Position numbers and translations under genes: made by a program
DNA from: Clostridia bacterium
Lineage (GTDB): Bacteria; Bacillota; Clostridia; UBA1212; UBA1255
Direction of reading: 5' to 3'
DNA length: 56,395 nucleotides
Assembly: GCA_016287565.1 (NCBI GenBank)
Contig: JAEFAM010000007.1
Coordinates: 1 to 56,395 of the forward strand
The notes under the pieces: model-generated
Told to the model about the DNA's origin: nothing
Databases searched by the model: none
The model's input: the letters and a program-made list of their open reading frames with translations, nothing else
In this document: positions 1 to 56,395 of the stretch, in pieces
Numbering within the stretch: the stretch's first letter is position 1
Layout of the letters: each line of letters begins with the position of its first letter

Positions 1-230
1 TATCACTCGACGAAGTCGAATATCACTCACCCACAGGATGAACATCACTCGCATGCCAGTGCGAACATCACTCGTCCGTCAGGACGAATATCACTGCGCT
101 CCGCGCAATATCACTCGACGAAGTCGAATATCACTCACCCAAAGGATGAACATCACTCGCACGCCAGTGCGAATATCACTGCGCGCAGCGCAACATCACT
201 CGTCCGCCAGCACGAATATCACTCTCTTGC
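1..230. repeat. Hairpin array with constant AATATCACT linker (array 1, cut by window edge)
   Basis: About ten short self-complementary segments of 11-15 bases, such as CGACGAAGTCG, CGCACGCCAGTGCG and GCGCTCCGCGC, are separated by an almost invariant linker AATATCACT or AACATCACT. The linker is constant while the stems change and remain mostly paired. Two loose super-units can be seen, both starting with CGACGAAGTCG. A start codon here opens a reading frame rich in NIT/ISL, but it only follows the repeat and is not a credible gene. The array ends about 35 bases before a good promoter. The same family recurs at 9119-9480. Confidence 0.9.
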
Positions 231-267
231 CAGCCTGCCAGAAGCGCGCTCCGGCCTTCCTTTTCAC

Positions 268-296
268 TTGCAACTTGCCGCCGAACTTGGTATAAT
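268..296 (+). promoter_or_regulatory. Sigma-A-type promoter for the DUF624 operon
   Basis: TTGCAA (268-273) and TATAAT (291-296) lie 17 bases apart. The -35 is embedded in TTTCACTTG, which also occurs at the recA and ftsK promoters. Transcription would start near 303, leaving a GC-rich leader of about 245 bases before the first start codon at 548. Confidence 0.75.
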
Positions 297-299
297 CGA

Positions 300-547
300 G
301 AGGATCGCGGGGATGCGCGCGGGCAGCGACACCGGCGGCATTTTCTCGGGCCACAACGACGAGCGCGGGCAGCGGCGCAGGCGGCAGTTTTTCCGGACGT
401 GGTGATGCGCGCGGGCATTGGCGCAGGCGACAGTTTTTCCGGACGTGAGGATGCCCGCAGGCAGCGACGCCACGACGTTTTCCCGGGCCGCAGCGACGAG
501 CGCAGACGGCGGCGCCAACGATATTTTCACCGGACGCAAGGTGTTTC
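300..547 (+). other. GC-rich leader region without a recognised gene
   Basis: This stretch would be transcribed but holds no convincing coding sequence. It has an imperfect duplication of about 35 bases with a 46-base period (from 375 and from 421; shared core CAGTTTTTCCGGACGTG) and repeated GCGCGGGCAGCG-like words. No riboswitch or known leader RNA was recognised. Confidence 0.4.
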
Positions 548-1621
548 ATGAACGCTTTTTTCAAACGAATCATATACGGAAAAGAAGGACCCGACATCAC
601 TAAAGACGAGCCCGAAAAGAGGCCGTTCTTCAAATTCTGGGAGATATTCTGGAACAAACGGTTCAAGCTCGTAGGGATCAACCTCATCTACTTCGCGTGC
701 AATCTGTTGTCCACCGCCATCACCGCGGCCGGGTATATGCTGGCGGTGTCGTTCTACTTTACGTTGTCCAAGGGCATATCGGTGTGGGACGTGATTGCCC
801 AGAGCGAGCACCCGGACCAGGCGCAGGTGATGTACTATATGGGCCTGGCCTTCGTCACCATCTTCTTCAACCTGATACCCGTATTCTCCGCCGGACCGTT
901 CCGCGCGGGATTGACCTTCATAACCCAGTCGTTCGTGAAGCGGGAGCCCGTGTTCCTGTGGCACGACTACATCACCAAGACCCGCAGCAACCTCAAACTC
1001 AGCATTAAAGTGATGCTGATCAACGGCGCCCTTGGCCTCTGGGACATGATGCTCTTTGCGTTCTATATGGCAAGCTCCGCGAAAGGCTCCAACATGGAAG
1101 GCGTCATGCCCAACTGGCTGCTGTTCATCTCCGCGGCGGTGGCGATCTTCACCACGGTAATATTGATGGCAATGAACCTCTATATATACCCCATGATCGT
1201 TACGTTCAGGATCACGCTGAAGCAGCTCTATAAGAACGCCATAATACTTGCCCTTATAAAGTGGCTGCCCAACCTGGGGATACTGTTGCTGACGGCGGCC
1301 ATGGTGCTCCTGCCTCTGCTGCTCATCAACGGCTACTTCGCCTTTATAGTGTCGTTCCTGCTGTACGCGCTGCTGGGGCTCTCGTTCACCTCGTATCTGC
1401 ACACGTTCTATGTGTATCCCACCATAAAGAAATATATGATCGACAATCCCAACGCCGACAAGTCGAAGGACGGACAAGGCGGAGAAAACGTTGACGGAGC
1501 GAACGGCGAAGGCGTTGACGGAAACGGCGAAAGCGGTGACGGCGTCAACGAAAACGGCGGCAGCGTTGACGGAGAAAACGACGGCGAAAACGGCGGCAAA
1601 TGGGTGTACCCCGGCCTGTAA
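548..1621 (+). CDS. DUF624 (YesL-like) integral membrane protein
   Basis: The 357-residue protein begins with a short cytoplasmic stretch containing FFKFWEIFWNKRFKLVGINLIYF, cited here only as its FF/KFW/N positions 26-47, which is the pattern that opens DUF624/YesL proteins. About five to six hydrophobic segments follow up to residue ~300. DUF624 proteins often sit near carbohydrate uptake or degradation genes, but their biochemical role is not established. The last ~55 residues are a hydrophilic tail of repeated V-D-G/N-G/E units, unusual for the family and similar in composition to insertions in AddA. It is followed after 45 bases by a DUF4846-type gene, probably in one operon. The ribosome site (AAGGTG) is modest. 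Confidence 0.75.
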   Translation: MNAFFKRIIYGKEGPDITKDEPEKRPFFKFWEIFWNKRFKLVGINLIYFACNLLSTAITAAGYMLAVSFYFTLSKGISVWDVIAQSEHPDQAQVMYYMGLAFVTIFFNLIPVFSAGPFRAGLTFITQSFVKREPVFLWHDYITKTRSNLKLSIKVMLINGALGLWDMMLFAFYMASSAKGSNMEGVMPNWLLFISAAVAIFTTVILMAMNLYIYPMIVTFRITLKQLYKNAIILALIKWLPNLGILLLTAAMVLLPLLLINGYFAFIVSFLLYALLGLSFTSYLHTFYVYPTIKKYMIDNPNADKSKDGQGGENVDGANGEGVDGNGESGDGVNENGGSVDGENDGENGGKWVYPGL

Positions 1622-1666
1622 AACAATTGCCCGATCCACTGAAAGACCTCACAGGAGGGAAGCGAA

Positions 1667-2680
1667 ATGCATTACGACTCAGAAAGAAAAAAGAAGCACG
1701 GCGTCAACATCATCGCCGTTGTCATAGTTGCCGCGGTCATCATCGTGATCGGCCTGGCCGTGTTTTTCAACTGGGATAAAATAAGCTACTACTTCAAGAA
1801 CGGCGAGATGCCCGGAGAAGAGACGGTGCTGGATCCCACGGAAGCCCCCGAGATCACGCCCCTTCCGGCCACGCCCGAACCGGTGGAACCCATCAATTTC
1901 GCCGGCAGCACCATAGGCACCAGATTCAATCCTCCCGCAGGCTACGAGCGCGTGGCGGTGGAATCCGGCTCCTTCGCGGAATATCTCAGGAACTTCCAGC
2001 TTAAAAGCTACGGCACCGTGGCCAAGCTGGCCGACGGCACCGACAACCTCACCGCTCCCACCGAGGCGGTCCTTGAACTGGACGTCAGAAAGAACGGCCT
2101 CCAGCAGTGCGCAGACTCCATAATAAGGCTCTACGCCGAATACCGGTATGCCAGAGGCGAATACGAATACGTCTCCTTCGACTGCTACACCAACCCCGTG
2201 TTCACGATGAACTTCAGCTTCTGGACCCAGGGCAACCGCGTCCGTGCCAACGGCAACAAGCTCGAATGGTACCAGCCGGACAACGCCACTCCCGGCGACA
2301 CTTCCTACAGCACCTTTAGATACTACCTGGACAACGTGTTCAACTACGCCAACACATACTCCCTTAAGAACCAGATGATGCAGATAGACTCCGCCGATCT
2401 TCAGGTAGGCGACTGCCTGATCATCACCGCAGACCAGACCGGCGGCACTGACGGCCACGCCATGATCGTGGTAGACGTGGCGGTAGAAAAGAGCACCGGT
2501 AAAAAGGTGTTCATGATCGCCGAGGGCAACACTCCGGCCACCGAAATGTACGTTATAAAAGACTACGCCAACGACACCGTGTGGTTCTCGCTGAACGAGG
2601 ACGGGACCTTCACGAAACAGACCGCAGACGGCCGGACGGTGACCTATCCGCTGGACGCTTTCAGGCGGTTCAAGAGATGA
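1667..2680 (+). CDS. DUF4846-domain membrane-anchored extracytoplasmic protein
   Basis: The 337-residue protein has a charged N-terminus, one membrane segment (about residues 14-34), a short Pro/Thr/Glu linker (about 50-75) and a DUF4846 domain to the end. Recognisable signatures are IGTRFNPPAGYERV (83-96), LQQCADSIIRLYAEY (145-159) and the C-terminal GDC...DGHAMIVVDV. A Cys (148) in LQQCAD and a His (264) in DGHAM recall the Cys/His pair of papain-like NlpC/P60 or CHAP folds. That comparison is my inference; the activity is not known. The ribosome site AGGAGGGA is strong. A shorter, divergent paralogue follows directly, so this is a tandem duplication within one operon. Confidence 0.75.
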   Translation: MHYDSERKKKHGVNIIAVVIVAAVIIVIGLAVFFNWDKISYYFKNGEMPGEETVLDPTEAPEITPLPATPEPVEPINFAGSTIGTRFNPPAGYERVAVESGSFAEYLRNFQLKSYGTVAKLADGTDNLTAPTEAVLELDVRKNGLQQCADSIIRLYAEYRYARGEYEYVSFDCYTNPVFTMNFSFWTQGNRVRANGNKLEWYQPDNATPGDTSYSTFRYYLDNVFNYANTYSLKNQMMQIDSADLQVGDCLIITADQTGGTDGHAMIVVDVAVEKSTGKKVFMIAEGNTPATEMYVIKDYANDTVWFSLNEDGTFTKQTADGRTVTYPLDAFRRFKR

Positions 2681-2694
2681 CCGGAGGCCGGGCT

Positions 2695-3402
2695 ATGAAA
2701 GAAGACGGCAGATTTCTCGGATTCGAAGGCGATGCGGCTAAGAAGGCGCGAAAGGCGCTGATCATATCGCTTAGCTTTATTGCCGCGGCCGTGGTGATTT
2801 ATTTTGCTGCCGTGCTTATTTACCGGGGAAATTTGAAAAAGCAATATCCGGCCTCAGCGATCGAATACGGCGGCGAGACCGTTTGCGAAAGGTTCAGATT
2901 GCCGGAAGGGTTCGAAAGACTGAGCTTCGAAGAGGGCAGCGACGAATATGCGGTGCAGCATTTGTCCCTCAAGAAGTTCGGCCTGGGATCCTATTTTTAC
3001 GACAGCGGGAAACGCAATTTCGACGCAGGACTGTGGGGCGTCGTTGACGGAGATAAAGTGAAGGAGTTTCCGGTGGCGGTAGTCCTGCCGGCGGTGGAAT
3101 CGTCCACCCCGGCGGTTGCGGCTTCGATGCTGGAGAACGCGGGTTACGTAAAAGTCGAGAAAACGTCGGAGATATTGCCCGGTATGACGGTTGTATATTC
3201 CGACCTGCCCGGAGGAGTCCATATTCCCGTGGGAATGGTGGCGGACGTGTGCGTGAACGAAGAAGGGCGCGTGCTTTTCCTGCTGCTGGCCACGGCCGGA
3301 TCCTGCGAGCCGTTCATATATTGCGGGTACGACGGAACGCTTTTGTGCTGGAAGGAAGTCGACCTTTCCTCCGTCGCGTACGTTTTTTATTATAAAAAGT
3401 GA
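2695..3402 (+). CDS. Degenerate DUF4846-like membrane protein (paralogue of the gene upstream)
   Basis: The start chosen is ATG 2695, preceded by GGAGG; it lies 15 bases after the upstream stop and gives 235 residues. One membrane segment (about 23-45) is followed by an extracytoplasmic domain with ETVCERFRLPEGFERLSF and a late GGVHIPVGMVADV. These parallel the RFNPPAGYERV and DGHAMIVVDV motifs of the preceding protein. The central LQQCAD...RLYAEY block, with its Cys, is absent, so if the family is enzymatic this copy is probably inactive or a partner subunit. An in-frame extension reaching back to 2581 exists but overlaps the upstream gene and lacks a ribosome site. Confidence 0.65.
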   Translation: MKEDGRFLGFEGDAAKKARKALIISLSFIAAAVVIYFAAVLIYRGNLKKQYPASAIEYGGETVCERFRLPEGFERLSFEEGSDEYAVQHLSLKKFGLGSYFYDSGKRNFDAGLWGVVDGDKVKEFPVAVVLPAVESSTPAVAASMLENAGYVKVEKTSEILPGMTVVYSDLPGGVHIPVGMVADVCVNEEGRVLFLLLATAGSCEPFIYCGYDGTLLCWKEVDLSSVAYVFYYKK

Positions 3403-3426
3403 GGCTCCGGCCGGGACAGGCAAAAA

Positions 3427-6400
3427 ATGGAGTGGACAAGAGAGCAAAAAGAAGCCGTTGAATCTGAGGGCACGGACATACTTGTATCGGCAGGCGCCGG
3501 ATCGGGCAAGACCGCGGTGCTGACCGCCCGCATCGTCCGGGCAGTGCTTGACCGTGAAAATCCCTGCAACGTGGACGAGATCGTTGTGGTGACCTTCACT
3601 AAAAAGGCGGCCAACGAGATGCGCACCAGGATCTCCAAACAGCTTGACGCCCGGCTCTCCGCCACCGAAGATCCCGTCCTCATTAGGCGCATCAGCGACC
3701 AGCAGGTCAGGCTGAGCCGCGCCTGGATATCCACCATCGACAGTTTCTGCAAAAGGATCCTTTTAGAAAACGTGCGTGAAAGCGGCATCGACGCCTCATT
3801 CTCCGTGTGCGACGACGCAGAAAGAGACAAGATGCTGAGCGACGCCGTGAGCGCAGCGGCAGAGGAACTGAGCGCCTCCGAACCCGACAGATACGCCGCG
3901 CTGGTTGACGTTTACGGCGACTACAAGACGGACAGAGATCTGCTGGAAAAGATCGTGCGCGCCGTCAATTTTTCATTGTCCTTTCCCGATCCCGAAAAGT
4001 GGCTGAGAGACTGCATAGGATTCTTCAGGGAGCCGTTTCCCGACGGCGATTTTGCCCGGACCGCATACGGCCGGTGGCTCATTTCGCGGCTGAGGATCAA
4101 CTTCGAAGCGCAGCTCAGCGAACTTCGCAGGCTGGCGGAAGTGGCCGACAGTTACGGCCTGGGAGGATACAGGAGCACGCTGGAAGAAGACGCGGCGATG
4201 CTGGAGCATATCCCCGGGCAGCTAGCGCGGGAAGATATTACGTGGCAGGAGGTTTTCGACGCCTGTGGTCATATAAGTTTTGGAAAGCTTAAACAGAATT
4301 CAAAGCAGGAAAAAGAAGGGCTCCGGCCGGAGAACGTGGGCGTTCCGGAACAGATCAAGGACAAACGGAACAACGTCAAATCCAAAGTGGCCGCCGCTAT
4401 GAATATGCTCTTTATGTCCGGCGCGGACGATCCCGAGACCGACCGGCAGAGGGCAGCGGATGAGATGGAAACGTTCATCGGCCTGTGCCTTTCTGCACTG
4501 GAACTGTTCCGCCAGGAAAAGACCAGAAGACGCGTGTACGACTATGGCGATATGGAGCACCGCTGCCTGGAGGTATTGACGGCGGAAGAGGGGCGAGTGG
4601 CGCTGTCGTACAGGCGCAAATTCGCGGAGATATTCGTTGACGAGTACCAGGATACGAATATGCTGCAGGAGCTGATCCTGAAGTCCATTTCCGGCAGCGC
4701 GGAAGGGGAGACGCCGCACCTATTTATGGTGGGCGATATGAAGCAGGGGATTTACGCTTTCCGCGACGCCTGCCCCGAACTTTTCGTGGAAAAATATGAC
4801 GCGTTTACGGATCTGCTGGAGGCGGAGAACCGGGCTGCGGAAGAGGCCGCGGCGATCGAAGCCGTGAGGACGACGGAAACGGCAGGAGCAAACTGCGCAA
4901 ACGGCGCGGACAACGCAGACAACGCAGTTCCTGCGGACGAGGACGCCTCCATTGAAGGCGAACTTATCCGCCTGAATGCCAATTTCCGCAGCCGCCGGGA
5001 AGTCATCGACTCCGTCAACGCCATCTTCTCGTCTCTTATCGACCCGATCACCTGCGGCATGCCCTACGGGCCTGAAGAATATCTGAATTTCGGCGCCACG
5101 GATTATCCCGAGATCGACGAAAACGGCGAGATCGCTGACGGCGCGAACGATACGGAAGACACGGACGGCGGCGTTGACGGCGCGAATGACGCGGAAGGCG
5201 GCGTTGACGGCGAAGGCCGCAGGAGCCCATACAAGACCGAGATCGTGGTGGTAAAGGGCAAGGGCATGGACCCCGAATTCCACGAGATCACCTGCCGTAT
5301 CAAAGAAATGATCGCCTCCCGCATGCCCGTTTACGACAGAGAGGCCAAAGTCACCAGGCCCGTCAGATACGGCGACGTGTGCATCCTCATCCGCTACCTC
5401 ACCACCCACGGCAGGGAACTGGCAGAGTATCTCAGAAAAGGCGGCGTTCCCGTAAAAGATACCTCCGAAAAGAGCGGCCTGTTCTCGCACCCCGAAGTCA
5501 AAGTGGCGACGTCGCTGCTCAAAATAATCGACAACCCGCTGAATGACATTCCGCTGATCGCGGTGCTGAAAAACGTTTACGGCTTCACGGCAGACACGCT
5601 GGCCAGGATCAAGATCGCCGCCCCGGAGCGGGAGATCAACTTCTACTCCAGAATGGAGAGATTTGCCGCAGAAACCGGACCGGGAACCGAAGCCGAAGCG
5701 GGAGCAGGAGCCGAAACCGAACCCGGAGCCGGAACCGACGGTCCCGACGAAGCCGCGCGCGCTTTGGTAAGAGCGTTTCTCCGGCGCCTTGACTATCTGC
5801 GCGACATGGCCTACAGGACCACCGCCACCGAACTGCTCTGGACGTGCCTTAGCGAAAACGGCTTCCTGGAAGCATGCGGAAAATTGCCCGACGGCGGTGT
5901 GGCATACGGCAACCTCATGAAGCTTGTCCGGATGGCTATGAATTACGACAACTCCGGCAGAGGCAGTTTCTGCGGTTTTGTCCGGCTGCTGGGCCTCTAC
6001 GAAAAGAAAAACACCACCGGCCCGGCTTCTCCCGGCAACGCGGATCAGAACGCCGTGACCATCTCCACCATCCACAGCAGCAAGGGTCTGGAATATCCCG
6101 TGGTCATCATCGGCAGCGCCGGTTCCGCCCGCAACAAAAACAGCGAAAAGGGAACGCTGCTGATACATCCCAGACTGGGTCTGGGACCCACCTGTCTGGA
6201 CAGGCGGACAATGACCAAATACCCCTCCGTCATGAAGGAAGCCGTGAAGATGAAACTGGCCGCCGACGCCCGGGCCGAAGAGCTCAGGGTGCTGTACGTG
6301 GCAATGACCAGGGCGAAGGAAAAACTGCTCATAATAGGTTCTCTGGGCGGCAGGGGCAAGAAGGACCCCAACGAGTTCATATCCGGATCCCGGTCCAAGC

Positions 6401-7449
6401 TTGACCTTTCAGGCCGGAAGCCGCTGGACTACTACATCCTGAACGAGGACACTTATCTGGCGCTGCTGGCAATGGCTGCCGTCAGCGAGAACGCCCGGGG
6501 CAAGTGCGACATTTCCGAGGGCAGTTTCTATAAAGAAGTCGCCGGCGGACAGGATGGGCAGGATGGCGTTGACGGCGTCGACGGCGCGGAAGGAACGCCT
6601 TTCGAGGGCGGAAACGACGGAGACGACGGAGACTGGTGGGACGACGAAATTGCCGGAGCTCCCTGGTTCGGATTGCCCCGTGTGGATCGATGGACCGGCG
6701 GCGGAACGGAGGACGGCGATGACAGACCGGCGCGGCCCGTTTGTCCTTCTAAAGTGTCTGTGTCCGAGATCAAGCGGATCTCCAATGGGTATGAGCGGGC
6801 AATTGACGACGGCGAGAGCGACGATTCGATCCCGGTACTTTTCGGAAACCGCACCGAACTGAAGACCTTTGACGACCCGGATGACACGCCCGGCAAGTTC
6901 GGCGGCAAGTCCGGCGGCGCCCTGGCGGGAACGCTTTTGCACTGCTGCCTGGAACATATGGATTTCGGTGTTGTGCGGGATATATGCGGGGACGTGGAAA
7001 AAGCGGCGGAATACGCAGGCAGCCTTATAAGCGAGCTGGCCGAAAAGCGGTTTTTCGACGCCGTTGACGCAGGTAGGATACCGGTCAAGCTGCTGATCGA
7101 TTTCATCTGTTCGCCTTTCGCGACCGAGATCGCCTCCTCCGACCGCATAATGCGCGAAGTGCCTTTCGCGCTGGACCTTCCTTCCGACGAGCTGTTCTCG
7201 GAGCCGTCCTTCAAAGGCAGTGCCACCACTGTGCAGGGAGTTATGGACTGCGTCACTATTAAGGGAGACGTGGTCACGTTGATAGACTATAAGAGCGATT
7301 TCGTTCCGGGCGAAGACCTGGCGGCCCATTCGGCGGGTTATGAACTGCAGCTCAGGATCTATTCCGAGGTCTGCCGCCGCATCTTCGGCAAGTACCCGGA
7401 CAAGACGGCGCTCTACTATTTGAGGTACGGGAAAGAGTATCTGATCTGA
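3427..7449 (+). CDS. addA: ATP-dependent helicase/nuclease subunit A (AddA)
   Basis: This is a UvrD/Rep-family superfamily 1 helicase with a C-terminal nuclease domain, one half of the AddAB complex that processes double-strand breaks for RecA. At 1340 residues it is within the family range. Visible motifs are Walker A SAGAGSGKT (21-29), the DEYQD box near 405, the helicase motif ISTIHSSKGLEYPVVII, the VAMTRAKEKL motif, and the nuclease core LIDYKSDF with Asp1287 and Lys1289. Four low-complexity insertions rich in Gly, Asp, Asn, Ala and Glu occur near residues 480-505, 570-597, 750-775 and 1040-1080. The usual partner gene addB is not adjacent; DUF4846 genes lie upstream and an rRNA pseudouridine synthase downstream. 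Confidence 0.95.
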   Translation: MEWTREQKEAVESEGTDILVSAGAGSGKTAVLTARIVRAVLDRENPCNVDEIVVVTFTKKAANEMRTRISKQLDARLSATEDPVLIRRISDQQVRLSRAWISTIDSFCKRILLENVRESGIDASFSVCDDAERDKMLSDAVSAAAEELSASEPDRYAALVDVYGDYKTDRDLLEKIVRAVNFSLSFPDPEKWLRDCIGFFREPFPDGDFARTAYGRWLISRLRINFEAQLSELRRLAEVADSYGLGGYRSTLEEDAAMLEHIPGQLAREDITWQEVFDACGHISFGKLKQNSKQEKEGLRPENVGVPEQIKDKRNNVKSKVAAAMNMLFMSGADDPETDRQRAADEMETFIGLCLSALELFRQEKTRRRVYDYGDMEHRCLEVLTAEEGRVALSYRRKFAEIFVDEYQDTNMLQELILKSISGSAEGETPHLFMVGDMKQGIYAFRDACPELFVEKYDAFTDLLEAENRAAEEAAAIEAVRTTETAGANCANGADNADNAVPADEDASIEGELIRLNANFRSRREVIDSVNAIFSSLIDPITCGMPYGPEEYLNFGATDYPEIDENGEIADGANDTEDTDGGVDGANDAEGGVDGEGRRSPYKTEIVVVKGKGMDPEFHEITCRIKEMIASRMPVYDREAKVTRPVRYGDVCILIRYLTTHGRELAEYLRKGGVPVKDTSEKSGLFSHPEVKVATSLLKIIDNPLNDIPLIAVLKNVYGFTADTLARIKIAAPEREINFYSRMERFAAETGPGTEAEAGAGAETEPGAGTDGPDEAARALVRAFLRRLDYLRDMAYRTTATELLWTCLSENGFLEACGKLPDGGVAYGNLMKLVRMAMNYDNSGRGSFCGFVRLLGLYEKKNTTGPASPGNADQNAVTISTIHSSKGLEYPVVIIGSAGSARNKNSEKGTLLIHPRLGLGPTCLDRRTMTKYPSVMKEAVKMKLAADARAEELRVLYVAMTRAKEKLLIIGSLGGRGKKDPNEFISGSRSKLDLSGRKPLDYYILNEDTYLALLAMAAVSENARGKCDISEGSFYKEVAGGQDGQDGVDGVDGAEGTPFEGGNDGDDGDWWDDEIAGAPWFGLPRVDRWTGGGTEDGDDRPARPVCPSKVSVSEIKRISNGYERAIDDGESDDSIPVLFGNRTELKTFDDPDDTPGKFGGKSGGALAGTLLHCCLEHMDFGVVRDICGDVEKAAEYAGSLISELAEKRFFDAVDAGRIPVKLLIDFICSPFATEIASSDRIMREVPFALDLPSDELFSEPSFKGSATTVQGVMDCVTIKGDVVTLIDYKSDFVPGEDLAAHSAGYELQLRIYSEVCRRIFGKYPDKTALYYLRYGKEYLI

Positions 7450-7596
7450 GCTGAGTTGAGCCGAACCGAACGGCGCGGCACGTGGAAATTGCGCGGAATT
7501 CGCCGGAACGTCGTGCGAAATTTGTTGAAAATCGCGAGGAAATTCGCCGGGCAATTTCGGGGAAGCCGTGCGGGATAACAATGGGAGACAGAGTCA

Positions 7597-8307
7597 ATGG
7601 ACGAAGTAAGATTGCAAAAATATTTAGCCGAATGCGGCGTGGCGTCGAGGCGCGGCGCCGAGGCAATGATTGCCGAAGGGCGCGTGTCGGTCAACGGCAG
7701 GGTCATTACCGAAATGGGCACCAAAGTCGGACCCAAAGACACGGTCAGCGTTGACGGAAAGCCGGTCAAGGTCGAGCGCAACAAGATCTACATAATGATC
7801 AACAAACCCGTCGGCGTGTTGTCCTCCGCCTCCGACGACCGTGGCCGCCAGTGCGTCGTTGACCTGGTGGAAGGCGTCTCCGAGCGCCTCTATCCCGTCG
7901 GCCGCCTCGACTACGACACCTCCGGCCTGCTGCTCCTTACCAACGACGGCGCCTTCACTCAGAAGATGACGCACCCCTCCTTCGAGATCTGGAAGACGTA
8001 CGAGGCGGTGGTCAAGGGCGAGCCCAACGAGGGCAATATCAAGCGCTTTTCCGAGGGCCTTGTGCTGGACGACGGCCCCACGCTCCCGGCGCTCCTCACC
8101 GTCATCGGCCACAAGGGCAACAACGCCATCGTTGAGGTCCGGATCCGGGAGGGCCGAAACCGTCAAGTGCGTCGCATGCTTGAGGCCATCCGCCACCCTG
8201 TGCTCAAGCTTAAAAGGGTGGGCTTCGGGCCCCTGGAGCTGGATCCGGACCTGAAGCCCGGCGCCTGGCGCTACCTCCGTGACAAAGAGATCGAGAAGCT
8301 GCTGTAG
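7597..8307 (+). CDS. rluB: RsuA/RluB-family rRNA pseudouridine synthase
   Basis: The enzyme isomerises a uridine in ribosomal RNA; RluB acts on 23S rRNA near position 2605. The 236-residue protein has an N-terminal S4 RNA-binding domain (VRLQKYLAECGVASRRGAEAMI) and a catalytic domain with GRLDYDTSGLLLLTNDG, in which the Asp of GRLDYDT is the conserved nucleophile. The C-terminal part (EGRNRQVRRML) also fits. A ribosome site GGGAGA lies just upstream. The gene follows addA after 147 bases and is followed by a long repeat region with no terminator-like T-run. RluB is the usual assignment for this type in Bacillota, though RsuA-like specificity cannot be fully excluded. Confidence 0.9.
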   Translation: MDEVRLQKYLAECGVASRRGAEAMIAEGRVSVNGRVITEMGTKVGPKDTVSVDGKPVKVERNKIYIMINKPVGVLSSASDDRGRQCVVDLVEGVSERLYPVGRLDYDTSGLLLLTNDGAFTQKMTHPSFEIWKTYEAVVKGEPNEGNIKRFSEGLVLDDGPTLPALLTVIGHKGNNAIVEVRIREGRNRQVRRMLEAIRHPVLKLKRVGFGPLELDPDLKPGAWRYLRDKEIEKLL

Positions 8308-8313
8308 CGCCAG

Positions 8314-8330
8314 GCTCGGGGAGCCCGAGC
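8314..8330 (+). other. Short perfect hairpin after rluB
   Basis: GCTCGGG and CCCGAGC pair around a three-base loop immediately after the rluB stop. No T-run follows, so it is not a standard intrinsic terminator; it may protect the 3' end or belong to the repeat region. Confidence 0.4.
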
Positions 8331-8391
8331 GCTGCTGCGGCTCCGGGCTCGGGAGTGAGGTGGCGCTGCCTGATGGCCCAAAACGAGCGCG

Positions 8392-8932
8392 AAACGCCCA
8401 CATTTTACCTGTTAACCCGGATTCCTGGGCGTTTGAAAGAAGGGCGCGCTGCCTCGAAGCCTGCAACGAGCGCGAAACGCCCATATTTTGCCTCTTTTTT
8501 CAAATTTCTGGGCGTTTTGAAGGACGCGGTGCTGTCTCGAAGCCGGAAATGAGCGCAAAACGCCCGGATTTTGCCTCTTTTTTCAAATTTCTGGGCGTTT
8601 TGAAGGACGCGGCGCTGTCTCGAAGCCGGAAATGAGCGCAAAACGCCCGGATTTTGCCTCTTTTTTCAAATTTCTGGGCGTTTTGAAGGATACGGCGCTG
8701 TCTCGAAGCCGGAAATGAACGAGAAACGCCCTGATTTTACCTTTTATCCTTGATTCCTGGGCGTTTTAAAGAAGGATGCGCTGCCTGATGGCCCGAAATG
8801 AGCGCGAAATACATAATAATTTCTTCCTCATCTCAAATCTTATGTATTATCAAGAAGGTGGCGCTGCCTGATGGCCTGCAACGAGCGCGAAATACATAAA
8901 ATCTTACTTTTTTTCCTAGATCTTATGTATTT
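8392..8932 (+). repeat. Seven-unit 83-bp hairpin array (locus A)
   Basis: Hairpins of 43 bases start at 8392, 8475, 8558, 8641, 8724, 8807 and 8890, an exact 83-base period. Linkers of about 40 bases end in GAGCGCGAA or GAGCGCAA. The first five hairpins have arms AAACGCCC/GGGCGTTT. The last two have AAATACATA/TATGTAT(T) instead, so both arms changed together. The loops are AT-rich and lightly conserved. Short reading frames crossing this region follow the period and are not genes. An inverted copy lies at 27124-27664. Confidence 0.93.
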
Positions 8933-8989
8933 TCAAGAAGGTGTCGCCGCCTCGAAACCCAAAACGAGCGCGAAATAAAAATAATCCAC

Positions 8990-9120
8990 CTTCACTCGGC
9001 GCAGCCGAATTTAGCTGCTCGCCCCGCGAGCAATTTAGCTCGCGTGCAAGCGCGAATTTAGCTGAACACTGACAATTTTGCCCAAACCGTCAGTGTTCAA
9101 TTTCGCTGCAGCAACGCTGC
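8990..9120 (+). repeat. Hairpin array with AATTTAGCT linker
   Basis: Five palindromic segments (CGGC-GCA-GCCG; GCTCG-CGAGC; CGCG-CGCG; a 10-bp stem GAACACTGAC/GTCAGTGTTC with a 15-base loop; GCAGC-AAC-GCTGC) are separated by AATTTAGCT, or once AATTTCGCT. The block runs straight into the AATATCACT array, so two linker families abut. Confidence 0.85.
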
Positions 9121-9480
9121 AATATCACTCCGCGCAGCGGAATATCACTCGCCGTCAGTGCGAATATCACTGCGCGTCATACGCGCAATATCACTCGTGC
9201 CTCAGCACGAATCTCACTCGCCGCCAGGCGAATATCACTGCGCTCCGTCGCTCAACATCACTCGTGTGCCAGGCGAATATCACTCCGCGCACCGGAATAT
9301 CACTCGCCGTCAGGCGAATATCACTGCGCGTCATACGCGCAATATCACTCGTGCCTCAGCACGAATCTCACTCGCCGCCAGGCGAATATCACTCCGCGCA
9401 GCGGAATATCACTCGCCGTCAGGCGAAGATCACTGCGCTCCGTCGCTCAACATCACTCGTGTGCCAGGCGAATATCACCC
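9119..9480 (+). repeat. Hairpin array with AATATCACT linker (array 2)
   Basis: About sixteen short stem-loops, for example CCGC-GCA-GCGG, CGCC-GTCA-GGCG, GCGCGT-CAT-ACGCGC and CGTGC-CTCA-GCACG, alternate with AATATCACT, with occasional AATCTCACT, AACATCACT or AAGATCACT. A run of consecutive hairpins is partly duplicated in order, which suggests block amplification. The array ends about 50 bases upstream of the recA -35 box. Reading frames through it are repeat artefacts. Confidence 0.92.
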
Positions 9481-9501
9481 CCCCTTCTTGACTCTCGCCA
9501 G

Positions 9502-9517
9502 TATTTCCCGGGAAATA
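9502..9517. promoter_or_regulatory. 16-bp palindrome upstream of recA
   Basis: TATTTCCCGGGAAATA is a perfect palindrome ending 13 bases before the recA -35 box. The identical 16-mer occurs once more in the window, at 14945-14960 ahead of comEA. It does not match the Bacillus LexA site (GAAC-N4-GTTC). An operator role is inferred from position and recurrence. Confidence 0.5.
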
Positions 9518-9530
9518 TGCCATCTTTCAC

Positions 9531-9559
9531 TTGACGCGGGTCACGGGGCATTGTAAAAT
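9531..9559 (+). promoter_or_regulatory. recA promoter
   Basis: TTGACG (9531-9536) and TAAAAT (9554-9559) are spaced by 17 bases; the -35 again lies within TTTCACTTG. The leader contains a direct repeat of GTCCCGCAGGG capable of small TCCC/GGGA hairpins before the AGGAGG ribosome site. Confidence 0.8.
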
Positions 9560-9622
9560 TTTCGTGAAAGATTAAAACGGTCCCGCAGGGGGACAGTCCC
9601 GCAGGGAACAGGAGGTTAGAAT

Positions 9623-10768
9623 ATGGCTGATAACGGTTTGGATGAGAAGAAGATCGCGGAGAAGAAAAAAGCGCTGGAAAACGCCATGGCGCAGATAGAT
9701 AAGCAGTTCGGAAAAGGCGCCGTCATGAAACTGGGCGACAACGTTCATATGAACGTGGAGACCATTTCCACGGGATCGCTGGGGCTTGATATTGCCCTGG
9801 GCGTCGGAGGGCTTCCGAGAGGCAGGATAGTGGAGATATTCGGGCCTGAATCGTCCGGCAAGACCACGCTGGCGTTGCACGTGATTGCCGAAGCACAGAA
9901 GAACGGAGGAGACGCGGCGTTTATTGACGCGGAGCACGCGCTGGATCCGGTGTACGCCAGGAATCTGGGCGTTGACATCGACAACCTTATCGTATCGCAG
10001 CCGGACACGGGCGAGCAGGCGCTGGAAATTGCCGAAGCGCTGGTGAGAAGCGGCGCCATCGACGTGATCGTCATCGACTCCGTTGCCGCACTGGTGCCCA
10101 AGGCCGAGATCGACGGTGAGATGGGCGATTCACACGTGGGACTGCAGGCGAGACTGATGTCCCAGGCGCTCAGGAAATTGTCCGGAATAATCAACAAATC
10201 CAAGACGATCGCCATTTTCATCAACCAGCTGAGAGAGAAAGTTGGAATTATGTTTGGCAATCCCGAGGTCACCACGGGCGGTCGCGCGCTGAAATTCTAC
10301 TCTTCGGTGAGGCTTGACATCAGAAGGATCGAGGCCATCAAGGCGGACGGAATGGTCGTGGGAAACAGGACCCGCGTGAAGGTCGTTAAGAATAAAGTGG
10401 CGCCTCCGTTCAGGGAGACCGAGTTCGACATCATATACGGCGAAGGCATCTCCAGAGCCGGATCCGTGCTGGATATTGCCACGGAAAACGACATAGTGGT
10501 CAAGAGCGGTTCCTGGTTTGCGTACAAGGGCGCCAGGATCGGCCAGGGCCGCGAAAACGCCAAGCAGTATCTCAAGGACAATCCCGCCGTTATGGACGAG
10601 ATCGAGCAACAGATCCGCGACATGGTCAGCGAGAAAAACAAGAAAGCCACCGTGTTCAACGCTTCCGAAGCGGTGCCTTCGGCAGAGGCGCTGGCGTCTT
10701 CTCTCGCGACTCCCGCGGACGACGGAAGCACGCCTCCTCCGCCGGTACCTCCGGTGGCCAGAAAATGA
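9623..10768 (+). CDS. recA: Recombinase RecA
   Basis: RecA forms filaments on single-stranded DNA, drives homologous pairing and triggers LexA self-cleavage in organisms with an SOS response. The 381-residue protein has the Walker A GPESSGKT (74-81), the Walker B region [12 protein letters not shown], the L1/L2 DNA-binding loops around [20 protein letters not shown] and [31 protein letters not shown], and a C-terminal domain ending in a Ser/Pro-rich tail. The start at ATG 9623 follows AGGAGG. recX is immediately downstream, so activity and its inhibitor are probably co-expressed. No canonical LexA box was seen in the promoter. Confidence 0.98.
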
Positions 10769-10808
10769 GGCCCGGCGCCGGATCCAGGCGATTAAGTAAG
10801 CAGATAAT

Positions 10809-11495
10809 ATGACGGATATAATAATCGGTTCGGCAGCGAGCGGCGAGCCCGGCGATGCTTCATATACCGTTGATTTCAAGTTCTCGGGGAGCCTGAGTTT
10901 CCGCACTGAAGAAGTGTGGGAATTCGGGCTTTACGAAGAGGGCAGGGAAGTCGACGTGGAGGAACTTCTTACGAAGGTCCTGGAGCGGAGAATGAGGGAG
11001 TGCGCGCTGCCTTATTGCGTCTATTCGAGACGGACCGAGAAGCAGATCCGGTCAAGGATAGAGGAGCAGTTTTGCGAGAAGAAGGGCTACGGCGGAGCCT
11101 GGGCGGAATGCGTCGAGGCTGCGGCGGACAACGTATTGGAGTTTCTTAAAAGCGAAGGCTACGCGGGAGACGAGGCCTATTGCGACTCATATTTCAGGAG
11201 CCGCTTTGACAAGGACGTTTCTTCCAACCAGATCGTGTACGAGCTGGTACGGCGGGGGATCCCGGCGGAGCTGGCGGAAGCGGCCGCGTCAAGGAGTAGC
11301 AGAGACGACGAAGAGTCTTGCCGGAGGGCGCTGGAGAAGAAGCTGCGGGTGCGTTTCGGAGACGGGAAGCGCAGGAGCGTTTCTGACGTTAAGGAAAAGG
11401 CTGCGCTCGTACGGTTTTTGATATCGAGAGGTTTCGACACCGGCCTGGCGGCGCGCACGGTGGAGAAGTACGCTGCGTCGCCGGACGAGGACTAA
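10809..11495 (+). CDS. recX: Regulatory protein RecX
   Basis: RecX binds RecA filaments and limits their activity. The 228-residue product has the triple-helix repeat character of the family: R-T-E-K-Q-I-R-S-R-I, then FLKSEGYAGDEAYCDSYF and, later, IVYELVRRGIPAELAE and FLISRGFDTGLA. These match the family pattern of 'L...gy.dD..fa..y...r' followed by 'i...L..kGi'. It lies 40 bases after recA and 28 bases before rimO in one probable operon. The ribosome site is weak, which may keep RecX below RecA levels. Confidence 0.9.
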   Translation: MTDIIIGSAASGEPGDASYTVDFKFSGSLSFRTEEVWEFGLYEEGREVDVEELLTKVLERRMRECALPYCVYSRRTEKQIRSRIEEQFCEKKGYGGAWAECVEAAADNVLEFLKSEGYAGDEAYCDSYFRSRFDKDVSSNQIVYELVRRGIPAELAEAAASRSSRDDEESCRRALEKKLRVRFGDGKRRSVSDVKEKAALVRFLISRGFDTGLAARTVEKYAASPDED

Positions 11496-11523
11496 ACAGA
11501 CAGAAAAGCAGGTTTGCAGGCAG

Positions 11524-12921
11524 ATGAAAGAAGCAGAAAACAAAGCAGCAATCAAAGTGGGGATCGTGTCACTGGGATGCGCGAAAAATCTGGTTGACTC
11601 GGAACTGATGCTGGGGCGGCTGGCGCAGGAAGGATTCTCCATCGTCAACGACGAGCAGGAGGCGGATATCATCATCGTAAACACCTGCGCCTTCATCGAG
11701 GAGGCCAGGGAAGAGGCGATCAATACCATTCTGGAGATGGCCGAATACAAGAAGCAGAACTGCAGGGCACTGGTGGTAGCCGGATGCCTTGCCCAGCGCT
11801 ACCCGGAAGAGATAAAAAAAGAATTGCCGGAAGTCGATGCCATCGTGGGCATCAACAGCGTGGAAGAGATAGCGGAAATTGCCCGGAAGGTGGCGGCGGA
11901 TAACAGCGAAAGGCCGGAAGTCGCATTGTCGGAAAACTATTCGGCGGACTACATAAACGGGCCCAGGATATTGTCCACGCCGGAGGGCAGCGCGTACCTG
12001 AAGATCGCCGAGGGATGCGACAACCGCTGTTCTTTCTGCGCTATTCCGTACATCCGCGGAAGGCTCAGGTCCAGGCGGATCGAAGACGTGGTGGCGGAGG
12101 CGGAAAATCTTGCCGCGGAAGGCGTGAAGGAGCTTGATCTGATCGCCCAGGACTCCACCAGATACGGGCTGGATCTGTACGGGAAGAAGTCGCTCCCGGA
12201 GCTGCTCCGGAGGCTGGAAGCGGTCGACGGCATCGAGCTGATCAGGATACTTTACCTGTACCCGGACGAGATCGACGAAGAGCTGATCGACGTGCTTGCC
12301 CGGTCGAAAAAGATCGCCAGATATATTGACCTGCCGCTTCAGCATATAAGCGACAGGCTGCTTAAAAAGATGAACCGCCGGGGCACCGCCTCAGATATAA
12401 AAGCCGTGATCGCGCGGCTCAGGGAGACAATTCCGGAATGCATTTTCCGCACCTCGTTCATAGTGGGATTCCCCGGGGAGACGGATGAGGATTTCCAGGA
12501 ATTGATGCAATTCGTGTCGGACAACTCCTTCGACCGTGTGGGCGTTTTCAAGTATTCGCCTGAGGAAGGCACTCCCGCGGCCCGGATGAAGGATCAGCTC
12601 GGCGAAGAGGTCAAGCAGGAGCGGTACGACGCGTTGTATTCGCTGGCCCAGAAGATATCGCTCCGGCAGGGCAGAAAGCGGGTTGGAAAGACCGTAAGGG
12701 TATTGACGGAAGGCGTCAGCGACGACGGCATTTTCTATTTCGGACGGTCCTACGCCGAGGCGCCGGATTCGGACGGAAAGATCTATTTCACGTCGGAAAA
12801 GGAGCTTGAACCGGGAGATATGGTGAACGTTAAGCTGCTTATCGCGGAGGAGTACGATCTCACGGGAACGGCCGTGGAGGACTCGGCGGAAAACGCGTCG
12901 GAAGACGGAGCGGAAGACTGA
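11524..12921 (+). CDS. rimO: Ribosomal protein uS12 methylthiotransferase RimO
   Basis: This radical-SAM methylthiotransferase modifies an aspartate of ribosomal protein S12 using two iron-sulfur clusters. The 465-residue protein shows the N-terminal domain motif VSLGCAKNLVDSE (first cluster ligand Cys19), the radical-SAM triad Cys165-x3-Cys169-x2-Cys172 in EGCDNRCSFCAIPYIRG, and a C-terminal TRAM-like domain. The 'SLGCAKNLVDSE' form distinguishes RimO from MiaB. The acidic Ala/Glu/Asp tail after residue ~450 is not part of the usual domain. It sits between recX and pgsA, a common Bacillota neighbourhood. Confidence 0.95.
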   Translation: MKEAENKAAIKVGIVSLGCAKNLVDSELMLGRLAQEGFSIVNDEQEADIIIVNTCAFIEEAREEAINTILEMAEYKKQNCRALVVAGCLAQRYPEEIKKELPEVDAIVGINSVEEIAEIARKVAADNSERPEVALSENYSADYINGPRILSTPEGSAYLKIAEGCDNRCSFCAIPYIRGRLRSRRIEDVVAEAENLAAEGVKELDLIAQDSTRYGLDLYGKKSLPELLRRLEAVDGIELIRILYLYPDEIDEELIDVLARSKKIARYIDLPLQHISDRLLKKMNRRGTASDIKAVIARLRETIPECIFRTSFIVGFPGETDEDFQELMQFVSDNSFDRVGVFKYSPEEGTPAARMKDQLGEEVKQERYDALYSLAQKISLRQGRKRVGKTVRVLTEGVSDDGIFYFGRSYAEAPDSDGKIYFTSEKELEPGDMVNVKLLIAEEYDLTGTAVEDSAENASEDGAED

Positions 12922-12948
12922 GGAGCCCTGGCAGAAGACGGAGAATAA

Positions 12949-12976
12949 TTGACATTTTCGCCTCCGTGTGTATAAT
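12949..12976 (+). promoter_or_regulatory. pgsA promoter
   Basis: TTGACA (12949-12954) and TATAAT (12971-12976) are a consensus pair with 16-base spacing. The -10 ends 31 bases before the TTG start of pgsA, so the leader is very short. Confidence 0.8.
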
Positions 12977-13007
12977 TTTTCCCAGTTGGTTCGGAGGAGG
13001 GATACGA

Positions 13008-13604
13008 TTGAATTTACCGAATAAACTGACTGTTTCGAGGATGATCCTCGTTTTCGTATTTGCGATCTTCGCGTTTCCGCTGTCGCTGTTTCCCGGATGC
13101 GGCTGGGTGGCGCTGGCGGTATACGTCATAGCTTCCGCGACCGACGCGCTCGACGGACATCTGGCACGCAAGAATCACCAGGTCACCGACTTCGGAAAGT
13201 TCCTGGATCCTTTGGCCGACAAGCTGCTGGTCAATACCGCGCTGATCTCCCTTATCATTTTCACCCAGGTCTGCTACCACGGCTGGGCCGCGCAGATCGT
13301 GCTCTGGGCAACGCTGATCAACCTGGCCAGAGAGTTTGCCGTTTCCGGCATCAGGATGCTGGCGGCGGGCACCGGAAAAGTGATCGCGGCGGGCAAGATC
13401 GGCAAGCTGAAGATGATCGCCCAGACCGTTGCCCTGGTGGTGCTGCTCACAGGCAGAGCGGCCTTCGAGAGCGGCCTTGGCGTCTTCTCGGACGTATGCA
13501 TGATAGCGGGCATCGTTTTCCTGGGCATCTCCACGGTGCTGGCGCTGTGGTCCGGGTTCGAGTACATATACGGCAACAGGGAACTGCTTAAAAATATGAA
13601 GTGA
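13008..13604 (+). CDS. pgsA: CDP-diacylglycerol-glycerol-3-phosphate 3-phosphatidyltransferase
   Basis: The enzyme makes phosphatidylglycerol phosphate, the committed step to phosphatidylglycerol, at the cytoplasmic membrane. I choose the TTG start at 13008 because GGAGGAGGG lies just before it and the protein then begins with the family's NLPNKLTVSRM. This gives 198 residues; a longer frame from 12966 would start inside the -10 box. The CDP-alcohol phosphotransferase signature D-x2-D-G-x2-A-R-x8-G-x3-D-x3-D is intact from DALDGHLAR to FLDPLADK, with about four to five membrane segments around it. Confidence 0.95.
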   Translation: MNLPNKLTVSRMILVFVFAIFAFPLSLFPGCGWVALAVYVIASATDALDGHLARKNHQVTDFGKFLDPLADKLLVNTALISLIIFTQVCYHGWAAQIVLWATLINLAREFAVSGIRMLAAGTGKVIAAGKIGKLKMIAQTVALVVLLTGRAAFESGLGVFSDVCMIAGIVFLGISTVLALWSGFEYIYGNRELLKNMK

Positions 13605-13618
13605 TCCCGCAGAATATC

Positions 13619-13645
13619 CGCCGAGGTTCCGGAGCGGAACCGGCG
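13619..13645. other. Intergenic hairpin between pgsA and acpP
   Basis: GGTTCCG and CGGAACC pair around a GAG loop, flanked by partly pairing CGCCG and CGGCG. There is no T-run, so termination is uncertain; it may separate pgsA from acpP expression. Confidence 0.4.
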
Positions 13646-13704
13646 AAGGACCGCCGCTGATCCGTGAACTTCCAGAACAGATCCGCGGTATATCCGCGCA
13701 ACTA

Positions 13705-13734
13705 TTGCGTTTTTCATATCATTTGTGGTATATT
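13705..13734 (+). promoter_or_regulatory. Probable acpP promoter
   Basis: TTGCGT (13705-13710) and TATATT (13729-13734) are 18 bases apart in a locally AT-rich stretch. The ribosome site AGAAAGGAAG follows before the acpP start. Confidence 0.6.
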
Positions 13735-13798
13735 ATCCTTATCGGGCGGCGGATATCGCCCCCGGGGCTATGGTTTTCTTACAGAAAGGAAGAAAAGA

Positions 13799-14026
13799 AT
13801 GTTCGAAAGAGTAAAAAAAATAATTGTGAATCAGCTTGATGTTGACGAGAGTCAGGTTACTCTTGATTCTTCTTTTGTCGACGACCTTGGAGCGGATTCT
13901 CTGGATATCGTTGAACTGATCATGGCTTTGGAACAGGAATTCGACATTGAGATCCCCGACGAGGACGCGGAGAAGATCGCTACCGTGAACGACGCGGTGC
14001 AGTACGTGACGAATAATATCAAATAA
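13799..14026 (+). CDS. acpP: Acyl carrier protein
   Basis: The 75-residue acidic protein carries acyl chains on a phosphopantetheine arm in fatty acid synthesis. The attachment motif is [13 protein letters not shown] with the serine of DSL. The start at 13799 is chosen because a strong AGAAAGGAAG site precedes it and the protein then has the usual length; the frame is open further upstream. It is followed after 7 bases by rnc, the conserved acpP-rnc pair of many Bacillota. No fabF, plsX or fabD is adjacent. Confidence 0.97.
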
Positions 14027-14033
14027 CAGAGAA

Positions 14034-14741
14034 ATGACCGGTTTTAAGCGCGTCGAAGAACTGATCGGCTACGGCTTTTCCGATGAGAAACTGCTGAAGA
14101 AAGCGTTTACTCACACGTCGTATGCCAACGAACACAGCGCTGACGGACACAGGGACAGCAACCAGATGCTGGAATTTCTCGGAGATTCGGTGCTCGGGCT
14201 TGTAGTGAGCACGTATCTGTATGAGAACTTTCCGGCTATGACCGAAGGGATGCTGTCCCGTTTTCGTTCCCGGATAGTATGCGAAGAAACGCTGGGAGAA
14301 GTCGCCAGGGAATTCGACCTGGGCGGCTTTATTTTGTTCGGTCACGGCGAAGCTTCCGGCGGCGGCAGCGGCAAGGTCTCGGTGCTGGCGGACTGCGTGG
14401 AGGCGCTGATCGCGGCGGTGTACCTGGATTCGGATTTCGCCACCGTGAGCCGTATCGTGCTGGACAATTTCGGCTTCAGACAGAGGATCGAGCTGGCGGC
14501 CGGCGACTATTCGAAAGGGGACAACAAATCCGAACTTCAGGAGTATTACAGGGATCCTTCAGTCTCGATCTCTTATGAGATAATCAGCCGCTCGGGCCCG
14601 GACCACGATCCGGTGTTCGAGGCGGAGATCAGGGTGGAGGAGCAGGGTCAATTGCTTTTCAAAGAGAGGGGCGTCGGCCGCAGCAAGAAGGCCGCGGAGC
14701 AGGCGGCAGCGGGCAAGGTTTTAGAGCTGCTGCGCAACTAA
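14034..14741 (+). CDS. rnc: Ribonuclease III
   Basis: RNase III cleaves double-stranded RNA during rRNA processing and mRNA turnover. The 235-residue protein has the signature HTSYANEH followed by NQMLEFLGDSVLGLVVS, containing the conserved acidic residues, the second acidic site DCVEALIAAVYLDSDF, and a C-terminal dsRNA-binding domain (NKSELQEYYRD to KKAAEQAAAGKVLELL). It begins 7 bases after acpP. The next downstream gene would often be smc; here a phased TTCGAC array and comEA follow. Confidence 0.97.
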   Translation: MTGFKRVEELIGYGFSDEKLLKKAFTHTSYANEHSADGHRDSNQMLEFLGDSVLGLVVSTYLYENFPAMTEGMLSRFRSRIVCEETLGEVAREFDLGGFILFGHGEASGGGSGKVSVLADCVEALIAAVYLDSDFATVSRIVLDNFGFRQRIELAAGDYSKGDNKSELQEYYRDPSVSISYEIISRSGPDHDPVFEAEIRVEEQGQLLFKERGVGRSKKAAEQAAAGKVLELLRN

Positions 14742-14750
14742 TTTTTTTAG

Positions 14751-14910
14751 GACGCTTTTCGACGTTTTTCGACATCCTTCGACAAATTTTGACACGTTTC
14801 GACGAACTTCGACATCCTTCGACAAATTTCGACACGTTTCGACGAACTTCGACATCCTGCGACAGATTTCGACACGTTTCGACGAATTTCGACGTTCTTC
14901 GACGTTTTCG
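14751..14910. repeat. 10-bp-phased TTCGAC array (Spo0A-box-like)
   Basis: Sixteen units begin with GAC at 14751, 14761 and every 10 bases to 14901; nearly all read TTCGAC. Seven are exact TTCGACA, the reverse complement of the Spo0A box TGTCGAA. A 40-base super-period (ATCC, AAAT, ACGT, GAAC after the core) is repeated about three times. All motifs face the same side of the helix. It occupies nearly the whole gap between rnc and comEA. A three-unit remnant occurs at 19517-19541. Confidence 0.93.
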
Positions 14911-14944
14911 AAAATTTACGAATTATTACAAGATATTTCCCGGC

Positions 14945-14960
14945 TATTTCCCGGGAAATA
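14945..14960. promoter_or_regulatory. 16-bp palindrome upstream of comEA
   Basis: This is TATTTCCCGGGAAATA, identical to the palindrome at 9502-9517 before recA. An extra half-site TATTTCCCGG lies 11 bases upstream (14934-14943). It sits 56 bases before the comEA start. A shared regulator of recA and comEA is an inference. Confidence 0.5.
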
Positions 14961-15015
14961 TTTGCGTTAAAGGCCGCTTTCCTGTACCATCCACGGGAGA
15001 GGGGAGGCGAGCATT

Positions 15016-15744
15016 ATGCGTTTCAGGATTTTCGGAAGGATCGTACGTGTGCCCAAAGCCGCGCTGATGGCCATAGGCGCGATATTGATCTTAGCGGTGA
15101 TACTAATAGTCAATTTCACGGAACCGGGCAGCAAAGCGCCTGAGCTCGTCAGGAACGCCGAAGCGACCGGCGAAGACCTTGCTGCCATCGGCCTGACGCC
15201 CGAACCCGAGAACCCAAATTCCGCCACGGACAACGCCTCCGGAGAACTCTCTGACGCCGCCACTCCCGCGCCCACCGCGGACACCAGAATGGCGGTCCAT
15301 ATCACCGGCGCCGTTGTCAACGAAGGCGTCTGCCGCCTGGAGCCCGGAGCCATAATCCTTGACGCCGTAGAGCTGTGCGGCGGCCTTCTGCCCGACGCAG
15401 ACACTTACTCAATAAACCTGGCAATGAAGGTCAACGACGGCATGCGCATCCATATCCCTTTCACCTACAGCGAAAACAAGACCTGGCTCCTGGACGTAGG
15501 CTACGCCAGCCCCCAGACCGACAACGGCAGCGGCCCCTCCCAGTCCACCGTCCAGCTGGTCAACATCAACACCGCCTCCGTCAACGAGCTCATGACCCTC
15601 AACGGCATCGGCGAGAGCACCGCCCGCGATATCATCTCCTACCGCGAAGAGCACGGCAAATTCCAGTCAATCGAGGACATCATGAACGTGCCCGGCATCA
15701 AAGACGCCAAGTTCAATAAGATCAAGAAATATATTACTGTATGA
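15016..15744 (+). CDS. comEA: ComEA-like membrane-anchored DNA-binding protein
   Basis: ComEA is the surface DNA receptor of natural competence. The 242-residue protein has one N-terminal membrane segment (about 14-34), an acidic linker, an SLBB-type domain (VHITGAVVNEGVCRLEPGAIILDAVELCGG) and two C-terminal helix-hairpin-helix motifs starting VNINTASVNELMTLNGIGESTARDIISYREEHGKF. The order SLBB-HhH is the Bacillota ComEA arrangement. comEB/comEC are not adjacent. An AT-rich island with opposite gene orientation begins right after the stop codon. A GGGAGGCGAG ribosome site precedes the ATG. Confidence 0.9.
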   Translation: MRFRIFGRIVRVPKAALMAIGAILILAVILIVNFTEPGSKAPELVRNAEATGEDLAAIGLTPEPENPNSATDNASGELSDAATPAPTADTRMAVHITGAVVNEGVCRLEPGAIILDAVELCGGLLPDADTYSINLAMKVNDGMRIHIPFTYSENKTWLLDVGYASPQTDNGSGPSQSTVQLVNINTASVNELMTLNGIGESTARDIISYREEHGKFQSIEDIMNVPGIKDAKFNKIKKYITV

Positions 15745-15844
15745 TTAGCTAAGGGGGAAAGACACAGCTATTTTGGATTGCTTCTATTGTGCCTCTTTCA
15801 ATACGCACTCATAACATGATTTCTCGTTTTGGCTTGGAGTAGTG

Positions 15845-16360
15845 TTAGAGATCTTTCTTACGTTTCATGCATGTTTTTCCCTTATGTTTCCTCTTAGAGC
15901 CCTTTGTGTTCTGCTGACTATTTTGAAGTGCCTGTTGTTCGCTAGTGCAATTTTCTTCCAGAATCGCTTTTTCGATTGCGTCGATAACCATCACATCTGC
16001 AGGAAGCCAATTAACCTGACGTAAATTATTTAACGGAAGCCATTTTGCAGCCTCATGTTCCAGCAAAGTTAAATGCCCTTCAGTCAGGCTACACCAGAAG
16101 CAATCCATGGACAAATGAAACGCAGGATAGTCGTATTCCACTGTGACAAGATATTTATCAACCGATATAGTAGCTGCCAATTCTTCGTGAATTTCCCTAA
16201 CCAAGGCTTCTTCAGGCGTTTCGCCGTTTTCCGTCTTTCCTCCCGGAAATTCCCACCAGTCCTTATATTCTCCATATCCTCGCTGCGTAGCAAAGACAAG
16301 CGGTTCTCCGTCTTTGTCAACCGAGCGTATAATGGCTGCTACGACCTTGATTGATTTCAT
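15845..16360 (-). CDS. NUDIX hydrolase, (deoxy)nucleoside triphosphate pyrophosphohydrolase type
   Basis: The 171-residue protein has a complete Nudix box, G41-x5-E47-x7-R55-E56-x-x-E59-E60, within GGKTENGETPEEALVREIHEEL. It resembles MutT-like enzymes that hydrolyse oxidised or unusual nucleotides to the monophosphate. The start overlaps the stop of the helicase gene by four bases (ATGA) and has GGAGGAAG just upstream, so the two are translationally coupled. The last ~40 residues are a Gln/Lys-rich tail ending in KRKHKGK...KRKK, probably nucleic-acid binding or disordered. Base composition is more AT-rich than the surroundings, as for the helicase. Confidence 0.9.
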   Translation of the reverse strand: MKSIKVVAAIIRSVDKDGEPLVFATQRGYGEYKDWWEFPGGKTENGETPEEALVREIHEELAATISVDKYLVTVEYDYPAFHLSMDCFWCSLTEGHLTLLEHEAAKWLPLNNLRQVNWLPADVMVIDAIEKAILEENCTSEQQALQNSQQNTKGSKRKHKGKTCMKRKKDL

Positions 16361-19300
16361 ACTACTTCCTCCAAGAGACTGCTTTCCAGGTATTTTAACA
16401 AATCTTCCCTGACACTATGATGCATTCTCATAGTGACTTTTGTAATATCACGAAGTCTCCCGCTATTATCTAATTTTCTATCTCCACGGGTTTCGATAAC
16501 ATCAAAAGTGCCCATGTAATAGAAGCTAGTTTCTGCGTCACTTTTTTTCACCAAAAGATGCTTTCTTTTAGCTCCTATAACTTCTTGCATATAACTGCTG
16601 TCAGGGCCTCTTCCGATTTGAGAATCCCAACGGAAAGTCATATTGTCGGAGAATGCATCTGCATAATCTGGCTTTCCTTCAGCATACTGAAGATCTTCGC
16701 TTTCCGCCCCGACTTTATGGTATGTAATAAAGATAAAAACGTCGTCGTCAATCCGCTTCATTCCATACATCGTAGAAGACAAATCTCTACCACAGTTCAT
16801 TAGGAGACTGACATCTCTTCGCGAGTATTTCTCATAAAGTACAAAACGTCCTTCGGCTTTTTGAGCAGGGCCGTATTTATCATGATAGCGAGTCAGACCG
16901 ACAGAAATAATATCCTCGATCTGCTTTTTAAATTCCTCGTGTTGCAGACGATCAGCGTAGCTTTTCATCCGTTGAACGATTCCGTTCTGCTTGTTCTCTA
17001 GAATGCTGATGGCTTTATATTTCTGATATTCATCATCTTTGCTCACAAAACGGCCTTCCAATACTTGGATCGCGTTTTCTAGCGAAGTCAGGTCGAAAGA
17101 AGAGAGATAAGCAGTTTTTAATTCTTTGGCAATATCTTCCAACTCGACGTGTTCCGATTTAAGCAACTTACTTAAGATTTCCAATTCATATGGACGGACA
17201 CCGCTCAAAACAGTTTTGGATAGGTATTCCAGCGTGAGTTTTTCAAGATCATTGATTTTCCCTACGTACAAATCCGGTTCTGCTGCCAGAAGAAAATCTT
17301 GGTAAGTTTTATATTCACGAATGATCACCAAAGGATCGATCTCTCCGTTTTCATAAAAATCCATTAGGTAAGGGATCCGTCCCAGCCGGTTTTTAAGGGA
17401 AACATAACTATCTCGAATAATGGATTTCATTCCACGTATCTTGTCGATGGAGTGGAAAATCTTCTCACGCGCCACTGCATCGAAATGTACTGTCGAGGCG
17501 CCCGGAATAGTGCTGTTACCACTGATTACATATTTCCGAATTGTATCCGGATTATAGGTCCGATCCCCGGACAATGCCACGGGAATCATGAAATTCTTTT
17601 CATAGTTTCCTATGAAATCAAGAATAATCACGTATTCCTTGCCATCAGCCTTACGAAGGCCTCTTCCTAGCTGCTGAATAAATACTATGGGAGATTCTGT
17701 CGGTCGCAACATGATTACCTGATTTACTTCAATAATATCGACGCCTTCATTCAGGATCTCAACAGAAAAGATATAATCAAGAGGCTGCTGCAACTCAGAA
17801 GCGTCTTCTTCATTCATCGCGAGGCGCTCAAATGCCGAGGCGCGTTCTTCTTCTGAAGCGTCTCCGTTCAAGGCGATAGTACGGAACAATTTGCCCGTTT
17901 CCGGATTGATAATATGATTGAACTTATCAGATAGTTCCTGCGACTCTTGGATTCTACTGCAGAAAATCAATCCCTTTACCCGATCACCACTATGGCCAAA
18001 GTAAGTTGCTTTCTCTACGATATGGTTAACTCGTTCATCACTGACCAAGCGATTAAAATCTTCCGCCGAAAGCTTTCGGCCTGTACTTCTTTCGTCGCCA
18101 ATCAAGGAAAGATCACTTATGCCAAAATAATGAAAAGGACACAGCAGATTTTCCTCCATGGCCTGCTGCAAACGAATCTCGTAAGCAATCTGATAGTGGA
18201 AGATCTCATATATGTTACGACCCTCTATATGATCGTCGCGCTTATCCGGCGTTGCTGTCATTCCAAGCCATAACTGAGGACGGAAGTAATTCATGATACG
18301 TTGGTAAGTATCGGCAGCGCTGTGATGCGCTTCGTCGAGAATAATACAGTCGAAATCGTCCGGTTTATAGTGGTGCAGATGTTCTTCCCTCCAGAGTGTA
18401 TCCCTGGTTGCAAAAATATAATCTGCATCGTATTCGTAATGTCCGGCTCCAACAATTCCTGTACTAACAGAGCGCGAGAACACTCTTTCAAAAGAGCGTT
18501 TCGCTTGTCTGGCAAGCTGATTTCTGTGTACTAAAAACAACACTCGCTTAAAACCAAGCTCACGCATTGCAAAGGCCGAAGCAAACGTCTTTCCCGTGCC
18601 TGTGGCACTAATAAGTAGTGCGTGTTGTTCCCCAAGATTTATAATTTTCTTAAGATTCGCAATGAATCCCACTTGCATAGAATTTGGCTGCAGACGATAT
18701 TTTTCTATAGAAACAGGGCTTTCCGCACGGGCAGCTTCTCTCTGATGTTTGACGATCTCATACTGGGTGTTGTATTGCTCAAAAAAGTCTTCAAACTCCA
18801 GAGCATATTTTGATCCCCAGAATTGTTTAAATTCTGCAAGGACCTGCTCTGCCATTTCGCCACTCTCGGTAGAAACAATTTTTGTGTTCCATTCTTTGTT
18901 ACTGGTGAGAGCGGTGCTTGTAATGTTGGAGCTCCCAATAATGATTCGGTAGATCTCATCTTTTTTGAATATATAGCCTTTGGTGTGAAAACCTTCTCCC
19001 GCAGCTTCCACATCATACATTTTTATTTGAATATTCTTTCTCTCGTGTAACAGGCGGAGTGCTTTTGGATCGCTGAAAGACAGGTAATTGGTTGTCAGGA
19101 TTTCTCCAGTGATTCCGTTCTTCTCCAATTCATACAGTGTCTGAAGCAACGGGGCAATGCCACTCATCGTAATAAAGGCAACACTGATCTTAAAGCTGTC
19201 ACAGGTATGAAGCTCTTCTTCGATGGAAGAAAGGACCTTTTTCCCTTCATGATAATCATTTGATACAAACTGCGGCTGAAATGCAGTGACAGACGAAACA

Positions 19301-19362
19301 GAACTGTCAATATATGCAGTCTCAAGACCCTGTCGCAGTTCATTAAGTATTTCTTGATTCAT
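16357..19362 (-). CDS. PLD-like / DEAD-DEAH helicase / DUF3427 protein
   Basis: The 1001-residue protein has three parts. Residues ~45-185 form a phospholipase-D-like domain with one HxK...GSSN motif (His126, Lys128, Gly143-Asn146). Residues ~220-640 form a superfamily 2 helicase with ATGTGKT (253-259), DEAH (343-346), GMTATPDK and QQLGRGLRKADGKEYV. Residues ~690-1000 match the DUF3427 type. Such proteins are often found beside NUDIX genes in mobile or defence contexts; a role in DNA restriction or repair is inferred, not shown. AGGAGA precedes the ATG. A promoter and a possible operator lie upstream. The gene pair is visibly lower in GC than its neighbours. Confidence 0.85.
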   Translation of the reverse strand: MNQEILNELRQGLETAYIDSSVSSVTAFQPQFVSNDYHEGKKVLSSIEEELHTCDSFKISVAFITMSGIAPLLQTLYELEKNGITGEILTTNYLSFSDPKALRLLHERKNIQIKMYDVEAAGEGFHTKGYIFKKDEIYRIIIGSSNITSTALTSNKEWNTKIVSTESGEMAEQVLAEFKQFWGSKYALEFEDFFEQYNTQYEIVKHQREAARAESPVSIEKYRLQPNSMQVGFIANLKKIINLGEQHALLISATGTGKTFASAFAMRELGFKRVLFLVHRNQLARQAKRSFERVFSRSVSTGIVGAGHYEYDADYIFATRDTLWREEHLHHYKPDDFDCIILDEAHHSAADTYQRIMNYFRPQLWLGMTATPDKRDDHIEGRNIYEIFHYQIAYEIRLQQAMEENLLCPFHYFGISDLSLIGDERSTGRKLSAEDFNRLVSDERVNHIVEKATYFGHSGDRVKGLIFCSRIQESQELSDKFNHIINPETGKLFRTIALNGDASEEERASAFERLAMNEEDASELQQPLDYIFSVEILNEGVDIIEVNQVIMLRPTESPIVFIQQLGRGLRKADGKEYVIILDFIGNYEKNFMIPVALSGDRTYNPDTIRKYVISGNSTIPGASTVHFDAVAREKIFHSIDKIRGMKSIIRDSYVSLKNRLGRIPYLMDFYENGEIDPLVIIREYKTYQDFLLAAEPDLYVGKINDLEKLTLEYLSKTVLSGVRPYELEILSKLLKSEHVELEDIAKELKTAYLSSFDLTSLENAIQVLEGRFVSKDDEYQKYKAISILENKQNGIVQRMKSYADRLQHEEFKKQIEDIISVGLTRYHDKYGPAQKAEGRFVLYEKYSRRDVSLLMNCGRDLSSTMYGMKRIDDDVFIFITYHKVGAESEDLQYAEGKPDYADAFSDNMTFRWDSQIGRGPDSSYMQEVIGAKRKHLLVKKSDAETSFYYMGTFDVIETRGDRKLDNSGRLRDITKVTMRMHHSVREDLLKYLESSLLEEVV

Positions 19363-19449
19363 TGTCTCTCCTGTTATGACAGTTTATCGACTTTATTCGA
19401 ACGGTCTTTTGCTTTATCGATAATATCGTAGTTAAAACCCTCGGCAAGT

Positions 19450-19476
19450 GGTTATAGATATCTCTTAAGGCTATAA
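19450..19476 (-). promoter_or_regulatory. Inverted repeat in the helicase leader
   Basis: GTTATAG (19450-19456) and CTATAAC (19470-19476) form a perfect inverted repeat with a 13-base spacer, just downstream of the minus-strand -10 box. It could be an operator controlling the helicase-NUDIX pair; no regulator gene is present nearby. Confidence 0.4.
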
Positions 19477-19485
19477 CTATACGCG

Positions 19486-19515
19486 CATTATATCACACCA
19501 GACTATCGGTAACAA
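19486..19515 (-). promoter_or_regulatory. Promoter of the helicase-NUDIX operon
   Basis: Read on the minus strand: TTGTTA (19515-19510) and TATAAT (19491-19486), spacing 18. The leader to the helicase ATG is about 120 bases and AT-rich. Confidence 0.65.
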
Positions 19516-19635
19516 TATCGACGTTTTTCGACGTTTTTCGACATTTTTCATCATTCGTTTTCTTTTTCATTGACCTGTAACAAAATTCGATTCTTCCGTT
19601 CGCTTTCAGATTGTCCCTTCATCATCCTCCCACCC

Positions 19636-19665
19636 TTGCATTTCCACCGGGTTTTAGCATAAAAT
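19636..19665 (+). promoter_or_regulatory. Promoter of the propeller glycosidase gene
   Basis: TTGCAT (19636-19641) and TAAAAT (19660-19665) are 18 bases apart. The -10 is embedded in TTTTAGCATAAAA, a small dyad that could bind a repressor. Confidence 0.6.
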
Positions 19666-19741
19666 ACCGGGTGAGGATTGACGCGGCGCGGCGCTCCGGG
19701 AAGGGGCGCGGGCGGCCGGGCGGAAGGAGGCCGGGGCCGGG

Positions 19742-20890
19742 ATGGATGAGGCCGTTTTCAGGAGATATTGCGGGCTGAAGGCGAGGGTCGCGCCTTTCGA
19801 GCTTAGGGCGGATGCGGAGACGGTGAAGACGGTCTCGATCGTTGCCGTGCTGCTCGAGAGGGCGCTGAACGTTGCCGCGGGCGCGTCGGCGGACGGGCGG
19901 TTCGGGCCCAGTCCGGGGCATACGCTGGAGAATTATTTCGGCAGGGCGGAGAGGTATATCGGCGCGCTGGAGCGCGGGGAGTTTCCGCTTAAAGGGAAGG
20001 CCACCGAGCCCGGGCACGCGCTGGTTGACCACAGTTTCGTGGTGAAGGACGGGAAGGTCCATCTGTTTTACAACCGCGATTACGTGGGTTACGAGTGGGA
20101 CACGATGCCGGTCAATACCGTTGGCCACGCCGTGACGGAGGACCTGGTCAACTGGACCTGGGAGCCGCCGGTGGTCAGCGTTGACCCCAACCAGTTCGAG
20201 GATTATCAGGTCTGGTCTCCCGGCGTCGCGGAGAAGGACGGAAAATATTATATGTACTACACGGGCGTCAATTACAACGTTGCCCAGGCCATATGCCTTG
20301 CCACGTCCGACGACCTGTACCATTGGGAGCGCTGGAAGGGCGGCCCGAATCCGGTGGTGAAGCCGGGCGAATGGGGCAGCTGGTCCGAAGAACGCTGGTC
20401 CGACTGCAGAGACGCGATGACGTTCGTTGACGACGACGGCACCGCTTATATGTACTACTGCACCGCCAGGCGGAAAGAAGACGGAGGCATGACCACGGCC
20501 GTGGGGATCGCTTCGTCTGAGGACATGCTACACTGGCAGGACCGGGGCGCGTACTCCTTCGACATCTGCGACATCACGCTGGAATCGCCCTTCGTGCTGA
20601 AGCACGGCGGCAGATATTATATGTTTTATACGAATTGCGGCCACGGCACCGCCTACGCCGTATCCGACGATCCCGTCACCGGCTGGAAGAGCCTGGGGAT
20701 GCTGATGCCCTGGACCGTGCCGCCGGAGTGTCCCGCCAACGTGCCATCCTGCGCAGAAGTGTTCGAATTCAAGGGGCAATGGTATATTTCCAGCTGCCTG
20801 CGGGAACCGGGCTGCGAGCAGTATCTGGAGCTGTTCCGGCTGACGTGGAACGATGACGGCACCGTGTCGGTGGGGGAGAGAGTGGAATGA
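19742..20890 (+). CDS. Five-bladed beta-propeller glycoside hydrolase (GH43/GH32-like)
   Basis: The 382-residue protein lacks a signal peptide, so it is probably cytoplasmic. The repeated pattern DGKYYMYYTG, DDLYHWERW, DDGTAYMYYC, GGRYYMFYT is typical of GH43/GH32-type propellers. Three acidic residues are placed as expected for catalysis: Asp96 in LVDHSFV, Asp224 in CRDAM (cf. the RDP motif) and Glu281 in LESPF. Substrate cannot be read from sequence; arabinosides, xylosides or fructosides are all possible. Three exported glycan-related proteins follow. An imperfect 38-base duplication starts at the last codons (GGAATGACGGCAAC at 20884 and 20922). Confidence 0.75.
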   Translation: MDEAVFRRYCGLKARVAPFELRADAETVKTVSIVAVLLERALNVAAGASADGRFGPSPGHTLENYFGRAERYIGALERGEFPLKGKATEPGHALVDHSFVVKDGKVHLFYNRDYVGYEWDTMPVNTVGHAVTEDLVNWTWEPPVVSVDPNQFEDYQVWSPGVAEKDGKYYMYYTGVNYNVAQAICLATSDDLYHWERWKGGPNPVVKPGEWGSWSEERWSDCRDAMTFVDDDGTAYMYYCTARRKEDGGMTTAVGIASSEDMLHWQDRGAYSFDICDITLESPFVLKHGGRYYMFYTNCGHGTAYAVSDDPVTGWKSLGMLMPWTVPPECPANVPSCAEVFEFKGQWYISSCLREPGCEQYLELFRLTWNDDGTVSVGERVE

Positions 20891-20962
20891 CGGCAACGCG
20901 CCGGACGATAGAGGACAGGACGGAATGACGGCAACCCGCCGGAGGACCGGGGAGAGGATCGA

Positions 20963-23251
20963 ATGACAGCTATGGGCAAAAAACGCTTTTTCTTTAGATA
21001 TATCTGCGTCGCGCTGACGTTCTCTTTAGCGGCTGCGCTGATGCTTTTATGCGCCTGCGGAAAAAGTTCCGGCGGCGGTGACGAAGGGGTCGCGACTCCT
21101 TCCGGAGATGCCACCGGTATGATCGTGGAGGCGCCTACGGATCCGCCTTCTGACGCTGCGACGGTTGCTCCCGGCGGCGAGACCACAGGCGCTCCGGCCA
21201 CGGAGTTTTCTGCTCCCACTGATGTTCCTACAGATGAAACGACGGGCGTTCCTACTGACGTTCCGGCGACAGGAGAAACGGCTCCTACAGAGGCTGCCAC
21301 CGACGTTCCCACGGACGTTCCCACGGCCACTCCCGCTCCTTCCGCCACGCCTGCGCAGGTCCCCACAGGGACTCCCACTCCCACGCCCGGACCCACCGGC
21401 ACCGCCACTCCCAAACCTACTGCTACGCCTACGCCCGGACCCACTCCCACAGCCACTCCGACACCGGCTCCCACACCCGTTGACGGCTACTACCTCACCG
21501 AAGAAGGCATCCGGTATACCGTATCTGGCCAGCTGGGCTCCGAGGGCAATTCTTTCACCATAAAAGACGGCTTCGTCATCACCTTCGAGAGCGGCGCCAT
21601 TGCCGGACCCTTCAACAGAATGAGCTTCACCTACTCCTCCGGGGCGCCCCTGAGGATCGACGTGCTGTACGTCCAGTCCGGCACCCAGAAGCTCGACTTT
21701 TTCTTCCTGGAAGCAGGTGACAACGTCACGTTCCGGGGCCTGATCGCTTCTTACCTGAACGGCAGTACCGGCACCACGCTGAAGTCGGTCACTATAAAGT
21801 CCCTGAAAGGCCAGACGAAATTCTCGTTGACCTCCGCCGGCGTGGAAAAGATCGCCGTGTACAATTCCAAGCAGTATTTCATCGAGAACTCACGCTTTAA
21901 AGTAGGCGTGCAGCTTTCCTGGGGCGGCGGCCTCAACTATATACAGGACAAGAATTGCCCCGTCAGCGGCGTCACCAACCTGGTCAACCGCCACGACACC
22001 GGGCGCCTCATCCAGCAGTCCTATTACGGCACCGCGGGCAACAGCGAGTACACTCCCGGGGAGTTCAACGGCTCCAGATGGACCTACAATCCCGTGCAGG
22101 GCGGCGACAAATACGGCAACGCCAGCAGGCTCATCGACGTGGAAGTGACCGATAATTCCGTGTACATAAAGTCGCAGCCGCAGGACTGGTCCCTGAACGG
22201 CCAGATCACCCCCAGCTATATGGAAAACACGTATACGTTGACCGCCGATTACGTGCGGGTGGACAACAGGTTCGTGGACTTTTCCGGCTGGGAGCACAGG
22301 TATTCGCACCAGGAACTGCCCGCGTTCTACACCATAAGCTACCTTGACAGATTCACCTGGTACTCCGGGTCCGACGGCTGGACCGGCGGCCAGCTGGCGG
22401 TGCGGGATCATTTGAATTTCTGGGGAGACGCCAGGTATGCGGAGGATTGCCGCTTCTACGTGAATAAAACGAACAAGGAGACCTGGTGCGCCTGGGTGTC
22501 CTCGAGGGACGATTTCGGGATCGGCCTGTACGTGCCCAATATCGACTTGCTGTATGCCGGGCGGTACAACTACAACGGCTCCAAATCTGCCGAAAACGAC
22601 GCCACCAACTACGTGGCGCCGCTGATGACTATAAAGATGACCTCCTTCGTGCCCATCGAGTACAGCTACCTGATCACTACGGGTTCCGTGGCTCAGATCC
22701 GCGGCACGTTCACCGATAACAAGGATTTCGCGGACAACGCTTCGCTCCACAGGAACTATCAGTCCATGCGCCAGAATTCCAACAACTACCCGCTGTCCGA
22801 CAACTATCCCACCGTGTTCGAGCCCGAGGCCAACCTCTCCGGTCAGAACAATACAAACGTCGGCTACAGCGCTTCCGAAATGGCGCAGGAGATCAGCGTG
22901 GCAACGGCCCACGACCCCTGGGTGATGGTGGATTACGCGGGAGCCGGTACGAATATAAGGGCGGAAAACTACCCGGTGCTGGAGATCACTTATAAGATCC
23001 CCGCATCCGCCAGCCAGGCCCAGTACGCCTGCGACCTGTTCCTGTGCACCGGCAGCAAGACCAGTCCCGACGGCTCCGAGCGCACCAGAGTGACGCTCAA
23101 CAGGACGGGCAAATACGAGACGATACGGATCGATCTCAGCGAGCTGTCCTTCTGGACCGACCGCGTCAATTGCATCCGCTTCGACTATTTCGACGCCTGC
23201 GCTGTGGGGGACACCATATACGTGAAAGAATTCAAACTGACGAACGAATGA
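20963..23251 (+). CDS. Large surface lipoprotein with Thr/Pro linker, probable glycan-active protein
   Basis: The 762-residue protein has a lipoprotein signal (positive RYI..., hydrophobic 14-29, lipobox LCAC with Cys32), an acidic Thr/Pro linker (about 40-172) and a 590-residue extracellular portion. The latter is rich in aromatic and Asn/Gly residues (LSWGGGLNYIQD, LVNRHDTGRLIQQSYYG, WGDARYAEDCRFYVN). A C-terminal ~130 residues resembles a beta-sandwich carbohydrate-binding module. No family was recognised with certainty; the context of a propeller glycosidase, a GH123-like lipoprotein and a CBM9-like protein suggests polysaccharide binding or cleavage. The ribosome site GGGGAGAGG fits ATG 20963; ATG 20972 is an alternative. 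Confidence 0.65.
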   Translation: MTAMGKKRFFFRYICVALTFSLAAALMLLCACGKSSGGGDEGVATPSGDATGMIVEAPTDPPSDAATVAPGGETTGAPATEFSAPTDVPTDETTGVPTDVPATGETAPTEAATDVPTDVPTATPAPSATPAQVPTGTPTPTPGPTGTATPKPTATPTPGPTPTATPTPAPTPVDGYYLTEEGIRYTVSGQLGSEGNSFTIKDGFVITFESGAIAGPFNRMSFTYSSGAPLRIDVLYVQSGTQKLDFFFLEAGDNVTFRGLIASYLNGSTGTTLKSVTIKSLKGQTKFSLTSAGVEKIAVYNSKQYFIENSRFKVGVQLSWGGGLNYIQDKNCPVSGVTNLVNRHDTGRLIQQSYYGTAGNSEYTPGEFNGSRWTYNPVQGGDKYGNASRLIDVEVTDNSVYIKSQPQDWSLNGQITPSYMENTYTLTADYVRVDNRFVDFSGWEHRYSHQELPAFYTISYLDRFTWYSGSDGWTGGQLAVRDHLNFWGDARYAEDCRFYVNKTNKETWCAWVSSRDDFGIGLYVPNIDLLYAGRYNYNGSKSAENDATNYVAPLMTIKMTSFVPIEYSYLITTGSVAQIRGTFTDNKDFADNASLHRNYQSMRQNSNNYPLSDNYPTVFEPEANLSGQNNTNVGYSASEMAQEISVATAHDPWVMVDYAGAGTNIRAENYPVLEITYKIPASASQAQYACDLFLCTGSKTSPDGSERTRVTLNRTGKYETIRIDLSELSFWTDRVNCIRFDYFDACAVGDTIYVKEFKLTNE

Positions 23252-23287
23252 CGGCCGTTCGGCAGCATAGAGACGGACGGACAAAGC

Positions 23288-23322
23288 GACGGTCGAACCG
23301 ACGGTCGAACCGACGAACGAAC
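23288..23322 (+). repeat. Short tandem repeat between lipoprotein genes
   Basis: CGACGGTCGAAC is repeated in tandem, followed by a decayed third copy, in the 107-base gap between the two lipoprotein genes. It has no evident coding or terminator function. Confidence 0.5.
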
Positions 23323-23358
23323 GGCTGTCCGGCAATATCTCGAATGAGAGGTGCGGAA

Positions 23359-25608
23359 ATGAAGTACCGTATTAGAACGATTGCTTTGATACTGGCAGCG
23401 GTGATGATGCTTGCCGTGGCAGGCTGCGGCAGGAGCGGCGAGGTGGCCGATCCCACTGACGTGGTGGTCAATGCCGGTACTCCCATGGCGGGAGCGGAAA
23501 CGCCCGACGGCGGCGCGGGAACCGACGTGCCTTCCACGGAGGTCCCTGCCACTGCGGCGCCGGAGACGGAGCTTCCGGCTACCGATATTCCTGTCACCGA
23601 AATTCCCGCCACCGGTGAATTGACGGAGGCCCCGGCAACGGAGCAGACTTCTCCTACGCCCGAGCTCACCGACGCGCCTTCCGAAGGCCCTTCATTGACG
23701 CCCGAAACCACCGCGATACCGGCCACCGCGACCGCCACTGCCACGGCCACCGCAACGGCAACGAAGGCTCCCACCGCCACGCCTGCAAAGACGCCTTCAC
23801 CTACGCCGGCGCCTACAAAAACTCCCACTCCCACTCCGACGCCTACGCAAAAACCCACTCCCACGCCCGAGCCCACGGACCCCAATAAATTGTCCGACGC
23901 GGACCAGGCCAGGGCAGAGGCGCTTTTGGCGTCTGTGAAAGATACGCTTCCCGCGTACGAGAACAAGGCATTGACCGCCTCCGCCGAAGACCCGGATATC
24001 ACGGTGTGGTTCAACCATTCATACGTGAACACTCCGGCGGAAGATACGACTCCCACGGAATTCAAGGCGTACCAGATCAACCTGGCGAAAAACGAGATAG
24101 AAGGCTGCCACTTTATGGTGGCGTCAAGGACCGCAAAGAGCGGGATCACGTTGACCGTATCGCCCTTCACCGACGGCAATGGCAACGTGCTTGACCACGA
24201 AGTGTGCTACGGCTGGTATTTCGACGACGTTGACGGAAAAACGGTTGTCGACCCCATTCCCGTGCTGGAGCACGAGTTCGACCTCAAGGCCGGAAAGAGC
24301 CAGATGTTCATCATTAAAGTCAAGTCAAAAACGAACACGCCTTCGGGCAAATATTCTGCCACGGTCACCTTGAAAGACGCAGGGGGCAGCGAGATCAAGA
24401 AAGCGGCGGTGTACGCCTACGTGTGGAATTTCGCGTTGCCCGTGACCTCCAGCTGCAAGACGCTCAGCGACCTTAGCGAATGGGGTGTGATCGTGGGCGC
24501 TAACAGAGAAGGCACCACCGTGGACGGCCTGGAAGACGACCTCTACGCGCTCTACTACGAATACCTGCTGGAGAACAAGGTCTGCTGCTACACGCTGCCC
24601 TATGCCAAGCGCGGCCAGTTCTGGGACCCCAGAGTGGAACAGTATCTGGACGATCCGCGTATGACCGCGTACACGCTCTGCTGGAAGATCAAGGACGAGG
24701 CCACTACGAACGACACTTATCTCCGGGCCTACGTGCAGGCCGCGTACAACGTGGTGTCCAAAAAGCAGGAATGGCTGGACAAGGCGTATTTCTACCCGGA
24801 CCAGGGTGACGAGCCGCTCAATCAGGGCACGCTGAATACCATCAAGCACTACAACGCCATCTACACCGAGATATTCGGGGCGCACAAGCTCATAATTCCC
24901 ATGCATTACAACGCCACTGTCGCAGGGGGAGACTACTTCAAATATCTGGAAAACGACGTCAACGTCTGGTGCCCCAAGACATATTTCTTCAACACCGCCG
25001 CGGACAAGAACTACGTGCCGAAGCTCTATAACACCTTCTACAACGCGTCAATGGAGAGCCGCTTCGGTGTGTTCAAGGACCGGATGGCGCAGCAGCAGGC
25101 AGAAGGCGACGAGGTCTGGTGGTACGTGACCAGATTCCCGCATAACCCGGAGATCACGTTGTCCATCAACGACGAGTCCGTGAAGCACCGCTTGCTGTTC
25201 TGGCAGCAGAAGATGTATAATGTTGACGGTTTCCTGTATTACATGGTCAACGAATGGGAGAATGCCAAGGTCTGGACCAAGAAGTACGAGCATGCGGCCG
25301 CCGGCACGGTGGTGGATACCTACGGCAACGGCGTGCTGATTTATCCCGGAGGCGCGCTGCAGGAGTACATCGACAAGTACGGCAGCGACGGCTATCCGGG
25401 GCCCATCGGGTCTCTCAGGCTGGAGTCCATTCGGGACGGCGTGGAAGATTACGACTATTTCACCCTTCTCGACTCGCTGTACGGCGAGGGGACGTCGACG
25501 CTGATCATCAAGCAGATCACCACGTCGCTGGGCGTGTACAGCACGGACGTGGAGCTGTTCGCGGCACTGAGGACCGCGGCGGGAGAGCTGATCGCGAAGA
25601 AGGCGTGA
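23359..25608 (+). CDS. Surface lipoprotein with DUF4091 / GH123-like catalytic domain
   Basis: With the start at ATG 23359 the product has 749 residues: signal peptide with lipobox VAGC (Cys23), a long Thr/Pro/Glu linker to about 174, a beta-sandwich segment, and a TIM-barrel-like domain. The domain ends in GSLRLESIRDGVEDYDYFTLL (about 681-701), the hallmark of DUF4091, a family related to GH123 N-acetylgalactosaminidases. The DQGDEP stretch (481-486) fits the neighbouring Asp-Glu pair of that fold. The likely substrate is an amino-sugar-containing glycan, but this is inference. The frame is open to 23044 inside the upstream gene; that part is not credible. Confidence 0.75.
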   Translation: MKYRIRTIALILAAVMMLAVAGCGRSGEVADPTDVVVNAGTPMAGAETPDGGAGTDVPSTEVPATAAPETELPATDIPVTEIPATGELTEAPATEQTSPTPELTDAPSEGPSLTPETTAIPATATATATATATATKAPTATPAKTPSPTPAPTKTPTPTPTPTQKPTPTPEPTDPNKLSDADQARAEALLASVKDTLPAYENKALTASAEDPDITVWFNHSYVNTPAEDTTPTEFKAYQINLAKNEIEGCHFMVASRTAKSGITLTVSPFTDGNGNVLDHEVCYGWYFDDVDGKTVVDPIPVLEHEFDLKAGKSQMFIIKVKSKTNTPSGKYSATVTLKDAGGSEIKKAAVYAYVWNFALPVTSSCKTLSDLSEWGVIVGANREGTTVDGLEDDLYALYYEYLLENKVCCYTLPYAKRGQFWDPRVEQYLDDPRMTAYTLCWKIKDEATTNDTYLRAYVQAAYNVVSKKQEWLDKAYFYPDQGDEPLNQGTLNTIKHYNAIYTEIFGAHKLIIPMHYNATVAGGDYFKYLENDVNVWCPKTYFFNTAADKNYVPKLYNTFYNASMESRFGVFKDRMAQQQAEGDEVWWYVTRFPHNPEITLSINDESVKHRLLFWQQKMYNVDGFLYYMVNEWENAKVWTKKYEHAAAGTVVDTYGNGVLIYPGGALQEYIDKYGSDGYPGPIGSLRLESIRDGVEDYDYFTLLDSLYGEGTSTLIIKQITTSLGVYSTDVELFAALRTAAGELIAKKA

Positions 25609-25898
25609 AGCGGCGGAGTCGTGGCGCCGGACAGAGCGTGAGCAGGTGCGACGACGGAAGACCGAACGGGTCGAGACGACGGCGAAGAGGCGAGGCAGAT
25701 GAATGCCGGACGGGTCGCAGCGACGGCGAAGCGGCGAGGCGGTCGAGCGACGGACTGGTCGCGACGATAGCGAAACGCAAAGCGGATAAATGTCGGAAGC
25801 GGCGAGGCAGCGAACAACGAACGCCCGGCACGGCGGAATGCCGGAACGGCGAAATATAAACAAACAGCAGAATTTTCAGAACATCGGAGGATCGCCCT
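25609..25898 (+). other. Intergenic region without a recognised gene
   Basis: The region is rich in GGCGAAG, GCGAGGC and GACGG words and holds imperfect direct repeats (GACGGCGAAGAGGCGAGGC, GACGGCGAAGCGGCGAGGC). Reading frames on either strand are low-complexity and lack ribosome sites. A strong ribosome site (CGGAGGATCG) for the next gene lies at its end. Confidence 0.4.
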
Positions 25899-26897
25899 AT
25901 GAAAAAACTGATTAGAAACGTATTGACCGCGGCGGTAGTAATGGCGCTGTTGACCTGCGCCTTTGCCGTACCATCGTTCGCCCATAAAGACGGAGGCTGC
26001 CTCGGCGACGTGCCCAGGACGGACGTTGCCGTAGAGATCGACGCCGAACGCGACAAGATCTACGATTACGGCCTCACGGTTGACGTGAAAGAAGAGAAAG
26101 ACAGGCCCGTGCTTGCCACCGGCACCGTGACGCTGCTTTATTCAGGCGGCGTGATCTACGCCTTCGCGGAAGTCACCGACAGCGACGTGCAGACGCCCAA
26201 GTCCGACGCCCGCAGCGAGTCCCCGTGGCTCACCGACTCCTTCGAGATCTTCATCAACCTGCCCAACAACAGCAACGTCAACGACGTCATGCAGTACCGC
26301 ATCGACTGTGACGGCTATCCCACCGTGTACAACAAGGCCGGGCTCAGGGCATACGGCGAAAAAGCGGCTTCCGAGTATTTCCGCTACGCCGCCAAGCGCA
26401 CCAGCTACGGCTACTGCGCCGAGTTTGCCATCCCCGCGGACGCTCCCGGGCAGGAGATCGGCGTCAATTTCCAGATCAACGACATCCACGGCGAGGAAGG
26501 CGAGCTGACCTGGGCCGTGGTCTATTCTGTGGCAATGGACGGCGGCACCGACAGCTGGTACGTGAACGTGTACCCCTACCTGTCTCTCGGCGCCTATTCT
26601 TCCGCCTCCGAATCAGGCCTCACCGTCGAAGCCACACAGGTCCCCACCGAGGTGCCCGTTGAGACGCCGGAGCCGGACGGTGAAAACGGCAACGGCAACG
26701 GTAACAGCGACGGCGGCAACAACGGCGGCGAGCAGAGCGGCAACGACAAGGCCGGCCAGCTCAGCGCCGGCGCCATCGCGGCAATCTGCGCCGGCGCGGC
26801 GGCCCTGATTGCTGCCTGCGTGATCGTGTGCATCGTGGTCAAAAAGAAGAAGGCCCAGGTCAACGAAAACAGCCAGGTCAGGGAGAAGGAAGAGTAA
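25899..26897 (+). CDS. Exported, membrane-anchored protein with CBM9-like domain
   Basis: The 332-residue protein has a classic signal peptide (cleavage likely after FAVPSFA, about 29) and a domain (about 40-215) with the CBM9/DOMON-like pattern: IYAFAEVTDSDVQTPKSDARSESPWLTDSFEIFIN, GYCAEFAIPADA, IGVNFQINDI. A Gly/Asn-rich spacer follows, then a C-terminal membrane helix (about 292-312) with KKKK stop-transfer. There is no LPXTG motif. Such domains bind sugars on the cell surface; it completes the exported glycan locus that begins at 19742. Confidence 0.75.
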   Translation: MKKLIRNVLTAAVVMALLTCAFAVPSFAHKDGGCLGDVPRTDVAVEIDAERDKIYDYGLTVDVKEEKDRPVLATGTVTLLYSGGVIYAFAEVTDSDVQTPKSDARSESPWLTDSFEIFINLPNNSNVNDVMQYRIDCDGYPTVYNKAGLRAYGEKAASEYFRYAAKRTSYGYCAEFAIPADAPGQEIGVNFQINDIHGEEGELTWAVVYSVAMDGGTDSWYVNVYPYLSLGAYSSASESGLTVEATQVPTEVPVETPEPDGENGNGNGNSDGGNNGGEQSGNDKAGQLSAGAIAAICAGAAALIAACVIVCIVVKKKKAQVNENSQVREKEE

Positions 26898-26900
26898 GGA

Positions 26901-27020
26901 AGAGTAAGGAAGAGGAAATAAGAGGAATAAAGAGGAATAAAGAGTAAGGTAGAGGAAATAAGAGGAATAAAGAGGAATAAAGAGTAAGGAAGAGGAAATA
27001 AGAGGAATAAAGAGGCAGTT
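26901..27020 (+). repeat. Purine-rich 40-bp tandem repeat
   Basis: Units start at 26901, 26941 and 26981 (AGAGTAAGG...). Each is built from 10-base words such as AGAGGAATAA, so the tract is periodic at 10 and at 40 bases. One strand is almost entirely A and G with single T residues. It starts at the stop codon of the CBM9-like gene and runs into a terminator. Confidence 0.9.
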
Positions 27021-27032
27021 TTAGGCTGAGCT

Positions 27033-27076
27033 GCCGCTCCCCGGGGCGTCCCAAGCGTGCCGGGGAGCGGCTTTTT
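27033..27076 (+). terminator. Intrinsic terminator of the surface glycan operon
   Basis: GCCGCTCCCCGG (27033-27044) pairs perfectly with CCGGGGAGCGGC (27060-27071) around a 15-base loop, followed by TTTTT. It ends the transcription unit from the propeller glycosidase to the CBM9-like gene. Confidence 0.9.
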
Positions 27077-27123
27077 ATGTGTTCGCGCCCATTTTGGGCT
27101 TAGAGGCAGCGCGGCCTTCTTTC

Positions 27124-27664
27124 AAACGCCAAGAAATCCGGGTTAAGAGGCAAAATATGGGCGTTTCTCGCTCATTTCAGGCTTCGAGGCAGCGCCACTT
27201 TCTTTCAAACGCCCAGAAATTTGGAAATAGAGGTAAAATATGGGCGTTTCTCGCTCATTTCAGGCTTCGAGACAGCGCCACCTTCTTTCAAACGCCCAGA
27301 AATTTGGAAATAGAGGTAAAATATGGGCGTTTTGCGCTCGCTTCAGATTTTGAGACAGCACCGCGCTCTTCAAAACGCCCACAAATTTGGAAAAATAGGT
27401 AAAATATGGGCGTTTTGCGCTCGCTTCAGATTTCGAGACAGCGCCGCGCTCTTCAAAGCGCCCACAAATTCGGAAAAAGAGGTAATCTATGGGCGTTTTG
27501 CGCTCGTTTCCGACTTCGAGACAGCGCCACCTTCTCTCAAATAAATAAGATTTGGGATGATGAGGAAATTTTTATGTATTTCGCGCTCATTTCGGGCTAA
27601 CAGGCGGCGCCACCTTCTCTCAAATACATAAGATTTGGGATGAGGAGGAAAATTATATGTATTT
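27124..27664 (-). repeat. Seven-unit 83-bp hairpin array (locus B, inverted relative to locus A)
   Basis: Hairpins of 43 bases start at 27124, 27207, 27290, 27373, 27456, 27539 and 27622, exactly 83 bases apart. The linker is the reverse complement of that in locus A (TCGCGCTCATTTC...GGCAGCGCCACCTTCTTTC, quoted in parts). Five hairpins have AAACGCC(C)/GGGCGTTT arms and two have AAATACATA/TATGTATTT. In the sixth, both arms are of the second type with one mismatch, so arm exchange goes with the hairpin and not with the linker. Reading frames here are artefacts of the period. Confidence 0.93.
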
Positions 27665-27729
27665 CGCGCTCGAATCTCGCTTCAAGGCAGCGCAGCCGCC
27701 TCCCGGGCGCCGGGCTCATAGCTCCCGGT

Positions 27730-27845
27730 CACGTCGTTGCCGCACCGCCCCGTGCCGATTGCCGCGGCCTTGCCGCACGAAACGTTGCCGCAGCTCCCCG
27801 CCACGTCGTTGCCGCACCGCCCCGTGCCGATTGCCGCGGCCTTGC
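27730..27845 (+). repeat. Direct repeat of 44 bp in two copies
   Basis: A 44-base GC-rich segment beginning CACGTCGTTGCCGC occurs at 27730-27773 and again at 27802-27845 (period 72). It lies between the hairpin array and the ftsK promoter. No gene is apparent. Confidence 0.85.
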
Positions 27846-27893
27846 TTCACCACTGCCCATTGCCCCTCGCCACCTCCTCCCCCCGTGTTTCAC

Positions 27894-27922
27894 TTGCAAT
27901 CCGGGGAGGGATGATGTAAAAT
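27894..27922 (+). promoter_or_regulatory. ftsK promoter
   Basis: TTGCAA (27894-27899) and TAAAAT (27917-27922) with 17-base spacing. The -35 lies in TTTCACTTG, as in the promoters at 268 and 9531. Confidence 0.75.
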
Positions 27923-27963
27923 TTAATGTGGACGAGTGAGTACTTACAGGAGGATAAAGCTTC

Positions 27964-30810
27964 GTGGCTAACACAAAGAAAAATTCAAAAGAAAAAAATA
28001 AAAAGAAGAAAAAAGGACAGGCAGATACAAGAAACAGCGGCGGATCCGGGAAGTACAATGCTTCGGGGAACGGCGCCCAGACCAGGAGCGGCGCTGCGGA
28101 AAGCGGCGGCCAGACCAGGAAGAACGGGGCCGGGAAAAAGGACGGGCAGTCAGGCGTAAGCGTGAAAGAGTCCAGGGGCAGCCGCGAGATCACGGCGGTG
28201 ATATTGGCCGCCATCGGCGTGTTCCTTATATTCTCGTTGTTCGGAAAGACCGGACAGATAGGCAGGATCGTAACTGCCGTGTTGTACGGCCTGATCGGAA
28301 AATTCGTCACCATCGTATTGCTGGTGATGTTGTTCGTGTTGGCGTTTACGGTGCTGAGAGGCACTTCGAAGAGCATCTTTTCACTGAAAAACTGCCTGTT
28401 GTTCGGGTTTATGCTGCTGATGCTGGCGGCAATGATACACACGTTCGCGTACAGCGTGGAGCGGTACGAGGGCAAGAAATTTTTCGACATCGTGACGACG
28501 CTGTGGACCGAGCAGCAGAAGGGCGGCGGAGTCATCGGCGGCCTTATAAGCGTTGGCCTGCAGAAGCTGGTGGCAAGGCCCGGCACCTTAATTATACTGA
28601 TCCCCGCCACGCTGATCCTGGCAATGGTGCTGTTCTCGTTGTCCCTGGTAAGGGCCGGAAAGACGGTGGCCAATATCGGTGGCAAGTTCGGTAAGTGGGT
28701 CTCGGGAGTCGTGGGGCGGTTTAAGAAGTCCGACGAGGAGAAGGAGCTCAAGCGGCTGGAGGCCCAGGAGCGAGCAAGGAAGAAAGAGGAGATCAAGGCC
28801 CAGGAAGCGGCCAATGCGGAGAAGAAGGAGAACGCGGAGAGGGCCAGGGCGGAAGCCCGCGAGGCCGAGCGGAACCGGGACGGCAACGGCGAGACCGGCG
28901 ACAACGGCGAGATCATCGACGATATCGACGGCTATTTCGACGAGCCGGGCGGGGACGTTTCGGATGAACATATAGAACTGGTGAGCGCCAGGGGCAGGAA
29001 ACGTGAAGTGTTCCTCCGGGATCTGGAGAAGCAGAAGGAGCAACACAGGGCCCAGGAGCGAAAGATCATGTCTCAGGAGGATGACGATTTTGAGGCGGGC
29101 GCAGCGGCAGGCGTCGGCGCTGCCACAGGAATTGCAGCCGCATCTGCAGGCGCTTCGGGAGCCTCCGGCGCAGGAGATGGAGACGGAGATTACGATGGCG
29201 ATTACGAGACGCGCCACGGCTACGATCCCGATATGGCTTTCCCGGACAACGTTCCGGAGATCGACCGCAGGGAGCATCTGCCGGAGACCGACGCCACCAT
29301 TCCTACCAAGGTGCCTTCCAAGAGCGAAGAGATCAGGGTAGTCACGTGCAACGAAGAGGCGGAATATGAATTGCCGCCCCACGAAATATTGAGAAGCATC
29401 GAGGCGGACGATTCCGACGTGCTGGAACAGGAAAAGAACGCCAAATTGACCGCGCGGAAACTGGAAGACGTGATGCGCAGCTTCGGCATAGAAGCCAGGG
29501 TCATCAGGATATCCATCGGTTCTACCGTGACCATGTTCGAGCTTCAGCCCCAGTCGGGCGTAAAAGTCAGCAGGATCAAGAACCTGTCCGACGACATTGC
29601 CCTTAACCTGGCGGCCTCAGGAGTCAGGATACTGGCGCCCATCCCGGGCAAGGCGGCCATCGGCATCGAGGTGCCCAACGAAGACAGGCGCACGGTCTAC
29701 CTGAAAGAGCTGGTGGAATCCGATGCGTTCCAGAACCACCGCTCCAAGCTGGCGTTCTGCCTGGGCGAAGACATATCCGGCAATCCCATCATAGCGGACA
29801 TCGCCCGGATGCCTCACGTGCTCATCGCAGGCACCACCGGCGCCGGCAAGAGCGTCTGCATCAACTGCATTATTATGAGCCTGCTGTACCGCTGCAGCCC
29901 CAACGACGTGCGCCTGATCATGATCGACCCGAAAGTGGTGGAACTGCAGGTGTACAACAGCATCCCGCACCTGCTGATACCCGTTGTCACGGAGCCCAGA
30001 AAAGCGGCTGCGGCCCTTTCCTGGACGGTCCAGGAGATGGAGAACAGGTACCGCCAGTTCGCCAAATACAACCTGAGAGACATCAACGCGTACAACGATT
30101 TCGCGCCGGAGCACGGGCTCCCGCGGATGCCCAGGATAGTCATAATCATCGACGAGCTGGCCGATCTGATGATGGTGGTCAGGGACTCGGTGGAAGAGGC
30201 GATCAACAGGATCGCTCAGAAGGCGAGAGCCGCGGGCATGCACCTGATCGTCGCCACGCAGAGGCCTTCCGTTGACGTCATCACAGGCCTTATCAAGGCC
30301 AATATTCCTTCCAGGATCGCGTTTACCGTTTCCTCCGTGGTGGATTCCAAGACCATACTGGATTACGGCGGCGCTGAGAAGCTGCTGGGCAGGGGAGACA
30401 TGCTCTACCATCCCGTTGACTTTATGAAGCCTCTCCGTGTCCAGGGCGGTTTCGTTTCGGACACTGAGATCGAGGAGACGGTGGATTTCTTAAGGACCCA
30501 GAAGCAGGATTCCAGGGAAGACGAGCAGATCTCCAGCGACATCAACAACGCCAGGCCCGTGGAGAAACCGGGGCGTTCCGGCAGGCTCGCGGACCCGGAT
30601 ACCGGGGACGGAGATCCCATGCTGGCGGACGCGGTGGACATCGCCATCGAGACCAAGCAGATATCCGCTTCCTTCCTGCAGAGGAAGCTGGGGCTGGGCT
30701 ACAGCAGGGCGTCGAGGCTCATCGACCAGATGGAAGAAAAGGGCTACATCAGCGCAAGGGACGGCAACAACCCGCGCAAGGTGCTCATCAGCATAAATCC
30801 TTTGAGATGA
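27964..30810 (+). CDS. ftsK: DNA translocase FtsK/SpoIIIE
   Basis: This is a membrane-anchored motor that pumps chromosomal DNA through the closing septum or into the forespore. The 948-residue protein starts at GTG 27964 behind AGGAGG. A Lys/Gly-rich N-terminus and about four membrane segments (roughly 75-235) are followed by a long Lys/Glu coiled-coil and acidic linker (about 250-470). The alpha/beta motor has Walker A GTTGAGKS near 623 and Walker B VIIIDELADLMMV, with FtsK signatures APIPGKAAIGIEVPN and LIVATQRPSVDVITGLIKANIPSRIAF. The gamma winged-helix (QRKLGLGYSRASRLIDQMEEKGYI) recognises polar DNA motifs. Whether it serves division or sporulation cannot be told here. Confidence 0.95.
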   Translation: MANTKKNSKEKNKKKKKGQADTRNSGGSGKYNASGNGAQTRSGAAESGGQTRKNGAGKKDGQSGVSVKESRGSREITAVILAAIGVFLIFSLFGKTGQIGRIVTAVLYGLIGKFVTIVLLVMLFVLAFTVLRGTSKSIFSLKNCLLFGFMLLMLAAMIHTFAYSVERYEGKKFFDIVTTLWTEQQKGGGVIGGLISVGLQKLVARPGTLIILIPATLILAMVLFSLSLVRAGKTVANIGGKFGKWVSGVVGRFKKSDEEKELKRLEAQERARKKEEIKAQEAANAEKKENAERARAEAREAERNRDGNGETGDNGEIIDDIDGYFDEPGGDVSDEHIELVSARGRKREVFLRDLEKQKEQHRAQERKIMSQEDDDFEAGAAAGVGAATGIAAASAGASGASGAGDGDGDYDGDYETRHGYDPDMAFPDNVPEIDRREHLPETDATIPTKVPSKSEEIRVVTCNEEAEYELPPHEILRSIEADDSDVLEQEKNAKLTARKLEDVMRSFGIEARVIRISIGSTVTMFELQPQSGVKVSRIKNLSDDIALNLAASGVRILAPIPGKAAIGIEVPNEDRRTVYLKELVESDAFQNHRSKLAFCLGEDISGNPIIADIARMPHVLIAGTTGAGKSVCINCIIMSLLYRCSPNDVRLIMIDPKVVELQVYNSIPHLLIPVVTEPRKAAAALSWTVQEMENRYRQFAKYNLRDINAYNDFAPEHGLPRMPRIVIIIDELADLMMVVRDSVEEAINRIAQKARAAGMHLIVATQRPSVDVITGLIKANIPSRIAFTVSSVVDSKTILDYGGAEKLLGRGDMLYHPVDFMKPLRVQGGFVSDTEIEETVDFLRTQKQDSREDEQISSDINNARPVEKPGRSGRLADPDTGDGDPMLADAVDIAIETKQISASFLQRKLGLGYSRASRLIDQMEEKGYISARDGNNPRKVLISINPLR

Positions 30811-30873
30811 CAGCCGGTCCGGCGGCAGGGCGTTTGCCGGGACCGCCGGTACGGACGATCGAATTTTACAGCT

Positions 30874-31959
30874 ATGAAAAATATGGATAATAATATTTGC
30901 GGATCCCTTTCGGGAAACTTTTACGGCCCGGGCACCTTCCCGGTGTTCGACGCTCATTGCGACACATTGACCGGTTTCGACACGGAAAAATACGACCTTT
31001 ATACGGCGCCGACACATTACAACGTGCGCAAGCAGTGCATGTACGGCCGGTACGTCCAGGTAGTCGACATCTGGGTGGACAGCGCCAGGCACGATACGGA
31101 CGGGCGGGTAGAAAAATACATCGACGAATTTCACAGGCAGTTGACCGCGCTGGAACGGATCGGGAAGGACAATGATTTTGCCCCCGTCCATATCACCACC
31201 GCCGGTCAATTGCGGGCGTTTTACGATACGGGCCGCACCGGTATCGACGGCAAGAAGGAAGCTCTCGCGGGGCTGATCCTCGGCATCGAAGGGGGAGAAT
31301 GCATCGACGGCGACGCGGCTCCTTTCCGTGAGAGGGGAGAATTCCCGAGGCTGAAAGAACTGTTCGGCAAGGGCGTCCGGCTGATCACGCTCACCTGGAA
31401 CACGCCCAACAATATGAGCGACACCAACTGCGCTGCCAGAGAGCCCGCGGGACTCACGGACTTCGGAAGAGCGGCGGTCAGGGAAATGAACCGGCTGGGC
31501 ATAGTTGTCGACCTTTCACATATCTCCGACAAGGGATTCTGGGACACGCTTTCCGTGACGGAGAAGCCTGTGGTGGCATCCCATTCGGACTCCAGGGAAC
31601 TCTGTCCTCATTCCAGGAACCTCACGGACGACATGTTCCGGGCGCTAATAAAGAACGGCGGCGTCACGGGCATCAACTTCTGCACCTCCTTCCTGGGAGG
31701 CTCCGCGGACGTGGAAATGATGCTGAAACATATTGACCGGTTCTGCGCCCTGGGAGGCGTGAAAAACGTGGGGATCGGGTCCGATCTCGACGGGATAGAA
31801 GTATTGCCCGGAGGCATCGACGGGGCCGAAAGCCTGTATAAAATATTTGACGGACTGCTTAGAATGAATTATACTGAGGACCAGGTCCGGGGCATCGCGT
31901 ACGGAAACTTCCAGCGCGTCTTCGAAGAGGCCCTTCCGGACCCAGAGGCATCGAAATGA
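30874..31959 (+). CDS. Membrane dipeptidase-type zinc peptidase (M19)
   Basis: This peptidase family hydrolyses dipeptides, often with a D-residue at the C-terminal side, which suits recycling of cell-wall peptides. The 361-residue protein has the metal ligands His28 and Asp30 in DAHCDT, the bridging Glu in GIEGGECIDGD, and His residues in VDLSHISDKGFWD and VVASHSDSRELCPHSRNLTDD. No signal peptide is present, so it is cytoplasmic like other bacterial M19 enzymes. Its last four bases overlap the next start (ATGA). It follows ftsK after 63 bases with only a weak ribosome site. Confidence 0.9.
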   Translation: MKNMDNNICGSLSGNFYGPGTFPVFDAHCDTLTGFDTEKYDLYTAPTHYNVRKQCMYGRYVQVVDIWVDSARHDTDGRVEKYIDEFHRQLTALERIGKDNDFAPVHITTAGQLRAFYDTGRTGIDGKKEALAGLILGIEGGECIDGDAAPFRERGEFPRLKELFGKGVRLITLTWNTPNNMSDTNCAAREPAGLTDFGRAAVREMNRLGIVVDLSHISDKGFWDTLSVTEKPVVASHSDSRELCPHSRNLTDDMFRALIKNGGVTGINFCTSFLGGSADVEMMLKHIDRFCALGGVKNVGIGSDLDGIEVLPGGIDGAESLYKIFDGLLRMNYTEDQVRGIAYGNFQRVFEEALPDPEASK

Positions 31960-33131
31960 CGAAAGATAACGGCCGCGGCAGCGGCGGCGCACGAAACGAA
32001 AAAAAGTCTTCCGCAGGCAGAAAAGTGCTTAAGATACTGGGACGCCTGGGGATATGTTTTCTTACCCTCCTGCTGGTGCTGGTGATAGGCATCATAGGCA
32101 CTTTAATGGTGGTATATTACGGACCTTCCACTTCCGCCAGAGACCGGGTGGTGCTCACGGTCACCGAGACCAGCGCCGGTTACATACTGGCTACCTGGTT
32201 CCTTCCCAAATCCACTATAGAGGAGATCCAGCGGAACAATACGGTGGTGGAGTCCGGAGACGTGACCAACACGTCGCTGATCAAGATCCCGGGCAGCAGC
32301 ACTAAAAAGGGCACCGATCCCGAAGACCCGGAGGCCACCGGCAGCCCCGAGACCGGAGAGAACCCTGACGATCCCGAATACGATATCAACAAAACCGAAC
32401 TCATAGACATCACGGGCAAGACGTACCGCGGCAAGCTCCTCATAGTCTACAATCCCAAGCGCGTGTTCATAGGCACCCCCGAGGCCTACGGCGAAGATAA
32501 AAAAGGCGTCACCACCATCAATATGGTCAGGGAGGCCAACGCCATGTACGGCATCAACGGAGGCGGTTTCTACGACACGGGCAACGGCAACGGCGGCGTT
32601 CCCACGGGCAGGGACAATTCTCCCGGCATCGTCATTTCCAGGGGAAAGCTGATGTGGGGATACAAGAGCAGCACCTACGAGATCATCGGCATCAACCGGG
32701 ACGGCATACTGGTGCTGGGCAAGATGACGGGCCAGCAGGCGCTGGACAGCGGCATCGTGGAAGCGCTGAATTTCGGGCCGTACCTGGTGGTCAACGGCGA
32801 GCCCTGCGTCGTCCAGGGGTACACGGAGAGCAGCCTGAATCCCAGATCCGCCATCGGCCAGAGGGCAGACGGGGCAATGCTTCTGCTCACCATTGACGGA
32901 CGCCAGCCCACCAGCGTGGGAGCCTCCTACGAAGACCTGATCGAAATAATGATGAGGTACGGGGCGGTCAACGCGGCGAACCTTGACGGCGGTTCTTCCA
33001 CTTATATGGTGCAGAACGCCGAGGACGAAAACGACCCTCAGATAATCACGCAGTGCGCGTCTTTATATAATCCCAGGAAGATGGCCACGTCCATACTCGT
33101 GTCACGGGTAGAAGACACTCCGGAGGATTGA
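31956..33131 (+). CDS. Phosphodiester glycosidase-domain (NAGPA-like) membrane protein
   Basis: The 391-residue protein has a basic N-terminus, one membrane segment (about 28-52), an acidic linker and an extracytoplasmic NAGPA/DUF2233-type domain. Motifs include AMYGINGGGFYDTGNGNGG, SAIGQRADGAMLLLTIDGRQ and GAVNAANLDGGSSTYMV. The domain is named for the enzyme that uncovers mannose-6-phosphate. In Bacillota similar proteins act on cell-surface glycans or glycan-phosphodiesters, including wall polymers; the substrate here is unknown. It is translationally coupled to the M19 dipeptidase upstream and followed by an unknown membrane protein with a 2-base gap. Confidence 0.88.
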   Translation: MTKDNGRGSGGARNEKKSSAGRKVLKILGRLGICFLTLLLVLVIGIIGTLMVVYYGPSTSARDRVVLTVTETSAGYILATWFLPKSTIEEIQRNNTVVESGDVTNTSLIKIPGSSTKKGTDPEDPEATGSPETGENPDDPEYDINKTELIDITGKTYRGKLLIVYNPKRVFIGTPEAYGEDKKGVTTINMVREANAMYGINGGGFYDTGNGNGGVPTGRDNSPGIVISRGKLMWGYKSSTYEIIGINRDGILVLGKMTGQQALDSGIVEALNFGPYLVVNGEPCVVQGYTESSLNPRSAIGQRADGAMLLLTIDGRQPTSVGASYEDLIEIMMRYGAVNAANLDGGSSTYMVQNAEDENDPQIITQCASLYNPRKMATSILVSRVEDTPED

Positions 33132-33133
33132 CG

Positions 33134-34807
33134 ATGGAGCGGAGCGGGACCGGAAACGCGAAAAGCGGCAAGGCAGGCAGGAAGAAGCTCAGCAAGTTCT
33201 GGACGGGACTGCTGATATTCGTGCTGGTGTGCTTCGTTGCCATTCTTATATTTTTGATCTGGTTTTTCAACTGGCTGGCCGATTACGAGAACAGCGACCG
33301 CCATCACGTGGCGGAACGGATGGTAGCGCTCTGCGACGCCGGGGACTACGGCACTGTGGCGGGCATGACCGACGTGGTGCTGTCGGGGCTGGAGTCTCAG
33401 GACGTTTACGCCGAGGAGATCGGCAAGCTGATGCGTGGCAAGACAATCACGTACCAGAAGGCGTTCTCCTACGACAGGTTCGAGAAGCCGATCTACAAGA
33501 TCCTGGCGGACGGCGAGTACGTGTGCAAGCTGGTACTAAAGAAGGACGGAAAGTCCAAGTACAATTTCGATACCTACGCGCCTGATTATTTCACGGCATT
33601 CGATTTCGGCGTGGGCAGTGTGGCGTTCCTGATACCTGATTACTATACGGTGTATTGCAACGGAAAGCTGCTGGACGAGAAATTTATTGTCCAGGAAGGG
33701 CTGAATCCGGAGCTCCTGAAGTACGCCCTGGTGGATACGGACGGGCACGCATTGACGAAGTACGAGGTAACGGGACTCACGTCAAGGTGCGAGATCGTTG
33801 CCGCGGACAAATACGGAGGCAGCGTGACTCTTACGGAGCACGGAGGCGTTTACTCGGCGGAATTCCGGTCGATGCGCTTCAGCGTTCCTTCGGGAGTGAC
33901 CGTCTACGTGGGAGACGTGAGGCTGGGGGACCGGTACGTTACGGAAGGTTTCGACGATTCCGGAAGCGGCGCAGGAGCGGCCGCGGGAGAGGGGACCTTC
34001 GCGCCTCTGCTCTATTCGGGCTCGTCGATGAGCGGGTACGTGAATTACAGAGTGGATTACGTGAGCCCCGATCTGAACTACCGCGCGGTTGACGCGGAAG
34101 GTGCGGAAGTGGAATTGAGGCTGGGCTCGGACGGCGTGTACAGGACGGGAGTCACGGAGTACGCGGTGACGGTGCCGGAAGGCTGGAAAGTCACGGCGGG
34201 GGACGTGGAATTGTCCGGTTCCGAAAAATGGATCTCCGAACGGGGCGCGGCGGTGGCGGAACTGTCAACGATCCTCGAAAAATATCTGCCTTCTCGGCCC
34301 ACGATGTGCACTTATAAATTCTCCGTGATCGGAGACAGCAGCGCTCCGGAGATCAAGCTGGTCAACGCGCTGGGCGACGTACAGGTACTTTCCGAGGGCC
34401 CGGACAACACCTTCGTGTACGATTTCGTGGTGGACAACGACGTGCCGGAACTGACCAAGCTGGCGGTCTCCCGGACGAAGAGCTACGCCGAATATATCAC
34501 CAACGATATGCTCCACGACGAGTTCATGGCAATGATCCTGGAAGATCAGCCGATGTATTCCGAGCTGACGGACAACCCGTATTATTTCTACACGGGCCAC
34601 AAGAAGCACTGGTTCGAGAACGAGTCCTGGGAAGACCTCAGGGTCTATTCCGAGAACTGCTTCTCCTGCGAAGTAAAATTCGATTATTATATCGGCCAGA
34701 TCAAGACGGACGCCAATTTCGTGAAGATGCTGCCGCTGGACATCCGCTTCTGGTTCGTGAAGTACGAGGGAAGCTGGTATATGGCGGACTGGGAGATCAG
34801 CAGCTGA
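33134..34807 (+). CDS. Unknown membrane-anchored extracytoplasmic protein
   Basis: I do not recognise this protein. It has 557 residues from ATG 33134, which follows CGGAGG. The N-terminus is basic, one membrane segment spans about 25-50 (GLLIFVLVCFVAILIFLIWFFNWL), and the rest is predicted outside. The outer part contains repeated beta-rich units with 'VTVYVGDVRLGDRYV', 'VTVPEGWKVTAGDVELSG' and 'YYTVYCNGKLLDEKFI'. These look like small sandwich domains displaying a 'name-able' loop, similar in style to TcaA-type proteins, but I cannot confirm homology. It ends the ftsK-M19-NAGPA run and precedes a bidirectional terminator. Confidence 0.7.
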   Translation: MERSGTGNAKSGKAGRKKLSKFWTGLLIFVLVCFVAILIFLIWFFNWLADYENSDRHHVAERMVALCDAGDYGTVAGMTDVVLSGLESQDVYAEEIGKLMRGKTITYQKAFSYDRFEKPIYKILADGEYVCKLVLKKDGKSKYNFDTYAPDYFTAFDFGVGSVAFLIPDYYTVYCNGKLLDEKFIVQEGLNPELLKYALVDTDGHALTKYEVTGLTSRCEIVAADKYGGSVTLTEHGGVYSAEFRSMRFSVPSGVTVYVGDVRLGDRYVTEGFDDSGSGAGAAAGEGTFAPLLYSGSSMSGYVNYRVDYVSPDLNYRAVDAEGAEVELRLGSDGVYRTGVTEYAVTVPEGWKVTAGDVELSGSEKWISERGAAVAELSTILEKYLPSRPTMCTYKFSVIGDSSAPEIKLVNALGDVQVLSEGPDNTFVYDFVVDNDVPELTKLAVSRTKSYAEYITNDMLHDEFMAMILEDQPMYSELTDNPYYFYTGHKKHWFENESWEDLRVYSENCFSCEVKFDYYIGQIKTDANFVKMLPLDIRFWFVKYEGSWYMADWEISS

Positions 34808-34840
34808 GGCGGCGGACATATATAGAAGAGGGTCAAAAAA

Positions 34841-34877
34841 ACGGCTGCGGGATCGCCTGCAGCCGTTGTCGTTTTTA
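34841..34877. terminator. Bidirectional intrinsic terminator
   Basis: ACGGCTGC (34841-34848) pairs with GCAGCCGT (34859-34866). It is preceded by AAAAAA and followed by a T-rich tail (GTTTTTA), so it can act on both the plus-strand unit ending at 34807 and the minus-strand murI unit ending at 34921. Confidence 0.8.
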
Positions 34878-34920
34878 TGGGGGTTAAGCGCGCCGGTCGT
34901 GCGCCGGACCTGCGTCGCGG

Positions 34921-35886
34921 TCAATAATTTTCGATGTCCACGTGTTCTACCCGGCGGATCTCCGCGCCCAAAAATTTGCTTCCTAACTGCCTGAATTTGG
35001 CAACGGAATCGGAAGTGTAAAATTCTACCAGTTCTTCCGGAAAATCGATCTCCGGGCATTCTAAGGGCATTTTTGAGCATTCTGAGAGACCGAAGGATGC
35101 TGCCGCCGCTCCGGAGGTCTTTTCAGGGCCTTTTTCCAGCAGTCCGCGCTTCCCCAGATCCTCCTTCACGGCCAGTGCCACTTCGGAGGCGGAGTTGATG
35201 AGCTTCACGTTTTCGCCCATCACGCGGCCTATCACGTCGGCCAGAAGAGGGTAGTGGGTGCAGCCCAGCACCAGCGTGTCGATATCGTCCTTCTTGAGGT
35301 CTTCGAGGTACTTTTTAGCGGTGAGGAAAGTGATCTCGTCGTCCCACCAGCCTTCCTCCGCCAATGACACGAACAGGGGGCAGGCCTTGCCGAAATAATT
35401 GACGTCGCTCCTGCCCGCGGCTTTTGCAGCCAGGCCGATGGCGCGCTTGTAAACTTCGCTGCCTATGGTGGCGGTGGTGCCGATGACGCCGATCCTGCCG
35501 GTGCGTGTGGCATTGACCGCGGCTCTGGAACCGGGCCCCACCACTTCCGTGACCGGAACGTCGAAATTGTCCCGGACGGCTTCGAGGCCGCAGGCGCTGG
35601 CGGTGTTGCAGGCGATGACCACGGCTTTAACGTTTCTGGAGGTCAGGAAATTCACGTCCTGGAGGGTGTAGCGCCTGACTGTGTCGGGAGATTTGGTGCC
35701 GTAGGGCGTCCTGCCGCTGTCTCCGAAATAGATCAGCCTCTCCCGGGGCAGCAGGCGACGGATCTCGCGCAGAACGGTAAGGCCTCCCAGGCCGGAATCG
35801 AACACGCCTATGGCGCCGCCCGCATTGCCGGAACCGGAGGTCCTGCGTTTTACGGAAGTTGCTTTTTCACGCTTTTCAGCGCTCAT
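34921..35886 (-). CDS. murI: Glutamate racemase
   Basis: MurI makes D-glutamate for peptidoglycan. The 321-residue protein carries IGVFDSGLGGLTVLREI, YFGDSGRTPYGTKS, the first catalytic cysteine in VVIACNTASA and the second in LVLGCTHYPLL. About 50 residues in the C-terminal part (SEVALAVKEDL... to the end) are longer than average. The start at 35886 overlaps the end of ddl by 11 bases and has AAGAGGTG just upstream, so both D-amino-acid steps of wall synthesis are expressed together. Confidence 0.96.
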   Translation of the reverse strand: MSAEKREKATSVKRRTSGSGNAGGAIGVFDSGLGGLTVLREIRRLLPRERLIYFGDSGRTPYGTKSPDTVRRYTLQDVNFLTSRNVKAVVIACNTASACGLEAVRDNFDVPVTEVVGPGSRAAVNATRTGRIGVIGTTATIGSEVYKRAIGLAAKAAGRSDVNYFGKACPLFVSLAEEGWWDDEITFLTAKKYLEDLKKDDIDTLVLGCTHYPLLADVIGRVMGENVKLINSASEVALAVKEDLGKRGLLEKGPEKTSGAAAASFGLSECSKMPLECPEIDFPEELVEFYTSDSVAKFRQLGSKFLGAEIRRVEHVDIENY

Positions 35887-37033
35887 CGTAACACCTCTTG
35901 TCGGAATCGTGCTTTTCTATAGCAAGCCTGATCAGCCTGTCGATCAGTTCGCCGTAGGTCATGCCGTCGTGAAGGGCAAGCTTGGGATACATGCTGCATT
36001 CGGTGAATCCGGGCATCGTATTGATCTCGTTGAGCAGCACGGTGCCGTCTTTTTTCATGAAGAAATCCACGCGGGACAATCCGGACCCCTCTATGGCTTT
36101 AAAGGCGCGTACGGCAAGAGACCTGATCTCGTTTATCTTGTCCTCTCCCACGCCGGCGGGGATGATGCAGATGCTCTCTCCGTCAACGTATTTGGAGTCG
36201 TAGTCGTAGAAGTCCTTGTCCGCGGACCGCACTTCTCCGGGCGTCAGCGTTACGGGATCGGAATTGCCCAGCACGCCGCACTCTATCTCCCTGCATTCCA
36301 CGTACTCTTCGATCAGCGCCTTTTTATCGAACCGGAGTGCCCGGAGCAGCTTTTCAGGCAGTTCGGACTCGTCCTTTACGGGGGCAACGCCGACGGAGGA
36401 ACCGCAGTTGGCCGGTTTTACGAAGCAGGGGAAGCCGAAGGAGTTTTTAACGGCGTCTATATAGGCGGCCATGTTGTTCTTCGCTTCGTCTACGTAGGCG
36501 ATTATATATCTGGCCTGGGGAAGCCCGGCTTTCTCGAACTGGACCTTCGCGAAGGCCTTGTCCATACCGCAGGCGGAAGCGTAAACGCCGCAGCCTACGT
36601 AGGGTTTTCCAAGAAGTTCGAACAGGCCCTGCACGGTGCCGTCCTCGCCGTTTAAACCGTGGAGAATGGGGAAGATCACGTCGCAGGACTGGATGACCGC
36701 CAGCGCCTTGTCGAGGTACCGGACGCCTTCTTTAGGCTCCAGGCCGTTCTCTTTATAAGCGGGTTCCACCCAGCCGTCGCCGGGGATCAGATCCCGGCTG
36801 CCGCCGTATGGGAGCCAGTCTCCGCTGTAGGTGATGCCGATATTGACCAGGTCGTATTTTTCGCGGTCGATGTTGTTGATGATATTCAAGGCGGAAACGC
36901 AGGATACGGCGTGCTCCGTTGACCGGCCTCCGAAAATAAGGGCGATCCTGAGTTTCTTTTCCGTTGTTTTTTCAGTGGCTTTTCCCGTGCCTTTCCGGCA
37001 GCAGTCTGATCTTTTGTTCATCGAATGGTTCAC
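35876..37033 (-). CDS. ddl: D-alanine--D-alanine ligase
   Basis: The ATP-grasp enzyme joins two D-alanines for the peptidoglycan precursor. The 385-residue protein shows IALIFGGRSTEHAVSC, the HGLNGEDGTVQGLFELLGKPYVGCGV region, MDKAFAKVQFEKAGLP, and the metal-binding end RVDFFMKKDG...LNEINTMPGFT. The start is uncertain: GTG 37033 has GGAAG ten bases upstream, whereas ATG 37021 would shorten it by four residues. The Lys/Arg-rich first 27 residues are not part of the fold. Resistance-type D-Ala-D-Lac activity cannot be excluded from sequence reading alone, but no vanH or vanX is nearby. Confidence 0.93.
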   Translation of the reverse strand: MNHSMNKRSDCCRKGTGKATEKTTEKKLRIALIFGGRSTEHAVSCVSALNIINNIDREKYDLVNIGITYSGDWLPYGGSRDLIPGDGWVEPAYKENGLEPKEGVRYLDKALAVIQSCDVIFPILHGLNGEDGTVQGLFELLGKPYVGCGVYASACGMDKAFAKVQFEKAGLPQARYIIAYVDEAKNNMAAYIDAVKNSFGFPCFVKPANCGSSVGVAPVKDESELPEKLLRALRFDKKALIEEYVECREIECGVLGNSDPVTLTPGEVRSADKDFYDYDSKYVDGESICIIPAGVGEDKINEIRSLAVRAFKAIEGSGLSRVDFFMKKDGTVLLNEINTMPGFTECSMYPKLALHDGMTYGELIDRLIRLAIEKHDSDKRCYDER

Positions 37034-37097
37034 TTAAAATGCACTTCCGTTTTCAGCTTTAGTCCGTCCGCACGCGAAAAGCATACGTTCAACGCTC

Positions 37098-37127
37098 ATT
37101 ATACACTCTTGCCCCGAATTAAAACAA
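37098..37127 (-). promoter_or_regulatory. ddl-murI promoter
   Basis: On the minus strand: TTGTTT (37127-37122) and TATAAT (37103-37098) with 18-base spacing. It overlaps a plus-strand promoter (TTGCCC 37109, TAAAAT 37132) for the methyltransferase gene, so the two units may interfere. Confidence 0.65.
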
Positions 37128-37137
37128 GTGATAAAAT
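37109..37137 (+). promoter_or_regulatory. Promoter of the RlmI-type methyltransferase gene
   Basis: TTGCCC (37109-37114) and TAAAAT (37132-37137) are spaced by 17 bases. A small GCCGG/CCGGC hairpin follows (37140-37162), as does a 14-codon frame that ends on the TTG start codon. Confidence 0.5.
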
Positions 37138-37191
37138 AAGCCGGAGGGCGTATATGCCCGGCTCAATGAGAAAATTAACGGAGGATCCGGT

Positions 37192-38409
37192 TTGAAACAG
37201 GAACGCGCTTTTCCGTCGGTGACGGTCAATAAAAAAGCCGAACGCTCCCTGCGCCTGGGCCACCCCTGGGTGTACGGCCAGGAGCTCCTGTCTTCCGTTC
37301 CGGAGGACTTCCCCAACGGCGCCATCGTGGACGTGGTCAACGAATCCGGCAAATACCTGGGCTCCGGCTTTTACAGCGCCGCGAGCAAGATCTCCGTCAG
37401 GGTATTGACGGACAACGCCAACGAGAAGTTCGATGAAGCTTTCTGGCGGCGGAGGGTGAGATATGCCGTCGACTACAGGCGGACCGTGATGGGGGAGGAT
37501 ATCGACGCCTGCCGTATGATCTTCGGAGAGTCGGACGGGTTTCCCGGATTAACAGTGGACCGGTACGGCGGATACCTGGCGGCGGAAGTATTGTCCTACG
37601 GCACGGATTTGGTGAAAAAGACGGTGTTCGAAGCGCTGCTGGAGGAGATCCCGGGCATTAAGGGCATTTACGAGCGCAACGAGTCGCCTATAAGGACGCT
37701 GGAGGGGCTTCCCAGATTTTCCGGCTGGGCGGAAGGATTCCCGAACGACGGAAACACTTCCACGCTGATCACGGAGAACGGGATCAGGTATAAAGTTGAT
37801 TTCGCCGAAGGCCAGAAGACAGGCTTCTTCCTGGACCAGAAGTACAACCGCAGGGCGGTGGCGAGGATGGCCCGGGATATGAAGGTGTTCGATCTGTGCA
37901 CCCACACCGGCTCCTTCTCACTGAACGCCATAGCGGGAGGTGCAAAGTCCAGCGTGGCCGTGGACGTGTCCAAAACCGCCCTGGAGGCCGCAAAGGCCAA
38001 CGCGGAGCTCAACGGGATGGAGGACAAGGTCGAGTTCGTGTGCGCGGACGTGTTCGACTTCCTGGACGACGCCGCGTCCCTGAGGCCCGAGAAAAAGCCC
38101 GAAATGATCATCCTGGATCCCCCTGCCTTCACCAAGAGTTCCAGGACCCTGGGCAACGCCAGAAACGGCTACAGGGAGATCAACTGCAAGGCCATCAAAG
38201 CCCTTGGAAGGGGAGGCTTCCTGGCCACCTGTTCCTGCTCTCATTTTATGACGACGGAACTGTTTTTGCAAATGCTGAAGGAAGCGGCGGTCGACGCGGG
38301 CGTTTCTTTGAAAATAGTGGAGATAAGGCATCAGGCGCCGGACCATCCCGTGCTCCTGAACGTGCCGGAGACGGATTACCTGAAATTCGTGATCTGCCAG
38401 GTGGTGTAA
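37192..38409 (+). CDS. rlmI: RlmI-type 23S rRNA cytosine-5 methyltransferase
   Basis: The 405-residue protein has a PUA domain at the N-terminus (SVTVNKKAERSLRLGHPWVYGQEL), a central EEHEE-like domain and a Rossmann methyltransferase. The latter has the SAM motif VFDLCTHTGSFSLNA and the target-base motif ILDPPAFTKSS with a later CSCSHFM. RlmI methylates C1962 of 23S rRNA; close relatives have other sites, so the symbol is a family assignment. The start is TTG behind CGGAGGATCC. ktrB starts one base after the stop codon, an unexpected pairing in one transcript. Confidence 0.88.
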   Translation: MKQERAFPSVTVNKKAERSLRLGHPWVYGQELLSSVPEDFPNGAIVDVVNESGKYLGSGFYSAASKISVRVLTDNANEKFDEAFWRRRVRYAVDYRRTVMGEDIDACRMIFGESDGFPGLTVDRYGGYLAAEVLSYGTDLVKKTVFEALLEEIPGIKGIYERNESPIRTLEGLPRFSGWAEGFPNDGNTSTLITENGIRYKVDFAEGQKTGFFLDQKYNRRAVARMARDMKVFDLCTHTGSFSLNAIAGGAKSSVAVDVSKTALEAAKANAELNGMEDKVEFVCADVFDFLDDAASLRPEKKPEMIILDPPAFTKSSRTLGNARNGYREINCKAIKALGRGGFLATCSCSHFMTTELFLQMLKEAAVDAGVSLKIVEIRHQAPDHPVLLNVPETDYLKFVICQVV

Positions 38410-38410
38410 C

Positions 38411-39757
38411 GTGGAACAAAACACAGAGATGGAAGTAAAAAAGAAATTCAGGATGAGCCCCTTTCGGAAGATCATAATCGGCTTCGCCGGAGTGATCTTG
38501 CTGGGAGCGCTGCTGCTGTGCCTGCCGGTCTCTTCCGCGGAGAAGACCGCCACGTCTTTCAGCGACGCGCTGTTCACCTCCACTTCCGCAGTCTGCGTTA
38601 CGGGACTGGTGGTAAAGGACACGGCCAGCTACTGGTCTCCCTTCGGCCAGGCTGTGATACTGGTAATGATACAGATCGGAGGACTGGGCGTCATCACGGT
38701 TGCCGCGCTGATAGCGCTGCTGGCCAGGAAGAAGATATCTCTTGCCCAGCGCAGCGTCATGCAGGAGGCCATATCCGCGCCTAAAATGGGCGGGATCGTG
38801 CGGCTCACCCGGTTCATCGTACTGATGACTTTGATATTCGAATTGTCCGGCGCTTTGCTGATGCTGCCGGGATTCATACGGCATTACGGCGGCAGGGGCG
38901 TCTGGATGTCCTTCTTCCATTCTATCTCCGCTTTCTGCAACGCCGGGTTCGACGTGATGGGCAAGACCACCGGCGAGTTCTCGTCGTTGACCGCCATGCG
39001 TTCCGACCCGCTGATCAACATAGTAGTGATGCTGCTGATCATCACCGGCGGCATCGGCTATATGACCTGGGACGACTTTAAGGAAAACAAATTCCACTTG
39101 AAAAAATACACCATGCAATCAAAGGTCATACTTGTGACAGGCCTGGTGCTGACGGTGATCCCCGCGGTATTTTTCTTCATATTTGAGTTCTCGGATCTGC
39201 CTTTAGGGGAGAGGACGCTGGTGTCCCTGTTCCAGGCGGTGACGCCCAGAACGGCCGGATTCAATACAGTGGATCTTACTCAGATGAACGGCGCGGGCAG
39301 GGCAATTATAATAGTGCTTATGCTGATCGGCGGCGCTCCCGGGTCAACGGCGGGCGGTATGAAGACCACCACCGCGGCGGTGCTGTTCGGCAGTATGATA
39401 TCCATTTTCCGCCGTAAAAAAGAGACCGGCTTCTTCGGAAGAAGGATCGATCCCGACGTGAGCCGCAGCGCCCTGGCAATATTGATGCTGTACCTGGCGC
39501 TGTTCTTCGGAGGCGCCCTGGCGATCAGCGCCATAGAGGGGATCCCGGTGGAGACCTGCCTGTTCGAGACTGCTTCGGCCGTGGGCACCGTGGGGCTTTC
39601 TCTCGGAATAACGCCGGGGCTGGGACTGGCTTCCAGGATCATATTGATGGTGATGATGTTCGTGGGACGTACGGGCGGACTGACGCTGATATACGCCGCG
39701 GTTTCGGATTACAAAGACAATTCAAGGCTGCCGCTGGGCAAATTGACGGTGGGCTGA
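38411..39757 (+). CDS. ktrB: Potassium uptake channel subunit KtrB
   Basis: KtrB forms the ion-conducting dimer of the Ktr system. The 448-residue protein has four pore repeats whose filter regions can be seen: SAVCVTGLVV, SAFCNAGFDV, PRTAGFNTVD and SAVGTVGLSLG, with about eight membrane segments plus pore helices. The GGAPGSTAGGMKT intramembrane loop typical of KtrB follows the third filter. GTG is the start codon, one base after the preceding stop. ktrA follows at 13 bases. Ktr systems are commonly controlled by c-di-AMP through KtrA; no ydaO riboswitch was seen. Confidence 0.95.
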   Translation: MEQNTEMEVKKKFRMSPFRKIIIGFAGVILLGALLLCLPVSSAEKTATSFSDALFTSTSAVCVTGLVVKDTASYWSPFGQAVILVMIQIGGLGVITVAALIALLARKKISLAQRSVMQEAISAPKMGGIVRLTRFIVLMTLIFELSGALLMLPGFIRHYGGRGVWMSFFHSISAFCNAGFDVMGKTTGEFSSLTAMRSDPLINIVVMLLIITGGIGYMTWDDFKENKFHLKKYTMQSKVILVTGLVLTVIPAVFFFIFEFSDLPLGERTLVSLFQAVTPRTAGFNTVDLTQMNGAGRAIIIVLMLIGGAPGSTAGGMKTTTAAVLFGSMISIFRRKKETGFFGRRIDPDVSRSALAILMLYLALFFGGALAISAIEGIPVETCLFETASAVGTVGLSLGITPGLGLASRIILMVMMFVGRTGGLTLIYAAVSDYKDNSRLPLGKLTVG

Positions 39758-39770
39758 AAGGAGAAACGGT

Positions 39771-40418
39771 ATGAAATCTTTTCTTGTTATAGGACTTGGC
39801 AGGTTCGGAAAGCATCTCTGCTATCATCTCAGCAATCTGGGCCACGAGGTCATGGCCGTTGACCGGGACGAGCGGATGGTCAATGAAGCCATCGACCTGG
39901 TGTCGGAGGCCAGGATCGGCGACGGCACGGACAAGGAGTTTCTCGCTTCCCTGGGGGTCCGGAATTTCGACTGCTGCATCGTGACAATAAGCGGCGATTT
40001 CCAGAGCTCTCTGGAGACTACTCTGAACTTGAAAGAGCTGGGCGCGAAGCACGTGGTGTCGAGGGCCGAGCGCGACCCGCAGGAGAAGTTCCTGCTGCGC
40101 AACGGGGCGGACGAAGTGGTATACCCGGAGAAGCAGATGGCCAAGATAGCGGCCATCAGGTACAGCTCTGAGCACATTCTGGATTACGTGAGCATCGATG
40201 AAAAATACGGAATGTTCGAGGTCACCGTTCCTGAGAACTGGAAGGGCAAGACCGTCGGGCAGCTGGACATCCGCCGCAATTTCAACATCAACATCGTCGG
40301 ACTTAAATGCGACGGAAAATTCAACGTCGCGGTCTCTCCCTCGACGCTGCTTACAGGTGACGATACTTTACTGGTGGTCGGTGATTACAAGACCATTCAG
40401 AAGATATACAAGATCTGA
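39771..40418 (+). CDS. ktrA: Potassium uptake regulatory subunit KtrA
   Basis: KtrA is the cytoplasmic gating ring that binds ATP/ADP or NAD(H) and, in many Bacillota, c-di-AMP. The 215-residue protein has an RCK_N Rossmann domain (FLVIGLGRFGKHL, with VMAVDRDE at the second strand) and an RCK_C domain from about 135 (MFEVTVPENWKGKTVGQLDIRRNFNINIVGL). The ribosome site AAAGGAG is strong. It ends 53 bases from the convergent trxB; no clear terminator was seen apart from a small GCCTCA/TGAGGC dyad at the trxB stop. Confidence 0.95.
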   Translation: MKSFLVIGLGRFGKHLCYHLSNLGHEVMAVDRDERMVNEAIDLVSEARIGDGTDKEFLASLGVRNFDCCIVTISGDFQSSLETTLNLKELGAKHVVSRAERDPQEKFLLRNGADEVVYPEKQMAKIAAIRYSSEHILDYVSIDEKYGMFEVTVPENWKGKTVGQLDIRRNFNINIVGLKCDGKFNVAVSPSTLLTGDDTLLVVGDYKTIQKIYKI

Positions 40419-40471
40419 GTTTGTTATTCACGCAACGATCAAACGAGCGGTCGGTCTCGCGCCGTCGGGCC

Positions 40472-41383
40472 TCAGCCTTTGAGGCTGTCGACGTAGGCCA
40501 CTGCGGCCAGGGCGGCTTCGGCGCCGTCTGACGCGGCGGTGGTGACCTGGCGGATACGCTTGACTCTGCAGTCCCCGGCGACGAAAAGTCCCGGGGTCTT
40601 TGTATTTACGTTGTCCGAGGCGATGATGTAGCCGCGCTCGTCAAGGTCCAGGAGGTCCGCGAAGGCGCCGTTCTGAGGCACGGTGCCGATGGCTACGAAC
40701 AGCCCGTCGACTCTCATTTCTCTGGCATTGCCGTCCTGCTCGATGACGACGCCGCCGAACTCGTCTTCTCCGATGAAGCCTTTGACCTTAACGCCGGTGA
40801 GGATCTCCACGTTGTCCTTGGCCCTTAATTTTTCCTGCATCTTCTGCTCGCCGGTGAGGAAGGGAAGGTCCTGCAGGATGTAGAGTTTTTCCACCAGGTC
40901 GGAGAGCATGACCGCCTCCACGAGAGCGCTGTTGCCGCCGCCCACCAGGGCAACGGTCTTGCCTTTATAGAAGGCGCCGTCGCACACCGCGCAGAAGGAA
41001 ATGCCGTTGCCGATGAAATTCTCTTCGCCGGGGAGCCCCAGATGGCGGTGCGCCGCGCCGGTGGCAATGATGACGCTCCTGCCTTCGTACTCGTCTCCCA
41101 TATCCGTCTTCACGACTTTATACGAGCCCCTGTCCTCCAGCGACACGGCCTCGCCCAGATCCAGTTCGGCGCCCTGGGACAACACCTGGTCCAGAAGCTT
41201 GTCGGCGAAGTCCGTGCCGGAGATGGCGGCGAACCCGGGGATGTTCTCCACGAGAGGCGACAGAGTGATCTGTCCGCCTGCAGTCTCTTTTTCGAGGATG
41301 AGTACCGTTTTGGAAGCTCTCAGAGCGTAAACAGCGGCAGTCAGACCAGCCGGACCGCCGCCGATAATAATGACATCATACAT
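40472..41383 (-). CDS. trxB: Thioredoxin reductase
   Basis: This FAD-dependent enzyme passes electrons from NADPH (or another donor) to thioredoxin. I choose ATG 41383, which follows AAGGTGAT at good distance and gives MYDVIIIGGGPAG at the N-terminus (303 residues); a GTG nine bases earlier is possible. Motifs: FAD site GGGPAG (8-13), redox pair Cys131-Ala-Val-Cys134, the second nucleotide site VGGGNSALVEA, and GLFVAGDCR. It lies 81 bases downstream of nrdD on the same strand, with no T-run terminator between, so the two could be co-transcribed. Confidence 0.95.
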   Translation of the reverse strand: MYDVIIIGGGPAGLTAAVYALRASKTVLILEKETAGGQITLSPLVENIPGFAAISGTDFADKLLDQVLSQGAELDLGEAVSLEDRGSYKVVKTDMGDEYEGRSVIIATGAAHRHLGLPGEENFIGNGISFCAVCDGAFYKGKTVALVGGGNSALVEAVMLSDLVEKLYILQDLPFLTGEQKMQEKLRAKDNVEILTGVKVKGFIGEDEFGGVVIEQDGNAREMRVDGLFVAIGTVPQNGAFADLLDLDERGYIIASDNVNTKTPGLFVAGDCRVKRIRQVTTAASDGAEAALAAVAYVDSLKG

Positions 41384-41464
41384 AAAAATCACCTTATAAG
41401 CTTATAAGCGCCCGGGCAGCCGGCCGAAGCACAGCCGCTCAGGCGCTGTTGTTTTTTGACGTCG

Positions 41465-43879
41465 TCAGCCCGTCACGTAGCGCTTGATGTTGGAGGCGTT
41501 GACGATCTTCTGGATCGAGGGGCCTTCGGCAACGATGAGCGTGGGCGCCTGCTTTACGCCGTATTTCATGGTGAGATCCGGATTTTCCTCGGCGTCGATC
41601 ACTTCGTAAACGATGCCGGCGTTGTCCAGGATTGTCTTTGCCATGCGGCAGTTGGGGCAGGTCTTGGTGGCGAAGAGCAGAAGCTTTCTGCCGCTCTCGT
41701 TGGCCTGCCTGGCCGCTTCCGTGGCTTTCTCCACGACCGCCTGAGCGGCTTCCGTGTCGCAGCAGGAGGCTCCGTCGACGATCACCTGGCCGTTCCTCTT
41801 AAGTTTGGAATGAGGGATGTCGTACAGGCGGCGGTCCTTGAACTCCTGGGTCTTGCCGGCGTTCCAGTTGGAAACGGGACGGTAGTAACCGGTGATGCGG
41901 CTGTACACTTCCGTGACTTCTCCGCAGTGAGGGCAGCGGTCCTGCTCGCCGGTGAGGTATCCGTGCTTGCGGCATATGGAATACGTAGGCGACATGGTGT
42001 AGTAGGGAAGCTTGTAGTTCTCGGCGATCTTGCGCACCAGGTTCGCCGCGGACTGCCAGCCGGGGAGCTTCTCGCCCAGGAAGGCGTGGAACACGGTGCC
42101 GGAGGTGTACAGAGTCTGGAGCTCGTCCTGGATGTCAAGGGCGTCGAATATGTCGGAAGTGAAGCTGACGGGCAGGTGGGAGCTGTTGGTGTAGTAAGGC
42201 GTTCCGCAATCTCCGCCGGCAGTGATGATGTCGGGGTACCTGGCCACGTCGTGCTTGGCAAGCCTGTAGCTGGTGGACTCGGCGGGAGTGGCTTCCAGGT
42301 TGTACAGGTCTCCGTACTTCTCCTGATAGTCGGAGAGGCGGTTCCTCATATGATTCAGCACGTCCTTCGTGAACTCCTGGGCCTCTTTATGGGTCAGGTC
42401 CTGCTTCAGCCAGGCGGCGTTCAGGCAGGCTTCGTTCATGCCCACGAGGCCGATGGTGGAGAAGTGGTTGTCGAAGGTGCCCAGATATCTCTTGGTGTAG
42501 GGATAGAGGCCTTCGTTCAGGAGCTTGGTGATGATGGTGCGCTTGATCTTAAGGGACCTGGCGGCAACGTCCATCATATGGTCGAGCCTGCGGTAGAACT
42601 CCTCGGGAGTCTTGGACAGGTACGCGATGCGCGGCATATTGATGGTGACAACGCCGATGGAACCGGTACTCTCGCCGCTTCCGAAGAAGCCGCCGGACTT
42701 TTTGCGGAGCTCTCTGAGGTCGAGGCGGAGGCGGCAGCACATTGACCTGACGTCGCTGGGCTCCATATCGCTGTTGATATAGTTGGAGAAGTAGGGGGTG
42801 CCGTATTTAGCCGTCATCTCGAAGAGAAGGCGGTTGTTCTCGGTGTCGGACCAGTCGAAGTCTCTGGTGATGGAGTAGGTGGGGATGGGGTACTGGAAGC
42901 CGCGGCCGTTGGCGTCGCCTTCGATCATGATCTCGATGAAGGCCTTGTTGACCATATCCATCTCTTCCTTGCAGTCCTTGTACTTGTAGGGCATCTCTTT
43001 TCCGCCCACGATGCAGTTGAGCTCGGCCAGGTCGTTTGGCACGGTCCAGTCGAGAGTGATGTTGGAGAAGGGAGCCTGGGTGCCCCAGCGGCTGGGGGTG
43101 TTGACGCCGAAAATGAAGGACTCGATGCACTTCTTAACGTCGCGGTAGGAGAGGTTGTCCGCCTTTACGAAGGGGGCGAGGTAGGTGTCGAAGGAGGAGA
43201 ACGCCTGGGCGCCGGCCCATTCGTTCTGCATGATGCCCAGGAAGTTGACCATCTGGTTGCAGAGGGTGGCCAGGTGGCTGGCGGGAGAGGAAGTGATCTT
43301 TCCGGGGATGCCGCCCAGGCCTTCCTGGATGAGCTGCTTCAGAGACCAGCCGGCGCAGTAGCCGGTGAGCATGGCCAGATCGTGAAGGTGCAGATCCGCG
43401 TTCTTATGGGCGTTGGCGATCTCTTCGTCGTATATCTCGCTGAGCCAGTAGTTGGCGGTGATGGCGCCGGAATTGTGGAGGATAAGGCCGCCGACGGAAT
43501 AGGTGACGGTGGAGTTCTCCTTAACGCGCCAGTCGATGGACTGGACGTAGTTGTCGACCAGTTCCTTATAGTCAAGGATGGTGGACTTCATGTTGCGGAG
43601 TTTTTCGCGCTGCTTGCGGTACAGAATGTACGCTTTGGCCACGTCCGCGTAACCGGCCTGGACGAGCACGGTCTCCACGCTGTCCTGGATATCTTCAACC
43701 GCGATGAGGCCGTCTTTGATCTTCGGCTCGTATTCGGCGGTGACTTTCAGAGCCAGCAGGTCGATTATGCTGGCGTTATACTGTCTGTCGACGGCGTCGA
43801 AGGCGCGGGTGATGGCGTTGCTGATCTTGCTGAGATTGAATTCCGAGACTTTTCCGTCTCTCTTTAGTACCTGATACAT
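41465..43879 (-). CDS. nrdD: Anaerobic ribonucleoside-triphosphate reductase with C-terminal glutaredoxin-like domain
   Basis: This class III reductase makes deoxynucleotides without oxygen using a glycyl radical. The 804-residue protein has an N-terminal ATP-cone (about 1-95) and the barrel core. The zinc site includes CPHCG, and the glycyl-radical segment is SRITGYYRPV with Gly664. The core normally ends about 20-50 residues after this glycine. Here it is followed by a further ~75-residue redox domain with Cys741-Pro-Asn-Cys744 (LLLFATKTCPNCRMAKTIL ... GVKQAPTLIV), a glutaredoxin/thioredoxin fold with its cis-proline. An additional Cys-Cys pair lies at about 706-707. GGGAGTG precedes the ATG. 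Tandem NrdR boxes lie upstream. Confidence 0.95.
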   Translation of the reverse strand: MYQVLKRDGKVSEFNLSKISNAITRAFDAVDRQYNASIIDLLALKVTAEYEPKIKDGLIAVEDIQDSVETVLVQAGYADVAKAYILYRKQREKLRNMKSTILDYKELVDNYVQSIDWRVKENSTVTYSVGGLILHNSGAITANYWLSEIYDEEIANAHKNADLHLHDLAMLTGYCAGWSLKQLIQEGLGGIPGKITSSPASHLATLCNQMVNFLGIMQNEWAGAQAFSSFDTYLAPFVKADNLSYRDVKKCIESFIFGVNTPSRWGTQAPFSNITLDWTVPNDLAELNCIVGGKEMPYKYKDCKEEMDMVNKAFIEIMIEGDANGRGFQYPIPTYSITRDFDWSDTENNRLLFEMTAKYGTPYFSNYINSDMEPSDVRSMCCRLRLDLRELRKKSGGFFGSGESTGSIGVVTINMPRIAYLSKTPEEFYRRLDHMMDVAARSLKIKRTIITKLLNEGLYPYTKRYLGTFDNHFSTIGLVGMNEACLNAAWLKQDLTHKEAQEFTKDVLNHMRNRLSDYQEKYGDLYNLEATPAESTSYRLAKHDVARYPDIITAGGDCGTPYYTNSSHLPVSFTSDIFDALDIQDELQTLYTSGTVFHAFLGEKLPGWQSAANLVRKIAENYKLPYYTMSPTYSICRKHGYLTGEQDRCPHCGEVTEVYSRITGYYRPVSNWNAGKTQEFKDRRLYDIPHSKLKRNGQVIVDGASCCDTEAAQAVVEKATEAARQANESGRKLLLFATKTCPNCRMAKTILDNAGIVYEVIDAEENPDLTMKYGVKQAPTLIVAEGPSIQKIVNASNIKRYVTG

Positions 43880-44038
43880 GGTTTACACTCCCTGGATGTA
43901 TTTTTCGCAGCGTTGACCGAACTTTTTTCGAAGCGCGTGGCGCTCTGCCGGACCGTGTTTTCAGCCGTTTTTGCGTGCCGATCCGTATGACTTTCTGTCT
44001 TAAATCCGGGCAAACTGTTCAAAGCCGCGTACATTGCG

Positions 44039-44068
44039 ATTATAATACCGCACGAACAGGCGTGTCAA
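44039..44068 (-). promoter_or_regulatory. nrdD promoter
   Basis: On the minus strand: consensus TTGACA (44068-44063) and TATAAT (44044-44039), spacing 18. The leader is about 160 bases. The NrdR boxes lie immediately upstream of the -35. Confidence 0.85.
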
Positions 44069-44075
44069 TAGGAAA

Positions 44076-44091
44076 TAACAAAATATTGTAA
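44076..44091 (-). promoter_or_regulatory. NrdR box, promoter-proximal
   Basis: TAACAAAATATTGTAA (plus strand) fits the NrdR consensus acaCwAtATaTwGtgt at nearly all strongly conserved positions. It is centred about 16 bases upstream of the nrdD -35. NrdR represses reductase genes when dATP is high. Confidence 0.8.
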
Positions 44092-44107
44092 AAATTTTTG
44101 CGGGTAG

Positions 44108-44123
44108 CCACAATATGTAGTGG
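44108..44123 (-). promoter_or_regulatory. NrdR box, promoter-distal
   Basis: CCACAATATGTAGTGG fits the same consensus. It starts 32 bases from the first box (16-base gap), three helical turns, the standard tandem arrangement for NrdR. Confidence 0.85.
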
Positions 44124-44316
44124 TTGAAGGCGGACAATGAGGCGGGCGGGGCCCGGGGCGCCGACGGAAGCCGGTCAAGACGGCTGCGATTTTGCCGCCG
44201 ACACTGCAAAAGTCCTGAGATTCGCGTCCCGTGGCCGTTATTTCGCCGTATTTTCGATCTCGGTCCGGCTTAACCGTGCAGAACATATGAGGCCTGTGCC
44301 GCTGCTCAAAAATAAA

Positions 44317-44345
44317 TTGTTTTTAAGTCGCGCGCATGTTAAAAT
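44317..44345 (+). promoter_or_regulatory. Promoter of the AT-rich orphan gene
   Basis: TTGTTT (44317-44322) and TAAAAT (44340-44345) with 17-base spacing; a GGAGAATGGTG ribosome site lies just before ATG 44405. Confidence 0.65.
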
Positions 44346-44404
44346 CGCGAGCGTAAGAACGTTACTGATGTGGGCTGAATTGATAATATTCGGAGAATGG
44401 TGAT

Positions 44405-45199
44405 ATGATTATTACATATAGTTATTCGACCAAATGTTCAGAAGGTATGTTAAGATATTTGAATCAAAGGGGCATACCATTCAAGGAAGTGTATGGACAT
44501 CTTATTTTTGATGATGTTCTTAACTACGAAACAGTAGATGAACCATCTTTAAAAAGCGTGACGCGACTGAATGTCAACATCGAATATTCCGCAGAAGAAA
44601 TAAATAATGCGTTATTTTTTTTGGTTCAGGTCGCCCCGAAAAACGCTTTGCTGATAGATGACTTTGGCAATAAAACCTATAAATACAGTAACCATTCAAG
44701 AAGTCAAGTGGGTCCATTTAAGATAACTCGAATCTATAAGAAAAAGTGTTTAGTTGGCGTACAGCAAGATATGAGTGTAATGTTCTGTAACAAAGAACTG
44801 AAAAATATTTTGGAAGATATATCCATCGACTTTTCGTTTTGTGTTGTGGAAGGTGCAAACAACACAGAAAGAGATGATTTGTTTCAGGTTGAATCTAAGA
44901 ATCAAATACCAACAGAGTTGATAAACGTTAACTGTGATATAATAGGTGAAGATAATATTTTCAGGGCAAACAAAGTTGTTTATGATGACTGTGTTAAAAT
45001 ATGTCCCAGATTTCCAAACGTTTATGTTCCCGAACTGAACTATGCCGATATAAAAAACTATGAAGTGTTTACTACCGGTCACTGTTTCGGAAGCGGTTTT
45101 GGATACAAGATGCTTTTTTGCTCATCTCGTGTTTTTAAAAAGCTCAAAGAAACAAAGTTTTTTAAAGAGTTTAGTTTTAAACCAGTTACGTTAACGTAA
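44405..45199 (+). CDS. Unknown AT-rich orphan protein
   Basis: I do not recognise this 264-residue protein. It has no signal peptide or membrane segment and is rich in Asn, Lys, Phe and Val. The C-terminal third contains several Cys residues (CVKICPRF, GHCFGSGFGYKMLFCSSRVFKKL). Codon use is strongly AT-biased, unlike all neighbours, and it sits on the opposite strand between nrdD and nrdG, so it was probably acquired by transfer. It has its own promoter and ribosome site, which argues that it is expressed. An immunity or contact-system remnant is one possibility; nothing in the sequence proves it. Confidence 0.75.
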   Translation: MIITYSYSTKCSEGMLRYLNQRGIPFKEVYGHLIFDDVLNYETVDEPSLKSVTRLNVNIEYSAEEINNALFFLVQVAPKNALLIDDFGNKTYKYSNHSRSQVGPFKITRIYKKKCLVGVQQDMSVMFCNKELKNILEDISIDFSFCVVEGANNTERDDLFQVESKNQIPTELINVNCDIIGEDNIFRANKVVYDDCVKICPRFPNVYVPELNYADIKNYEVFTTGHCFGSGFGYKMLFCSSRVFKKLKETKFFKEFSFKPVTLT

Positions 45200-45262
45200 A
45201 CGGAGGAACAGCCTCTGTGTGCTTCATAAGGAATCCACTATCGTAAAACGCCGACACGGTGT

Positions 45263-45955
45263 TCAGATGCCCCTGAGCTCCGCGTTCGGGATATATTTCT
45301 TTATTGCCAGGAGGCATTCTTCCATTTCGGCAGGCGTTTTTCCTTTCATTACCGGGTCGATAAGGTCTCCGGAATCCTTGAAATTCTGGAGGAAGTAGGG
45401 CTCGGGCCCCGCGAGCCAGCGGCCGATGGACACGAAGTCCTCCACCGAGTGCAGCGAGTCCACCACGGTGGTGCGGAATTCGAAAGGAACGCCGGAGGAA
45501 AGAAGCATTGACGCGCTCTCTTTTATGCGGTCAAGGGAGACGCCGGGGACGCCGGAAGTGAGAGCGTATTTTTCGAGAGAATTTTTGATATCCATTGCCA
45601 CGTAATCCGCCAGGCCGCGCTCCAGCACGGTCCGGAGGACGTCGGGCCTCGTACCGTTGGTGTCCAGTTTGACCAGGAAGCCCAGGGCGCGCACGTTTTC
45701 CATAAAACCGGTCAGGCCCGGATCGAGGGTAGGTTCTCCGCCGGTGATCGCCACGCCGTCCAGCATGCCGGTGCGCTTCTTAAGGAAAGCGAAAAATTCC
45801 TCGTCTTCCATCACCGCTTCGGGGTCGATATGAGTGACGAGCGCGGCGTTGTGGCAGAAGGGGCAGCGCATATTGCACCCTGCCGTGAAGACCGTGCAGG
45901 CGATCTTTCCCGGAAAATCGAGCAGCGTCAGTTTCTGAAGCCCGTGGATCAGCAT
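45263..45955 (-). CDS. nrdG: Anaerobic ribonucleoside-triphosphate reductase activating protein
   Basis: This radical-SAM activase installs the glycyl radical on NrdD. The 230-residue protein has the N-terminal LTLLDFPGKIACTVFTAGCNMRCPFCHN, with the iron-sulfur triad in GCNMRCPFC, then ITGGEPTL and the later DTNGTRP and DYVAMDIKN. This longer form, beginning 'G.QK.tllDfPg', is the NrdG2 type common in Clostridia. It is separated from nrdD by the AT-rich orphan, so the activase has its own start signals (AAGGAAGG). Its promoter should lie in the AT-rich 46065-46105 region. Confidence 0.93.
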   Translation of the reverse strand: MLIHGLQKLTLLDFPGKIACTVFTAGCNMRCPFCHNAALVTHIDPEAVMEDEEFFAFLKKRTGMLDGVAITGGEPTLDPGLTGFMENVRALGFLVKLDTNGTRPDVLRTVLERGLADYVAMDIKNSLEKYALTSGVPGVSLDRIKESASMLLSSGVPFEFRTTVVDSLHSVEDFVSIGRWLAGPEPYFLQNFKDSGDLIDPVMKGKTPAEMEECLLAIKKYIPNAELRGI

Positions 45956-46035
45956 TTTTCAAGACCTTCCTTTTAGTGAAGGACCCTTCCGGCAGCCGCA
46001 GGACCGCCGCAGGAGCGCGATCGAAGCGCCGCCCG

Positions 46036-46056
46036 AACTACGTAAACGGCGTAGTT
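46036..46056. promoter_or_regulatory. Inverted repeat upstream of nrdG
   Basis: AACTACG (46036-46042) and CGTAGTT (46050-46056) form a perfect dyad with a 7-base spacer. It is next to an AT-rich patch with TTGACA on the plus strand (46064) and on the minus strand (46102-46097). It could be an operator in a divergent nrdG / dockerin-gene control region. It does not resemble an NrdR box. Confidence 0.4.
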
Positions 46057-46222
46057 AAGAGTCTTGACATATATGTTATAATTATACTGGCTCTTTGTCA
46101 ATCCCGGGCGCCTGCCTCCGGAAACGCCCTTTTCGAAACGGCGCGCGGTCAACGGCATTTGACGAACACGGAAGCATTTTTACAGAAACAGAAGATAAAG
46201 CCCCCGACGGGAGAAAGCTCAG

Positions 46223-48487
46223 ATGTATATCCGCAAAAGGCAGCCAGGAGAACGTTGTCCGGCGCCGCCAAGGGTCGTAAAGACCGGGCGGCAGGGGAGT
46301 TTTGCGGCTGTTTTTGCCTGTACGGCGGTCGTCGTCGCGGCATTGACGGCGGCGGTGCTCGCCGCTGCGCTGTTCGGCGGAGCTTTCGGCGGCGCAGGCA
46401 ACAGCGCTTCCCGTGTCCTGGCAGCGGGCAAATTAAAATCCGTCAGCTGCTTCGATCCCGTTTATTATTCCGAAAACGACGAAGTCACCGCCTCGGCGGA
46501 CGCGGCGTCATACAATTACTATTCCGATCTGCGCGCCTCATACGGCCTGGACGCCTGCGACAACAGCAGCGCGCTTTCCGGCCTGGCTTCCTACGCCGCC
46601 ATCTCGGCAGTCTCCGGAGACGTGCCCGTGTCCGGGGCCTCTGCTGCCCAGGCCAGATCCGCCTCCGCAGGTTCCGCCATATCCTCCTCGGCAGGGAGCG
46701 TCAGCGGCGTTAACGGGTTCGTCTTCAAATATTTCACGGACTTTTCGATTACCGACGCCGGAAGAGCGGCGGAGGCCTTTATAGGCTCTCTTATGAATAC
46801 GGACAGCAGCCGCACCGTGCTGCTCTCTTCCATAAAAAGCTGCGGCATGGCTTCTGCCATCAGAGTCACGGAATACGGCACCGAATGCTGCTTCGTATTT
46901 TTCTATTCCACGGAACGGCTTTCTTCCGGCGCATCCCAGACCATAACGGGGATGCTGCCCGCCGTAAAGAGCGTTTCAGGAGACCTGCCCGCAGAATTGG
47001 CTTCAGGCGCCGCGGGAGAACTCACCGTAAAGAAGGGCGCGACGGTTACCGAAAACATGCTGAAAGACGCCTGCGGCGTCAATGACCTTCGCGGCCGTCC
47101 TGTTTCCGTGAGCTTTGCCGGTTCAGGTGTCGATACTTCCGCCGCGGGCACGGCGACGGTCAACGTGTCGTTGTCCTCCGGGGGCCGCAGCGTGGGTTCG
47201 TACGTGACGCTGAACGTGCTTGAAAACGTGGCTCCGGCATTGCCCGAAAACGCGGTGAAGTTTTACGGCGTGCCTGACGGCGAGATATTGAACGTGCAGC
47301 CTCAGACGCCTTTCGCAGGCAGCGGCACCAAAGGGCTCGTTACCTCTCCCGCGCTGGTGGGAAGCGGCGATACGGGCAGCTTCAGCCAGGCGAGAGTGTT
47401 CATAAAAGACGCCTCGGGCAGCGTATTTACGGGGACCGTGGCTTTCGAATCCGGCGGGACCGAATACGCCGCGGCGGAGCTTGTCACCACGGACCTTAAA
47501 GGGTTGACGGTCAGGACTCCGGGAGGAGCGGCGCTCAAGGCCGGGGGGCAGGCGGTATTGCGGCTACAGACCAGCTCGGTAGACATACCCAAACCGGGAA
47601 GCGGCTCGGGCTCCGGAGGCGCCTCGGGAGCGGTTAAGATACGGTACACTTACGAGCTTCCGGGAGGGAAGAAACTGACTCTGGTCAAGGCAGATCCGAC
47701 TGCGGTATGGAACCCGGAGGTCAAGGGCGTTTACAGGATCACGGCGGAAGTTATCGACGGATCCGGTGCGGTGATCTACTCCGCTTCGGTGAAGATAGAT
47801 GTGGCAAAAAAGGACGAAGTGGGATATAATGACCCGGGTACCGAGCCTACCGCATCGCCCGCCGCATCGCCTACCGCGTTGCCCCCGCCGGTGCCTACGG
47901 CTGTGCCCACCACTGCGCCTACCGCTGTGCCAACTACTGCGCCCACGACCGTGCCTACCACGGTGCCTACGACCGCGCCCACGACTGCGCCTGCCACTGA
48001 GCCCACGACCGGACCTACCGCAGGGCCTGCCGACGGACCGGAACTGACGTTCCTTTCGGAGAAACTCCGTACCGAAGAGACCTCCTCCGGCATCGTCCTG
48101 ATCAGGGGCATAGGCGCTGATACTTCCGTAGCGTCGTTGTCCGAGCTGCTGGCGGTCACGGGAGGCGGGAACGGCTCGCTGACCGTGGTCAAAGCCGACG
48201 GCACTCTTCAGGGGAACGACGCGGCCGTTGCCACCGGCAACAAGATCCTGCTGATCAGCGGCGGAAACGTGGTCTCCGAATATACCGTGGTGATAAGCGG
48301 CGACGTCAACGGCGACGGACAGGTGGGAATAGGCGATTTCGCCAAGATGAGGCAGCAGCTTCTGAAGGGCGGCATCATCGTCGAGATATACGTTTACGCC
48401 GGAGACCTGAATGGCGACGGAGAGCTTGGAATAGGAGATTTCGCGAAACTGCGTCAATATCTCCTTGGTAAGATAAAGTTAGACTGA
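46223..48487 (+). CDS. Exported protein with CAP-like domain and C-terminal type I dockerin
   Basis: The 754-residue protein has a long hydrophobic N-terminal signal or anchor (about 25-60) and a degenerate CAP/SCP-like domain (about 93-232: NYYSDLRASYGL..., then FIGSLMNTDSSRTVLLSSIKSCGMASAI..., ...CFVFFYS). Ig-like segments and a Pro/Thr linker (about 536-606) follow. The dockerin (about 690-752) has two Ca-binding loops, DVNGDGQVGIGD and DLNGDGELGIGD. Each is followed by a nearly identical F-A-K-M/L-R-Q-Q/Y-L-L helix, so two-way binding is possible. A cohesin-domain gene follows within 20 bases and is the natural partner. GGGAGAAAG precedes the ATG. Confidence 0.85.
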   Translation: MYIRKRQPGERCPAPPRVVKTGRQGSFAAVFACTAVVVAALTAAVLAAALFGGAFGGAGNSASRVLAAGKLKSVSCFDPVYYSENDEVTASADAASYNYYSDLRASYGLDACDNSSALSGLASYAAISAVSGDVPVSGASAAQARSASAGSAISSSAGSVSGVNGFVFKYFTDFSITDAGRAAEAFIGSLMNTDSSRTVLLSSIKSCGMASAIRVTEYGTECCFVFFYSTERLSSGASQTITGMLPAVKSVSGDLPAELASGAAGELTVKKGATVTENMLKDACGVNDLRGRPVSVSFAGSGVDTSAAGTATVNVSLSSGGRSVGSYVTLNVLENVAPALPENAVKFYGVPDGEILNVQPQTPFAGSGTKGLVTSPALVGSGDTGSFSQARVFIKDASGSVFTGTVAFESGGTEYAAAELVTTDLKGLTVRTPGGAALKAGGQAVLRLQTSSVDIPKPGSGSGSGGASGAVKIRYTYELPGGKKLTLVKADPTAVWNPEVKGVYRITAEVIDGSGAVIYSASVKIDVAKKDEVGYNDPGTEPTASPAASPTALPPPVPTAVPTTAPTAVPTTAPTTVPTTVPTTAPTTAPATEPTTGPTAGPADGPELTFLSEKLRTEETSSGIVLIRGIGADTSVASLSELLAVTGGGNGSLTVVKADGTLQGNDAAVATGNKILLISGGNVVSEYTVVISGDVNGDGQVGIGDFAKMRQQLLKGGIIVEIYVYAGDLNGDGELGIGDFAKLRQYLLGKIKLD

Positions 48488-48505
48488 CGTACCGGAGCGG
48501 ACCGA

Positions 48506-50635
48506 ATGTTTAAGAAAGAGAATGAAGGAAAAAAGAATATTCGTTTCGGAAGCAGATCCCTTTTCGTTGCCGTTTTCGCCGTGATCGCCGCCGCGCTGAC
48601 AGCTGTGCTGACGCTGGGGGGCCCGGCCAACGTTTCTACGGTACGGGCGGAGAACAGGGCGTATTTCGAATTGTCCACCGACGAGATCGAGCCTGGCGGG
48701 ACCTTCGTATTGACCCTGAAATACCAGTGCGACGTGGAAGTCACGGGCAGCCTGATAACGGTGGAATTCGGTTCGAAAGTCGAATACGTGGGCAGCGACA
48801 AATCTGGCATGCTGGCGGATACGGTCTCCTGGTCCCAGGACGTTCCGGGCCTTGTGACAGTGCTCCAGGCAGACGGCAACGGCACCGGTTCGGGCACTCT
48901 TTGCAAGATAACCCTGAAGGTGGCGGACGGCAGCCCCAGGGACGAAACGGAGACAATCAAGGCCACGCTCAGGCAATATTCCGACGAGAATTACGACGAG
49001 TTCAAGCCCGATACTGTTTATTCTAAAAAGCTTTACATTCCGCCGAAGCCTACGGAGAAACCTACCGCCACGCCTTCTCCCACGCCTTCGCCTACACCGA
49101 CGCCTACGGAGAAGCCTACTGCGACTCCTTCGCCTACGCCAACGAAGACGCCGGACCCCACGCGAACTCCCACGGCCACTCCGGACGTTACGCCTTCGCC
49201 TGAACCTACAGAGTACGCTGCGGAAACGCCGGACGCGCCTCCCACGGATGACGTTACGGATGATCCTTCTTCCGCGCCATATACAGGGGAGCCTACGGAG
49301 CCCGCAAGCCCCGGAGCTTCTTCGGACGTCACTTTCGACCCCTCCGCCTCTCCCGATACCACCGAGCCCGTCACGTCAGGAGCTCCCGAAACGGGAGACC
49401 CCTACGGCTCTTCCGGGCCCGTCGTTTCTGCCACGCCCGGCGGCCAGACGGACAATGAACTGCCTACGGCTCAGGTGACGCCCGGCAATGACGCCGCCAC
49501 CGATCCCGGCGAAAAGACCGTCAACGGCGATGAGGACGATGAATTCCTGTTCTCAGTCAAATCGGTAATACTCTGGATATTCGCGGCGGTGTTCGTGGGC
49601 ATCTGGACCGGCATAGCCGTCGGATATCTTATCTGGGGCAGAAACCGCAAAAAGAAAAACGGGGAAGCCGGGACAGGCGGAAAAGACGTATTCACCGATC
49701 TCATAATCATAATTCTGTGCGCTTCTATGCTGTTCGCGGCAGGGCGCGCCGGCCTGAAACTGTTGCCTGAAAAGAGCGGCGTTTACGCGGCGGAGCCCGG
49801 GGAAGCTTCAGACACTTCCGACCCATCGGAACTCGAAACAAAGGCTCCCGCGGAGCCTGACGACACTCCCGGAACGCCTGAGGAAACGCCGGACCAGGCC
49901 ACTGACGTGCCCGAGACCGACGCTCCCGCCACCGAGACCCCGCCTGCAGATACCGAAGTTCCTGCCACTGACGCGCCCGAAACGGAGGCGCCCACCGACG
50001 TTCCCGCTACGGACGTGCCGGCCACCGGCGAGCCTGCTACCGAAACTCCCGATGTCACCGACGGACCTGCCACAGACGAGCCTACGCCGGGCGAACCAAC
50101 TCCGGACGTGACCGAAACGCCCGAAAATACGGACGTGCCGGAAGAGACGGAGACTCCCGAGGCGCCCACTGCCACGCCCGAAATAACGGACGTGCCGACG
50201 CCGTCGCCCACGAGAACGCCTTATCCCACCAGGACTCCCACCGAGGTCCCGGAAGCCACCACGCCTCCCACGCTGGGGAAATTGACGCCGCCGCCCGTAA
50301 GCGGTTCCGCCGCCAGAGTGACCGAGACGGGAGGGCAGGATATCGACGCCACCGACGCGCCAGCCACCGGAACGAGGGCGGACAATATTGCCGCGCTGGA
50401 AGAGAATACCACATACCGGCTTTCGGATTTCATTCAGACGCTGTGCTACATCGCCTACGGCCTGGCCGGGCTGCTCCTGCTGATCGGGCTGATCAGGATA
50501 ATCTGGCTGCTGGTCTTTAAGAAGGATATTGTGCCTCCCGCGGAAGACGGCGAAAAGACGAAGAAGAAAAAAGGCAAGCTGAACAAGGACGTAAAGGCGG
50601 GAGACGTTGACGTGAAGCAGGACAACTGGTCCTGA
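48506..50635 (+). CDS. Multi-pass membrane protein with extracellular cohesin-like domain
   Basis: The 709-residue protein has a signal peptide (about 1-48), a cohesin-like beta-sandwich (about 49-178: RAYFELSTDEIEPGGTFVLTLKY, ITVEFGSKVEYVGSDKSG, DGNGTGSGTLCKITLKV), a Thr/Pro linker (180-340), membrane helices near 350-372 and 396-416 joined by a basic cytoplasmic loop (RNRKKK), a second Thr/Pro/Asp segment (425-615), a third helix (640-670) and a Lys-rich cytoplasmic tail. The topology places both linkers outside. Cellulosome anchoring proteins use SLH or sortase anchors; a three-helix anchor with a cytoplasmic tail is unusual. The dockerin gene immediately upstream suggests a dedicated pair. 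Confidence 0.8.
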   Translation: MFKKENEGKKNIRFGSRSLFVAVFAVIAAALTAVLTLGGPANVSTVRAENRAYFELSTDEIEPGGTFVLTLKYQCDVEVTGSLITVEFGSKVEYVGSDKSGMLADTVSWSQDVPGLVTVLQADGNGTGSGTLCKITLKVADGSPRDETETIKATLRQYSDENYDEFKPDTVYSKKLYIPPKPTEKPTATPSPTPSPTPTPTEKPTATPSPTPTKTPDPTRTPTATPDVTPSPEPTEYAAETPDAPPTDDVTDDPSSAPYTGEPTEPASPGASSDVTFDPSASPDTTEPVTSGAPETGDPYGSSGPVVSATPGGQTDNELPTAQVTPGNDAATDPGEKTVNGDEDDEFLFSVKSVILWIFAAVFVGIWTGIAVGYLIWGRNRKKKNGEAGTGGKDVFTDLIIIILCASMLFAAGRAGLKLLPEKSGVYAAEPGEASDTSDPSELETKAPAEPDDTPGTPEETPDQATDVPETDAPATETPPADTEVPATDAPETEAPTDVPATDVPATGEPATETPDVTDGPATDEPTPGEPTPDVTETPENTDVPEETETPEAPTATPEITDVPTPSPTRTPYPTRTPTEVPEATTPPTLGKLTPPPVSGSAARVTETGGQDIDATDAPATGTRADNIAALEENTTYRLSDFIQTLCYIAYGLAGLLLLIGLIRIIWLLVFKKDIVPPAEDGEKTKKKKGKLNKDVKAGDVDVKQDNWS

Positions 50636-50651
50636 TGCGCTGGTCTGAGCC

Positions 50652-51518
50652 ATGTTCTGGTACGTTTTTATAATCGTTATCTGCTCCCTTATCATAATAG
50701 GGTCAATAGTTTTAAGAAGGATGCGGCTGCGTGCCGGAGAACTGCTGATGGTGGAAACGGCTTTTCCGTCGAAGGCAGGGGAAGGCGGCGCGGCCCGTTT
50801 CTGTTTCATTTCCGACCTGCACATTTCTATGATGCCCGTGAAATGGGGCGCCATCCTGGACGCCGTGAAGGAGTCCGGCGGAAAATTCCTGCTCATAACT
50901 GGAGACCTGGTCAATAAGATCTCCGAATTCGAACTGGCGAAGCAATTCATCATGACGATGACAATGGGCGCCGGCATCCCGGTGATCATCACCATGGGCA
51001 ACCACGACAACGACGCCGCGGAGGCTTTTCCCGGGGGCAGGGACGCGTTCATGGCAGAATTGAAAGCGCTTCCCGGAGACGTGCGCGTACTGGACGACGA
51101 GTATACGGTCGTTGACGGCGTGATGGTCGGAGGCCTCAACGACTTCCATTACAGCGACCGCGACCGACGGGAACTGATAAAAGAATGGGAAGGGATCGCG
51201 GCCTCGAAAGGGCTCGAACTGTTCATTGCCACCCACAACGCGGACGTGCTGCTGGAACTGGGAGAAGACGAAGAACTGAGCCGGGGCGTTGCCGGAGTGC
51301 TCGCGGGCCACACCCACGGCGGCCAGATGAAAATGTTCCGCAAGCTGGAATTCTCGGTGCTGAAAAAGGACAAACTGCCCCGTCAGGGCATATACTACGG
51401 CAGGCACCTCGTCAACGGTTACGAACTGTATATCACCTCCGGCGTAGGCTGCTCCCTGGGTCCCTGGAGATCGGGCACGAATCCCGAAGTGGTGGTTGTA
51501 ATTTCGGCTCCGATGTGA
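50652..51518 (+). CDS. YkuE-type membrane-associated metallophosphoesterase
   Basis: The 288-residue protein has one N-terminal membrane segment (about 2-22) and a calcineurin-like phosphoesterase domain with all metal motifs: ISDLHIS, TGDLVNK, TMGNHDND, ATHNADV and LAGHTHGGQ. Similar proteins act at the membrane on phospholipid-like or nucleotide substrates; the substrate is unknown. It follows the cohesin gene by 16 bases. The codon usage and linker style match the host, with no sign of transfer. Confidence 0.85.
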   Translation: MFWYVFIIVICSLIIIGSIVLRRMRLRAGELLMVETAFPSKAGEGGAARFCFISDLHISMMPVKWGAILDAVKESGGKFLLITGDLVNKISEFELAKQFIMTMTMGAGIPVIITMGNHDNDAAEAFPGGRDAFMAELKALPGDVRVLDDEYTVVDGVMVGGLNDFHYSDRDRRELIKEWEGIAASKGLELFIATHNADVLLELGEDEELSRGVAGVLAGHTHGGQMKMFRKLEFSVLKKDKLPRQGIYYGRHLVNGYELYITSGVGCSLGPWRSGTNPEVVVVISAPM

Positions 51519-51524
51519 TAAAGT
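51496..51524 (+). promoter_or_regulatory. Possible promoter for the small P-loop gene
   Basis: TTGTAA (51496-51501) and TAAAGT (51519-51524) with 17-base spacing lie across the end of the phosphoesterase gene; GGGGAGG follows before ATG 51557. Confidence 0.45.
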
Positions 51525-51556
51525 ATAGTCAACGATTATCCGGGGAGGCGGTTAAA

Positions 51557-51964
51557 ATGATAAAGGTATTCTACGGAAAGAAAGGCACCGGCAAGACTAA
51601 GCAGATGCTCGAATCCGCAAACGCTATCGTAAAGGAATCAAACGGCGCGGTGGTATACATCGACGACAGCAACGAGCTCCTGATGAAGCTCTCGCATAAG
51701 ATCAGATTTATCAACATTCTCGACTATCCTGTGTTCGGATCGGACGCGTTTCTGGGATTTATCTGCGGAGTGGCTTCGCAGAACTACGACATTGAAACCA
51801 TATTCATCGACGGATTGACATATATAGTACACCAGGACGCGGAGTCCCTGAAGAAATTCTTCGACGGCATCGCCAAGATCTCCGAGGAGCACAACGCGGA
51901 CTTTTATATCAGCATAAACGGCGACGAGGAGACCATGCCCTCGTTCATAAGACAGTACACCTGA
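51557..51964 (+). CDS. Small P-loop ATP-binding protein
   Basis: The start at ATG 51557 is set by GGGGAGGCGG; the frame is open far upstream, inside the phosphoesterase gene, but that part is a shadow. The 135-residue protein has Walker A GKKGTGKT (7-14) and a Walker B-like IETIFIDGL. Between them is VVYIDDSNELLMKLSHKIRFINI, and the end (FYISINGDEETMPSFIRQY) is beta-rich. Similar short ATPases occur in many Clostridia, often next to priA-type operons, as I recall. Function is unknown; it may be a minimal RecA-fold regulator. Confidence 0.75.
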   Translation: MIKVFYGKKGTGKTKQMLESANAIVKESNGAVVYIDDSNELLMKLSHKIRFINILDYPVFGSDAFLGFICGVASQNYDIETIFIDGLTYIVHQDAESLKKFFDGIAKISEEHNADFYISINGDEETMPSFIRQYT

Positions 51965-52039
51965 TCCCGCCGGAAAAAGAGTGAAGAACGGATCTTCCGG
52001 TGAAGATGCGCGTCTCATTCGGAAAGGATTACCGGAGAT

Positions 52040-54418
<2,379 letters not shown>

Positions 54419-54444
54419 GAGGAAACCGAAGAGGAGCGGATATC

Positions 54445-54912
54445 ATGGCAATAAGACGCATCAGGACCGAAGGAGAAGAAATACTCAGGCTGAAATGCAA
54501 GCCGGTCAAGGAAGTGACCGAGAGCATCCGCAGCCTTATAGACGATATGTTCGAGACGATGTACGCCTCGGACGGTGTGGGACTGGCCGCGCCTCAGATA
54601 GGCATACTCAGGCGGATCGCCGTGATCGACGACACCCAGGGGAACAAGATAGCGCTCATAAATCCCGTGATCACGTCTTTCGAAGGAGAACAGACCTGCA
54701 CCGAGGGCTGCCTGAGCCTTCCCGGATACCAGGGAGAAGTGGTCAGGGCTAAAAAGATACACGTGGAGGCGATCGACCTGAACGGAAAGCCGGTCTCCTT
54801 CGACGCGGAAGATTTCTTCGCAGTGGTGTGCCAGCACGAGATCGACCACCTGGACGGGGTGCTCTATAAGGACAAGGCGGAGAACTACCGCAAGCAGGAG
54901 GCGGCTCAATGA
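54445..54912 (+). CDS. def: Peptide deformylase
   Basis: The enzyme removes the formyl group from nascent proteins. The 155-residue protein carries all three motifs: GVGLAAPQIG (44-53), EGCLSLPG (88-94 with metal ligand Cys89) and QHEIDHLDG (His131, Glu132, His135). The stop overlaps the fmt start by four bases (ATGA), coupling removal and addition of the formyl group, the usual def-fmt pairing. Confidence 0.97.
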   Translation: MAIRRIRTEGEEILRLKCKPVKEVTESIRSLIDDMFETMYASDGVGLAAPQIGILRRIAVIDDTQGNKIALINPVITSFEGEQTCTEGCLSLPGYQGEVVRAKKIHVEAIDLNGKPVSFDAEDFFAVVCQHEIDHLDGVLYKDKAENYRKQEAAQ

Positions 54913-55853
54913 AAGTCATTTTCCTGGGAACGCCTGAATTCGCACTGAGCACGCTGGAGATGCTCATAAAAGAGCATCAGGTGGTGCTCTGCGTCACAAA
55001 GCCGGACGCGCCCAAAGGCCGGGGCGGCAGGATGCAGATGCCTCCGGTGAAAGAGATGGCCGTAAAGTACGGCATACCCGTGTACCAGCCGGAGCGGGCG
55101 AAGACCGACGAGTTTTACGAGACGCTTAAGAACGCCGGGGCAGACGTGATGGTGACCTGCGCGTACGGAAAGATATTGCCCGAGCGCGTGCTCCGCGTGA
55201 CGCCCTACGGCTGCGTCAACGTCCACGCCAGCCTGCTTCCGAACTACCGCGGCTCTGCGCCTTTGTGGCACGCGGTGATCGACGGGGCGGAGGAGAGCGG
55301 CGTGACAACGATGCAGACCGACGCGGGTATGGACACCGGCGACATCCTTTTGAGAGACAGGATACGGATCGGCGAAAATACGACTATGGGAGAGCTCCAC
55401 GACATGCTGGCCGCCATAGGCCCGGTTACGCTGATGAAGACGCTCGCGGCTCTGGAAGCCGGAACGGTCACTCCCGAGCCACAGGACCCGGAAGCGGCAA
55501 CCTACGCGCCTCCGGTCGACCGGGACACGGGGATCATCGACTGGACGAAAGACGCAAAAGCGGTGCACGACCTTGTAAGAGGCACGAATCCTTTTCCCGT
55601 TGCCAGCTCCATACTGGACGGCAGGAGGGTGAAGATATGGAAGACGGCGATCGCCTGCAGGGGCGACGAAGAAGAGGCAGAATCGGAGGCGGAGGCCCTT
55701 GCGGCTCCCGGGGAATGCTATCTCAAGGACGGCAGGCTGCTCACGAAATGCGGCCGCGGCTCCGTGGAGATTCTTGAGATACAGGGCGAAGGCGCCAGGC
55801 GGATGACGTTTTCGGAGTACAGAAATGGACACAGCGCTGAAAGATTCGAATAA
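54909..55853 (+). CDS. fmt: Methionyl-tRNA formyltransferase
   Basis: Fmt formylates initiator methionyl-tRNA using 10-formyl-tetrahydrofolate. The 314-residue protein has the N-terminal KVIFLGTPEFALSTL, the folate-binding and catalytic core NVHASLLPNYRGSAP (Asn, His) with the downstream MQTDAGMDTGDIL (Asp), and the C-terminal OB-like domain beginning near PFPVASS. rlmN starts inside its last codons, a 29-base overlap. The usual rsmB gene is not between fmt and rlmN. Confidence 0.96.
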   Translation: MKVIFLGTPEFALSTLEMLIKEHQVVLCVTKPDAPKGRGGRMQMPPVKEMAVKYGIPVYQPERAKTDEFYETLKNAGADVMVTCAYGKILPERVLRVTPYGCVNVHASLLPNYRGSAPLWHAVIDGAEESGVTTMQTDAGMDTGDILLRDRIRIGENTTMGELHDMLAAIGPVTLMKTLAALEAGTVTPEPQDPEAATYAPPVDRDTGIIDWTKDAKAVHDLVRGTNPFPVASSILDGRRVKIWKTAIACRGDEEEAESEAEALAAPGECYLKDGRLLTKCGRGSVEILEIQGEGARRMTFSEYRNGHSAERFE

Positions 55854-56395
55854 AGGCACCGCGAAGCCCGTGAACCTCAGCGACCTGGCTCCCGAAGAGC
55901 TGGCCGCCGAACTTTCGCCCTACGGCCTTCCCGCCTACAGAATAAGGCAGATAGGCAAATGGCTCTCCGCCGGCGCGTCCTTTTCCGAGATGACGGACCT
56001 GCCTTTGAAGCTCAGGCAGGAGCTGGCGGAAAAGTATTCCGACGGCGCCTTGAAGATCGCCGGGAAGCTGGTGTCCGCCATTGACGGAACTGTGAAATAC
56101 CTGATTGACACCGGCGACGGGAACATAGTGGAAAGCGTGCTGATGAAGTACAAGTACGGCTACTCCGCCTGCGTTTCCACCCAGGCAGGCTGCAAGATGG
56201 GCTGCACTTTCTGCGCCTCCGCCCACGCCGGTTTCGGCAGAGATCTGACCGCGGGAGAGATAGCGGGGCAGATAAGGGTCATGAACCGGGACGCGGGGGT
56301 CAATGTAGGTCACGTGGTCATGATGGGCATCGGCGAGCCCCTGGACAATTACGATAACGTGGTGGCGTTCATGCGGCAGGCCCACGACCCGGAAG
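55825..56395 (+). CDS. rlmN: 23S rRNA (adenine2503-C2)-methyltransferase RlmN, 3' end cut by window
   Basis: This radical-SAM enzyme methylates A2503 of 23S rRNA and some tRNAs. The frame is open to the window end, so about the first 190 residues are present. Visible are the N-terminal accessory domain (PAYRIRQIGKWL...), the iron-sulfur triad in GCKMGCTFCASA and the SAM-binding MGIGEPLDNYDNV. The start at 55825 lies within the end of fmt and has CGGAG eight bases upstream, which indicates translational coupling. The C-terminal catalytic cysteine lies outside the window. Confidence 0.95.
   Translation, partial: MDTALKDSNKGTAKPVNLSDLAPEELAAELSPYGLPAYRIRQIGKWLSAGASFSEMTDLPLKLRQELAEKYSDGALKIAGKLVSAIDGTVKYLIDTGDGNIVESVLMKYKYGYSACVSTQAGCKMGCTFCASAHAGFGRDLTAGEIAGQIRVMNRDAGVNVGHVVMMGIGEPLDNYDNVVAFMRQAHDPE

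Follow-up and report, generated by a model that had tools for sequence, protein, structure and literature searches.

Pairs of cohesins and dockerins outside cellulosomes have been recognised for years, and their roles are mostly obscure. Cellulosomal type I pairs, e.g. A. cellulolyticus ScaB-Cel5 (5nrm/5nrk) and C. thermocellum 2ccl, combine a type I dockerin with duplicated calcium loops and a cohesin fold. The same two modules occur in the locus described here, an operon encoding a dockerin protein (DOC), a cohesin membrane protein (COH), a further membrane protein (X) and a metallophosphoesterase (MPE). In contrast to the cellulosomal pairs, one dockerin and one cohesin are present, there is no glycosidase, no CBM or SLH was detected on the pair, and the anchor is transmembrane.

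PMC9012536, citing Peer 2009 and others, describes non-cellulosomal cohesins and dockerins as widespread in Archaea and Bacteria, with binding by the archaeal ones, and a cohesin-dockerin pair of A. fulgidus is treated in PMC9705933. A. fulgidus 2xdh and C. perfringens 2jh2 and 2vo8 are cohesins outside cellulosomes, as is COH, and are among its closest folds. The structure titles assign C. perfringens 2vo8 and 2w1n to glycoside hydrolases, whereas the cohesin of COH sits on a transmembrane protein. The locus further differs from the non-cellulosomal cases in that the dockerin is carried by a CAP/Ig protein and the operon includes X and MPE. Listed in PMC11557425 are 'NonSLH-anchoring' proteins (Lachnoclostridium MSJ-17, H. 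luporum, C. cibarium) that, like COH, have one cohesin and a C-terminal transmembrane helix; for these, partners are either unclear or numerous (as many as 39 dockerin proteins in MSJ-17), whereas COH has a single adjacent partner and is fused to X.

The initial annotation of this DNA regarded the pair as an undescribed protein system. This was overstated, as pairs outside cellulosomes are known (PMC9012536, PMC9705933) and single-cohesin transmembrane proteins have been listed (PMC11557425). The part that may be new is the composition of the DOC-COH-X-MPE operon, of which a search of openly licensed papers returned no description; none of these papers was found to combine cohesin and dockerin with 'CAP domain' or 'metallophosphoesterase'.

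Organisation of the locus

The window, i.e. the whole stretch of 56,395 nucleotides that was analysed, belongs to an uncultured gut/rumen clostridium (assembly 2.65 Mb, 95.9% complete). DOC and COH are open frames with an 18-nt gap between them, and gene-order comparison shows the order DOC-COH-X-MPE to be conserved in three families of the order. Features of the operon, in window coordinates, are as follows.

46055..46082 (+): promoter-like site ahead of the operon, TTAAGA-16-TATAAT with TG before the -10 (by consensus match alone)
46223..48487 (+): DOC, secreted protein of 754 aa with CAP, Ig-like and dockerin domains (ORF, Pfam, predicted fold)
46304..46360 (+): hydrophobic signal/transmembrane segment of DOC, aa 28-46 (hydropathy)
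46472..46915 (+): degenerate CAP/SCP-fold domain of DOC (predicted fold; no histidine in the window protein)
46988..47815 (+): Ig/FN3-like beta domains of DOC (model; second domain well predicted, first less so)
47816..48031 (+): disordered Pro/Thr/Ala-rich linker of DOC, among the aligned species in the host species only
48041..48289 (+): small beta module of DOC ahead of the dockerin (model)
48299..48466 (+): type I dockerin of DOC with two near-identical calcium loops, GDVNGDGQVGIGDFAKMRQ and GDLNGDGELGIGDFAKLRQ (Pfam, alignment, structure match)
48506..50635 (+): COH-X fusion, cohesin membrane protein joined to X, 709 aa (ORF, hydropathy, comparison with relatives)
48560..48646 (+): signal peptide region of COH (hydropathy), plausible VRA/A cleavage site at its end (by eye)
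48647..49039 (+): cohesin domain of COH, nine-strand sandwich (Pfam, model, structure matches)
49565..49621 (+): TM1 of COH (VILWIFAAVFVGIWTGIAV), then WGRNRKKK (hydropathy; conserved tail of COH in the family)
49688..49744 (+): TM2 of COH-X (hydropathy), followed by the signal-peptidase-like site VYA/AE
49793..50425 (+): X ectodomain, rich in Pro/Thr (translation)
50462..50518 (+): TM3 of X (LAGLLLLIGLIRIIWLLVF) (hydropathy, comparison with relatives)
50531..50632 (+): Lys-rich tail of X (translation), predicted from the positive-inside rule to be cytoplasmic
50652..51518 (+): MPE, calcineurin-like metallophosphoesterase with a membrane anchor (Pfam; motifs DLH, GDLV, GNHD, GHTH)

The dockerin protein

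The dockerin of DOC is a type I dockerin, with two calcium-binding loops with helices (Dockerin_1 PF00404, E 1.3e-9, 38.5 bits against a cut-off of 22.9). Structure comparison places it next to 5nrk_B (Z 11.9, 48% identity), and it matches 5nrm_B with E 1.3e-12. Between the two loops 17 of 24 residues are identical, and both are intact; in this the domain is like dual-mode dockerins, whose calcium loops are likewise near-identical.

Pfam detected the dockerin alone on DOC and did not detect CAP, and Ig arrays dominate the Foldseek comparison of the full model with the PDB. The CAP match came from VIA, in which the predicted fold of the region resembles 4ifa (Z 13.6, 2.2 A, 118 residues), Borrelia BB0689 (4d53, Z 13.3) and GAPR-1 (5vhg, Z 12.7), all consistent with the alpha-beta-alpha CAP fold. 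Structural matches were also obtained for the predicted Ig/FN3-like domains. The two conserved histidines of the CAP tetrad are absent, no histidine occurs anywhere in DOC, and the CAP regions of its relatives have no histidine in common; the usual CAP active site is therefore absent. BB0689, which we take to be without this active site, similarly has the CAP fold without the catalytic signature, whereas the CAP domain of DOC is joined to Ig-like domains and a dockerin.

The cohesin membrane protein, X and MPE

By hydropathy COH has a signal peptide region and three further hydrophobic helices; it also carries a single cohesin and a Pro/Thr stalk. Its cohesin (PF00963, cut-off 24.1) scores 24.7 bits in a six-frame genome search and 20.2 bits on the ORF; borderline by Pfam alone, its identity is secured by the predicted structure, a nine-strand cohesin jelly roll with pLDDT of about 85-98 over the domain. 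Structurally the domain is closest to cohesins (Foldseek best E 4.2e-8), with C. perfringens modules at the top; in VIA, 2jh2 gives Z 15.2 (2.1 A over 122 residues) and A. fulgidus 2xdh Z 13.1. Dockerin and cohesin folded as one read-through chain gave a dockerin pLDDT of about 60 or below and no interface or pose.

X is a Pro/Thr-rich membrane protein encoded by a separate gene in relatives. The C-terminal part of COH in the host genus, comprising TM2, the Pro/Thr-rich region, TM3 and the Lys-rich tail, corresponds to X of these relatives. In the five genomes of the genus with the fused protein, as well as in the G001 fragment, a signal-peptidase-like A-x-A site comes after TM2, which looks like the former signal peptide of X. 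The fusion is a Rosetta-stone link between COH and X.

The initial annotation described a CAP-like and Ig-like protein ending in a type I dockerin with two nearly identical calcium loops, and, 18 bases downstream, a gene for a cohesin-like domain on a three-helix membrane protein. The ORFs, their spacing and all of these domains were recovered. The helices are present too; the 'three-helix' protein is, however, the product of the fusion of COH and X in the host genus, two proteins with separate genes in related genera.

MPE is a calcineurin-like phosphoesterase (PF00149, 49.5 bits against a cut-off of 21.5) that carries the metal-site motifs. Its best NCBIfam relatives are the YaeI / LpxG metallophosphoesterases, yet it falls far below their equivalog cut-offs (34.7 against 188 and 29.2 against 350), and a PDB sequence search gave no relative at E 0.01. 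A single N-terminal hydrophobic segment with a basic cluster immediately after it suggests that MPE probably faces the cytoplasm.

Conservation in relatives

DOC immediately precedes COH, in the same orientation, in four genomes of the genus (G002, G004, G005, G006) and in three from other genera of the same family (G008, G009, G011). The N-terminal part of DOC in G005 lies on a separate contig, and DOC and COH-X of G001 are at two contig ends. Exactly one dockerin and one cohesin are present in each of G005 and G009. X is encoded separately in G008, G009 and G011, between COH and MPE with no gene intervening on either side, and in G008 all four genes overlap or nearly touch, with gaps of -4, -4 and -4 at the three junctions (4-nt overlaps). 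A profile of the CAP/Ig part detected DOC in 13 of 31 genomes of the order, from three families, and in none of the 245 sampled class genomes searched outside it. The relatives that carry a name are assemblies from rumen and gut metagenomes, among them one labelled Mageeibacillus sp. UBA1255.

In a third family (G019) the order is DOC, a COH-like protein, X and MPE; the membrane tail is retained in the COH-like protein, whose N-terminal domain has diverged too far to be recognised by the local cohesin profile. In a second family (G017) DOC and COH are followed by a ThuA-like gene and then by X and MPE. The ThuA-like gene, recognised by eye (L053 9660-10361), lies between COH and X in an operon that is otherwise kept.

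In genus g2 (L149, L150, L151, L152, L153) a three-gene set, A-X-MPE, is found. A and COH have the membrane tail in common (GLWVGxxxGYxLWGRYKTKK), and one domain of A looks, by eye, like the second domain of the cohesin protein in G008. No cohesin was detected in A and no dockerin gene is beside the set, so X-MPE can exist without the clasp. Among ten genomes, dockerin and cohesin distances correlate (r 0.73), falling to a partial correlation of 0.43 once MPE is taken into account; shared ancestry thus accounts for much of the correlation.

Cohesins and dockerins of the host genome

A search of the whole assembly, the missing few percent of which may hide a dockerin, found one Pfam cohesin over the cut-off and one full-strength dockerin, and these two are adjacent. 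No dockerin was found on any glycoside hydrolase in the 95.9% complete assembly, the sole full-strength dockerin being that of the CAP/Ig protein. A scaffoldin with two or more cohesins was likewise not found, the second cohesin match being at 13.9 bits, below the cut-off. The genome thus has a cohesin and a dockerin without cellulosomal enzymes, i.e. a non-cellulosomal system.

Two weak matches in the same genome were set aside: on C85 no cohesin is evident in the ORF, and on C71 the match is to a transglutaminase-like protein with one calcium motif. The match of C122 to COH is mainly over the signal peptide region. A protein-pattern scan of the genome contigs with full COH gave nothing; the dockerin profile did give matches.

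The interpretation given in the initial annotation is thus partly supported: neither partner carries a glycosidase, no cellulosomal enzyme set was found in the assembly, and the gene pair recurs, the adjacency of DOC and COH being kept in three families of the order. X, the metallophosphoesterase and the fusion of COH with X had been missed.

Proposed function and alternatives

The analysis directly establishes which domains are present, how the genes are ordered and that this order is conserved, that COH and X are fused, and that hardly any other dockerins or cohesins occur in the genome. The clasp of the cellulose-degrading machine has probably been reused here as a one-to-one cell-surface tether. 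DOC would be secreted, and its C-terminal dockerin would clasp the single cohesin of COH with calcium, COH presumably being anchored in the membrane and carrying its cohesin on a Pro/Thr-rich stalk. A non-enzymatic CAP/Ig-like head would in this way be displayed at the cell surface one-to-one, instead of on a many-enzyme scaffold. From the fusion and gene order, X may be another stalked membrane protein belonging to this complex. MPE would be a phosphoesterase located at the inner side of that membrane, with an envelope or lipid-linked phosphate substrate, and gene order suggests that its activity is probably tied to the complex. We infer that X and MPE are functionally linked to DOC-COH, and a four-component surface module, DOC-COH-X-MPE, including a one-to-one clasp and a linked phosphoesterase, is given a probability of about one half.

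MPE may also be merely a neighbour. A passive tether, in which DOC docks to COH as a surface adhesin or a cell-wall/lipid-binding head and X and MPE are merely co-transcribed, is possible, with appreciably lower probability than the four-component module. The CAP and Ig-like heads without catalytic signature, the Pro/Thr stalks and the occurrence of A-X-MPE without a dockerin are consistent with it, as are loci with other heads. Elsewhere in the order, directly upstream of genes for single-cohesin transmembrane proteins, are an LRR/BspA dockerin gene in G018, SH3 plus cadherin-like dockerin genes in G016, G023 and G024, and a DUF5050 dockerin gene in G016; no X or MPE was seen beside these loci, which makes the clasp by itself look like a tether that can be reused. 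The arrangement is not universal: numerous cohesin genes of the order lack an adjacent dockerin gene, and of the loci read outside the order only that of G056 shows it, with a purple-acid-phosphatase-like partner. Against a passive tether stand the conserved linkage of X and MPE in three families, the 4-nt overlaps and the COH-X fusion.

A more doubtful extension of the four-component module is transmembrane sensing, in which docking of DOC on the cohesin would be relayed via cytoplasmic basic segments of COH-X to membrane-bound MPE. If this were so, cohesin-dockerin binding would be a signalling contact.

It is unlikely that the cohesin anchors a wider dockerin set as a minimal or relict cellulosome-like scaffold. 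Such a set would include a 2126-aa subtilisin-type (S8) protein, in which a relaxed search found a dockerin-like match (17.3 bits; 23.6 with neighbours) at C127:6409-6555 (L142 459-6839), a segment that the cohesin might bind as a second ligand. Orthologues of this protein in G002, G004 and G006 have higher dockerin scores, and dockerins are more numerous in some relatives (10 in G007, 8 in G014). The S8 segment is, however, internal, diverged and missed by the local dockerin profile, and the host genome has only one cohesin and no glycoside hydrolase dockerin. Least probable of all is a vestigial or misdirected pair that no longer binds, to which the borderline Pfam score of the cohesin and the fast sequence divergence of COH (identities of 22-50% within the family) might point, as the calcium-ligand (D/N) and helix positions of the dockerin are invariant in an alignment of nine species and DOC and COH are kept together across families.

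With a single pair in a compact conserved operon, the role of a non-cellulosomal clasp becomes directly testable: one dockerin, one cohesin and defined neighbours. The COH-X fusion and the phosphoesterase provide concrete hypotheses on clasp function, and the pair could be usable as an orthogonal protein clasp if dockerin and cohesin bind.

Other features of the window

Upstream of the operon, positions 41465-43879 (-) encode an anaerobic ribonucleotide reductase NrdD with a fused C-terminal glutaredoxin/thioredoxin-like domain (Pfam). A 264-aa ORF at 44405-45199 (+), without a Pfam match, lies between NrdD and a radical-SAM (NrdG-like) gene. Short ORFs at 1-405 and 9078-9491 both contain repeated 'ITRPSGRISLR / ANITRR'-like peptides, which suggests a repeated DNA element rather than a gene.
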